A program made the position numbers and the translations under genes. 43,879 nt of DNA, from NCBI GenBank assembly GCA_013360185.1, contig JABWCO010000011.1, forward strand, positions 1 through 43,879. The letters are read 5' to 3'. Shown piece by piece: positions 1 through 43,879 of this stretch. This DNA comes from Bdellovibrio sp. (GTDB lineage Bacteria; Bdellovibrionota; Bdellovibrionia; Bdellovibrionales; Bdellovibrionaceae). A model generated the notes under the pieces. The model was not told the DNA's origin. It saw nothing but the letters and a program-made list of their open reading frames with translations, and searched no databases. Numbering within the stretch: position 1 is the first letter of the stretch; each line of letters begins with the position of its first letter.

Positions 1-947
1 ACACGCTTGCCTGTCGTTTTAAACGAAATCACTTGCGTGATTACGGACAAAGCCTCCACCACAAAAACACCGCCCAAAAGAACCATCAAAAGTTCGTTCT
101 GCGTAATTACCGCCATCGAACCCAGAAAGCCCCCCAAGGACAACGAACCGACATCCCCCATGAAAACTTGAGCAGGGTACGCGTTAAACCACAAAAAGCC
201 CATCCCTGCAGCAACAATCGTCGCTGCCACAGGAGTTAATTCACCAGCGCCCACGACGTGGGGGATTTGCAAATAAGCTGCAATCGAAAAGTGACCTGTG
301 ACATAGGCAAATAGACCAAGTGTCGCTGCCGAAATCATAACGGGAACAATCGCCAAACCGTCCAGTCCATCGGTCAAGTTCACCGCGTTTGCCGTACCGA
401 CGACAACCAACGAAGCAAAGACGATATACAAGTTACCTAAGTCAAAAGATACTGACTTCATAAACGGGATTGTCACCGCTGTACTCAGACCGTGAGCGTG
501 GACCAAATAAGCAACGACTGCGCCGCTGATTAAAAATTCCCCAGCAAGACGAATTTTTCCAGACAGACCCTTTGTATTCTTTTTGCTGACCTTCATCCAA
601 TCGTCCATGTAACCAATAAAACCAAAGCCCCAAGTCACGATCAGAACACCCCACACGAGCGGGTTGCTCATGTCGACCCACAATAAACAGGGGATCAAGG
701 TCGAAAGTAAAATCAATCCTCCACCCATCGTCGGTGTTCCGGCTTTTTTCTTATGTGTTTGGGGACCATCATCACGAATGCTTTGCCCGAAATGCTTCCT
801 CTGCAGGCGCTTGATAAAATAAGGTCCCCAGATCCAGCACAACAAAAACGCCGTGAAAAAAGAAATAAATGTACGGACGGTAAGATAGCGAAAAACATTG
901 AGCGGAGAAAACTGATCCGCCATTGAATAAAGCCATTGATAAAGCAT
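1..947 (-). CDS. mraY: MraY, phospho-MurNAc-pentapeptide transferase (partial, C-terminus outside window)
   Basis: MraY transfers phospho-MurNAc-pentapeptide from UDP to undecaprenyl phosphate, making lipid I at the inner membrane. About 315 residues are visible; the family is usually about 360, so only the C-terminal end is missing beyond base 1. The reading frame starts [20 protein letters not shown]. It carries the hallmarks GTPTMGGG, the aspartate pair in [19 protein letters not shown], and [19 protein letters not shown], with many membrane segments between. It lies downstream of murF in the cluster but is separated from it by the CBS gene, the two-component system and the lipoprotein gene. 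It therefore probably needs its own promoter, and a candidate lies 1004-1033. Identity is certain; only the start codon and promoter are inferred. Confidence 0.97.
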
Positions 948-1003
948 GTTGCGACGATCCCCTGTTGCGACTTTGATTTTTAAATTTAATTAGGAACTTC
1001 CAG

Positions 1004-1033
1004 TGTTTAGCACAGAACCACGACTTAAATCAA
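1004..1033 (-). promoter_or_regulatory. Candidate promoter for mraY
   Basis: Read on the minus strand, TTGATT is followed by 18 bases and TAAACA, about 55 bases upstream of the mraY start. The match is moderate. The main support is context: mraY is cut off from murF by divergently oriented genes. The rest of the 199-base gap between mraY and the CBS gene is AT-rich and shows nothing else clear. Confidence 0.3.
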
Positions 1034-1146
1034 GAGAAACTTGTTAAGTTACTGAAATCATTGGGTTTTATTTTATTCTGTGAATTATGACAAGGCTCAT
1101 GTTCAACCTCATCAATGATGTTAGGATAAGGCATAGGGAGGTCTTT

Positions 1147-1611
1147 ATGAAATTGGCGCTCAAGGATCATATGTCGCGGAAATTAATTACTATTAGTCAT
1201 GCGGCTTCCGTCTCGGAAGCTTCTCGCTTGATGAGAAATTATTGGATTCGGCATTTACCTGTTTTGGATGAAAATGAAGAATTCATTATCGGCATACTTT
1301 CCGAAAGAGAAGTCATGGCTGCACCAAGCCCAGAGATTTCCGTCGACAAAATCATGAGTACTCCGATTAAGACATTTCCGATAGATACACCCATCCGCAA
1401 TGTCATCGAAGCCATGGTTGAGGAAAAACTCTCCGCATTTTTAATCACCAAATCAGATGAAATTGTCGGCATAGTCACATCCGAAGATATGATGGTTCTG
1501 CTCTTAGATATTCTTAACGAAGATGATACGGCCGAGTGGAGCTTAAGCAAAATCTTCTCAAGTCCGAACTTGCAACGAACCGCCTATCTCGTCGGACAAA
1601 CGGGCCTTTAA
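1147..1611 (+). CDS. CBS-domain pair protein
   Basis: A 154-residue cytosolic protein made almost entirely of two CBS motifs forming one Bateman module. The first covers roughly residues 8-60 (DHMSRKLITISHAASVSEA, then GILSEREVMAA). The second covers roughly 65-120 (DKIMSTPIKTFPIDTPI, then GIVTSEDMMVLLLDIL). CBS pairs bind adenine nucleotides or similar ligands and act as sensors; no partner domain is attached, so the target is unknown. The start is placed at the ATG following GGGAGG with good spacing; an upstream in-frame ATG has no ribosome site. Its last four bases overlap the 3' end of the convergent histidine kinase gene. Confidence 0.85.
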   Translation: MKLALKDHMSRKLITISHAASVSEASRLMRNYWIRHLPVLDENEEFIIGILSEREVMAAPSPEISVDKIMSTPIKTFPIDTPIRNVIEAMVEEKLSAFLITKSDEIVGIVTSEDMMVLLLDILNEDDTAEWSLSKIFSSPNLQRTAYLVGQTGL

Positions 1612-2894
1612 AAAGGTAAGACGCACAAGAACTCACAACCTCGTCCATGGCGGCTAACGGAAAGTTGTCCGCCATGGGCCAGCACTATATTTTTAGCGAT
1701 TGCTAAGCCCAAGCCGAAACCGGCTTTTCCCGGAGTGCGCGCAGAGTCCGTGCGATAAAATGGTTCGAAAATTTGCGCCATGTCTTTTTGCTCAATCCCC
1801 ACGCCGTCGTCAGTGACCTTCATTTGCCAATCACAAAAGCCCTTTTTTAAAGACACCTGAATAGGCTGTGAATCCGCATGAGAATATTTCACCGCGTTTT
1901 CAATCAAATTGCGTAAGACTCTTTCAATTTGCATCGGATCGACATTTGCTTCGGCCACCTCTGGCAGTTGCACTTTAATCGCCGGGGCACTTTCTTCGTA
2001 ATCAGCGACAACATGTTTTACCAGCTCGACCAAATTCACCGGTGATTTTTTTAAGGCCACAGCACCTTCGCGCATGCGATAGGATTCTAAAATTTCCGAG
2101 ACCAAGATCTCCATCTTTTTTAGGTCCTCTTGAATCGAAACTTTCAGCTTTTCATCAGGCAACAAGTCCACCGCCACACCCACGCGAGTCAAAGGACTGC
2201 GCAGCTCGTGACTGACGTCGCGTAATAAGCGTTCTTTCGCGGTGATCATTTTTTCCAAATTGTCGGCCATCTTGTTAAAAGCCTCACCGATCATTTGAAA
2301 CTCCCGCGTGTGGCGGGTCCGGACACGGTACTTAAGATCGCCCGACGAAATCTTATGCACACCTTGCAGAAGAACTTTCAAGGGCGACATCATCCAACGG
2401 ATTGTTAAAAAACTAAGCGCCAAAATCAACAAGACAAAGGCCGCAATTGCCACAAATGGGAATAACAGGCCGCGGGGGAAATCTTGAGCCGAAATAAACC
2501 AGACCGCGCGAGGCGAAGAATTTTTAAGTCCCGCATAAAAGTACGAACGGTACTTACCCACAACTAACTTGTCGGACTTATGTTCTGTATGCTCGTCGAC
2601 CTCTTGAAATGTCGGCAGATCTCGTTTGTTGGCCCACTCTTCATGACCTTGCATGCGAACAGACACATTCAAATCATTGTATAGTTCTGTCATTCTTGCA
2701 GCATCAGGGTTTGCACCCAATTTCGCGTGCAAAGCCTCAACATAAAGCACAGAGTTCTTTTCCAAGATGCGTGACAATTGCTTTTCCGGTTGCAAAGAAT
2801 GACTTAACCACGCCACGCCACCGATAATAACTAAGGCCGTGCAAAAGAATGTCAGAAAAATTTTAATTAACAGTTTCATCCCACGACGTTTCAT
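1608..2894 (-). CDS. Sensor histidine kinase, CpxA/EnvZ-like
   Basis: A 428-residue membrane kinase, the partner of the response regulator just upstream. Its start overlaps the regulator stop in an ATGA, so the two are translationally coupled. In order it has one N-terminal membrane helix, a periplasmic sensor of about 100 residues, a second membrane helix, a HAMP linker, a HisKA domain with the phospho-acceptor in RDVSHELRSPLTRVG, and a HATPase domain (NLIENAVKYS, DDGVGI, GFGLGLAIA). Architecture and neighbours resemble CpxA, which senses envelope damage. The sensed signal is inference. The upstream 15 codons of the open frame lie inside the regulator gene and are not used. Confidence 0.9.
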   Translation of the reverse strand: MKRRGMKLLIKIFLTFFCTALVIIGGVAWLSHSLQPEKQLSRILEKNSVLYVEALHAKLGANPDAARMTELYNDLNVSVRMQGHEEWANKRDLPTFQEVDEHTEHKSDKLVVGKYRSYFYAGLKNSSPRAVWFISAQDFPRGLLFPFVAIAAFVLLILALSFLTIRWMMSPLKVLLQGVHKISSGDLKYRVRTRHTREFQMIGEAFNKMADNLEKMITAKERLLRDVSHELRSPLTRVGVAVDLLPDEKLKVSIQEDLKKMEILVSEILESYRMREGAVALKKSPVNLVELVKHVVADYEESAPAIKVQLPEVAEANVDPMQIERVLRNLIENAVKYSHADSQPIQVSLKKGFCDWQMKVTDDGVGIEQKDMAQIFEPFYRTDSARTPGKAGFGLGLAIAKNIVLAHGGQLSVSRHGRGCEFLCVLPF

Positions 2895-3583
2895 GAAGCC
2901 TCTTCCACGGGGGCAATAAAGCAATAACCTTCCCCCCAAATTGTCCTTAAAAAGATTGGCGTCTTAGCCGGGTCTTTGAGTTTCTGGCGTAGGCGACTGA
3001 TCGCCACATCAATGCTGCGATTATAGGCTTCCCAGTCCATGCCCTTTAATTCATCCATAATGCGATCGCGCGACAAGCTTTGTCCGGCATGCACCATCAA
3101 GAATTTTAGCAATTCGAATTCATGCGTACTTAGATTTAAATCCTTGCCTTCAAGTGTCGCCGATCTTAGTTGCGGGTCCAAGGTCAGTGCACCGGATTTA
3201 AGTTTGCTCGACACGGCGGTTTTTTTAGATCGACGGATCAGACCTTTCATACGTGCGACCAGTTCGCGGGATTCAAAAGGTTTTGGCAAATAGTCATCGA
3301 CGCCCAACTCCAAGCCTAAAACTTTATCTGAGGTCTCACCTCGGGCGGTAAGCATTAAAATTGGCACATCACTGAAAGCGCGAATTTTCTTGCACACTTC
3401 AAAGCCGTCCATTTCCGGCAGCATCACGTCTAAGATGATCGCATCAAAGCGGTCCTTCTTTAGAGTTTGCAACGCTTGCAACGGCAAAATATTTTGCGTC
3501 ATGTGCAAATCAAACTGCGCAAAATATTGCGTTAAAAGGTCGCCAAGTTTTTGATCATCGTCGATCAGGAGTATGCGATTCAT
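2891..3583 (-). CDS. OmpR/PhoB-family response regulator
   Basis: A 230-residue two-domain regulator. The receiver domain (about 1-115) contains the acidic pocket DDD near the start, the phospho-acceptor aspartate in AIILDVMLPEMDGFEV, and the conserved lysine in DYLPKPFESRE. The C-terminal winged helix (about 135-228) ends with the typical RTIWGEGYCFI. It is followed by the kinase gene in an ATGA overlap. A CpxP/Spy-like lipoprotein is divergently transcribed from the same 153-base intergenic region, the same layout as cpxRA and cpxP in enterobacteria. Its likely operator is the repeat array at 3645-3670. Confidence 0.92.
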   Translation of the reverse strand: MNRILLIDDDQKLGDLLTQYFAQFDLHMTQNILPLQALQTLKKDRFDAIILDVMLPEMDGFEVCKKIRAFSDVPILMLTARGETSDKVLGLELGVDDYLPKPFESRELVARMKGLIRRSKKTAVSSKLKSGALTLDPQLRSATLEGKDLNLSTHEFELLKFLMVHAGQSLSRDRIMDELKGMDWEAYNRSIDVAISRLRQKLKDPAKTPIFLRTIWGEGYCFIAPVEEAS

Positions 3584-3644
3584 GTCCCTGACTATACCCT
3601 ATTTAAGTCCTGACCAAAAGGCATTTCCCTTGAATATTCAGGCA

Positions 3645-3670
3645 GTTACAATTTGTTACAATCATTAACA
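3645..3670 (+). promoter_or_regulatory. Three-fold 10-base repeat, candidate response-regulator operator
   Basis: GTTACA occurs at 3645-3650 and again at 3655-3660, and a diverged copy (TTAACA) follows at 3665-3670. The exact 10-base phasing places the copies on one face of the helix, as for OmpR-family tandem half-sites. A possible -10 (TAATCT, 3702-3707) for the lipoprotein gene follows with no good -35, which fits activator dependence. Binding by the adjacent regulator is inferred. Confidence 0.5.
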
Positions 3671-3736
3671 GGCCAGCAACCACTTCGTCTTCAAAAGGGC
3701 CTAATCTAGGCTCAGAAACAACCTATGGAGGATGTT

Positions 3737-4177
3737 ATGATAAGATACCACGCAAAAAGAAAATGGACTCGTGCTTTAGGAATTCTGTTCGCAATTGGCG
3801 CAGTAGGTACGCTGGCTGGTTGTCACAAAAACCCGGAAAAAAGAATCGCCGCGATCTCGGAAAAAATCGCCGCCAAACTAGATTTCAATGAACAACAAAA
3901 AGCTCTTTTAAATGATATCACCGCAGACATTAAGAAGGATTTCGCCGAAGAAAAGAATCGCCGTCAAACCATGAAAGATGATTTCAAAAGTATGATTCTG
4001 GCAGACAACCTGGACAAAGCCAAAGTGAAAGAGTTGATTCACGCTCGCCGCGTGCGCATGGAAGAAAAAACGGATAAGTACTTAGACAGGGTCGCAGCTT
4101 TGCATAAAACTCTGAGTCCAGAACAAAAGAAAGAACTTATTGATAAAGTCGAAAAATTCCACAAGAAGTGGGAGTAA
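3737..4177 (+). CDS. CpxP/Spy-like periplasmic lipoprotein (LTxxQ-type)
   Basis: A 146-residue exported protein. It begins with a basic, hydrophobic signal and a lipobox (TLAGC, cysteine near residue 29), so it should be lipidated. The remainder is a highly charged helix-rich domain with two LTxxQ-like motifs, LDFNEQQ and LSPEQKK, the signature of the CpxP/Spy/CnrX family. Those proteins act as periplasmic chaperones or as inhibitors of the cognate kinase. The start is the second ATG, preceded by GGAGG; the ATG 12 bases upstream overlaps that ribosome site. It diverges from the response regulator gene, suggesting feedback within one envelope-stress system. Confidence 0.8.
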   Translation: MIRYHAKRKWTRALGILFAIGAVGTLAGCHKNPEKRIAAISEKIAAKLDFNEQQKALLNDITADIKKDFAEEKNRRQTMKDDFKSMILADNLDKAKVKELIHARRVRMEEKTDKYLDRVAALHKTLSPEQKKELIDKVEKFHKKWE

Positions 4178-4235
4178 AAAATGTACTTAGCCCTTTTTAC
4201 CAGTACACCGAAATTTTTAAAGCAGCAGCCGAAAC

Positions 4236-5657
4236 CTACTGCTTTTCTGCAAAATCCAAAGGTTCGCAAGGAAAAACAAAGCGCTCAAGCTTTGTCCCTC
4301 GCGAAGCCTTCACCACAGCAATATCCCCCGACTTCAGGAAATGTGCTAAGTCTGTTCCGGAAGATTCCATAAAATCTGCCTTCACCAACGCGGGATTCTT
4401 AAATCCCGCTTTTTCCAGACCACGCGCAAAGGCCGCGTGGTCGTCTCCAATAAAATACACTTTATCAAAACCGACTTGGCCGACCCACATGCCAAGTTCT
4501 TCATGCCGCTCGGGCGAGGCCGAGCCCAGTTCGCGCATTTGCCCAAATACGCCAACTTTACGCCCCGGAACTGTTAACAACTTCATATTGTCGATCAAAG
4601 CCTTCATGCTGTCGGGGTTGGCGTTATAAGCGTCAAAGATCATTTGCGCGCCGGACTTCAAGTGCACTAACTGATTACGCCCCCAGTTAGTACGACACTC
4701 TGGCAAACCATTCCACACTTGCTCTGGACTCATGCCCGCAGCCAAGCCTAATGCTGCCGCGGCCATTAGGTTCGTCAAATTTTGTGTCCCGAAAACTTGC
4801 ACAACGGCCGAACCTTCTTTGCCAGCGATTACACCCTTAACAAACAGTTCACTCATACTCATCGAGGTGATGGATAAATGTATATCCGCGCGTGGATCTT
4901 CAGCAGAAAAAGTCATCAAACGCGCATGTTCGTATTTTTCTCGCGCTTTGACGTACATATTGTGTGTTAGCTTGTTATCTAAATTGTAAATTCTTAAAGC
5001 GTTCTTCCCGGCGGCTTCGTATATTTCCTCTTTAGCTTCTGCGACCTTTTCAATCGTACCAAAAAATTCCATGTGCGCGCGACCGACCATTGTACAAACA
5101 ACAACATCGGGTTCGGCGATATGCACAAGCTCTGTCAGCTCACCGGCGTGATTCATACCCATTTCAATGATTGCGACGTCTTTATGCACTGGCAACTGCA
5201 ACAGCGTAAAGGGCACGCCCCAGTGGTTATTGAAACTTCCTTTGTTGTAATGCACATCCAACGCAGAACCAATTAAGGCTGCGGCAAATTCTTTGGTGGT
5301 CGTTTTACCGTTAGATCCCGTAATCGCTAAAATCTTTGCTTGCGACTGACGGCGCGCCCAAGTTCCTAGTTGTTGCAATGCCTTTAACGTGTCTGGAACA
5401 AGCAAAACAGTCACTTGGTCCCGTAGTTTTTTTACCAAGTCATTTTCTTCATGCACTAATAAGCCGACGGCCCCTTGCTGAACAGCTTTATCCAAAAACT
5501 GATGGGCATCGAAAGCCTCCCCCTTCAACGCGATAAAAAACTGTCCTTTAAGATTCGCGCGAGTGTCGGTGCCAAGACCCGCAAAGTTCTTTTCTTTAAG
5601 ACTTAAAACTTTCGCACCCGTTGTGTGTTCAATTGTTTGTACGTCCATGGCTCTCAT
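4236..5657 (-). CDS. murF: MurF, UDP-MurNAc-tripeptide--D-Ala-D-Ala ligase
   Basis: MurF adds D-Ala-D-Ala to UDP-MurNAc-tripeptide, the last cytoplasmic step of pentapeptide synthesis. The 473 residues match the family length. Visible are the N-terminal Mur domain (DTRANLKGQFFIALKGEAFD), the ATP loop AITGSNGKTTTKEF, the central-domain motif EMGMNHAGEL, the FDAYNANPDSM motif typical of MurF, and GVFGQMRELG near the C-terminus. Its ATG overlaps the murE stop (ATGA), so murE-murF are coupled. The 58 bases between it and the convergent lipoprotein gene show no strong terminator. Confidence 0.96.
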   Translation of the reverse strand: MRAMDVQTIEHTTGAKVLSLKEKNFAGLGTDTRANLKGQFFIALKGEAFDAHQFLDKAVQQGAVGLLVHEENDLVKKLRDQVTVLLVPDTLKALQQLGTWARRQSQAKILAITGSNGKTTTKEFAAALIGSALDVHYNKGSFNNHWGVPFTLLQLPVHKDVAIIEMGMNHAGELTELVHIAEPDVVVCTMVGRAHMEFFGTIEKVAEAKEEIYEAAGKNALRIYNLDNKLTHNMYVKAREKYEHARLMTFSAEDPRADIHLSITSMSMSELFVKGVIAGKEGSAVVQVFGTQNLTNLMAAAALGLAAGMSPEQVWNGLPECRTNWGRNQLVHLKSGAQMIFDAYNANPDSMKALIDNMKLLTVPGRKVGVFGQMRELGSASPERHEELGMWVGQVGFDKVYFIGDDHAAFARGLEKAGFKNPALVKADFMESSGTDLAHFLKSGDIAVVKASRGTKLERFVFPCEPLDFAEKQ

Positions 5658-7153
5658 AGCTGTCTCCCTTGCAAAGCAGCTTCCGCCACCTTGATATCGC
5701 TGAATGGCAGTTTATCTTTACCGATGATTTGATAATCTTCGTGTCCTTTGCCCGCAATCAAAATCACATCGCCTACTGAGGCGTTCATAATTGCGTGATA
5801 AATCGCCTCTTGGCGATCAACAAACACTTGCGTAGCTGCCTTATCAGCACCGGCGACTCCGGTTAAAATATCTTGAATAATGTCTTCGGGCTTTTCCGTG
5901 CGCGGATTATCTGAAGTAACAATAACTTTATCGGAATAGCGTAAAGCTATTTGCGCCATCAATGGACGCTTCCCTTTGTCCCGATCGCCACCACAACCAA
6001 AAATAGTCCATATGCGTGCTTTAGATTGTAAACTTTCCCGCACTTTATTCAAAGCCGTCAGAACGTTTTCTAAAGCGTCAGGAGAGTGCGCGTAATCCAC
6101 AAAGACCGCAAGATCTTTGCGATTGGGTACTGACTGCAAACGGCCGGGCACACCGGTAAACTTATTTAAAGCAGAAATACACACTTCTAATGGTAAGCCC
6201 GCCGACAGACCGACACCGATGGCGGCAACGGCATTTTGCACATTGTGCCCACCTGACATCGGCAAATTCACTTCACCTTCTCCACCTGGCGTGATGATTT
6301 TAAAACGGGTCGAAGCAAAATTCATTTTAATAATCTCAAAACGCAAATCAGAATCATTGGTGCCATAAGTCCAAAGTTCTGCCGGATCAGCCACGCGCAA
6401 ACGGCGGCCATACTTATCTGCAATATTGACGATCGCAAACACAGGTGTCTTTTCCGTTCTCCATAAAGAATCGGTGAACAGCTTTTGTTTCGCTTCAAGA
6501 TACTGATCCATGGTTTTGTGATAATCCAAATGATCACGCGTCAAATTAGTAAAAACAACACTGTTAAAGGGCACACTGTCGACGCGTTTTTGATCTAAGG
6601 CGTGGGAGGAAACCTCCATCGCCACCGCCAAGGCCCCATGATTGCGGAACTCACGCAAACGTTTCTGTAAAAAAATTGGATCCGGTGTCGTCATTTCTGA
6701 CGGCCACACTTTTTCGCCTAAGTGATGATTGACGGTGCCGATGACTCCCGTCGGAATCCGCCCTTCGTTCAAAATGGCTTCGACCATATACGTGACAGAA
6801 GTTTTGCCATTCGTACCGGTCACCCCGACACAAAAAAGTTCTTGGCCCGGTTCAAGATAAAAACGACTGGCCAAGATATCCAAGGCTTCACGAGTATTTG
6901 AAACTTGCAAAACAAATCCAGAATAATCCTTGGGAACCAACGCACAATCTTCGACCACCAACGCGCTTGCACCTTTGGCCACAGCTTCGGGGATAAAACT
7001 ATGCCCGTCCAATTTGCTGCCGCGAATCGCCACGAAAACTGAATTCGCAGTCACTTGTCGAGCGTCATTATAAATACCGCTCAGCTCCACCTCGGGACGC
7101 GGTGAACTTTCTGCGGGACCTGGAATGACTGCAAATAATTGATTTAGCTTCAT
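5654..7153 (-). CDS. murE: MurE, UDP-MurNAc-dipeptide--diamino acid ligase
   Basis: MurE adds the third residue of the stem peptide. The 499 residues cover the usual three Mur ligase domains: N-terminal (SGIYNDARQVTANSVFVAIRG), ATP loop GVTGTNGKTSVTYM, central (AMEVSSHALDQKRVD), and C-terminal (FGCGGDRDKGKRPLM). The specificity loop reads TSDNPRTEKPEDI. DNPR is the signature of enzymes that add meso-diaminopimelate, so the wall is expected to be of the Gram-negative A1gamma type. A GGGGCGAG ribosome site precedes the ATG. The gap to the divergent esterase is only 34 bases, so at least one promoter must overlap the other gene. Confidence 0.97.
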   Translation of the reverse strand: MKLNQLFAVIPGPAESSPRPEVELSGIYNDARQVTANSVFVAIRGSKLDGHSFIPEAVAKGASALVVEDCALVPKDYSGFVLQVSNTREALDILASRFYLEPGQELFCVGVTGTNGKTSVTYMVEAILNEGRIPTGVIGTVNHHLGEKVWPSEMTTPDPIFLQKRLREFRNHGALAVAMEVSSHALDQKRVDSVPFNSVVFTNLTRDHLDYHKTMDQYLEAKQKLFTDSLWRTEKTPVFAIVNIADKYGRRLRVADPAELWTYGTNDSDLRFEIIKMNFASTRFKIITPGGEGEVNLPMSGGHNVQNAVAAIGVGLSAGLPLEVCISALNKFTGVPGRLQSVPNRKDLAVFVDYAHSPDALENVLTALNKVRESLQSKARIWTIFGCGGDRDKGKRPLMAQIALRYSDKVIVTSDNPRTEKPEDIIQDILTGVAGADKAATQVFVDRQEAIYHAIMNASVGDVILIAGKGHEDYQIIGKDKLPFSDIKVAEAALQGRQL

Positions 7154-7187
7154 AGACTCGCCCCTAAGAATAGCGTATGACAGAGAT

Positions 7188-7865
7188 ATGAGACAACTCG
7201 GAAAAATACATTGCCAAGAAATAAATAATAACGACGACGCCTCGTGGGTTCTATTCTTTCATGGCTACGGCGCTGACTGTAACGACCTTTTTTCTTTGGG
7301 AGAAATGATCCCGACAAAGAAAACTTACAACTGGCTTTTCCCGAATGGCCCCTTGGAAGTACCGATTGGTCCTGGATGGACAGGTCGGGCTTGGTGGACC
7401 ATCGATATGATGGCGATTCAACAGGCCGCAGAACGCGGAGAAACACGGGACATGGCCAACGAAAAACCGCCGGGCCTTAGCAAAGCCTATGATATGACCA
7501 TGGAGCTAATTCGTCAGTTGAAAGTTCCGTGGAATAAAATTGTTTTAGGAGGCTTCAGCCAAGGCGCTATGCTCGCAACGGAGTTGTATTTACGAGCTCC
7601 GGAAACACCGCAAGGCCTGGTAATTATGTCAGGTACCTTGATCAATCAAGACGTGTGGAAACAAAACGTCCCCAATCGCGCAGGTCAAAAATTTTTCCAA
7701 AGCCATGGTGAAGTCGATCAGGTCTTGGGATACAAGCAAGCACAAAAACTTGAAACCTTGCTTACACAAAATGGCATGAAAGGTTCCCTGATGGGCTTCC
7801 GTGGTGGTCACGAAATCCCGATGCCTGTTTTAAGAAAAATTGGCGAATATTTAGATTCTATCTAG
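7188..7865 (+). CDS. Phospholipase/carboxylesterase-family alpha/beta hydrolase
   Basis: A 225-residue cytosolic serine hydrolase of the carboxylesterase/acyl-thioesterase family (YpfH/EstB type). It has the oxyanion motif FFHGYGAD near residue 25, the nucleophile elbow GGFSQGAM around residue 125, an aspartate in GEVDQV and the catalytic histidine in GGHEIP near the C-terminus, completing the triad in the usual order. No signal peptide is visible. Natural substrate is unknown. It sits alone on the plus strand between murE and recQ, convergent with recQ (15-base gap). No role in wall synthesis can be read from the sequence. Confidence 0.85.
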   Translation: MRQLGKIHCQEINNNDDASWVLFFHGYGADCNDLFSLGEMIPTKKTYNWLFPNGPLEVPIGPGWTGRAWWTIDMMAIQQAAERGETRDMANEKPPGLSKAYDMTMELIRQLKVPWNKIVLGGFSQGAMLATELYLRAPETPQGLVIMSGTLINQDVWKQNVPNRAGQKFFQSHGEVDQVLGYKQAQKLETLLTQNGMKGSLMGFRGGHEIPMPVLRKIGEYLDSI

Positions 7866-7880
7866 ATTTGAATGGGGGAC

Positions 7881-9467
7881 TTAATGTCCCCTGGTCGTCA
7901 ACTCCGCCAACACATCCCAACCAAATTTTTCCAGCTTTGCTTCCCCGATGCCATAAATAGAGCGCATCCCATCTAGGCTTTGTGGATTCTGAATTGCTAG
8001 GTGTTTTAAAGTCTGATCGCTGAACACCACAAAGGCTGGAGCATCCAACTCTTTAGCCTTTTCTTTACGCCATGCCTTCAGGCGCTCAAAGCGCTCCTCT
8101 TGCTCAGAATCCAGCTCTAAATCCACTTGCGAACTTTTTGGCTTTTTCTTGGTTCTTAAGGTCGACTTAATTTTGTCCAACGTTTGATCTATCTTAATAA
8201 ACGTCGTTACCGGCTTGGGAATACGACGATCTGATTTTGCATCACAGACATCACAATGCCCACATCTTTCAATACGCTGAGAATCTTTGTAATAAGTCAG
8301 AATTTCCGCATGACGACACTCGCCGCCTTCGGCGTAATTCACCAAGGCATCTAAGTTCCGCCAGCGTGTACTTTTTATTTCCTCAGAGGCTTCGGAGCTT
8401 TGGATAAAATACGACTGCAATCCTTTATCTTTTTTTGCGTACAAAGTTAAGCACGTCGACTCAAAGTTATCACGACCCGCACGCCCCATCTCTTGATACA
8501 AAGAATCGATATTTGCAGGAATTTGATAGTGCACAACTAAACGCACATCTGGCTGATCAATACCCATACCAAATGCATTCGTCGCGACAAGAATCCGTAA
8601 GTCTCCATTGGTATAGGCTTCCTGAGTGCGCGCCCGGACTTCTGGAGATAAGCCCGCATGATAAAAGCCAACCTTAGGGAATTTTTTTTCTAGACTCAAC
8701 GCTACACTCTCAGTCATCTTGCGCGTACCACAGTAAACGATGATACGCCCCTGCGGAGTGCTTTTCAGACTTTGCACCAAGTAATCCGCCTTAGCATCGT
8801 CGTTTTCACAAAGCTCCACCTGATAATACAAATTGGGACGATAGAAACCGTGCACGCGGCGATCCGGCGTTTTTAAGGCCAATTGTTTTGCAATATCATC
8901 TAGTACCGTCGGAGTCGCTGAAGCTGTTAATGCCAAGACTGGCACATCCGGACGCAGCTTCTTTAGAATTGAAAGTTGTGCATACTCTTCACGAAAATCA
9001 TGACCCCATTGCGACACGCAGTGGGCCTCATCCACCGCAAACAACCCGATCATGCGATGCTGAATCCATTTTTGGAAACCTTCTTTTTGCGCACGCTCTG
9101 GCGACAAATATAAAACAAAAGCGCCGCCTTTATTCATTTCCGCAAAGACATGTCTTTTTTCATCATCGGACTGACCCGAGTGCAAACTTCCTGAAGGAAT
9201 ACCCAAGCGACGCAAAGAGGCCACCTGGTCTTTCATCAACGCAATTAACGGAGAAATCACAACCACCAACTGATTTAAAAAAACGGCAGGATATTGATAA
9301 CACAGTGACTTACCGCCACCCGTAGGCAAAACCGCTAAGACATCTTTTTTCGCCAACACAGAGTCGATGATTTCAGTTTGACCACGACGAAATTGCGAAA
9401 GGTTGAAATGTTTTTTTAAAAGATCCTCGGTCGGAAACGCGTTCATTTGCATACTCGCCACTTTCAT
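7881..9467 (-). CDS. recQ: RecQ-family DNA helicase lacking a clear winged-helix domain
   Basis: A 3'-5' superfamily 2 helicase for recombination and replication-fork repair. Seen in order: Walker A TGGGKS near residue 49, DEAH box at 146-149 (VDEAHCVSQWGHDFR), motif VI QEMGRAGRD, a zinc-binding cysteine set (C384, C402, C405, C408), and a C-terminal HRDC domain from about 455. The protein is 528 residues against about 610 in E. coli. Between the zinc site and HRDC there are only about 45 mostly charged residues, where the RQC winged helix normally sits. The start may instead be the ATG seven codons later, which is better placed relative to GGCGAG. Confidence 0.92.
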   Translation of the reverse strand: MKVASMQMNAFPTEDLLKKHFNLSQFRRGQTEIIDSVLAKKDVLAVLPTGGGKSLCYQYPAVFLNQLVVVISPLIALMKDQVASLRRLGIPSGSLHSGQSDDEKRHVFAEMNKGGAFVLYLSPERAQKEGFQKWIQHRMIGLFAVDEAHCVSQWGHDFREEYAQLSILKKLRPDVPVLALTASATPTVLDDIAKQLALKTPDRRVHGFYRPNLYYQVELCENDDAKADYLVQSLKSTPQGRIIVYCGTRKMTESVALSLEKKFPKVGFYHAGLSPEVRARTQEAYTNGDLRILVATNAFGMGIDQPDVRLVVHYQIPANIDSLYQEMGRAGRDNFESTCLTLYAKKDKGLQSYFIQSSEASEEIKSTRWRNLDALVNYAEGGECRHAEILTYYKDSQRIERCGHCDVCDAKSDRRIPKPVTTFIKIDQTLDKIKSTLRTKKKPKSSQVDLELDSEQEERFERLKAWRKEKAKELDAPAFVVFSDQTLKHLAIQNPQSLDGMRSIYGIGEAKLEKFGWDVLAELTTRGH

Positions 9468-9606
9468 TCATGGTTTGAAAGAGAGCAATAAGTTTCCCCG
9501 ATCAGTTAAACTTACGCTCTATGGCAGAACAGCACAGCAAACTTACCGCCGCACTGAAATCCACCAGATCTATTTAAAGGATCTGCTGGAGTCCGATTTC
9601 CGAATT

Positions 9607-11586
9607 TTACTTTAGAATGACTGTGATTTCTTTGTCGTCCGGTATAGCAGCACCGACACCGGGAACAACTTCTGAGACTAAGCCTTGGCCCACAAATTTG
9701 ACCCTCAAATCTTGGCCATTGATTCGACGAAGAACTTCACGCGTCGTGAGGTTCATTAAATTAGGAACAGCCTCGCCCGTAGGCACTTCGGTCAACCGAT
9801 CTAACTCAGCTGCCGTGATCACTTCTTTAGGTACGGGCTTAGTTGATTTAAAATCAGCAGCCACCAAACGTTTTAACTTGGGATCTGCCGAAGAAAGCTC
9901 TGCCCTCAATAAAGGTGCGATGCCTTCTTTGCGAACCGCATAGGACGCCACACGCGAAAACAATGGAGCGGCTACCTTGGCACCGTAATAGGCTTTGCGC
10001 GGAGAATCCACCGCTACGTAGATCACAAACTTCGGATCATTCGCGGGAATAAAGCCACCGAAACTTGAAACATACATGCCTTTTAAATAGCCACGCCCAG
10101 TTGGATTCACCTTTTGTGCAGTCCCAGTTTTGCCACCCACCATAAAACCGTCGACTCGGGCGTTGCCTCCGGTCCCGCCTTGTGTTGTTACACCCACAAG
10201 CATAGCGCGCATTTGTGCGGCCTGTTCCGCGCTTAATACGCGACGAATTGGCTTCGCCGCTGTTTCGGTAAGCACACCAGTCTCAGCGTCTCGTTTGGCC
10301 TGCAGTATATAAGGCGTATTTAGCACTCCACCATTAGCTATGGCCGCAAACGCGTTAGCAATTTGCAACGGCGTCGCAGAAATCCCATGACCAAAAGAAA
10401 TATTACTTAATAAATGCGGACGCCATGGCAAAGCCTGCACCATTCCGCGCGCTTCTCCGGGAAGGTCCACACCCAAGCGCGTGCCAAACCCAAAATCTAA
10501 AAGACCTTGGCGCAAATTATCTGCACCCATTTTGAAAGCAATTTTCGTTGTACCCACATTGGATGACAGAGCCAAAATTTCAGACACCGTCAGGTCTTCG
10601 AATTTTTCTTTTGATTCTGCCTCACGAATGATTCGGTCACCAACTTTATAACTGCCTTTTTCACAGTAAAATTTTGTGCTTGGTTTTATCAAACCATCAC
10701 GCAAGGCCGCCGCAATCACAAAGGTCTTCATGGTTGAACCTGGTTCAAACGCATCAGTGACAATTTTATTACGACGATATTCTGCTGTTGCTTTTCCGGG
10801 CTTGTTCACGTCAAAAGACGGCGCCGAAGCTAAAGCCAAAACGGCAGAGGTCTTAGCATCTAAGATCACACCCACAGCATGATCCGCCTCGAAAGTTTCA
10901 ACAGCGTTTACCAATTCGCTTTCCAAGCGATATTGTAATTCAGAATCCACGGTAAGCCGCAACTCATCACCTTCGGGATTTTCCGTAAACAGCAAGCCGT
11001 CATGAATCAAAGGACGCCCCCGGGCATCGCGCTTAACAGAGACCTTTTTTTGATTCCCCGCCAAAGCCTGATTAAAACCCAGCTCTAAGCCCTCAAGGCC
11101 TTGTCCTTCAGACCCTAAAAAACCCAGGGTTTGCGCCAACAAAGTTTCATTTGGATAAACGCGACGCCACTCTTCGACAAAGGAAAGGCCGCGAATATCC
11201 CAAGCCTTAATTTCATCAGCCTTATTCTGTTCTAACATGCGCTGAATCCATACAAAGCGCCGATTGCCGTCTTTAATTTTGCCATAAACGGCATCAACGG
11301 ACATGTTCAAAGCCTTGGCTAGCTTTCTTGCGGCAACTCTTTTATTCTCGATAATTTTTGGATCCGCATACAGCGAATAGGCGGCTGTCGACATCGCCAG
11401 ATCGCGACCATTCCGATCAACGATCGCACCACGGCGCGCTTGCAACGTCACCTTCGTTTGAAACTGACGATTCTGCAAAGCATTCAGGCGATCATTAGGT
11501 AAAAACTGCAAGTAGGCCGCGCGCAAAACCAACATCGACCACAGGACCAATATGCCAACAAAGATAACAACAATACGTGATTTCAA
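9607..11586 (-). CDS. ftsI: FtsI/PBP3-type transpeptidase with C-terminal PASTA domain
   Basis: The septal peptidoglycan transpeptidase, anchored by one N-terminal membrane helix (residues 5-25). The dimerisation domain includes RRGAIVDRNGRDLA; the transpeptidase domain has the nucleophile serine in EPGSTMK (S284), the SSN triad near 341, and GGKTGTAQK near 490. About 55 C-terminal residues after EAVPNLMNLT form a PASTA domain, a wall-binding module usual in Gram-positive division PBPs and absent from E. coli FtsI. The gene begins directly after the ftsL stop, consistent with an rsmH-ftsL-ftsI operon. At 659 residues it is longer than E. coli FtsI (588), mostly because of the PASTA tail. Confidence 0.96.
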   Translation of the reverse strand: MKSRIVVIFVGILVLWSMLVLRAAYLQFLPNDRLNALQNRQFQTKVTLQARRGAIVDRNGRDLAMSTAAYSLYADPKIIENKRVAARKLAKALNMSVDAVYGKIKDGNRRFVWIQRMLEQNKADEIKAWDIRGLSFVEEWRRVYPNETLLAQTLGFLGSEGQGLEGLELGFNQALAGNQKKVSVKRDARGRPLIHDGLLFTENPEGDELRLTVDSELQYRLESELVNAVETFEADHAVGVILDAKTSAVLALASAPSFDVNKPGKATAEYRRNKIVTDAFEPGSTMKTFVIAAALRDGLIKPSTKFYCEKGSYKVGDRIIREAESKEKFEDLTVSEILALSSNVGTTKIAFKMGADNLRQGLLDFGFGTRLGVDLPGEARGMVQALPWRPHLLSNISFGHGISATPLQIANAFAAIANGGVLNTPYILQAKRDAETGVLTETAAKPIRRVLSAEQAAQMRAMLVGVTTQGGTGGNARVDGFMVGGKTGTAQKVNPTGRGYLKGMYVSSFGGFIPANDPKFVIYVAVDSPRKAYYGAKVAAPLFSRVASYAVRKEGIAPLLRAELSSADPKLKRLVAADFKSTKPVPKEVITAAELDRLTEVPTGEAVPNLMNLTTREVLRRINGQDLRVKFVGQGLVSEVVPGVGAAIPDDKEITVILK

Positions 11587-11922
11587 CTAGAGATCCTTTT
11601 TCACTAAGCCTTTATTCACAACTTTTTCAACACTCTCTGACATCGCACCACTTAGATGAATGATCTGATTGGCTTGCACTTTCTTAAGTGTGAACTTTTG
11701 TTGAGCAACAGAATCTAAAAGTTGCGGACGAGTCACTTTTGCTAACGCGATTTCTTTCACGCGCTTTTCTTCCCAGACTTTTTTGTGTTCGCGCGTCAGC
11801 TTTAAAACGCTGTAACCCATGCGACGCTCTTCCATCTGCAGAAAGACGATTGAAAACAAAGTGGCAATAATGATTAAGATACTAAAAAATGGTTTTAACT
11901 GCCTAAAGCTTTCTGAGCTCAT
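11587..11922 (-). CDS. ftsL: FtsL-like division protein
   Basis: A 111-residue bitopic membrane protein: short cytoplasmic N-terminus (MSSESFRQLKP), one membrane helix (FFSILIIIATLFSIVFL), then a helical, probably coiled-coil periplasmic part. Sequence identity to known FtsL is hard to see, but size, topology and position between rsmH and ftsI are diagnostic. FtsL joins FtsB and FtsQ to activate FtsW-FtsI at the septum. The ATG with GAGGAG upstream lies inside the end of rsmH, giving a 20-base overlap. The longer open frame has no separate ribosome site and is not favoured. Confidence 0.8.
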   Translation of the reverse strand: MSSESFRQLKPFFSILIIIATLFSIVFLQMEERRMGYSVLKLTREHKKVWEEKRVKEIALAKVTRPQLLDSVAQQKFTLKKVQANQIIHLSGAMSESVEKVVNKGLVKKDL

Positions 11923-12889
11923 CCTGAGCACTCCTCTCGAAAACACGCAACTTCGCTGAACGCGAGCGGGTGTTTCTGTCACACTCTTCCTGAGTGGGAA
12001 CAATTACTTTTTTAGTTACAGATCTTCCAAAGCTTTCCGAGCTGCGGAAAATATTTTTTACAATTCTATCTTCTAAGGAATGAAACGAAATGACGGCCAG
12101 ACGTCCCCCTGGATTCAGTGCTTGAATCATTGCAGGAATCGCCTGTTCAACAACTTCTAATTCGGAATTTACGGCTAAACGCAAAGCCATAAAATATTTG
12201 GTTGCAGGGTGAAAGCCTTTGATCTGCCAGCCATCGACTCGTTCGATAAGTCCGGCAAGCTGCTTGGTTGACTGGAAGGCTTTCTCTTTTCTGTCTTGAA
12301 CAATCGCACGCACGACGCGGGCCGGACGATAGACCTCGCCATAGTTCTTAAACAATTGAATAAGTTCGTCTTCCGAAGCCGTATTAATAAGCACCTCAGC
12401 TGTCAATCCTTGCTGCTGATTCATTCGCATATCTAGGGGGCCATCGTGATAAAAACTAAAGCCTCGTTCCGCCTGGTCTAATTGCGGCGAACTCACACCT
12501 AGATCTAAAAGCATCATATCAAAATTTTTCAGGTTATGTTCCGAAAATTTCGAGAAGTTTCCATGGATTACATTTAACTGGCCCTGCTCGACATCAGTCT
12601 GGAAACGTTTTTTCGCGAACTCCACCGCGACCAGGTCTTGGTCCATCACCGTGGCTTTCATCTGGGGAATCGTAAATTTCACCGCAGAATAGTGTCCACC
12701 ACGTCCGAAAGTTCCATCGAAATAATGGGGATTTTCCCTCTGACGATAGGGATAAAATGCAGCAAGAACTTCTTGCAACAATACAGGATAATGTTCCGGC
12801 GAAAATTCGAAAGGAAGCTCGACCTTCGGCGGGACAATCTCTTCAACAATTTCAATCTTCTCGCCAGATTTCGGCTTATACTTTTTCAT
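11903..12889 (-). CDS. rsmH: RsmH, 16S rRNA C1402 N4-methyltransferase
   Basis: RsmH (MraW) methylates N4 of C1402 in the ribosomal P site and is normally encoded at the head of the division cluster. Seen are HYPVLLQEVL near the start, the SAM-binding DGTFGRGGHYSA, LLDLGVSSPQLDQAERGFSF, and the C-terminal ISFHSLEDRIVKNIF. The ATG at MKKYKPKSG is preferred, giving 328 residues; the frame stays open to an upstream TTG without a good ribosome site. The N-terminus has about 20 more residues than usual before the conserved start. No mraZ gene precedes it; a divergent zinc-ribbon gene does. Confidence 0.95.
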   Translation of the reverse strand: MKKYKPKSGEKIEIVEEIVPPKVELPFEFSPEHYPVLLQEVLAAFYPYRQRENPHYFDGTFGRGGHYSAVKFTIPQMKATVMDQDLVAVEFAKKRFQTDVEQGQLNVIHGNFSKFSEHNLKNFDMMLLDLGVSSPQLDQAERGFSFYHDGPLDMRMNQQQGLTAEVLINTASEDELIQLFKNYGEVYRPARVVRAIVQDRKEKAFQSTKQLAGLIERVDGWQIKGFHPATKYFMALRLAVNSELEVVEQAIPAMIQALNPGGRLAVISFHSLEDRIVKNIFRSSESFGRSVTKKVIVPTQEECDRNTRSRSAKLRVFERSAQDELRKL

Positions 12890-12986
12890 CTCTTTCACTC
12901 TCACAATTATTCTATTGTGGGTCAAGTCGCTTTGTCTTAACCTAATTCCAAGACTTCTTCGAATTTATTAAAGGATTTCATTTTCG

Positions 12987-14015
12987 ATGCTGATCAATTG
13001 TCCACGCTGTGGGTTTCAACAACCTAAAGATAAATATTGTGCGCAATGTGGCGTTGATATCGAAAGCTTTAAGCCAGTGACTCCTCCCGCGTGGAAACGT
13101 TTTTTTGGTAACCCCTTAGCACAATTATCTTTACTAATTATTGTGGCTGGCGGAGTCGGCGTCAGTCTCTATCAAAAAGGCCAGCAAAACCTTGAACGCC
13201 GCGTGAGTTATCTTAAGTCCTCGGTGCAAATTAATGCCTCCTCGAACGATGCCACCCAAACACTTTCGCAAAACTCTGAATCCTCCGCAAATGCCGACAC
13301 GGACCTGCCCGTCGAATCGCCACAGAATCCTGATGGCTCGGTCAATGCCTACAAAGTCGAAGCGCCAGTGCCAGCAAACCTCGCTGCCAATTCCTCCCCC
13401 CCATCTACTGACGAAAAAAAAGATTCGCCTAAAGGTCTGGCGGGTTCCGGCGCGCCACACTTAATCGTCCACTATGCGGAAGTATCAAAAGCCAGCCTCA
13501 ATGGCCTCTTTGCCGCCAGTCGCAGCACCGGCCAGTTTATGAACTTCAATGATTACTCTGCGGGCATCATCCCCAGCCTGCGTCGCGCACTCTCTGACCC
13601 ACAAAGCAAAGTATTGCATACAGAAGATCGGGCTTTAGATAAATCAAAAACTTTGCAATGGTCTTACGGGCTCAAAGATCGACAAGATCCCAGTATAGAA
13701 ATTGGCCTGACGACATTTTTTGAAATCAGCGAAATGGATGCCACCAACTTACGCGGCAATCTAGAGATCCAAAGAACCTGGAAAGAAATGACGCCTTCAG
13801 GTGCTTTAGAAATTCAAAGAAAGTCCTTTCCAGCGATTTTCGAAATTGGCGGCGACACGGGCTTTTTTATGTCCGGCGTGTTGCCACTACAATCAAACCT
13901 TGAAAACGATGACGAGTTAACAGCAATTGATGTCTTCAAAGTTTTGCGTTCTCCGCAATTCAGAGCCGGCGAAAGTGAGCTGGTTATATTCGTCGAATTC
14001 AAAAAAGAAAACTAA
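12987..14015 (+). CDS. Zinc-ribbon, single-pass membrane protein of unknown function
   Basis: A 342-residue protein whose family I do not recognise. Residues 1-25 form a zinc ribbon with two CxxC pairs (CPRCG and CAQCG). A membrane helix follows at about 48-63 (LSLLIIVAGGVGVSLY). A low-complexity Ser/Asn/Pro/Glu-rich linker runs to about 155, and a folded C-terminal domain of about 185 residues ends in VIFVEFKKEN. Topology suggests a cytoplasmic zinc ribbon with the large domain in the periplasm. It starts 97 bases from the divergent rsmH gene and is followed after 13 bases by the phosphoribosyltransferase gene, possibly as an operon. No function is assigned. Confidence 0.8.
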   Translation: MLINCPRCGFQQPKDKYCAQCGVDIESFKPVTPPAWKRFFGNPLAQLSLLIIVAGGVGVSLYQKGQQNLERRVSYLKSSVQINASSNDATQTLSQNSESSANADTDLPVESPQNPDGSVNAYKVEAPVPANLAANSSPPSTDEKKDSPKGLAGSGAPHLIVHYAEVSKASLNGLFAASRSTGQFMNFNDYSAGIIPSLRRALSDPQSKVLHTEDRALDKSKTLQWSYGLKDRQDPSIEIGLTTFFEISEMDATNLRGNLEIQRTWKEMTPSGALEIQRKSFPAIFEIGGDTGFFMSGVLPLQSNLENDDELTAIDVFKVLRSPQFRAGESELVIFVEFKKEN

Positions 14016-14028
14016 CCAAAGGTATTCC

Positions 14029-14817
14029 ATGGCATTTCAGCAGGAGCTTACTCACCTTTACGGGACCCAAGTGCATATTATCGACAGTCCGTTTTTGAAC
14101 GGCTTACTGGGGCAACTGTGCTCGCCTCAATGCTTTCAACCCGAAGTAAATCGCATCGTCGAGGTTCTTTACACGCAACTGATCGCCGCCACTGTGAACA
14201 ATGAATTCGCGAAAGAAACTTTCGAAGAACCCACGCGAATGACCGAAATGCATCCCGACAAAAAACTAAAAAGCACGCGGGTCGCACGCAAACAGAAAGC
14301 TGTTAGCATCAACCTTGCCCGAGCAGGAACCTACCCAAGTCATATTTGTTACAACTTTTTGCACTATGCGCTGCCCGCAGAAAATGTTCGCCAAGATCAC
14401 ATCTTTGCCGCCCGCGTGACAAATAACAAAGACACAGTTACCGGCGCTGAATTTGGCGGAATGAAAATCGGTGGCGACGTCAAAGATGCTTTTGTGATTT
14501 TTCCCGACCCCATGGGAGCGACCGGCAACACCATGGTCAACGCGATTGACCACTATAAGAACCATATCGAAGGGCCCGCCAAGAAATTTATTGCGCTAAA
14601 TCTTATAATCACACCCGAATATTTGAAGAATGTACTAGCTCACCATCCCGACGCCGCGATCTATGCCTTAAGACTTGACCGAGGACTATCACCTCAGGCA
14701 GTTTTAGAGGCAACTCCGGGCCAATTTTGGGATCAAGAACGCGGCTTAAACGATAAGCAATATATCGTTCCAGGTGGCGGTGGTTTCGGTGAGATCATGA
14801 ATAATTCGTTTGTTTAA
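14029..14817 (+). CDS. Uracil phosphoribosyltransferase-like protein
   Basis: A 262-residue probable type I phosphoribosyltransferase most like Upp, which converts uracil and PRPP to UMP. The PRPP loop reads FPDPMGATGNTM, corresponding to DPMLATGGS in Upp. The C-terminal uracil-binding region YIVPGGGGFGEIMNNSF resembles the Upp motif PGLGDAGDRxFGT but is altered. An N-terminal stretch of about 70 residues and the loop SINLARAGTYPSH look unlike typical 208-residue Upp, so substrate specificity is uncertain. AAAGG sits before the ATG. It lies immediately upstream of hpt (17-base gap), which supports a base-salvage role. Confidence 0.65.
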   Translation: MAFQQELTHLYGTQVHIIDSPFLNGLLGQLCSPQCFQPEVNRIVEVLYTQLIAATVNNEFAKETFEEPTRMTEMHPDKKLKSTRVARKQKAVSINLARAGTYPSHICYNFLHYALPAENVRQDHIFAARVTNNKDTVTGAEFGGMKIGGDVKDAFVIFPDPMGATGNTMVNAIDHYKNHIEGPAKKFIALNLIITPEYLKNVLAHHPDAAIYALRLDRGLSPQAVLEATPGQFWDQERGLNDKQYIVPGGGGFGEIMNNSFV

Positions 14818-14834
14818 AATTGGAGACAGGAACT

Positions 14835-15365
14835 ATGACAAATCTTACGCTGAAGCCCTATATCACTGAAGAACAACTGCAAGCCAAGGTCAAAGAACTG
14901 GGCGCCGCACTTTCAAAGAAATTTAAAGGCGAAAAAATTGTCGCCGTCTGCGTGCTTAAAGGCTCTTTCATGTTTTATTCGGACCTTATCCGCAACATTG
15001 AAAATGACGTCACTTGTGAATTCTTCGGAGTTTCATCATACCACGGTGGAACAACATCTTCCGGCGAAGTGAAAGTGACTTTGGATTTAGCCAGCCCCGT
15101 TGAAAACTGCCATGTCGTTTTGGTTGAAGATATCGTCGATACCGGCTTAACCATGAACTATCTAAAAAATTCAATCCTATCGCGTAAGCCAAAAAGCCTC
15201 ACGACAGTTGCACTTTTAGAAAAGCCAGAGGCTTTAAAAGTAAAATGTGAACTAGATTACGTAGGTTTTAAAATTAAAAATGAATTCGTCGTGGGATACG
15301 GCTTGGATTACCAAGGTTACTACCGCAATTTGAAATACATCGCGCAAGTTCAGAATTTTCAATAG
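14835..15365 (+). CDS. hpt: Hypoxanthine phosphoribosyltransferase
   Basis: Converts hypoxanthine (and probably guanine) with PRPP to IMP/GMP. The 176 residues match the family. Visible are AVCVLKGSFMFYSDLIR near residue 40, the PRPP loop VVLVEDIVDTGLTM around 97-110, the base-binding FKIKNEFVVGYGLDY, and the terminal YRNLKYI. The ATG following AGGA is chosen over an upstream TTG. It is probably cotranscribed with the uracil phosphoribosyltransferase-like gene and is followed by a strong terminator. Confidence 0.95.
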   Translation: MTNLTLKPYITEEQLQAKVKELGAALSKKFKGEKIVAVCVLKGSFMFYSDLIRNIENDVTCEFFGVSSYHGGTTSSGEVKVTLDLASPVENCHVVLVEDIVDTGLTMNYLKNSILSRKPKSLTTVALLEKPEALKVKCELDYVGFKIKNEFVVGYGLDYQGYYRNLKYIAQVQNFQ

Positions 15366-15396
15366 CCCTCTGCCTAACTCAAATTAAATCGTCAAT

Positions 15397-15427
15397 CTGA
15401 AGGGCCCCTCGGCCCTTCAGTTTTTTT
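15397..15427 (+). terminator. Strong intrinsic terminator after hpt
   Basis: A 10-base-pair GC-rich stem (CTGAAGGGCC pairing with GGCCCTTCAG, four-base loop) is followed by seven T residues. It ends the hpt transcript and may also block read-through into the convergent exporter gene. Confidence 0.92.
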
Positions 15428-15448
15428 CGCTCCGATCTTGTGCGCCCC

Positions 15449-16000
15449 TTAGCGCAACAAGACTCCAACTCCAAACGCCACGTACAACGCCGAAGATGCA
15501 TAGTGAATCCACCGCATTGGAATTTTCGCGGTCAGCTTTTCGCCAAACACCACGGCCAAACCATCAGCAAACATCATCCCCAAAGTAGTTCCAAAGGTAA
15601 CTAAGAAAAGGTCATGATATTTTGCTGCCAAGGCCACAGTCGACAATTGAGTTTTATCACCGATCTCAGCAAAGAAAAATAACACCGTGGTCGTCCAGAA
15701 AGCTCCCCAGCGCATATTATCGGTATTGGAATCATCCTTATCAGGAATCAAAATCCATAAAGCAAAGCCAAAGAAAATGATCGCCAAAGCCCAGTTCATG
15801 TAATGTGTAGGCACTTGGGCTGAAATCCAGTTCCCCAACCATGCAGCCAGTGCGTGATTTAGAACCGTTGCGACAAAAATCCCGGCCATCACATGCCAAG
15901 GCTTCTTAAAGCGAGTCGCCAAAACCAAAGCTAAAAGCTGAGTTTTATCCCCCATCTCGGTGGCCGCGACTAAAAAGAATGAATTTAAAATGGCTTCCAT
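15449..16000 (-). CDS. GDT1/UPF0016 (TMEM165) family manganese exporter
   Basis: A 183-residue inner membrane protein with six predicted helices and the two family motifs of the form E-x-G-D-K-T: ATEMGDKTQLLALVLATRF near the N-terminus and FAEIGDKTQLSTVALAAKY in the second half. These form the cation path in the UPF0016/GDT1 family, whose bacterial members (MneA type) export manganese. The ATG after AAGGG is used; the 15 extra upstream codons in the frame fall in the leader. A probable manganese riboswitch with terminator precedes it, in line with export induced by high Mn2+. Confidence 0.88.
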   Translation of the reverse strand: MEAILNSFFLVAATEMGDKTQLLALVLATRFKKPWHVMAGIFVATVLNHALAAWLGNWISAQVPTHYMNWALAIIFFGFALWILIPDKDDSNTDNMRWGAFWTTTVLFFFAEIGDKTQLSTVALAAKYHDLFLVTFGTTLGMMFADGLAVVFGEKLTAKIPMRWIHYASSALYVAFGVGVLLR

Positions 16001-16034
16001 ACGTAACCCTTTTCCGGAAAAACCGTGGGGCCGT

Positions 16035-16086
16035 AAAAAGAACACGAGACCACACGGTGTTAAACAAACACTCGTGTCAGTCTCGT
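16035..16086 (-). terminator. Riboswitch expression platform: attenuator hairpin
   Basis: On the minus strand a hairpin of about 17 base pairs is formed by 16080-16086 pairing with 16044-16050 and two inner five-pair segments, interrupted only by small bulges. It is followed by GTTCTTTTT. It lies between the aptamer-like region and the exporter start codon, where a conditional terminator is expected. Confidence 0.8.
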
Positions 16087-16087
16087 C

Positions 16088-16200
16088 AACGTCGGGTCTT
16101 TTAAGAGTTTCTTAAAAGCCTTGGGCACTTAAACCGGAGCTCATCACTCAGTATGTCGGCTTAAGTCAATTTGGGAAAAAAATTGCGACTACTCCCTAAC
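16088..16200 (-). promoter_or_regulatory. Probable yybP-ykoY manganese riboswitch aptamer
   Basis: The leader of the UPF0016 exporter gene contains, in order on the minus strand, GGGAGTAG (16196-16189), GCCGACATACTG (16160-16149), and GCCCAAGGC (16126-16118) followed by a perfect nine-pair AU-rich hairpin. The first two match the best conserved pieces of the yybP-ykoY class as I recall it. This class senses Mn2+ and commonly controls UPF0016 and MntP exporters. A promoter lies just upstream and a terminator just downstream. Class identity rests on short motifs and context; a covariance-model search would settle it. Confidence 0.65.
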
Positions 16201-16212
16201 TACTTAGCCCCA

Positions 16213-16241
16213 TAAATAGCGACCCCCATAGCGCAAGTCAA
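16213..16241 (-). promoter_or_regulatory. Sigma-70 promoter for the riboswitch/exporter transcript
   Basis: On the minus strand TTGACT, a 17-base spacer and TATTTA make a near-consensus promoter. The predicted start near 16206 is about 10 bases before the GGGAGTAG element, where a riboswitch transcript should begin. Confidence 0.65.
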
Positions 16242-16280
16242 CTGAGAATCTAATAGCTTTTACCAAAACTCATATTTTCA

Positions 16281-16308
16281 TTGTTTCAGACGAGATTTTT
16301 CATATTAT
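16281..16308 (+). promoter_or_regulatory. Promoter for the tsx-like operon
   Basis: TTGTTT, 16 bases, TATTAT on the plus strand, about 28 bases before the ATG of the Tsx-like gene. Together with the riboswitch unit it accounts for most of the 335-base gene-free stretch 16001-16335. Confidence 0.5.
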
Positions 16309-16335
16309 GCGCAAAAAATCAGCCCCGGAGAGGTT

Positions 16336-17163
16336 ATGAATACTCAACTGCTTCGTTCGCTTGTTTTTGGAATCCTAGTAAGCCTTGGCTCTGTATGTTT
16401 AGCCGCAGGCGAAGAAGTTTCTGAAGACATCCACAAAAACGACTTCAAATGGTTTCAATTCAATATCATGCGCAGTATCGACAACAAGATCCCTTTTGGA
16501 AATCAACAAGACACATATCTTGAAATGGAATTTGGCGGCCGGTCGGGCATCTTCCAACTTTATGGCTATTTCGATGTGTTTGATATTTTTGACTCTAAAG
16601 ACAGCGATCGTCATGGCGGCGATAACTTTTTCGTTAAACTAGCTCCTCGTGCCTCTTTGAATGTCATGACCGGCAAAGACCTTTCAGTGGGCCCAGTCAA
16701 AGAGTGGTATATTTCTTCTTTATTTAATATTGGCGACAAAGATCTTTTTGAACAATACATCGGTGTCGGTTCGGACATTGAAGTTCCCGGTTTGGGCGTA
16801 GTCGGAGCCAACTTAATGGCTCGCTATGTGCGCGAAAATTATGGTGCGGCAAACGTTAGAAAATGGGATGGCTATATTCTTTCTACGAACTGGTTTAAGC
16901 CATTTTATCACTTCGCCAACTCTAGCTTCATCACCTACCAAGGGTACTTGGATTATAAATTCAGAGCGACAGCAATTTCTGACGACAACGATCGCGCTGA
17001 AACTTCACTAGAGTGGTTCAACGGATTTTACTGGCATTCAAGTCGCTATGCTGTGGGATACGGTGCAAAACTTTACAAAGACATGGCTTTACTTAAAGAC
17101 GGCGGCTTTGCCGGTCAAACTTCAGGCATCGGTCACTACCTTTCAATTACTTATAAATTCTAG
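16336..17163 (+). CDS. tsx: Tsx-like nucleoside-specific outer membrane channel
   Basis: A 275-residue outer membrane beta-barrel. It has a signal peptide (about 1-24, ending CLAAG), alternating aromatic/hydrophobic strands, and a C-terminal phenylalanine in YLSITYKF, the sorting signature of barrels. The N-terminal part (DFKWFQFNIMRSIDN) and the motif EMEFGGRSGIFQLYGYFDVF resemble the Tsx/OmpK family, which lets nucleosides cross the outer membrane. GGAGAGG precedes the ATG. Nine bases separate it from an exported HAD phosphatase, suggesting joint use in nucleotide breakdown and uptake. Substrate is inferred from the family. Confidence 0.8.
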   Translation: MNTQLLRSLVFGILVSLGSVCLAAGEEVSEDIHKNDFKWFQFNIMRSIDNKIPFGNQQDTYLEMEFGGRSGIFQLYGYFDVFDIFDSKDSDRHGGDNFFVKLAPRASLNVMTGKDLSVGPVKEWYISSLFNIGDKDLFEQYIGVGSDIEVPGLGVVGANLMARYVRENYGAANVRKWDGYILSTNWFKPFYHFANSSFITYQGYLDYKFRATAISDDNDRAETSLEWFNGFYWHSSRYAVGYGAKLYKDMALLKDGGFAGQTSGIGHYLSITYKF

Positions 17164-17172
17164 GAGCTGATA

Positions 17173-18057
17173 ATGAAACAAATCACGGCGTTCGTTCTTT
17201 TATTAAGCTTTGCGTTCCAAGCCTTAGCTTCGGAAAAAGTGCAAATCACCAGCATGTCGACGGTTGCAGAAAAAGTGCAAGAGCTGCGCAAGCAATACAC
17301 TGCGGAAGAAATCTTGGTTGTCTTTGATATCGACAACACTCTTTTGACGACCGAAATAGACTTAGGCGGTGACGCCTGGTTTATCTGGCAAGAAGAAAAA
17401 CTTAAAAACAAAGACACTCAAGATCTTGTTGCTGCGGACTTTAATGGTCTTTTACGAGTTCAAGGCTACCTTTACAGCCTAGGGCAAATGCGTCCCCCTG
17501 AAACAATGACACCTGAAATGGTTCGCTTGTTTCAAACTCAAGGTCACCCTGTATTTATGCTGACTTCTCGTGGCGCTGAATTCCAAAACTTCACGCAACG
17601 TGAATTGGAGAGAAACGGTTACAATGCCGCAGCAACAGCTCCAGGCCCTCAGGGTGGCTATGCAAGTCGCTTCTTGCCTTATGACATCAACGCGCCAGAA
17701 AAAGCGTGCTTACTTGCTGATGAACTTAAAGCCTGGGGTTTGAAAGAATCTAAGCCTTCTGTTTACGAAGACGGTGTGTTTTATACTTCAGGCCAACACA
17801 AAGGGGCGATGTTAAGATCCATCCTTTGCAAAGTTCGCAAAACATACCCCGCAATCGTATTCGTGGATGACACTGAAAAACACGTCGACCGTGTTTTAAA
17901 AGCTTACGAGGCTTACAACACGAATGTGCTTTCAATGCGCTATGGAGCTATGGATGGACAAGTGATTGGCTTTCAAAAGTCTGACAAACGTGAGGCCATT
18001 GAAGGCTGGGCGAAAATCAAGGCCGCTTTAGAAGCAGTCTTTGGTCGCAGTTTCTAA
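17173..18057 (+). CDS. Exported HAD-family phosphatase (DUF2608-like)
   Basis: A 294-residue protein with a signal peptide (about 1-19, cleavage after ALA). It has the HAD motifs in order: I, VFDIDNTLL around residue 53; II, VFMLTSRGAEF around 132; III, a lysine in QHKGAMLRSI; IV, IVFVDDTEKHVD around 235. These residues support a metal-dependent phosphatase acting in the periplasm. The family resembles DUF2608, whose substrate is not established. It is cotranscribed with the Tsx-like channel (AGGAG between them), so a nucleotide or other organic phosphate from prey or environment is a reasonable guess. A strong terminator follows. Confidence 0.75.
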   Translation: MKQITAFVLLLSFAFQALASEKVQITSMSTVAEKVQELRKQYTAEEILVVFDIDNTLLTTEIDLGGDAWFIWQEEKLKNKDTQDLVAADFNGLLRVQGYLYSLGQMRPPETMTPEMVRLFQTQGHPVFMLTSRGAEFQNFTQRELERNGYNAAATAPGPQGGYASRFLPYDINAPEKACLLADELKAWGLKESKPSVYEDGVFYTSGQHKGAMLRSILCKVRKTYPAIVFVDDTEKHVDRVLKAYEAYNTNVLSMRYGAMDGQVIGFQKSDKREAIEGWAKIKAALEAVFGRSF

Positions 18058-18072
18058 CATTAAAATGAAAAA

Positions 18073-18104
18073 GGGAGAGGGTCTAAATCCCTCTCCCTTT
18101 TTTT
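18073..18104 (+). terminator. Intrinsic terminator after the tsx-phosphatase operon
   Basis: GGGAGAGGG pairs with CCCTCTCCC across a seven-base loop and is followed by seven T residues. It separates this operon from the convergent pirin gene. Confidence 0.93.
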
Positions 18105-18118
18105 ATTGTGTGAATACC

Positions 18119-18820
18119 TTAGTGCAGATCAAATAGTAAAAATTCAGTCTCTTGCAGAGCTTTAATTTTCACGGCCCCTTCTTCTTGAATAGCGAGGGCG
18201 TCTCCTGACTTTAACAATTTGCCATTCACTTCGACCTCGCCCTCCGCTAATTGCAACCAACCACCGCGACCTGGGCGGAAGATAAATTCTCTCTCCGTGC
18301 CAGCTTCAAATACAGACGCATAAAGATCTACGTCCTGATGGATTTTTTGACTTTCATCGCGCCCATCTTTAGACACCAGCAACTTAAATTGATTCAATTT
18401 CTGCTCCCGCGTGAAGGACTGCTGTGTATAACCTGGCTTCGCCCCTACTGTGTCAGGCACAATCCAAATTTGAAAAAGACGAAGGTCGTCTGTTTTTGAC
18501 GGATTGTATTCACTGTGCCGGATGCCAGTTCCGGCATGCATGGTTTGAATTTCACCCGCGGTGATCTGCCCCACGTTGCCTAGGCTGTCGCGGTGTTCAA
18601 CCGTGCCACTTAACACGTAGGTGATAATTTCCATGTCGCGATGAGGATGCAAAGGAAATCCTGAGTCCTTCGCAATCCAATCCTGGTTGATCACACGCAA
18701 GTCACGAAAACCCATAAATTGGGGATCATAGTATTCGCTAAATGAAAACGTATGGCGTGACTTCAACCAACCACCAAATTCCGCATAACCTCGGTCTTCT
18801 GATTTACGTAGATATAACAT
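18119..18820 (-). CDS. Pirin-family bicupin protein (YhaK type)
   Basis: A 233-residue cytosolic protein with two cupin barrels. The N-terminal cupin carries the metal ligands in HPHRDMEIITYVLSG and, later, MHAGTGIRHSEYN; the C-terminal cupin is more degenerate. Pirins of this type include quercetinase-like dioxygenases and redox-sensitive proteins, but the natural substrate is usually unknown. The start is the ATG after AAAGGAGAG; the longer frame runs through the operator region. It diverges from a LysR regulator, which most likely controls it. Confidence 0.9.
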   Translation of the reverse strand: MLYLRKSEDRGYAEFGGWLKSRHTFSFSEYYDPQFMGFRDLRVINQDWIAKDSGFPLHPHRDMEIITYVLSGTVEHRDSLGNVGQITAGEIQTMHAGTGIRHSEYNPSKTDDLRLFQIWIVPDTVGAKPGYTQQSFTREQKLNQFKLLVSKDGRDESQKIHQDVDLYASVFEAGTEREFIFRPGRGGWLQLAEGEVEVNGKLLKSGDALAIQEEGAVKIKALQETEFLLFDLH

Positions 18821-18873
18821 AACCAACTCTCCTTTCACAGTATCGTAACTTCCACTAGTGTACAAAACTAGAC

Positions 18874-18926
18874 GATCTAAAAAAATTATAATTTTTCTAT
18901 TAACATGATCTAAAAATATGATAATC
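18874..18926. promoter_or_regulatory. Direct repeat between pirin and lysR, candidate operator
   Basis: GATCTAAAAA occurs at 18874 and again at 18907, each followed by an AT-rich tract with ATAAT-like sequence. The 33-base interval is three helical turns. Two phased sites in a LysR-type divergent region fit tetramer binding; the assignment is inferred. Confidence 0.4.
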
Positions 18927-18936
18927 TTTGCAGCAG

Positions 18937-19812
18937 ATGACATTGGATCAATTGCAAGTACTTCAGACAATTGTTAAATCCGGAAGCTTTCGCGCAGCTT
19001 CGCAGGAGCTGCATCGCGCGCAAAGTGCGGTCAGCTATGCCATTCGTTCTTTGGAATCTGAGTTGGGGTTTAAACTTTTCGACCGCGACCAATACCGACC
19101 GCAACTGACACTGCAAGGGCGCGCCTTCTTAAAGAGGGCCGATGATTTGATCTTTCAGTTCACAGAACTGGAAGAAACTGCTGAGTTTTTGAAAAGAGGA
19201 CATGAACCCGTCATCCGTTTGGCCGTCAGTGCACTGTGGCCCCTCCCGTCTCTGATCAGCGCACTGAAGGAGTTTTCCAGCCGGTTCCCACAAACGGAAG
19301 TCAAAATTATTCATGACATGCTCAGTAACGACGAACAACTTTTGGAGGACCGTGCCGATCTTTCCTTAGGGACGCTGTACAACGAATCCAGTCTGCTCAT
19401 TGCCGAGGAGCTGTTTCCGGTCACAATGATTTCTGTATGCGCGCGCAATCATCCTCTGACAAAAATTAAAGGCAAGGTTTCCGAACAAGAGCTTGGCAAA
19501 CACCGTCAGGTGATTATTTCGACGACCGTGAAGACGTCCAACCGTTCTGCTGGCATCGTTAATCCTGACAATATCATCAGCGTGCAGGACTACCTCACTA
19601 AAAAAGCCTTTTTGCGCGAAGGACTGGGCTGGGGCCGCATGCCCCAACATATGATCAAAGAAGAAATCAAGGATAAAAGCCTTGTGACACTGACGCATAA
19701 TCCCCATGTCATCCGAACCCACATTGCGCGTCACTCACAACGGGAGTTGGGTCCCTGCGGTAAATTTCTGTGGGACTACTTTTCAAATAGACAAAAGGGT
19801 AAGCTTAAATAG
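18937..19812 (+). CDS. LysR-family transcriptional regulator
   Basis: A 291-residue regulator. The N-terminal winged helix is clear (LDQLQVLQTIVKSGSFRAAS, then RAQSAVSYAIRSLESELG), followed by the linker helix and a periplasmic-binding-protein-like effector domain (from about residue 90). The ATG at MTLDQL is chosen; an in-frame TTG lies three codons upstream and neither has a strong ribosome site. It diverges from the pirin gene, the usual arrangement for a LysR regulator and its target. The effector is unknown. Confidence 0.92.
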   Translation: MTLDQLQVLQTIVKSGSFRAASQELHRAQSAVSYAIRSLESELGFKLFDRDQYRPQLTLQGRAFLKRADDLIFQFTELEETAEFLKRGHEPVIRLAVSALWPLPSLISALKEFSSRFPQTEVKIIHDMLSNDEQLLEDRADLSLGTLYNESSLLIAEELFPVTMISVCARNHPLTKIKGKVSEQELGKHRQVIISTTVKTSNRSAGIVNPDNIISVQDYLTKKAFLREGLGWGRMPQHMIKEEIKDKSLVTLTHNPHVIRTHIARHSQRELGPCGKFLWDYFSNRQKGKLK

Positions 19813-19866
19813 AATAACGTCGACTTTTACAAATGAAAATACTCTTCCTGAACAATGAGGTTCGTC

Positions 19867-20661
19867 ATGCAGCAATACCACGATTTATTAAATGACGTTT
19901 TAAAGAACGGCGTAAAAAAAGAAGACCGCACCGGCACCGGCACGATTTCAATGTTCGGTTATCAAATGCGCTATAACTTGCAAGAGGGCTTTCCGCTTTT
20001 AACCACTAAAAAATTGCACACCCGCTCAATCTTTCACGAGCTGTTGTGGTTTCTAAAAGGTGAAACTAATATTAAATATTTACATGATAACAAAGTGACC
20101 ATCTGGGATGAGTGGGCTGATGAGAATGGCAACTTAGGCCCGGTGTATGGCAAACAATGGCGCTCGTGGGAAACCGCTGACGGACGCACGATTGACCAGA
20201 TTTCTAATGTTGTTGATCAGATCAAAAGGAATCCGAACTCTCGGCGCATGTTGGTCGTGGCGTTTAACCCAGGCGACGTTGAAAAAATGGCGCTGCCACC
20301 ATGTCATGCTTTTTTCCAGTTTTACGTTGCTAACGGCAAACTGTCTTGTCAGCTTTATCAACGAAGCGCAGATATCTTTTTAGGCGTTCCATTTAATATC
20401 GCAAGCTACGCCTTATTAACACATATGATCGCACAAGTATGTGACTTGGGGGTTGGGGACTTTGTCCATACTCTGGGCGATGCTCACTTGTATTTGAATC
20501 ACTTGGAACAGGCGCAAACACAGTTAGCCCGTGAATTTCGCCCCTTGCCGCAACTGAAATTAAATCCGACCAAGAAAGATCTTTTTGATTTCACGTATGA
20601 AGATATTGAAATCGTAGGTTATGACCCGCATCCCGCAATCAAAGCTCCGGTGGCTGTATGA
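19867..20661 (+). CDS. thyA: Thymidylate synthase ThyA
   Basis: Methylates dUMP to dTMP using methylene-tetrahydrofolate. From the ATG after GAGG ([12 protein letters not shown]) it is 264 residues, the same length as E. coli ThyA. Diagnostic segments are [16 protein letters not shown], the catalytic cysteine in [12 protein letters not shown], and the substrate-binding [20 protein letters not shown]. Its stop overlaps the folA start in ATGA, coupling thymidylate synthesis to regeneration of the folate it oxidises. Confidence 0.98.
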
Positions 20662-21167
20662 TTTTAACCCACATCGTTGCTTGCTCTGAAAATAATGTGA
20701 TCGGGAGCGACGGCGGTTTGCCGTGGAGCTTGCCCGAGGACATGAAGTTTTTCAGAGACACAACGAAGGGACATATCATGATTATGGGACGCAAGACTTT
20801 TGCGTCTTTTAACGGACGTGCTTTGCCGAATCGTTATCACATCGTCATCACACGAGATCCAAAATCTCAAATTTTCCAATCGACCGAAAGCAGCCCCGTG
20901 GTGTTCGTAAGCTCAATTGAAGAAGCCATCGCCCACGCTAAGCCTTTAACCGCTCGATGGGGCGACGAGGTTTTCATTATTGGCGGCGGAGAAATCTATA
21001 AACAGAGCCTCCCCCTGACCGATAAAATCTATTTGACGCGCATTCATCAACAATTCCAGGGGGACACCGTTTACCCAGAAATTGATGAAAAAGTATTCAA
21101 CTTAGCCCAGCGTCGTGACGTCGAAACGCCTATATCTTTTTCGTTTTTGACGTACTTGCGCAAATAG
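20658..21167 (+). CDS. folA: Dihydrofolate reductase
   Basis: Reduces dihydrofolate, the product of ThyA, to tetrahydrofolate with NADPH. The 169 residues contain the start [18 protein letters not shown], the catalytic acid in [21 protein letters not shown], and the NADPH site [13 protein letters not shown]. It overlaps the thyA stop by four bases. Confidence 0.97.
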
Positions 21168-21206
21168 ACTCTAGACCCTGTCGCATTTTGAGATTTTATT
21201 TTTTGG

Positions 21207-21242
21207 ACTCTACGGATGGAGCTTTTGCTCCGAAAATAGAGT
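21207..21242 (+). other. Two-tier hairpin upstream of the PilZ gene
   Basis: ACTCTA (21207) pairs with TAGAGT (21237), and inside it GGAGC (21218) pairs with GCTCC (21227) around a TTTT loop; the two stems are separated by a symmetric 5x5 internal loop. No T tract follows, so it is not a typical terminator. It ends 27 bases before the PilZ start and may be a leader structure or processing site. Confidence 0.45.
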
Positions 21243-21269
21243 ATGACCTTGAAGTCCTTGGAGTCTCCC

Positions 21270-21575
21270 ATGAGTGCGGCGAAACGTTTTCAGACAAAAG
21301 AAACAGCGCATATCGAAGTGTACGGACACATGGGGATCGTTGTCGCCAATCTTCGCAATCTTTCACAAACTGGCGCCTTCCTAGAGGTTTCCACTGGCAG
21401 CTACGTTCCCAAAAAAGGCGATCTCTTAAATATGACAGTGGCCCTACGTGCTCCTCAACGGACTCACAATGTCGCCGCCGAAGTCGTCTGGAGCAAAGGC
21501 TTAGGACTGGGCATTTGCTTTATTAACAAAGATGAAATCCTTGAAAGAATGATGGCCAAAGGAAGTTCATTCTAA
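21270..21575 (+). CDS. PilZ-domain protein
   Basis: A 101-residue single-domain protein. It fits the PilZ barrel: MSAAKRFQTKETAHIEV at the start, the NxSxxG motif in NLSQTGAFLEV, and AEVVWSKGLGLGICFIN near the end. PilZ proteins bind cyclic di-GMP through RxxxR plus D/NxSxxG. Here the first motif reads RFQTK, with lysine in place of the second arginine, so binding could be weakened or lost. The ATG after GGAG is used rather than one nine codons upstream. It is followed by murB after 15 bases, probably in one transcript. Confidence 0.8.
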   Translation: MSAAKRFQTKETAHIEVYGHMGIVVANLRNLSQTGAFLEVSTGSYVPKKGDLLNMTVALRAPQRTHNVAAEVVWSKGLGLGICFINKDEILERMMAKGSSF

Positions 21576-21590
21576 TAAACTCTTCCCATC

Positions 21591-22604
21591 ATGCAGGTCC
21601 ACACACAGTTTGATTTAAGCTCACTTAATACACTTCATTTGCGCTCCTCTGCTGAGCACTTTGTGGACCTATCATCACCTGAAACCCTGCAATCTCTTCT
21701 TAACGACCCCAGCCTGCGTAAGCTGCGCTGGAATATCTTAGGCGGCGGCAGCAACCTGGTTTTGCCGGCGATGGTGCAAGGACTGGTTTTAAAGATTTCC
21801 AATCAAGGCAAAGAACTTGTTCATGAAGATGCGAACTTCTGGTTTGTAAAAGTTCAAGCCGGAGAAAACTGGCATGAGTTCGTACAGTGGACTTTGCAAA
21901 ATGGCTACTGGGGCCTAGAAAATCTTTCTTTGATTCCCGGCACCGCCGGCGCCGCCCCTATTCAAAACATTGGTGCTTATGGGGTGGAAGTCAAAGACAC
22001 CTTGTGGGAAGTTTCGTGTTTTGATTTACATTCCGGCACACTAAAAAATTTTTTGAATAAAGAATGCCAGTTTGCTTACCGCGACAGTTTTTTTAAAAAT
22101 GCCGGAGCCGGAAAATACATAGTCTGGGATGTTACCTTTCGCCTGCCCAAAAAAAACACTCTGCACCTAGAATACGGCGACATAAAAAAGGAACTCGAAC
22201 GCAAGCAGGCGGCAGCAACTCCGCGCTCGATTGCCGAGGCCGTCATTCACATTCGCCAAACAAAACTGCCAGATCCAAAAGTCATCGGCAATGCGGGAAG
22301 TTTTTTTAAAAATCCGATCGTCTCTGAACAGCAACGCAACTTATTGCTGCAGCAATTTCCGAACCTAGTGAGCTTTCCCTATCAGACGGGTGAATATAAG
22401 TTAGCAGCAGGCTGGTTGATTGATCAAGCCGGCTGGAAAGGCAAAAAACTTGGCCCCGTGGGCATGTATGAAAAGCAAGCTCTGGTGCTAGTGAATCACG
22501 GTGGGGCTGCCGCAGATGACGTCTGGAAATTGGCAGCAGAAGTTGTCAGCGATGTTAAAAATAAATTTGCTGTGCAAATCGATCCGGAGCCAATTCGTTG
22601 GTAG
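21591..22604 (+). CDS. murB: MurB, UDP-N-acetylenolpyruvoylglucosamine reductase
   Basis: Reduces UDP-GlcNAc-enolpyruvate to UDP-MurNAc with NADPH and FAD. The 337 residues correspond to the type I (E. coli-like) enzyme. Visible are the FAD site WNILGGGSNLVL, LIPGTAGAAPIQNIGAYGVEV, the long insert YRDSFFKN, the catalytic serine in NAGSFFKNP, and the C-terminal loop region. In many genomes murB sits with murC and ddl in the division cluster; here it is about 9 kb from rsmH beside a PilZ gene. Confidence 0.96.
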   Translation: MQVHTQFDLSSLNTLHLRSSAEHFVDLSSPETLQSLLNDPSLRKLRWNILGGGSNLVLPAMVQGLVLKISNQGKELVHEDANFWFVKVQAGENWHEFVQWTLQNGYWGLENLSLIPGTAGAAPIQNIGAYGVEVKDTLWEVSCFDLHSGTLKNFLNKECQFAYRDSFFKNAGAGKYIVWDVTFRLPKKNTLHLEYGDIKKELERKQAAATPRSIAEAVIHIRQTKLPDPKVIGNAGSFFKNPIVSEQQRNLLLQQFPNLVSFPYQTGEYKLAAGWLIDQAGWKGKKLGPVGMYEKQALVLVNHGGAAADDVWKLAAEVVSDVKNKFAVQIDPEPIRW

Positions 22605-22621
22605 CTCCCCCCTTGCAAGCT

Positions 22622-22639
22622 TCTAGACCATAGTCTAGA
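22622..22639. repeat. Perfect palindrome upstream of the M14 carboxypeptidase gene
   Basis: TCTAGAC, four bases, GTCTAGA. No T tract follows, so it is a poor terminator for murB. It lies 84 bases before the carboxypeptidase start and could be a protein-binding site. Confidence 0.4.
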
Positions 22640-22722
22640 GATGCTTAAATATCCCCCAGTAAAGATTGTGCCATACCACTCGAGAATGATTTGCTGATTG
22701 GCAAGCACCCAAGGAGGGGTTC

Positions 22723-23964
22723 ATGAACGTTAAGAAAATACTTGCGACCACGGTAGCCTTTGCCGCAATGACTTTGTTGCCGATGCACCACGCTTACACT
22801 ATCGACACCACTCAATACTGGATGAAAGTTCGCGCAAAGGACAAATTCGAGCGCAGCGTGATCGCGGATTTGGGCGTCTCCATTGAAACCACCCGCGAAG
22901 ACTTCGTTATCGGCCTGGGCAGCTTGGAAGAAAAAAATAAACTTGAAGCCTTAGGTTTGCTGGAAGTTAGCTTCCCATTGACCCAAGAGATGGACTTCCC
23001 TAAAGAGGACGCTGCTTTCCACAACTATGCCGAAATGACCGAAAAACTGCGCAACCTAACCACTCAATATGCGCAAATTGCACAAATGAGTTCTATTGGA
23101 AAAACCTTGGAGGGGCGTGATATTTGGGCCGTACGAATTTCTGGGGATTTAGCTCACGCTGATAACTTACCGGCAACCATCTTCATGGGTGGTCACCACG
23201 CTCGTGAACACTTGTCGATCGAACTACCGATTTATTATATCGAATACTTGCTAACAGAGTATCAACAAGGTAATCCACGCGTGCAGCGTTTGGTGAATTC
23301 TCGCGATATCCACTTTGTACCGATGGTGAATCCCGACGGTGCGGAATACGACATCGCCTCTGGCAACTATAAATCATGGAGAAAAAACCGTGCGCGCAAT
23401 AACGGTGGCACTTATGGCGTCGACCTAAATCGTAACTATGCTTATGGTTGGGGCGGTGGTGGCGCTAGCACCAGTCCAAACAGCGAAACCTTCCGCGGGC
23501 CAAATGCCTTCAGTGAACCAGAGACTCAAGCAATTAAAAAGTACGTAGAAAGCCACGAAAATATCACCGTTCTTTTATCTTTCCATACTTACTCGCAACT
23601 TATTCTTTATCCCTGGGGCCATGTTTACGACAGCATCGCCAACACGCGCGACAAACAGGTGCATGAAGTAATGGCCAAGAAGATGTCCGAATGGAATGGC
23701 TACACTCCTCAGCAATCATCCGAGCTGTACATCGCCAGCGGGGATACGACGGATTGGTCCTATGGAGAACATAAAATCATTTCTTTCACTTTTGAACTAG
23801 ATCCGGGTAATAGCGGCTGGGGCTCTGGCGGATTTTACCCAGGTGCCAAAGTAATTCCTGAAGTGCAGCAAAAGAATCTTGAGCCCGTATTATATTTGAT
23901 CGAGCACTCCGACAACCCTTACCGGGTCATCGACAACGGCAACGGTCCCATTTTTAAGCCCTAG
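22723..23964 (+). CDS. Secreted M14-family zinc carboxypeptidase
   Basis: A 413-residue exported metallopeptidase. Signal peptide (about 1-26), then a propeptide-like region to about 105, then the M14 catalytic domain. Zinc ligands are in MGGHHAREH (HxxE) and the later histidine in LSFHTYSQLI; the catalytic glutamate is in SFTFELDPG. VDLNRNYAYGW is the substrate-carboxylate-binding signature. It should remove C-terminal residues from peptides outside the cytoplasm, consistent with digestion of protein from prey or the environment. A strong AAGGAGGGG ribosome site precedes the start. Confidence 0.92.
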   Translation: MNVKKILATTVAFAAMTLLPMHHAYTIDTTQYWMKVRAKDKFERSVIADLGVSIETTREDFVIGLGSLEEKNKLEALGLLEVSFPLTQEMDFPKEDAAFHNYAEMTEKLRNLTTQYAQIAQMSSIGKTLEGRDIWAVRISGDLAHADNLPATIFMGGHHAREHLSIELPIYYIEYLLTEYQQGNPRVQRLVNSRDIHFVPMVNPDGAEYDIASGNYKSWRKNRARNNGGTYGVDLNRNYAYGWGGGGASTSPNSETFRGPNAFSEPETQAIKKYVESHENITVLLSFHTYSQLILYPWGHVYDSIANTRDKQVHEVMAKKMSEWNGYTPQQSSELYIASGDTTDWSYGEHKIISFTFELDPGNSGWGSGGFYPGAKVIPEVQQKNLEPVLYLIEHSDNPYRVIDNGNGPIFKP

Positions 23965-23998
23965 ACTTAGAGCTAGGCACGAAAGATCTTGATCTTAG

Positions 23999-24039
23999 CT
24001 CCCAAGCAGAGCACAAGCATGCTATAGTTCACTTGGGAG
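23999..24039 (+). promoter_or_regulatory. Extended -10 promoter flanked by an inverted repeat, upstream of the FNR-type regulator
   Basis: TGCTATAGT (extended -10; hexamer 24023-24028) lies 17 bases before the ATG of the regulator. CTCCCAAG at 23999-24006 and its inverse CTTGGGAG at 24032-24039 flank it, 33 bases apart. The first arm sits near -35 and the second overlaps the start region and the ribosome site GGGAG. This could be an operator; the regulator itself is one candidate, though the arms are not FNR-like. Confidence 0.4.
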
Positions 24040-24045
24040 TTTCAC

Positions 24046-24690
24046 ATGAAAGATAAACCAACCGACAATTGTCCGATTTGCTCTACTCAAGAAGAGAAGA
24101 TTACAGGGCAAATCATTCCCCTTCTGCAAAGAAAAACTTACCCCAAAAATTCGCAAATCTTTGAACAAGAAGGTGCCTCCACCGGACTTTATCTTATTCA
24201 AAAAGGTTCGGTTAAAATCTCCAAAGTATCGCCCGGGGGTAAAGAAATGCTCATCGAAATTTTGGGCCCCGGAAAGACTTTCGGCGAAGCTGGGATCTTA
24301 GGGCAAAATAAAAATGCCGATAGCGCCACGGCTTGTGATGACTCAGATATCTTCTATCTTCCCAAGGCAGAGTTTCAGCAAGTCTTAGCCAAACACCCCG
24401 AACTATATCAATCCGTCGTACAATCTTTGATTCGCTGGATGGACAAATTGCATTTGGTTATTGAAAATATCAGCCTGGCTTCAGCCAAAGACCGAGTGTG
24501 GTCGTACCTATGCCGCTTACAAAGTGAGCAAAATCGCCCCCTGCTGCATTTAAGTGGAAAAAAGCATGAAGTCGCCTTAATGCTGGGGCTGCGCCCGGAA
24601 ACCTTTTCGCGCACATTGGCAGAGCTTGAATCTGAAGGCTTGATAAAGATGAACCACAAACAAATTCAAATGCTCGCAAGCCCTAAGTAA
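24046..24690 (+). CDS. Crp/FNR-family regulator with FNR-type recognition helix
   Basis: A 214-residue regulator with an N-terminal cyclic-nucleotide-like barrel (LYLIQKGSVKISKVSPGGKEM, GPGKTFGEAGILG), a dimer helix and a C-terminal winged helix. The recognition helix contains ETFSR (185-189), the ExxSR pattern that in FNR contacts TTGAT half-sites. It is therefore the best candidate to bind the TTGAT-N4-ATCAA boxes before nnrS, norC and nirK. Cysteines are C9, C12, C97 and C156. The N-terminal CxxC recalls FNR, but the position equivalent to FNR Cys122 appears to be phenylalanine, so an iron-sulphur cluster is doubtful. A DNR/NnrR-like NO sensor is equally possible. Confidence 0.88.
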   Translation: MKDKPTDNCPICSTQEEKITGQIIPLLQRKTYPKNSQIFEQEGASTGLYLIQKGSVKISKVSPGGKEMLIEILGPGKTFGEAGILGQNKNADSATACDDSDIFYLPKAEFQQVLAKHPELYQSVVQSLIRWMDKLHLVIENISLASAKDRVWSYLCRLQSEQNRPLLHLSGKKHEVALMLGLRPETFSRTLAELESEGLIKMNHKQIQMLASPK

Positions 24691-24709
24691 TAACTTACTG
24701 CATACCTTT

Positions 24710-24723
24710 GTGATCTAGATCAG
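24710..24723. promoter_or_regulatory. FNR-like palindrome upstream of nrdG
   Basis: TGATCTAGATCA is a perfect palindrome with the FNR core, but the outer bases are G/G instead of T/A. It is 70 bases before the nrdG start. A second palindrome, AGTGATCACT, lies at 24741-24750. A possible -10 (TATCGT at 24764) would put the first box near -60, a class I position. It does not show the 22-base spacing seen at the other three boxes. Confidence 0.5.
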
Positions 24724-24793
24724 GTTTTCGCGCAATATCTAGTGATCACTTCAGAGCTTTCGCTATCGTAATAGTCATCAGGGAATGATGACT

Positions 24794-25234
24794 ATGAAAA
24801 TTTATAACTACGACATTGTCTTTCAAGAAGTTCCAGATCACATCTCTTTAGCCTTTTATGTCTGCGGCTGCCCACTCAAATGTCCCGGCTGTCATTCTCC
24901 AGAACTTTGGACAGAAAAGAGCGGATTCCCGCTCTCCATCTCCCTGTTCCTGTCTTTATTGGATCGCTACCGAAACAAAATAGATTGCGTCCTCTTTCTG
25001 GGCGGCGAATGGCATTGCGAGGAGCTTGTGCAGTTTTTAAAAGAGGCACAAAGCCGAAAATTAAAGACGGCTCTTTATACTGGCCTCGACGAGGTGCCCG
25101 CAGAGCTCAGACAGCATTTAACGTTTTTAAAAACCGGTCCTTGGAAACAAGAACTTGGTGGTCTTTCTTCGCCATTAACGAATCAAGCATTTATAGACCT
25201 GACCACGAATTCAAATCTTAATCATCTTTTTTAA
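24794..25234 (+). CDS. nrdG: NrdG, activating enzyme of class III ribonucleotide reductase
   Basis: A radical-SAM enzyme that installs the glycyl radical on NrdD under anoxic conditions. The CX3CX2C cluster motif is in CPLKCPGCHSPELW near residue 30, with FLGGEW and LKTALYTG further on matching the family. At 146 residues it is close to the usual 150-160. The third of three closely spaced ATGs is chosen because it is the only one with proper spacing from AGGGA. nrdD follows after 28 bases. Confidence 0.92.
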   Translation: MKIYNYDIVFQEVPDHISLAFYVCGCPLKCPGCHSPELWTEKSGFPLSISLFLSLLDRYRNKIDCVLFLGGEWHCEELVQFLKEAQSRKLKTALYTGLDEVPAELRQHLTFLKTGPWKQELGGLSSPLTNQAFIDLTTNSNLNHLF

Positions 25235-25262
25235 AATTAATTCCCCCTACTAAGGAGCATCC

Positions 25263-27092
25263 ATGATTCAACTCAGTCCCGAACAAATTAAAAATAAAAT
25301 AGAATTTATCACCGATTATTTGAAAGCTGCCAATGCCGCAGAAGGTTCCAAGCTTGATGCCAACGCCAATGTGACTCATAAAAATATTGCGACCCTTGAA
25401 GCCGAAATCAACAAAGACATCAACATTCAGATCAATCGTGCTTTGGTATCACAAAAAATCTCAGATCTTTTCGGAGCCGATCTTGCTAAGGAATATATTC
25501 GACAAATTGAGCAACATGAAATTTATGTGCACGATGAAACTTCTTTAAAGCCTTACTGCGCCTCGATTTCCATGTATCCTCTTTTGCTGGAGGGCCTGAA
25601 AGGACTTGGTGGAGAGTCAAAAGCTCCGCAACACTTAGAGAGCTTCTGTGGTTGCTTCGTGAACTTAGTCTTTGCTATTTCTGCCCAATTCGCGGGCGCC
25701 GTTGCGACTGTAGAGTGGCTGATGTATTTTGATCACTTTGCGCGCAAGGATTACGGCAAAGATTATCTTAAAACTCATCCTAAAATAATTGAAAATCACA
25801 TGCAGCATGTCGTGTATGCTTTAAATCAACCGGCCGCAGCCCGTGGCTATCAGTCCGTGTTTTGGAATATCTCCGTTTACGATGAGTACTATTTCAAATC
25901 ATTGTTTGCCGACTTTGTGTTCCCCAATGGCGACGTGCCCCAGTGGCAAAGTGTCGAAGCACTGCAAAGTCACTTTATGCATTGGTTTAACGAAGAACGA
26001 AAAAAAGCGATTCTTACCTTTCCCGTGGTCACAGCTGCGATGTTGGTGGAAAATGACGAGCCCAAAGACGCTGTCTTTGCGACTATGTGTGCGCGCGAAT
26101 TAAGCCAAGGAAATAGCTTCTTTATGTATATGAGCGAATCCGCCGACAGCTTGGCCAGCTGCTGTCGTTTACGCAATGAAATTTCTGATAAAACCTTCAG
26201 TTATTCTTTGGGTGCGGGCGGAGTCGCTACAGGCTCTATCAACGTCATCACTATCAACATGAATCGCCTGGTGCAAAAAAAGATAGACCTCAAAGAAATG
26301 GTCAACAAGGTGCAAAAGTATCAAGTGGCCTACCGAACTTTGATGGAAGAATACTTTCAAGCGGGAATGTTAAGCGCTTACAGTTCTGGGTTTATCACCT
26401 TAAGCAAACAGTTCCTGACCATCGGGATAAATGGCATGGCTGAAGCGGCTGAATTCGCAGGCCTCAAGGTCCTAAATGCCGGTCCTTATAAGGATTTCGT
26501 GCGCGAACAACTGAAGGTCATCTATGAAGAAAATCGCAAAGCTCGGGCAGAGTTCGGCTATATGTTTAATACAGAATTCGTGCCGGCAGAAAATCTAGGC
26601 GTTAAAAATGCCCGTTGGGATCGCAAAGACGGTCTGGCCGTTCCGCGGGATTGCTACAATTCTTATTTTTACGTCGTCGAAGACGCCAGCATCAATGCCC
26701 TAGACAAAATGGATCTGCACGGTAAAGAGATGATGCAATACTTAGATGGTGGTTCGGCATTGCATTTAAATCTGGAAGAAAAGCTAAGCGAGAAAGGATT
26801 TTATAAACTTATTACAGCCGCAGCCCGTTCAGGGTGTAACTATTGGTGCGTGAACGTAAAAATCACGATTTGCAACGAATGCGAACATATTGATAAAAGA
26901 ACATTAGATCTTTGTCCGAAATGTCGCAGTTTTAACGTCGATCATGCAACTCGAGTTATTGGCTACCTAAAACGAGTTTCAGCGTTCAGCGAGGCACGTC
27001 AGAAGGAAGCTGCTTTACGCTATTACCATACGCTGAACAGCCCTTCTTATCAGCTATCCTCCGCGGCAGCTGAAGCCCAAGCAACCTATTAA
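25263..27092 (+). CDS. nrdD: NrdD, class III anaerobic ribonucleoside-triphosphate reductase
   Basis: Reduces ribonucleoside triphosphates to deoxyribonucleotides without oxygen, using a glycyl radical. The C-terminus has the zinc site (CNEC and CPKC pairs) and the glycyl radical segment TRVIGYLKRVSAF, with the glycine in VIGYL. Active-site cysteines lie in SFCGCFVN and SLASCCRLR. At 609 residues it is about 100 shorter than E. coli NrdD, and no N-terminal ATP-cone is apparent, which would remove or alter allosteric activity control. Operon with nrdG; AAGGAG precedes the start. With the nitrite/NO reductases nearby, it points to DNA synthesis during oxygen-free respiration. Confidence 0.95.
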   Translation: MIQLSPEQIKNKIEFITDYLKAANAAEGSKLDANANVTHKNIATLEAEINKDINIQINRALVSQKISDLFGADLAKEYIRQIEQHEIYVHDETSLKPYCASISMYPLLLEGLKGLGGESKAPQHLESFCGCFVNLVFAISAQFAGAVATVEWLMYFDHFARKDYGKDYLKTHPKIIENHMQHVVYALNQPAAARGYQSVFWNISVYDEYYFKSLFADFVFPNGDVPQWQSVEALQSHFMHWFNEERKKAILTFPVVTAAMLVENDEPKDAVFATMCARELSQGNSFFMYMSESADSLASCCRLRNEISDKTFSYSLGAGGVATGSINVITINMNRLVQKKIDLKEMVNKVQKYQVAYRTLMEEYFQAGMLSAYSSGFITLSKQFLTIGINGMAEAAEFAGLKVLNAGPYKDFVREQLKVIYEENRKARAEFGYMFNTEFVPAENLGVKNARWDRKDGLAVPRDCYNSYFYVVEDASINALDKMDLHGKEMMQYLDGGSALHLNLEEKLSEKGFYKLITAAARSGCNYWCVNVKITICNECEHIDKRTLDLCPKCRSFNVDHATRVIGYLKRVSAFSEARQKEAALRYYHTLNSPSYQLSSAAAEAQATY

Positions 27093-27098
27093 GACTAT

Positions 27099-27135
27099 AA
27101 AAAAAGGGCCCGCCTTAATGTGATGGCGGGCCTTT
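27099..27135. terminator. Bidirectional terminator between nrdD and nnrS
   Basis: GGCCCGCC (27107-27114) pairs with GGCGGGCC (27125-27132). On the minus strand a run of seven T residues follows, making a strong terminator for nnrS; on the plus strand only TTT follows. The stem includes the last codons and stop of nnrS. Confidence 0.85.
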
Positions 27136-28266
27136 AGTACAAATCATTTTAGGAATCAGTAAAAAGCCCCACACTAAAAGCCCCAAAATCCAAGTACAGG
27201 CAGCGTATAAAAGATGTGATTGGTAAATATGCGGAGCAAAACCCGCTGACAGACGAGTCAATCCGGCCAGTGCCAATAGTCCTGCGCCGATAAAAAGAAT
27301 TTTAGACTTATTTTCAATCTGCATGTCATGTTTTCCGTGTGACAGAGTAACCCGAGTAGCGATCATCACCGTCATCAGACCCAAACCAGAAACCAAAATA
27401 ACATGCAAAATATGAATGCGCTGACTAGGGAAAAAGACCAAAGCCCACTGTCCTAACAACAAGAACCAACCAGAACCCCAAAGCCAATAACTTTGAAAGG
27501 CCTTCCTTTTTGGCCACAAATGCAGTTTCCAAAACTTATAGGCAATAAAGGAAATTAAGACAGCTCGTAAAAAATGTGCTGCCACTTTGTACGGCGTCAC
27601 CTCCAAAATATAGCTTAATAAAAATAAAAAAGCCAAGGTGGTGAACAACTTCATCTGAGGCTGCATTTTCATCGCTTCCGTGGGCAAAGGTGCAGAGCCC
27701 AGCAACGCTGGAATCAGGCGACTGCCTACGCCAAGGACCAAACAAAGGACATAGGCCTGTAAAAAAAATAGTCGTCCAAGGTCATAGATCTGATTGGGGA
27801 TATTAAAAAATTCTGCCAAGAATAGAATGACCGACCCAATAATTCCGGCACCAACACCGAAACCCACAAATAAGAAAGAATCCGGTGGATTCTTTTGACG
27901 TCTCAAAAACCGACGCATCAAGTAGAAAATGAGAAAAACAAACAGCGCAATAACCATCGCATAAAAATAGCTTTTCTGTTGTGGCAGTAAACTTAAAAAA
28001 AGTCCTGCAAGCAACGCAAACGCCATCTTTTGCTCTGCGACCGTCGGCCCAAAGGTTTCCGTGAACCGTGGTGCCGCTGTCATTAAAAACCCACACACAA
28101 AACAAAGAAAAAAACCGCCCATCATGATTTCAGGATGATGCAGGCCTGGATAGCTTACAAGATTCCAGGGAAATAAGATCCATAAGAGGACCCCCCACAA
28201 ACCTAAAAGCCAGCCTGCGGGAAAAAAGTATCGATATGCATCCATCTGTGTCGTAGTCGTAGCCAT
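27115..28266 (-). CDS. nnrS: NnrS family heme/copper membrane protein
   Basis: A 383-residue integral membrane protein with about 12 helices. Family features are HPEIMMGGFFLCFVCGFLMTA near the N-terminus and the histidine-rich segment HILHVILVSGLGLMTVMIATR followed by LSHG in the second half. NnrS contains heme and copper and relieves NO stress; its gene is normally controlled by NO-responsive Crp/FNR regulators. The ATG at MATTTTQ is chosen because GGGG lies at suitable spacing; an ATG six codons upstream lacks a ribosome site. A perfect FNR-type box lies 62 bases before this start. Confidence 0.9.
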   Translation of the reverse strand: MATTTTQMDAYRYFFPAGWLLGLWGVLLWILFPWNLVSYPGLHHPEIMMGGFFLCFVCGFLMTAAPRFTETFGPTVAEQKMAFALLAGLFLSLLPQQKSYFYAMVIALFVFLIFYLMRRFLRRQKNPPDSFLFVGFGVGAGIIGSVILFLAEFFNIPNQIYDLGRLFFLQAYVLCLVLGVGSRLIPALLGSAPLPTEAMKMQPQMKLFTTLAFLFLLSYILEVTPYKVAAHFLRAVLISFIAYKFWKLHLWPKRKAFQSYWLWGSGWFLLLGQWALVFFPSQRIHILHVILVSGLGLMTVMIATRVTLSHGKHDMQIENKSKILFIGAGLLALAGLTRLSAGFAPHIYQSHLLYAACTWILGLLVWGFLLIPKMICTKGPPSH

Positions 28267-28299
28267 AATAAAACCCCAGCTCATCTAAGATATAGGCTT

Positions 28300-28341
28300 A
28301 TGATACCGAGCATATCCACCCCTGTCTTTGATTCAAATCAA
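28300..28341 (-). promoter_or_regulatory. FNR/DNR-dependent promoter of nnrS
   Basis: TTGATTCAAATCAA (28328-28341) is a perfect TTGAT-N4-ATCAA palindrome. On the minus strand a -10 hexamer TATCAT (28305-28300) begins exactly 22 bases after it, giving a box centre near -41.5, the class II activation position. On the plus strand, toward the U32 gene, no -10 sits at that spacing. Confidence 0.85.
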
Positions 28342-28422
28342 GAAAAGGGCCCCTCTAATGCCCCCGGTTGTATTTTGTCGCCTTTGATTGCAATCCCTGG
28401 CTCGAAACCTTAGAAACAGCCC

Positions 28423-29682
28423 ATGACACCAGAATTATTGATGCCCGCCGGATCTTTAGAAAAATTGAAATACGCTTTCGCTTATGGGGCCGACGCCGTA
28501 TATGTTGGTATCCCACTTTTTAGCCTTCGTGCCCGTGAAAACGAAATGGATTTTAACGACCTGAAAGAAGGCATCACCATCGCGCGAGCCCAAAATAAAA
28601 AAATCTATGTAACGGCTAATATTTTTGCGCGAAATCTCAAGCTAAAGTCTTTCAAAGAAAACTTTAAAAAGTGGGTCGAGCTGAAACCTGATGCCTTTAT
28701 CATGAGCGACCCTGGGCTGATGATGATTGCTCGCGAAGTGGACCCCTCGGTCAACATTCATCTCAGCGTGCAAGCTAACTGCATGAACTGGCAAAGCGTA
28801 AAGTTTTGGCAAAAACAAGGTGTCACCCGAGTGATTCTAAGTCGTGAATTACGTTTGGAAGAAATCAAAGAAATCCGCGAACGCGTTCCCGATATCGAAC
28901 TTGAAGCTTTCGTGCACGGATCTATCTGTATTGCCTATTCCGGGCGTTGTCTGCTGTCACACTATATGAGCTATCGCGATGCCAACCAAGGCGTTTGCGA
29001 TAATAGCTGCCGCTACGGTTACAATATTCACAAGGCAGAGACTGAAAAGGACCAAGAATTTTATTTGGAAGATCTGCGCAACAAAGGTGAATTTTATCAA
29101 ATCGACGAAGATGAAAATGGCACCTATATCATGAACGCCAAAGACCTTTGTGTTATCGAACATCTTCAGGAACTGCGTGACGCAGGAATTTGCTCTTTCA
29201 AAGTCGAAGGCCGTACGAAATCTCTCTACTACGCCTCTTTAGTGGCGAAGATTTATCGCCAAGCGATTGACGATATGATGCTCGGTAAAAAGTTTAACCC
29301 ATCGCTGCTAGCTGAGCTTAATAAGATTCCCAATCGCGGTTATCACAAAGGCTTCGTCACTGGAAATCTAAGTCATGAATCTCAAGAGTACCGTCACTCT
29401 ACGTCGCGTAACTATAGTCAACGCTTCGCCGGCCTGGTCTTGGGGGATTCAAATAAAAATGGCTATGTAAAAATTGAAGCCCGCCATCGTCTGCGCCCAG
29501 GGGAAGAACTCGAAATTATTTCTCCAACAGGTACCATCAAAACCACGGTCGGAAATATTTTGAATGAAAGAGGCGAGCCTGTAGCACAAGCTGGAGGCGG
29601 AGGTTTAACATTTCAACTTGAAATGGCGCAACAGCCGCCGCCATATTCACTGGTAAGCTTAATAGAAAAGGGTGGCTTTTAG
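28423..29682 (+). CDS. trhP: U32-family protein, TrhP/YegQ-like tRNA hydroxylation enzyme
   Basis: A 419-residue protein matching the U32 'peptidase' family, whose YegQ/TrhP branch takes part in prephenate-dependent hydroxylation of U34 in tRNA. It starts ELLMPAGSLEKLKYAFAYGA and has LSVQANCMNWQSV, the family signature EAFVHGSICIAYSGRCLLSHY, the cysteines in GVCDNSCRYGYN, and FKVEGRTKS. These cysteines probably hold an iron-sulphur cluster. It lies divergent from nnrS across a region with an FNR box. The tRNA role is family knowledge, and some U32 members act in ubiquinone or rRNA modification instead. Confidence 0.8.
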   Translation: MTPELLMPAGSLEKLKYAFAYGADAVYVGIPLFSLRARENEMDFNDLKEGITIARAQNKKIYVTANIFARNLKLKSFKENFKKWVELKPDAFIMSDPGLMMIAREVDPSVNIHLSVQANCMNWQSVKFWQKQGVTRVILSRELRLEEIKEIRERVPDIELEAFVHGSICIAYSGRCLLSHYMSYRDANQGVCDNSCRYGYNIHKAETEKDQEFYLEDLRNKGEFYQIDEDENGTYIMNAKDLCVIEHLQELRDAGICSFKVEGRTKSLYYASLVAKIYRQAIDDMMLGKKFNPSLLAELNKIPNRGYHKGFVTGNLSHESQEYRHSTSRNYSQRFAGLVLGDSNKNGYVKIEARHRLRPGEELEIISPTGTIKTTVGNILNERGEPVAQAGGGGLTFQLEMAQQPPPYSLVSLIEKGGF

Positions 29683-29688
29683 CCACCC
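29670..29688. terminator. Hairpin between the U32 gene and the chemoreceptor gene
   Basis: GGGTGGC pairs with GCCACCC across a five-base loop and includes the stop codon of the U32 gene. On the minus strand TTTTCT follows, so it can end the nor-chemoreceptor transcript; on the plus strand there is no T tract. Confidence 0.6.
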
Positions 29689-29760
29689 ACCAGAAATAGG
29701 CCAAAAGCACTCGCACCGCAAATCACCTTGTCCCTTTAGTGACGCAGCTAATACGTCCCA

Positions 29761-31557
29761 TCATTCGCCAGCGGTCTCATTCGCTAAAGAACTTTTATCT
29801 TTTCCGTCAACCAAGATCGAAAGCAAAGTTGCTAGCTGATTAATATTGGTAGTTTGCGCATTCATCTGATCAGAAAATGCCGAAACCTCTTCCGCCGCAG
29901 AAGCATTTTGTTGCGTCGATGAGTCCAACTCATTCACCGCTTGACTGATCTGGTTTATACCTTTTGATTGCTCTTCACTGGCCATCGATATTTCCAAATT
30001 GATCGTCGAAATTTGTGAGATAGTCTCCACGATCTTACCCAAAAACTGTTCGCTCGAAGATGCTTTGCGGGCTCCGTCTTCCACTTTCTCGCTGCTGTCC
30101 TTAATCAATACGGCAATATCTTTAGCTGCCACCGAGCTCTTTTGCGCCAAGGTTCTAACGGCATCAGCCACGACAGCAAAACCTTTACCTTGCTCCCCAG
30201 CTCTGGCCGCCTCGACCGCCGCATTAAGTGCCAAGAGGTTCGTCTGAAACGAAATATCTTCGATAACATTAATGATTTCTTCAATCTTCGCTGAACTTTG
30301 AGAAATTCCGGCCATAGCTTGCATTAGTTGCAACATTTCAGATTTACCTTTTTCAGCAATTCCCTGTCCTTGAGACGACAGATCCGCGGCAAGCTTAGCT
30401 TTGTCGGCATTCACTTTGACGGTGCTGCTTAACTCCTCCATCGAAGCGACAACTTCCTCGAGGGAACTTGCGGACTGGACAGACCCGGTCGCGACTGAAT
30501 GACTTGCCGAGGTCAGTTGTTTACTGCCCAACAAAATGGACTCCGAAGCGCTAAACAAACTTCCCACAGCTTGGCGCAATGAGGAGTCCAAGTTCCTAAT
30601 CATAAGCGTCGCAAGGACCGTCATCAGCACTATTAAAAAGACCAACCCTGCCAGCGAAAAATAAAATAACTTTGAGGTTTTGCTATGTAACACCTGAATT
30701 ATCGATTCCACATGATCAATTTCGAAGCCAACAATTCCGCCAAGATTATTTAACGCCAGGGTGATATCGTCGAAAAAGCGTGTCGGATCTTCATGAAAGT
30801 TACCTTCGCTCGACTTACCTATAATGTTATTGAATGTTTCCTGCACACCCAGCCACTCCTTAGACCTTTGAAAGTCAGCAAGCTTCACTTTGGCCTCTGG
30901 TGAAACCACCAATGCCGGAGACCCCAAATTCGCGACCACCCCTGTGCGGAGACTTTCTAAGGCCGACACCTGAAGGATCGTCAGAGGCTTATCCGACGAA
31001 ATAACATTCAGAATATTCGCGCGTAACCTACCACCCTGCTCTTTCCCTAGCTCCAATATAACTAAACCTAAGAAGCTCATTTCCACACCTTCAAAGGCCT
31101 GATCTGAGGCAACGATAACGTCTATATCAATAATCATTGAAATGATTCGCGTTATTTCTTTGGTCGCTTCCTGTGGGATAAGAGTTTTACTTTTAACGTT
31201 CCCACGAAATGCATCGAGATCCTTTCTTGACTGAGAAAATACTTGAGTCGCTTGCGCATCGGCTTGGACATTCTTAAGCTGGTTCAGTGAGGCTTCCCAT
31301 TTTTCGTCTACGGCCTTTTGATATTCTTCTAGCTGCCCAAAATCGATTTTTGTACTTAGGAATAGTGCTGTTTTCGCTCTCTCTAATTGAAGATCGTGAA
31401 TGAGGGCAGAGTTTGTTTTTAGAAGTCTCCCATTTTCCACCACTTCGTTGGCCTGGCGTAAAATAGACCAATTTGAATTCAGATAAACGGTTCCGAAAAC
31501 AAAAGCCACGATGGCAGGTAACACTATAAGACCAACTATTTTCCACTTTAAACTCAT
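29761..31557 (-). CDS. Methyl-accepting chemotaxis protein with nitrate/nitrite-sensing-like (NIT) domain
   Basis: A 598-residue chemoreceptor: membrane helix 5-26, a periplasmic sensor of about 270 helical residues, membrane helix 298-320, then a long signalling coiled coil with the hairpin tip around 435-465 ([21 protein letters not shown]). The sensor has [32 protein letters not shown] and a [11 protein letters not shown] segment, a layout like the NIT domain that senses nitrate and nitrite. A HAMP domain is not obvious, and there is no C-terminal methyltransferase-tethering pentapeptide. It lies 38 bases downstream of norD on the same strand with GGAG before its ATG, so it is probably the last gene of the nor operon. 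Ligand is inferred. Confidence 0.85.
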
Positions 31558-31595
31558 TGCTGCTCCAACTTGGATGTAAAAATTTTTTTTAGTAT

Positions 31596-33536
31596 TTATT
31601 TAAGTAAATTTGCAAATAGCTCGGTCAATGCTTTAGGTAACTTACGCGGGCTGGGCAAAATTCGAATATTCGCGGTACCGAACATTTGTGGCAGATAAAA
31701 CTTGGCATTTTCTTCCACGGCTAGACACTTAATGTGCACGCTCTCGCGACGCGCTTCGCGAATGGCTTGTTTTATATCTTCCATGCCATATCGCCCCTCG
31801 TAATGATCATAGTCCGATGCCTTGCCATCGCTAAGCAGGAATATAAATTTATGCCTCGCTGATGACTTTCGCAAAGTTTGCAAAGCGTGACGCAAGGCTG
31901 GGCCTATGCGCGTGTAACCGGCTGGCTCTAAGGTACTTAACCTTCTTTTAAGCGCAACCCAGGGCTCTGAAAAATCCTTGAGGACCTCATAACTGCAATG
32001 ATGACGGGTATTGCTATGAAAAGCCGATACCGCGATGGTTTCTGGATCTTGCGCAAATGCGTCACTTACAAGAGTGACACTGTCTTTTATGACATTCAAA
32101 ATTCTTTGATTGGCGACCCATGAATCAGTAGACAGACTGTTGTCCAAAAGAAGTACGCATTGCCAATCTTTCTTTTGTTTTTTATTACGAAAATAAAGTC
32201 GATCATCCGAAGAGAAACCGCCACTGAGATCGGCAAAACGATTGACCAGAGCATCGATATCAAGCTCTACGCCGTCACGTTGTCTCTTTTGCCACAAGGG
32301 CTTGTGCCTAATCTGATCAAAGACTTTTAAAATTTCTTTTCGCTCCTTATGATAGCTTTGATCCAAAATGTGCAGCGGTCCCATAGACGGATGGCAGACT
32401 TCTAGCCGACACCAATCCTTACGGTAGGACTTTTTTTTATAGTCCCACTCGGGATAAAAGACTATCTCACTGGATGCTGTTTGGGGGGAGCTTTCGCAAA
32501 TCAGATCAGGCGCCACATTATTAAGACGGATGTCAGCCTTATAGATCGACAACGTTCTTTCGCGACTGCGAGTGACTTCACTAATTTTTAGTTCTTCAAG
32601 GGCCTCGCTGTGGTCTTGCAAATTGTCATCACCATCCTCGGTACGCATCCCACCCTGATATTCCTCCAAGGTCTCGACCTTTTCAAAGGCGTGCAACACG
32701 GGGTTATTTTCATCTTTGGCCTTTTCTAAATTAACTTTAACCACATCTTCACGGGTCTTCCCTTGGATTTCCGTCCCACTGGGCAAAGCTTCAGAATTTA
32801 TTTGGTCTTGTACCTCTTGAAGCCCGGCCGTCTCAAGACCTGGAGGCATTAGCAGTCCCCAAAGTATAAATGCTTCATCGGCCAATTCAGGACCCGCAGG
32901 TAAATTCGCAAAATGCTCTTGATAGACTCCCTTTGCAAACTTCCAAAAAGCGAAAGTATTTTTATAGTTCTTACAAAGAAGATGTTTCCACGGGCTCTGC
33001 GCATAGCTCTTAGATAAGGTTGTATAAATCCAGTCAGCCAAAATGCCATTCTGAGTATTTTTTTGCTGGACCGGCAAAGAGTTCAATTCAGTTTTGGTCT
33101 GCTCACTCAACATTTCCAGAACCTGCAAAGACCCAGGAAATTCCAGCTCTATAAGCTGATAAATCTGATAAATAGCCAAGCAAGTATATATTTTCTTTTC
33201 GAGGTTTGATAAATTTTCGGGGGGCAGACAAAAACCCAGCTGTTTCGCCGAACAATAAAATAAAGTTCGTTGAATATACAGAAGCTCATTCAACTCCTTA
33301 CAGGCAAAGGGACACAACGAACGCGGATAATAAAAATGGTTGCCAGCAAATCCGCCCATACGTTCCGCTTCCAAAATATGAATGGCTTCGCGGCAAAGGG
33401 ATTTTGATATAATATGCAAGCGCGGTTCTAGGTCCTTAAGATCGGCCCTCTGCTCATAGTGTGCCGGTGGAGGTGGTGCCGTCAGCTTCTTAAAAAGACG
33501 ATGACTAAAAGCAAAAAACTTCTCGTCAAAGCCCAT
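31596..33536 (-). CDS. norD: NorD, von Willebrand A-domain protein for NO reductase activation
   Basis: A 646-residue cytosolic protein needed with NorQ to make NorCB active. The C-terminal VWA domain (from about residue 460) has the metal-binding DNSLSTDSW, a threonine in [13 protein letters not shown] and [10 protein letters not shown], a typical MIDAS set. The large N-terminal helical part with LVWHRD-like spacing is diverged. One base separates it from the norQ stop. MoxR-type ATPases and VWA proteins act in pairs, and NorQ is the partner. Downstream it is followed by the chemoreceptor gene, an unusual end to a nor operon. Confidence 0.9.
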
Positions 33537-33537
33537 A

Positions 33538-34326
33538 TTAGAAAATCATGGCAGCCACGTCGCGCAAAGCTGTCATGATGTCCCCTTCATCGGTTAGGGG
33601 CTGAATGATCGCGACATCACAAGCTCGGCGCGGATTTAGTCCACCACGAATGATTTTTCCCGCATCCACCAAAAGTCGCGTGGATGCTGTTTCGGCAAGC
33701 CCCAGCTCTTTGAGGTTGCGAATCTTTTCAGCAAAGCGCACTAACTTTTTTGCGGTATCTAAAGTGCAACCTGACTCCGTCGCGACGATCTCTGTTTCCA
33801 CTTCCGCTTTAGGGTAGTCAAAATGTACTGCCACAAAGCGCTGACGCGTCGAAGGTTTCAACTCTTTTAAACCCCGTTGATAACCAGGATTAAAACTTAC
33901 AATAAGCATAAACTCAGGAGGTGCTTTGATTTCTTCGCTTAACTTATCAATGGTCAAAGAGCGACGATGATCGGTCAAAGGATGTAAAACCACGACGACA
34001 TCTTCACGGGCCTCTGAAATTTCATCTAAATATAAAATCGCACCTTCACGGATCGCCTTGGTCACCGGTCCATCCTGCCAAACCGTGTTGCCTCCTTGGA
34101 CTATGTATCTGCCAATCAAGTCAACCGCAGAGGTGTCTTCATTGCATGCAACTGAAATTAAAGGACGCCCTAAGCTCATGGCCATCGCTTCAACAAACCG
34201 AGACTTTCCACACCCCGTAGGCCCTTTCAACATCAACGGCAAGCGATTCTGATAAGCCAGCTGAAAAATATGTTCTTCATCGTCAGTGGCTTTATAGAAG
34301 GGAACCTTAACTATTGGTGCTAGCAT
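33538..34326 (-). CDS. norQ: NorQ, MoxR/CbbQ-type AAA+ ATPase
   Basis: A 262-residue AAA+ ATPase that works with NorD to insert or activate the metal centre of NO reductase. Walker A is GPTGCGKSRF, Walker B is ILYLDEISEA, and sensor residues are in LIVSFNPGYQ. CbbQ/NorQ C-terminal features (ASTRLLVDAGKLI-like, ending IQPLTDEGDI) are present. The ATG preceded by AAGGTGG lies inside norB, overlapping its end by 20 bases, so translation is likely coupled. The open frame's upstream 18 codons are not used. Confidence 0.94.
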   Translation of the reverse strand: MLAPIVKVPFYKATDDEEHIFQLAYQNRLPLMLKGPTGCGKSRFVEAMAMSLGRPLISVACNEDTSAVDLIGRYIVQGGNTVWQDGPVTKAIREGAILYLDEISEAREDVVVVLHPLTDHRRSLTIDKLSEEIKAPPEFMLIVSFNPGYQRGLKELKPSTRQRFVAVHFDYPKAEVETEIVATESGCTLDTAKKLVRFAEKIRNLKELGLAETASTRLLVDAGKIIRGGLNPRRACDVAIIQPLTDEGDIMTALRDVAAMIF

Positions 34327-35650
34327 TTTCCACCTTCCCTTTGGGCAACCCATATTTGATAAATATCCAAATAAAGGCAAAGATCCCGGCGCTGAATAAG
34401 ACCGCCGCCATCACTAGTCCCAGAAAGTGCACTTCAATTTCTTTTTGAACTAAAAGAAAGTCCAAGCCCATTTTTCTTTCAAGATAGACCTGCGCCACTC
34501 CGGCAATACCAAAGGCAACCGTCATCGCAGTCATACCGATATTCGATGTCCAGAAAGCGAAGGTACTCCAACCACTGTCGTAAAGTTTTCTTCCTGTTAG
34601 GTTGGGCATCGCATAGGCAATAATCGCAAAAATTAGCATCGCATAGGCACCCCAGAAAGCGAGATGTCCGTGCATTGCTGTTACCAATGTTCCATGAGTA
34701 TAGACATTCACCTGAGGCAAGGTGTGCGCGAATCCCAAGAATCCGGCACCAACAAACGACATCACAGAGCACCCGATTGTCCAGGTCAAAGCCAAACGAT
34801 TCGGATGCTGCCGTCCACCTTTCTTGGCCATAGTAATGGCGTAAATAGCCATACCCAAAAATGCCACCGGTTCAAGCGCACTAAACAGACCACCAATCAT
34901 TAACCAGTACTTTGGTGTACCGATAAAATAATAGTGATGTCCTGTTCCTAAAATTCCCGATAGGAAGGTGAAGCCCACAATAACATATAGCCATTTTTCA
35001 ATAATTTCGCGATCGACACCAGTCAGCTTAATCAAAAGAAAGCTAAGTATGGCCCCCATGATAAGCTCCCACACTCCTTCAACCCAAAGATGCACGACCC
35101 ACCATCTCCAGTAAGAGTCCATCGTCTGATTCACGGTCGGAATCATACCCGGCAAATAAAGCAAAGCGGCACTTAATAGGCCAAAAAATAAAACCATATT
35201 CGTGGTGCTGTACCGGCGTCCTTTCCAGATCGTTCCGCCGATCAAGAAAATAAACAATAGGACATCAATCACCACGAGGTAATCCAAAGGGCGAGGAATT
35301 TCTAAAAATTTTCGACCTTCCCACCAGTTAAAGTGAAAACCAATCACCGCCGTAACCCCGACGGCAACGAAGGCTCCCAGTTGTACATAGGCGAGTTTTG
35401 GAAAGATAAGCTCTCGTCCTGATTCTTCGGGAGTGATGTAATAGGCCGCCCCCATAAATCCCGAAAGAAGCCACATTACCAGCAAGTTCGTATGCGTTGC
35501 GCGTGCCGCATGAAAAGGAATATAGTCATGCAAATTATCGAAGCCCATGTGGGCAAAGCCCATGATAAATCCATAAACAATCTGCAGCGACAAGAGAAGC
35601 ATGGAAACGGCGAAAAAATAATAAGCGATTTTCTGTGTTTTAAATTTCAT
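34307..35650 (-). CDS. norB: NorB, cytochrome c-dependent nitric oxide reductase large subunit
   Basis: The catalytic membrane subunit that reduces two NO to N2O. It has about 12 helices in 447 residues, the size of cNorB; quinol-type enzymes carry an extra N-terminal domain, absent here. Metal-ligand segments are ARATHTNLLVMWLLSGFMG, VHLWVEGVWELIMGAILSF, GTGHHYYFIGTP (the histidine pair at the non-heme iron site), and MHGHLAFWGAYAM. The glutamates in WVEGVWE match those needed for catalysis. It lies nine bases after norC. Confidence 0.97.
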   Translation of the reverse strand: MKFKTQKIAYYFFAVSMLLLSLQIVYGFIMGFAHMGFDNLHDYIPFHAARATHTNLLVMWLLSGFMGAAYYITPEESGRELIFPKLAYVQLGAFVAVGVTAVIGFHFNWWEGRKFLEIPRPLDYLVVIDVLLFIFLIGGTIWKGRRYSTTNMVLFFGLLSAALLYLPGMIPTVNQTMDSYWRWWVVHLWVEGVWELIMGAILSFLLIKLTGVDREIIEKWLYVIVGFTFLSGILGTGHHYYFIGTPKYWLMIGGLFSALEPVAFLGMAIYAITMAKKGGRQHPNRLALTWTIGCSVMSFVGAGFLGFAHTLPQVNVYTHGTLVTAMHGHLAFWGAYAMLIFAIIAYAMPNLTGRKLYDSGWSTFAFWTSNIGMTAMTVAFGIAGVAQVYLERKMGLDFLLVQKEIEVHFLGLVMAAVLFSAGIFAFIWIFIKYGLPKGKVENASTNS

Positions 35651-35659
35651 ATAAAGTCC

Positions 35660-36343
35660 TTACTTCAACTGAGAAAGAAAATTTGCAAGCTCTAAAATTT
35701 GCTCGTCTGTCAGTGGCAACTTGGGCATTTTAGAGTCTGCCTTTACCGCAACTGGGTCTTTCAACCAGGACACAAAATAATTTTGTTCAAACCGATTGCC
35801 GACTCCATCTAAAGCCGGCCCCACTGCACCGCCTTTACCTTTAAGACTGTGACAAGCAACACAAACTTGGTCGTAAATGGCCGGATGTGCTAATTCTGCC
35901 GCAGAAACTGGCTCTGGATTTACCGGAGCCAGATCAGGTTTTGCCGGGAATCCATTTAAGTCGACTTCCCCAATCCATTTTAAGAATGCAACCAACGCAT
36001 CAATTTCTTCTTCTGTGAAATTATACTTCTGCATTTTACGTTGCCCCGGGAACATCGCCTGAGGATCTTTTAACATCGCACGAATAAAAGGTTCTCCACG
36101 ACGGGTGTAGACTTTTGTCAATTCCGGCGCGTAATATGCGCCTTCCCCCATAATGGTGTGACAACCCATGCAGTTGTTATGGTCCCACAGATCTTTACCA
36201 TGGATAACTTCGGGCGTGATATTTTCGGACCGTGTCTGGTGCGGGACTCGCTGAATAGTATCAATGGTTAAAACCACAAAACACCCAGAACACAGAACAG
36301 TACCGATCAAAAAGAATTTTTTGGCGGCGGACTTCGACAACAT
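35660..36343 (-). CDS. norC: NorC with an additional C-terminal cytochrome c domain (di-heme)
   Basis: The membrane-anchored cytochrome c that feeds electrons to NorB. After one N-terminal helix (about 9-27) comes a canonical NorC domain: CMGCHTIMGEGAYYAPEL with heme site at 58-62 and a methionine ligand near 104. A proline-rich linker (about 136-148) leads to a second cytochrome c domain with CVACHSLKGKGGAVGPAL (161-165) and methionine near 206 in KMPKLP. Typical NorC has about 150 residues and one heme; this one has 227 and two. The second domain may be the docking electron carrier. The ATG after AAAGGAG is used; the preceding 15 codons lie in the leader. Confidence 0.93.
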   Translation of the reverse strand: MLSKSAAKKFFLIGTVLCSGCFVVLTIDTIQRVPHQTRSENITPEVIHGKDLWDHNNCMGCHTIMGEGAYYAPELTKVYTRRGEPFIRAMLKDPQAMFPGQRKMQKYNFTEEEIDALVAFLKWIGEVDLNGFPAKPDLAPVNPEPVSAAELAHPAIYDQVCVACHSLKGKGGAVGPALDGVGNRFEQNYFVSWLKDPVAVKADSKMPKLPLTDEQILELANFLSQLK

Positions 36344-36368
36344 GATGGCTCCTTTTAAAATCCATGAC

Positions 36369-36410
36369 ATCGTAATTGAGGAAGCCAAATTTAAAATTGA
36401 TTCAGATCAA
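36369..36410 (-). promoter_or_regulatory. FNR/DNR-dependent promoter of the nor operon
   Basis: TTGATTCAGATCAA (36397-36410) is a full TTGAT-N4-ATCAA site. On the minus strand TACGAT (36374-36369) begins exactly 22 bases later, followed by norC after a short leader. The box overlaps the stop codon of the upstream decarboxylase gene. Confidence 0.85.
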
Positions 36411-38188
36411 TAATTCATAAATATTTCGGAGCCCTGGTGACCTTTAGGATCCCCCGTCACTCTTTGCTTCAGGGCATTTACGAAGAGAGTTAAGAAATCA
36501 TTTTTCATTTCAATAGATCGAAAGAACGGATTCATAATACAAAGGCGAATCAACACCAGGCCTTCGCAATCATTGCTCCCCTGCCAAGATTGAACAAAAG
36601 AGTCCACGTATTGGGAATAGCTTTTCTTATAAAGGTACGTCTTAGATACAAAAAAATCTGTGTCTGCCGAGCCAGAAAAGGATTCGTAAATACTCAAAGT
36701 TCGTTTATTAACCTCTTGCACAGAATCTCCGTTCGCAGCCAAACAAAAGCCCAGGAGATTGGCATCACCAAAAGGAGCCACCCGCACTTCAGGAATCTCA
36801 GAGCACAAGCGCTGTTCAAGCTCTTTACGCAAACGAATGGTGCGCGCGATAATTCGCCCATAGCCTTGCTGGCCCAGTCCCACACAGCGTGCCGTCATCC
36901 AAGTCGCGACGGCCCCCGTTGCCGATCGCGAACCTTCCAGGGTAAAGAGTCCCTTGTCATAACCTTGGGAAAAATTAACATAGGGACCACCAAAGGAACG
37001 TTGATAATAGTCCTGGCCGGCAGCCGCAATAAAGGCTCCGCATGCATAAGGCACATAGCCTAACTTATGTGGATCTATGGTCACAGATGTCGCGAACCTT
37101 ACTGCTTTTACCGCAGCTAAACTGACTGGCGAAAGAACATCGCAGACTTCAGAGTCATCTCCTTGCAGAGAACACAAAAATCCACCGTAGGCGGCATCAA
37201 CGTGATGCCACAAGTGCCAATCATGTTTTTCTTTAAGTTCTGCAACCACCTGTGCGACCTCATCAATCGGATCGATCATGCCTAACTCAGTCGTGCCAAG
37301 CACAGAAACAATCATCGCAATAGGACGGTCTTGCTCTTGCGCCAGCTCAATTTTCTTTCTTAAATCCATCACATCCAAGTGGCCATGGCTGTTTAATTTC
37401 ACAGACCAGAAGGCTTCCGCTCCCAGACCAAAAACATGGGCGGCTTTCACCCACGAATAGTGTTTGTGTTGGGGAACCAACAGAATGGGTCCTAAAAAAG
37501 TTCGCTCGGTTTTTGCTGAAATAGATGCGCTTGCCACAAATGGATTGGTTGCCGTCGGGTTTAAACACGCCGACCGCTCCTTTAGATCCGCTGGCAACAT
37601 TTGATACCTGTGCCAGCCCATTAAAGAACTGGCAAAAGCCGATGAGGATCCGTCTTCCAAACCAGCCGCCATCCAATCGTAACAGCGTGCCAGAGCACGA
37701 TAAACGGCTTCAAAGTTAGCAACGGTTCCGCCCGAAGTAAAGTGTCCCACTCCCTGTTCTAAGCCCATCATCAGGCTTAAGGCGGCGATGGCCTCATCCT
37801 CTACTTGGGTGCCCACCAATGAAGACTCGGCAGAAATATTGTTGGGATTATGAAGCAAGGTAAGAATATGACCGAATAACGCCGGCAAAGATACTTCTGA
37901 AAACATATGACCAATGTAACGTGGTGAAAACTTAGGAATTTCATTCTCAAAACGTTTGGACAATTCTAGTAAAACAGCTTCGGTTGTTTGCCTACGCAAT
38001 ATATATTCCGGCTGCAGCATATCCTGGTCAGAAATCGCGATACCATCCCCAGGACGAAAATTCTGGCGCCACTGAAACCAAGCTTTTAATAAAGTCTCAA
38101 CTTGCTCTAAAACCCAATTCTGGTTTTCCGCCTGAGGTCCCAAAAAAAGGCCCTTCAAAGCCACTTCTTCCTTCTTACATGTGTCCAT
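36407..38188 (-). CDS. PLP-dependent group II decarboxylase (glutamate/tyrosine decarboxylase-like)
   Basis: A 593-residue pyridoxal-phosphate enzyme. Cofactor-binding features are clear: HFTSGGTVANFEA (phosphate site), HHVDAAYGGFLC (ring-stacking and aspartate), and the Schiff-base lysine in TIDPHKLGYVPYACG. The C-terminus (LVLIRLCIMNPF) matches the group II decarboxylase fold. Substrate cannot be read from sequence; aromatic amino acids, glutamate, aspartate or cysteine sulphinate are all possible. It is transcribed toward norC and its stop codon lies inside the nor FNR box, so read-through into nor is possible. It starts divergently from the second Crp-family gene. Confidence 0.85.
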   Translation of the reverse strand: MDTCKKEEVALKGLFLGPQAENQNWVLEQVETLLKAWFQWRQNFRPGDGIAISDQDMLQPEYILRRQTTEAVLLELSKRFENEIPKFSPRYIGHMFSEVSLPALFGHILTLLHNPNNISAESSLVGTQVEDEAIAALSLMMGLEQGVGHFTSGGTVANFEAVYRALARCYDWMAAGLEDGSSSAFASSLMGWHRYQMLPADLKERSACLNPTATNPFVASASISAKTERTFLGPILLVPQHKHYSWVKAAHVFGLGAEAFWSVKLNSHGHLDVMDLRKKIELAQEQDRPIAMIVSVLGTTELGMIDPIDEVAQVVAELKEKHDWHLWHHVDAAYGGFLCSLQGDDSEVCDVLSPVSLAAVKAVRFATSVTIDPHKLGYVPYACGAFIAAAGQDYYQRSFGGPYVNFSQGYDKGLFTLEGSRSATGAVATWMTARCVGLGQQGYGRIIARTIRLRKELEQRLCSEIPEVRVAPFGDANLLGFCLAANGDSVQEVNKRTLSIYESFSGSADTDFFVSKTYLYKKSYSQYVDSFVQSWQGSNDCEGLVLIRLCIMNPFFRSIEMKNDFLTLFVNALKQRVTGDPKGHQGSEIFMNY

Positions 38189-38239
38189 GTATCCGCCTAA
38201 CTTTATGCAGAGATTGCCCTAAGGTCTGACGACAAAGTA

Positions 38240-38256
38240 TCCAACCCCCCGTTGGA
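38240..38256. repeat. Inverted repeat in the decarboxylase/crp intergenic region
   Basis: TCCAAC and GTTGGA flank a CCCCC loop. It would form a hairpin in the decarboxylase leader if transcription starts upstream of it; function unknown. Confidence 0.35.
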
Positions 38257-38276
38257 TTTCTAAAATGACTGAAAAA

Positions 38277-38290
38277 TTGATCCAAATCAT
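38277..38290. promoter_or_regulatory. FNR-type box between the decarboxylase and second crp-like gene
   Basis: TTGATCCAAATCAT matches TTGAT-N4-ATCAA at nine of ten conserved bases. It is 45 bases before the Crp-family ATG and 89 bases before the decarboxylase ATG. No -10 hexamer is found 22 bases away on either strand, so it may act by repression or at another distance. Confidence 0.6.
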
Positions 38291-38334
38291 AGTGAGGCCG
38301 AGTCTTAAATGAGAGCCTGACAAGCGAGGGCCCT

Positions 38335-39048
38335 ATGACAGACACACTAAATCGCCTAAAGAACTTGGATTGCTTCAAACCTATGTCCGAAAGAGACTTA
38401 AAAGAAATCTCTTCGCAATTCGAAGTCGTATACGTGAAACAAAGAGACATTCTTTTTAAGGAAGACACTGCGATCAAGGACCTCTATATCGTCTTGTATG
38501 GTTCCTTTAAAATTCAAAAGAAAGTCCATCGTTCTACTCCCGTCATTTTAAACTTTTTAGGTCGCGGCGAATTCTTAGGTATCGCCATGGCGGGAATCAC
38601 CGTACCAAAGTACCCGGCCTCTGCCGTCGCCAACGAAGACGGCGCCTTGCTGCGTTTTGACCGTAACTTCTTCCTGAATACTCTGATGAAAATGGAAAGC
38701 GTTAAGACCGTCGTCAATCAGCAAATGGGTGAACGTTTCCTCGAGTTTCAAAATGATCGCTGTATGGAAAAAGCTCGCATACCGCAAAAGATCGCAGATT
38801 TTTTGTTGCGCATGTGCCGTCGCCAGAAAAATAATAGCGGCCAGATTCAAATACCGATTACCCGCAAAGAAATCGCCCAGCGGGTAGGTACACATACCGA
38901 AACGGTGATTCGCGTTTTAAGCCTATGGACTAAGAATGGGTGGATCCGCACCGAGGACAAACATATCGAATTGCTGGCAATTCATGAAATTGAAAGAAGC
39001 TGTGGACCTATGAATATTCCTTTAGAACTAGAAGTCGATAGCAAATAA
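38335..39048 (+). CDS. Second Crp/FNR-family regulator
   Basis: A 237-residue regulator with effector barrel (DLYIVLYGSFKIQKK, FLGRGEFLGIAMAG), dimer helix and winged helix (TRKEIAQRVGTHTETVIRVL). The recognition helix reads ETVIR (189-193): E and R are kept, but the FNR serine is isoleucine, so the preferred site may differ from TTGAT. No N-terminal cysteine cluster is present (C13 only), so it is not an iron-sulphur FNR. Its place between nor and nir genes suggests an NO- or redox-responsive role. A short bidirectional terminator follows. Confidence 0.88.
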   Translation: MTDTLNRLKNLDCFKPMSERDLKEISSQFEVVYVKQRDILFKEDTAIKDLYIVLYGSFKIQKKVHRSTPVILNFLGRGEFLGIAMAGITVPKYPASAVANEDGALLRFDRNFFLNTLMKMESVKTVVNQQMGERFLEFQNDRCMEKARIPQKIADFLLRMCRRQKNNSGQIQIPITRKEIAQRVGTHTETVIRVLSLWTKNGWIRTEDKHIELLAIHEIERSCGPMNIPLELEVDSK

Positions 39049-39069
39049 AAAAGGGCTTTCGCCCTCTTT
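39047..39069. terminator. Bidirectional terminator between the crp-like gene and the nirK operon
   Basis: AGGGC and GCCCT form a short stem around TTTC, with TCTTT on the plus side and a run of six T residues on the minus side. It can end both the regulator transcript and the nirK-nirV-SCO-DUF2249 transcript. Confidence 0.75.
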
Positions 39070-39333
39070 CTATTCACCGCCACAAAATCCGCAGCAGCCT
39101 TCTTTTTTCTTCTTGGTAATCTTTAATTGCCACTGTGTCGGGCCATTTTCTAAGTAATCATACTCAAACTGATCCTGCTTTAATGTCGCAAACTGTCTTA
39201 ACAACGGAACGGGATCATGAGTATTTACGATAACTAAGCTTTCGCCGCCTTCAAGATTGTCAAAGCTTTGAAAGATGTAAGCGTGTCTTTCGGGTGCCGG
39301 AATTTTTTGTGCCTCAATTACAAAATCAGCCAT
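39070..39333 (-). CDS. DUF2249-domain protein with cysteine-rich tail
   Basis: An 87-residue protein. The segment IFQSFDNLEGGESLVIVNTHDPVPLLRQF is the core of the DUF2249 domain, a small fold often encoded beside NO reductase and nitrite reductase genes. It ends CCGFCGGE, with three cysteines that could bind a metal. Function is not established. The ATG after AAAGGAGA is used rather than one 21 codons upstream inside the SCO gene end. It is the last gene of the nirK operon, 59 bases after the SCO stop. Confidence 0.75.
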   Translation of the reverse strand: MADFVIEAQKIPAPERHAYIFQSFDNLEGGESLVIVNTHDPVPLLRQFATLKQDQFEYDYLENGPTQWQLKITKKKKEGCCGFCGGE

Positions 39334-39392
39334 AGGGTCTCCTTTTCTGCTTTCAGCATAAAAGAATTCCCCTTGCATTACCTTGATTCGAG

Positions 39393-40007
39393 TCAATTCT
39401 TGATAAATTTTGCCAATTCTTTGGGATCTTTATCCGCCCCTGACTGTTGCCCTTTAATAACGCCTTCAGAATCCAATACAGTAATAATAAACGAATGGTC
39501 ATAGTCCATTTCGTCGATCTTTTTATATTTAATTCCTAACAAAGTCGCTATTTCGCGTGGAGATTTATCGGATTCGGCAGTATAAAAGTCCCAATTTTTA
39601 CTGAGCTTCCGTTTTTCGACGTATTTTTTTATCACTGGTGGAGTATCTTTTTTAGGGTCAAAACTGACTAAAACAAAGTGCACATTACGCACTCCCTTTT
39701 TATCCAATTCCTTTTCCAACTGCTGCATGTGGGAAATGATCAACGGACAAGCATATGCACAACTAGTGTAAGCCATCGAAATAACCACCGGTTGGCCCTT
39801 TAACGACTCCAAGGAGATTTTTTTTCCATCGACCGTTAGCAGTTCTGACTTTAAATTGTAAATCGACTCATCCTTTAACGGCTTCACACTTTCCGCCGCT
39901 GGAGTCGCCGCTTTCTCTTGGTGATGATGGTGATCTTCTTTCGCCAGCGCTATCCCAGCTACCAAGTTGAAACTTAAGATACCCAACATTATTTTTAAGA
40001 CTTTCAT
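39393..40007 (-). CDS. SCO1/SenC-type copper-binding thioredoxin-fold protein
   Basis: A 204-residue exported protein: signal peptide (about 1-22), a histidine-rich stretch (DHHHHQ, about 26-31) and a thioredoxin fold with the copper-binding CAYAC near residue 85 and the conserved histidine in MDYDHSFIITVLD. SCO proteins deliver copper or act as thiol reductants for CuA oxidases; PrrC/SenC members occur with respiratory gene sets. Next to a copper nitrite reductase, copper delivery to NirK is a reasonable inference. It follows nirV by two bases. Confidence 0.9.
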   Translation of the reverse strand: MKVLKIMLGILSFNLVAGIALAKEDHHHHQEKAATPAAESVKPLKDESIYNLKSELLTVDGKKISLESLKGQPVVISMAYTSCAYACPLIISHMQQLEKELDKKGVRNVHFVLVSFDPKKDTPPVIKKYVEKRKLSKNWDFYTAESDKSPREIATLLGIKYKKIDEMDYDHSFIITVLDSEGVIKGQQSGADKDPKELAKFIKN

Positions 40008-40009
40008 AA

Positions 40010-40774
40010 TTAATCCTTATCCTTTGCACAGCGAAACCCCAAATTCTTTACGGTGTATTTCGCTTGTAAGCTGCTGCGAAAAGCGTATCTCATAAACGCA
40101 GCATAATCACTTGGATCTGCCGCTGATGAAGCGCCTCCGCCACAGAATAAATTTCTATCAAGTGCCGCGTCGGCGCGCGACTCTCCGGTGACCATTGATG
40201 AATTAAAATCTTCAACCCACTCCCAGATAACTCCATGCTGATCGTAAATACCCGCAGTATTCGCAGAACGCTTCATAACAGAGGGCAACGGCCATTCCGA
40301 GCTCTGACCATACCACTCTAAGATTACCGTCTTTAAGTCATTCTTGTCTTTAAAAGGCATCTGTCCGACATATTCCCATTCGTCAATTACCGGCAAACGC
40401 TTGCCCAGGCTTGCACAATAAGCACGAGCCGCATACCAACTGACTCTGACAACGGGGGATGAAGCCCCAGATGTCTTATCGAAATCTAAATCTCCAGACC
40501 AATATTCTAGATAGTTTGCATCAGCAAAAATTTTCTTTACGGAACTTTTGTGCCACTCTGGGTGCTGCTCTACGAATGAAAGATACTCCGCATTCGTTAC
40601 CGGATGCTTGTCCAAATAAAAGGAGTTTACTTTTCGCGGAGTTTTATCAAGAAAGGCCGGCATCCGAAAGGAGCCGGCAGGGATCAGAATCATACCGTTG
40701 CCCCAAGAGGGCAAGGACATGAAAACCCCAAGAGCTAAAACTGCAAGCATCAGTGGCCGCTTGGGATTTTTCAT
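40010..40774 (-). CDS. nirV: NirV-like protein, formylglycine-generating-enzyme (SUMF1) fold
   Basis: A 254-residue exported protein (signal peptide about 1-25) of the SUMF1/FGE-sulphatase fold: MILIPAGSFRM at the start, VNSFYLDKHPVTNAEYLSFVE, VVRVSWYAARAYCASLGKRLP, GVIWEWVEDF, and the terminal NLGFRCAKD. Genes of this fold placed after nirK are called nirV; their role is not settled. The position 12 bases downstream of nirK supports the name. Whether it has any catalytic activity cannot be judged from this sequence. Confidence 0.82.
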   Translation of the reverse strand: MKNPKRPLMLAVLALGVFMSLPSWGNGMILIPAGSFRMPAFLDKTPRKVNSFYLDKHPVTNAEYLSFVEQHPEWHKSSVKKIFADANYLEYWSGDLDFDKTSGASSPVVRVSWYAARAYCASLGKRLPVIDEWEYVGQMPFKDKNDLKTVILEWYGQSSEWPLPSVMKRSANTAGIYDQHGVIWEWVEDFNSSMVTGESRADAALDRNLFCGGGASSAADPSDYAAFMRYAFRSSLQAKYTVKNLGFRCAKDKD

Positions 40775-40786
40775 TTAACACCTATC

Positions 40787-42208
40787 CTATTTTACTCTTC
40801 CCGAAGCGCGGATTGCTTTTACTTCGTCAGGAGTCACTGTTTTTTTAGAGTTACCCCAAGCAGAGTAAACATAATTTAAAACATTGGAAATTTCGTCATC
40901 TGTCAACACTTGTGCCGGCATGATAGAATCATATTCTTTACCATTCACAGTCACTTTGCCGTCCATACCGTGGACTACGGCAGAAATCGATTTGCTTTTA
41001 TTCTTATTTAAAAAATCTGACTTAGCTAAAGGAGGGAAAGCCCCTGGCAAGCCTTGACCATTCGTCTGATGGCAAGCAAAGCACGAAGATTCGTAAATTC
41101 TTTTTCCACGCGCAATACTTTCTTGAATGTTTTTCGCAGGAATAATCTTCGGTGCACTTTCACCAACTTCTTGGATAACGCCGCCTTCTGGTTGATAAAT
41201 TCCGTCTTCAGTTTTTCCAGAGTAAATCTCTTTAACGTGCTCGCCCTCAACCTTCAACATTCCCAAAGCACCTTTATTGAAGGCACGGAAGATAGAGTGA
41301 TCAACCAAGATGAAAGTTCCCGCTGTATCCAACTTAAATTCTACAATTGCAGAACCACCGGCTGGAACCAATGTCGTTTGCACGTTTTCATTAACTAACT
41401 TTCCGCCTTCAATATAGACCCTATCGAAAATTTCACCGATCACATGGAAAGAAGATACTAAATTCGGTCCGCCATTACCGACGAACATGCGAACTTTTTC
41501 ACCTACTTTTGCTTTGATCGCGTTGTCACCAACAAGAGCTCCAACATTGCCGTTAAATACGACGTAATCTGCTTTTTCTTCAACAGCCTTTGTCATGCTG
41601 AAAGGTTGCAAACCCGGAGCGCCGTATTTGCCTTTTGTGTAGAACTCACTTTGCATAACATAGAATTCTTTATCTACTTTTGGCATGCCTTCTTTAGGTT
41701 CAACCAAAATCAAACCATACATCCCGTTGGCGATATGCATTCCCACTGGAGCTGTTGCACAGTGATAAACATATAAGCCTGGATTTAAAGCCTTAAAGTT
41801 AAAAGTTGAGCTGTGGCCCGGAGCTGTGAATGAACCTTCGGCACCCCCACCTTGTCCAGTCACTGCGTGCAAGTCGATATTGTGAGGTAATTTGCTAGAA
41901 GGATGGTTATGGAGATGAAACTCAACCTGGTCTCCTTCACGAATACGAATAAATTTTCCCGGAACTTTGCCTCCAAAAGTCCAGAAAGTATAATCCACTC
42001 CGTCAGCCAAACGCATTTTAACTTCTTTCGTCTCTAGATCGACGATGACTTTGGTTGCATGTTTACGAGTGATTGGTGGCGGAACGTCAGGGGCATCCGT
42101 TAGGATTGCTTTTTCCTCCCCTTTAATTTTTTCTTGTGCATAGGCGGACACGGCAAATACCAGGGCCGCGATGCCGATCAATGATTTTTTTACTGCAGCG
42201 TACTTCAT
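40787..42208 (-). CDS. nirK: NirK, copper nitrite reductase fused to a cytochrome c domain
   Basis: Reduces nitrite to NO in the periplasm. Signal peptide about 1-24. Two cupredoxin domains follow with all copper ligands visible: type 1 site H109, C150, H158 and M163; type 2 site H114, H149 and H304; catalytic D112 and H255 are present. After about residue 360 a cytochrome c domain has [19 protein letters not shown] (376-380) and a methionine in SIMPAQ. Such a C-terminal fusion occurs in some NirK enzymes and supplies electrons internally. AAGGAG precedes the ATG. First gene of the nirK-nirV-SCO-DUF2249 operon with an FNR-type box upstream. Confidence 0.97.
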
Positions 42209-42238
42209 TTATGTCTCCTTGATGTTTACTACTTTCAG

Positions 42239-42280
42239 AATCTAGCGTTGTTTCCGTTCCCAATAAATGATCCAGGTCAT
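42239..42280 (-). promoter_or_regulatory. FNR/DNR-type promoter of the nirK operon
   Basis: ATGATCCAGGTCAT (42267-42280) is a weaker palindrome, keeping the TGA-N6-TCA core of the FNR-type site. On the minus strand TAGATT (42244-42239) begins exactly 22 bases after it, the same spacing as at nnrS and norC, with the nirK ATG about 30 bases further. Confidence 0.75.
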
Positions 42281-42495
42281 CTTTATATATTTATGCAACG
42301 AGGTATAGTCTTAAACTCAATAATATATAAAAACATATAAACCATAAGCCAGACTCAACTTAAGGCACTTAAGATACTTAGGAAGTTTAGTTTCGCCTTT
42401 TTTGCCCACTGTCAGCTTTATAGACACCCCCCCCAGCCTAGGAACACATATAGCGCTCCTCCACCTTGCCCTTTTTTTGCAATCTACAAATAACT
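42281..42495. other. Non-coding gap between nirK promoter and the cysteine-rich gene
   Basis: No gene or RNA is recognised here. It is AT-rich and contains three 9-base repeats beginning CTTAAG, CTTAAG and CTTAGG at 42359, 42368 and 42377, which may be a protein-binding array, and a run of eight C residues at 42427-42434. No convincing promoter or ribosome site for the downstream gene is seen. Confidence 0.4.
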
Positions 42496-42963
42496 ATGAC
42501 TACACGTACTCTGATTGCATTTTCATCCCTCATTTTATTATTGATGCCACCCGGGCTTTCTTGGGCCCAGCCTCAACGCCAAGCTCTCTGCCAGACTTCC
42601 GCAAAAAACAACCAATTAGCGCGCGATCAGCGGGATACCCTGCGGTCAGATTGCCTAAAGAAAAATAAAACAAAAATCTCAATCCCCACATGCCTTAGAA
42701 TTGCTGACTTAATGGAGTATTCAACAGCTGCCGAAGAAACCCGCCTATTCTGTTTACACAACCTAGTACGAACAGAGCGAGAATGCTTAGCTATAACAAA
42801 ACGCATGGAATACCCCGACTCTGGAGATGAAGCGCGTTGGGATTGCCTGCGACAGTTTTCAAAAAACCTCAGCAAAAAACAATGCCTCAAGGTTGCCAAA
42901 GGTATGAATTATCCCGCCAATGCGGATCGGGCCGCAGACTTTTGTAAGCAACAACACGATTAA
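42496..42963 (+). CDS. Small exported protein with three cysteine-paired repeats
   Basis: A 155-residue protein of no family I recognise. Signal peptide about 1-24 (ending LSWA). The mature part has eight cysteines: C32, C53, C66, C86, C97, C117, C130, C150. The last six form three pairs, each with exactly 20 residues between positions, in repeats with the pattern C-L-x2-A/T-x2-M-x-Y-(P)...C. Repeat starts are 31 and 33 residues apart. C32-C53 may be a fourth, diverged unit. This suggests disulphide-stapled helical hairpins in the periplasm or outside. The ATG at MTTRTL gives a clean signal peptide; no strong ribosome site is visible. Confidence 0.7.
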   Translation: MTTRTLIAFSSLILLLMPPGLSWAQPQRQALCQTSAKNNQLARDQRDTLRSDCLKKNKTKISIPTCLRIADLMEYSTAAEETRLFCLHNLVRTERECLAITKRMEYPDSGDEARWDCLRQFSKNLSKKQCLKVAKGMNYPANADRAADFCKQQHD

Positions 42964-43085
42964 ACGTCACTCGTCGGCCTAGACCTTCGCATCATTCATT
43001 ACAGATTTGCAAAAATCCAGACTTGCCGTTGCGGCCAAAGGTCCTTATTCTGTCCTCAGTATTACAGCTGAAAGGTACCTTCTTT

Positions 43086-43769
43086 ATGTCCGTTGATGAA
43101 AAAGCCTCGAAAACCAAAATAATCGTGAAAGCTCCGACCCAGGAACGTTCGCGGCAAACTGTCGCAACAATTTTAGATGCGTGCTCACGCCTTTTGATAT
43201 CTGAGGGGTTCTATTCCATCACGACCGACAAAATCGCCAAGGAGGCCGGCGTCAGTATTGGCTCTTTATATCAATTTTTTGGCAATAAAGAATCCGTCGT
43301 ACAAGCATTAGTTAAAAATATCATCGAAGAAGATAAGCGTCTCTGGGCGGAAAAAATGCGCGCTATTTCGCCGTTGCCCCCGGCGCAACGTGTGCGTGCG
43401 ATGATTGACCTTGCAATTGAAATTACCCGTCGCAATTCAGAGCTTCGTGCAAAACTCACGACAATTCAATATTATGTTGCAGAGGCGGACTACATGACAG
43501 AGTCCCTGCGCTTCTATCAAGAAATTATCCTCTTAAACCTTCCAAAGATTCCAGGACGCGATATGGAAAAGGTCTCCTATATTGCCGTGAATGCTTTCGT
43601 CGGGCTGATTAACACCATGGCCATCAACAATCCCAATGCGATCCACGACGCGGAATTAGTTGAGGAGGTCACTCAGTTCTTTACCAAGTATTTAGATTTA
43701 GACCTATTAAAGGGAGCACCTGCGGGAGCAGACACTTCGGTCAATCGCAACAAAGGTGATTATCTTTAA
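43086..43769 (+). CDS. TetR-family transcriptional regulator
   Basis: A 227-residue regulator. The N-terminal helix-turn-helix is clear (TILDACSRLLISEGFYSITTDKI, then EAGVSIGSLYQFFGNKESVV), followed by an all-helical ligand domain ending in a basic, disordered tail. The start is the ATG after AAAGGT; a longer frame extends 21 codons upstream without a ribosome site. Ligand and targets are unknown; the divergent or adjacent gene that it might control is not obvious in this window. Confidence 0.92.
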   Translation: MSVDEKASKTKIIVKAPTQERSRQTVATILDACSRLLISEGFYSITTDKIAKEAGVSIGSLYQFFGNKESVVQALVKNIIEEDKRLWAEKMRAISPLPPAQRVRAMIDLAIEITRRNSELRAKLTTIQYYVAEADYMTESLRFYQEIILLNLPKIPGRDMEKVSYIAVNAFVGLINTMAINNPNAIHDAELVEEVTQFFTKYLDLDLLKGAPAGADTSVNRNKGDYL

Positions 43770-43797
43770 TCTTTTGTTTTTTTGTTCTTGTAGATTT

Positions 43798-43837
43798 AAG
43801 AAGGCTTCCGTCGCAAGATCGAGCCTTCTTTGTTTTT
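43798..43837 (+). terminator. Intrinsic terminator after the TetR gene
   Basis: AAGAAGGCT pairs with AGCCTTCTT across a 15-base loop and is followed by TGTTTTT. The A-rich 5' flank could also let it work on the minus strand for a gene beyond the window. Confidence 0.8.
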
Positions 43838-43879
43838 AAGGAGAAGACTTCTTCTCTTCCATTGCAACGGTGCGCCCTT

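Follow-up and report, generated by a model that had tools for sequence, protein, structure and literature searches.

The 43,879-nt stretch of Bdellovibrio sp. DNA analyzed here (the window; contig JABWCO010000011.1) carries the nitric oxide reductase genes norC, norB, norQ, and norD followed by a chemoreceptor (MCP) gene. The features that bear on this arrangement are as follows.

27115..28284, minus strand: nnrS
29670..29688, minus strand: intrinsic terminator GGGTGGCTAAAAGCCACCC-TTTT beyond the receptor, overlapping the convergent U32 gene at its 3' end
29761..31557, minus strand: NIT-domain chemoreceptor (MCP), 598 aa
30739..31407, minus strand: NIT sensor domain of the receptor, with pocket motifs Q57xxR60 and G176xxR179
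31558..31595, minus strand: norD-receptor junction of 38 nt, with a GGAG ribosome-binding site before the receptor ATG
31596..33536, minus strand: norD, VWA domain protein, 646 aa (open reading frame list and profile match)
33538..34326, minus strand: norQ, AAA_5 and CbbQ_C domains (profile match)
34307..35650, minus strand: norB, large subunit of nitric oxide reductase (COX1 superfamily by profile match)
35660..36343, minus strand: norC, cytochrome c (Cytochrom_C), ATG at 36343
36397..36410, minus strand: perfect FNR/DNR-type box TTGATCTGAATCAA, centered 60.5 nt before the norC ATG
36407-38188, minus strand: PLP-dependent decarboxylase immediately upstream of norC (TIGR03811-like, far under the cut-off)
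38335..39048, plus strand: CRP/FNR-family regulator that may act on the norC box
40010-40774, minus strand: FGE/SUMF1-like protein, between nirK and the SCO protein
40787..42208, minus strand: nirK, copper nitrite reductase with a C-terminal cytochrome c (TIGR02376, above cut-off)

The five genes lie on a single strand in the order norC, norB, norQ, norD, receptor, and the first four follow the norCBQD order of cNor operons. NorB was called a nitric oxide reductase from this gene order and from the neighbors nirK and nnrS. As read from the sequence, the spacings are +9 nt for norC/norB, -20 nt (an overlap) for norB/norQ, +1 nt for norQ/norD, and +38 nt for norD/receptor, with norQ starting at ATG 34326 and not at TTG 34380. 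The sequence-only reading had described one strand with gaps of 38 bases or less and a terminator only beyond the receptor, and both points held. Consensus scans of the norD/receptor junction found no terminator and no sigma-70-like site, and folding of the junction RNA is not stronger than that of shuffled sequences (z +0.64). The terminator hairpin at 29688-29670 begins 72 nt beyond the receptor stop and is GC-rich, with a folding energy of -15 kcal/mol (z -3.17 versus shuffles) and a TTTT tail. The receptor would probably be read from the same transcript as norCBQD.

The window also contains a SCO protein, an FGE-like protein, nrdDG (anaerobic ribonucleotide reductase), and two CRP/FNR-family regulators. 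The FGE/SUMF1-like gene stands between nirK and SCO in every nirK locus seen (the window, L037, L042, L061, and L062), and a PLP-dependent decarboxylase occurs beside nor again in G003 (L040), G032 (L041), G054 (L061), and G028 (L062).

Receptor architecture and the NIT sensor

The receptor matches the NIT profile (Pfam PF08376) over residues 51-273 at 61.7 bits (E 1.7e-16; curated cut-off 24.9 bits) and the MCPsignal profile (PF00015) over residues 391-546 at 161 bits (E 2.5e-47). Two hydrophobic segments at residues ~7-29 (TM1) and ~294-325 (TM2) flank the NIT domain, which is therefore placed in the periplasm. A profile search of the receptor gave no HAMP match at E<=1. In the full-length model a single continuous helix (residues 258-584) leads from TM2 into the signaling hairpin, with a pLDDT of only ~50-60 at residues 331-360. 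The signaling domain aligns without gaps to Tsr-type structures over ~260 residues. The receptor is the sole NIT protein of the window genome, which has 20 MCPs and a CheA-type domain.

Profile, homology, and fold comparisons confirmed the earlier suggestion that the periplasmic domain is NIT-like. A profile built from 15 aligned sensors retrieved NasR as the only PDB sequence match (E 1e-12). For the sensor, AlphaFold gave a model (pLDDT 90.7) that superimposed on NasR (PDB 4AKK) with a Z-score of 31.1 and an rmsd of 3.4 over 270 aligned residues; the next best match had a Z-score of 13.1, the matches at Z ~13 being other helical bundles. Foldseek likewise paired the model with 4AKK (E 5.5e-07). 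Q57xxR60 and G176xxR179 of the receptor align with Q47xxR50 and G173xxR176 of NasR, where the NasR numbering includes a 27-residue offset of the crystal construct deduced from the numbering in PMC7496416. NasR, the nitrate-responsive NIT-ANTAR antiterminator of Klebsiella oxytoca, thus shares with the receptor the NIT fold and both pocket motifs. However, NasR is cytoplasmic and controls RNA, whereas the NIT domain in the window is periplasmic, lies between TM helices, and drives an MCP signaling domain.

FNR-type boxes around the nor genes

Boxes were defined by the FNR/DNR pattern TTGATNNNNATCAA, which is expected at a fixed upstream distance in genes of the regulon. The window genome contains 22 perfect boxes versus 1 for the reversed pattern, and the genomes compared contain 11-30 each versus 1-3. 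The box before norC is a putative promoter element of the whole norCBQD-receptor unit; in five relatives the norC boxes lie 59.5-67.5 nt before the start. A box belonging to the window receptor itself was rejected, as none with <=2 mismatches occurs from the receptor start to 32086, and the norC promoter is therefore the receptor's only visible route into the FNR-type regulon. An independent receptor promoter, which the sequence-only reading had allowed for, was not found either, the nearest box being that before norC. The CRP/FNR-family gene at 38335..39048 adjoins nor-nir genes in G020 and G006 also.

Two NIT receptors of relatives that are not downstream of nor have perfect boxes of their own, centered 58.5 nt (G019) and 60.5 nt (G008) ahead of the start codon, which is also the norC spacing. 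The G016 ortholog has no close box, and the G003 and G013 receptors of the same clade have none within 300 nt of their starts.

Three further boxes in the window, one perfect and two with one mismatch, lie at 28328-28341 (in the nnrS-U32 interval), 38277-38290 (ahead of the second CRP/FNR gene), and 39383-39396 (past the nirK unit). Their positions suggest that the whole 15-kb block may be one regulon. In G008 (L046 6659) and G001 (L047 7543) a perfect box is found inside norD, some 740-750 nt upstream of a CRP/FNR gene, and norC of these two genomes has no FNR-type box within 200 nt.

Chemoreceptors and nor genes in relatives

Relatives were sampled as 24 genomes of the genus and 369 of the phylum. 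Within the genus, NIT proteins occur in 8/24 genomes and norB in 10/24. All seven genomes whose NIT receptors keep GxxR have nor, versus 3/17 of the others (p 3e-4, Fisher test treating relatives as independent). Across the phylum, NIT and NorB occur together in 15 genomes versus 4.0 expected (p 4e-7), and with the genus removed in 8/345 genomes (p 0.0013), both by Fisher tests that again treat relatives as independent. No NIT gene shared a contig with nor outside the genus, where many of the assemblies are fragmented. A scan of the collection with a 7-row sensor alignment returned three Bdellovibrio MAGs only as the nearest loci.

An MCP gene stands directly beside nor in 4 of the 10 nor-bearing genus genomes (the window genome, G019, G006, and G023) and one gene off in a fifth, G020. 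The chance that a given nor neighbor is an MCP gene is ~0.6% (20 MCPs among an estimated ~3,500 genes), and adjacency of MCP and nor in the genus is more than chance. When the ends of the nor operons were compared, as the sequence-only reading had proposed, the link was seen to recur in separate arrangements. In G019 the NIT receptor immediately precedes norC, in the same orientation; in G020 norD and the NIT receptor have between them a norE-like gene of the opposite strand; and in G016 the receptor ortholog is 12 kb from nor. Elsewhere the position after norD is taken by a hemerythrin-PAS gene (G003 and G013) or a CRP/FNR gene (G008 and G001). The hemerythrin-PAS protein (L039 4714-5733 in G013) is followed by CtaA in both genomes. 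G013 (L049 8927-12463) and G003 (L053 416-4236) also have tandem pairs of NIT receptors with unrelated neighbors and no FNR-type boxes close by. The main clade of the NIT receptor gene tree is internally poorly resolved.

In G006 and G023 the slot behind norD holds a receptor of another kind.

L042 4988-6538 (G006): receptor behind norD, no NIT domain, 4-helix-type sensor
L043 8053-9603 (G023): receptor behind norD, no NIT domain, 4-helix-type sensor

The distance from norD is 27 nt to the longest open reading frame and about 130 nt to the likely ATG. The G006 protein has a weak TarH match (E 0.0024) and no NIT match. In a tree of signaling domains it groups with the MCP L082 of the window genome (support 100/98), outside the NIT clade; L082, its ortholog, lies on another contig. 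The slot behind norD has therefore been filled at least twice, with the near-identical G006 and G023 loci counted as one case. A NIT receptor with a swapped sensor was rejected as the origin of the slot receptor, because its signaling domain belongs to the other MCP lineage.

G006 is presumably of the B. bacteriovorus HD100 type. Its nor cluster has the same order of nor, nirK, nnrS, and nrdDG as the window and an MCP gene right behind norD, but this MCP lacks NIT and comes from another MCP lineage. The HD100 nor cluster, bd2597-bd2602, has been described as a small cluster missing from strain Tiberius, in passages that mention no receptor (PMC3539863).

Ligand and role of the nor-linked receptor

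We consider it somewhat more probable than the reverse that the NIT-MCP chemoreceptor is made from the norCBQD promoter and senses nitrate or nitrite when nitrite and NO respiration is possible. An FNR/DNR-type regulator would activate norCBQD and the receptor together at low oxygen in the presence of nitrogen oxides, and the cell would be able to sense nitrogen oxides only under conditions in which nitrite and NO can be respired. The receptor would be a transmembrane protein of the Tsr-like signaling class with a periplasmic NIT sensor. This sensor would most probably hold nitrate or nitrite between helix 1 and helix 5. The ligand signal would pass via TM2, with no HAMP domain, directly into the coiled coil controlling CheA, and the ligand would act as an attractant.

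The main doubt about this mechanism is the ligand. NasR, NarX/NarQ, and McpN bind nitrate through GxxR-type motifs, one NasR motif being QxxR (PMC8199190), and residues E175/R176 of NasR helix 5 have been placed in the nitrate pocket (PMC7496416). Nearly every NIT domain inspected has the pocket residues. QxER and GxxR look like general features of NIT sequences, and the motifs therefore do not separate binders from non-binders. QxxR and GxxR are not diagnostic of binding; pocket residues are necessary but insufficient evidence for it. Nor is a NIT match by itself proof of nitrate binding, because in P. aeruginosa the NIT domain of PA4520 showed no binding of nitrate or of nitrite (PMC6381276). 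PA4520 belongs to the same NIT and MCP architecture class as the window receptor.

A receptor that is co-expressed with nor and whose NIT domain senses some other cue (another anion, or a redox or membrane signal) would accommodate the PA4520 result, as well as the proposal that the NIT family contains sub-families with different ligands (PMC6381276). The different, 4-helix-bundle-like sensor in the same slot of G006 and G023 also fits, in that the regulon need not be tied to one sensor. Nevertheless, we judge this explanation unlikely, as every residue of the NasR nitrate pocket is kept in the window receptor, and the sole NIT receptor type in the genus that loses GxxR, having AxxQ in its place, is the sole type in a nor-less genome (G018; the G008 ortholog also has AxxQ). 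These proteins form a natural contrast set within one genus, with pocket residues lost, and offer a direct choice for ligand tests. What NIT-domain chemoreceptors sense is of interest, as the one such receptor tested did not bind nitrate.

Nitrate respiration via NapA or NarG was rejected, as neither enzyme was found in any of the 24 genus genomes. Nitrate is therefore unlikely as a respiratory substrate, and nitrite and NO are the likely ones. Nitrite, with nirK in the window, or nitrate serving as a cue is more plausible.

The receptor could instead sit behind nor merely as a by-product of rearrangement, with a constitutive promoter of its own in the 3' end of norD. A weak internal promoter could escape consensus scans, and because the norE-like gene of G020 separates norD from the receptor, the window arrangement may stem from a deletion. 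The bare junction, the nor linkage in separate arrangements, and the FNR-type boxes on unlinked relatives make this account quite improbable. Predatory Bdellovibrio has several surface behaviors, and a receptor serving gliding, type IV pilus control, or array tuning in prey search is conceivable, but the Tsr-like signaling domain is of the type of E. coli flagellar control and renders such an output very improbable.

NIT receptors, nor operons, FNR control, and an MCP among the targets of denitrification regulators are already known. McpN (PA2788), the nitrate chemoreceptor of P. aeruginosa, is like the window protein an MCP whose periplasmic domain is helical, and it has a GxxR-type nitrate site (PMC6381276, PMC8199190). 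However, McpN has a PilJ domain that holds one nitrate on the dimer axis, in place of NIT, and its transcript drops with nitrate, whereas the window receptor lies in an operon with nor. Bradyrhizobium diazoefficiens has the same nor gene order in norCBQD under FNR/DNR/NnrR control, and its NnrR-dependent genes include the MCP blr2932 (PMC6710368). That gene is separate from norC (blr3214), whereas the MCP gene of the window is the last of the nor unit. A literature search, confined to sources other than subscription journals and so weak evidence, turned up no MCP gene described as part of a nor operon. Operon membership and regulatory sites are what link the present set of NIT receptors to nitrogen-oxide respiration.

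The earlier idea that movement is tied to nitrogen-oxide respiration is thus partly supported, while denitrifying prey as the target of swimming finds no support in this analysis. Recurrence in relatives suggests that movement toward nitrogen oxides is switched on with nitrogen-oxide respiration. We put forward only tentatively, at somewhat less than even confidence, that the Bdellovibrio denitrification regulon repeatedly acquires a chemoreceptor, giving a nitrite or nitrate sense that is on only during nitrite and NO respiration. A predator without NapA and NarG would perhaps find in this way nitrite-releasing, nitrate-reducing zones or prey. If true, a predatory bacterium would have one switch for respiration and for navigation toward its substrate.
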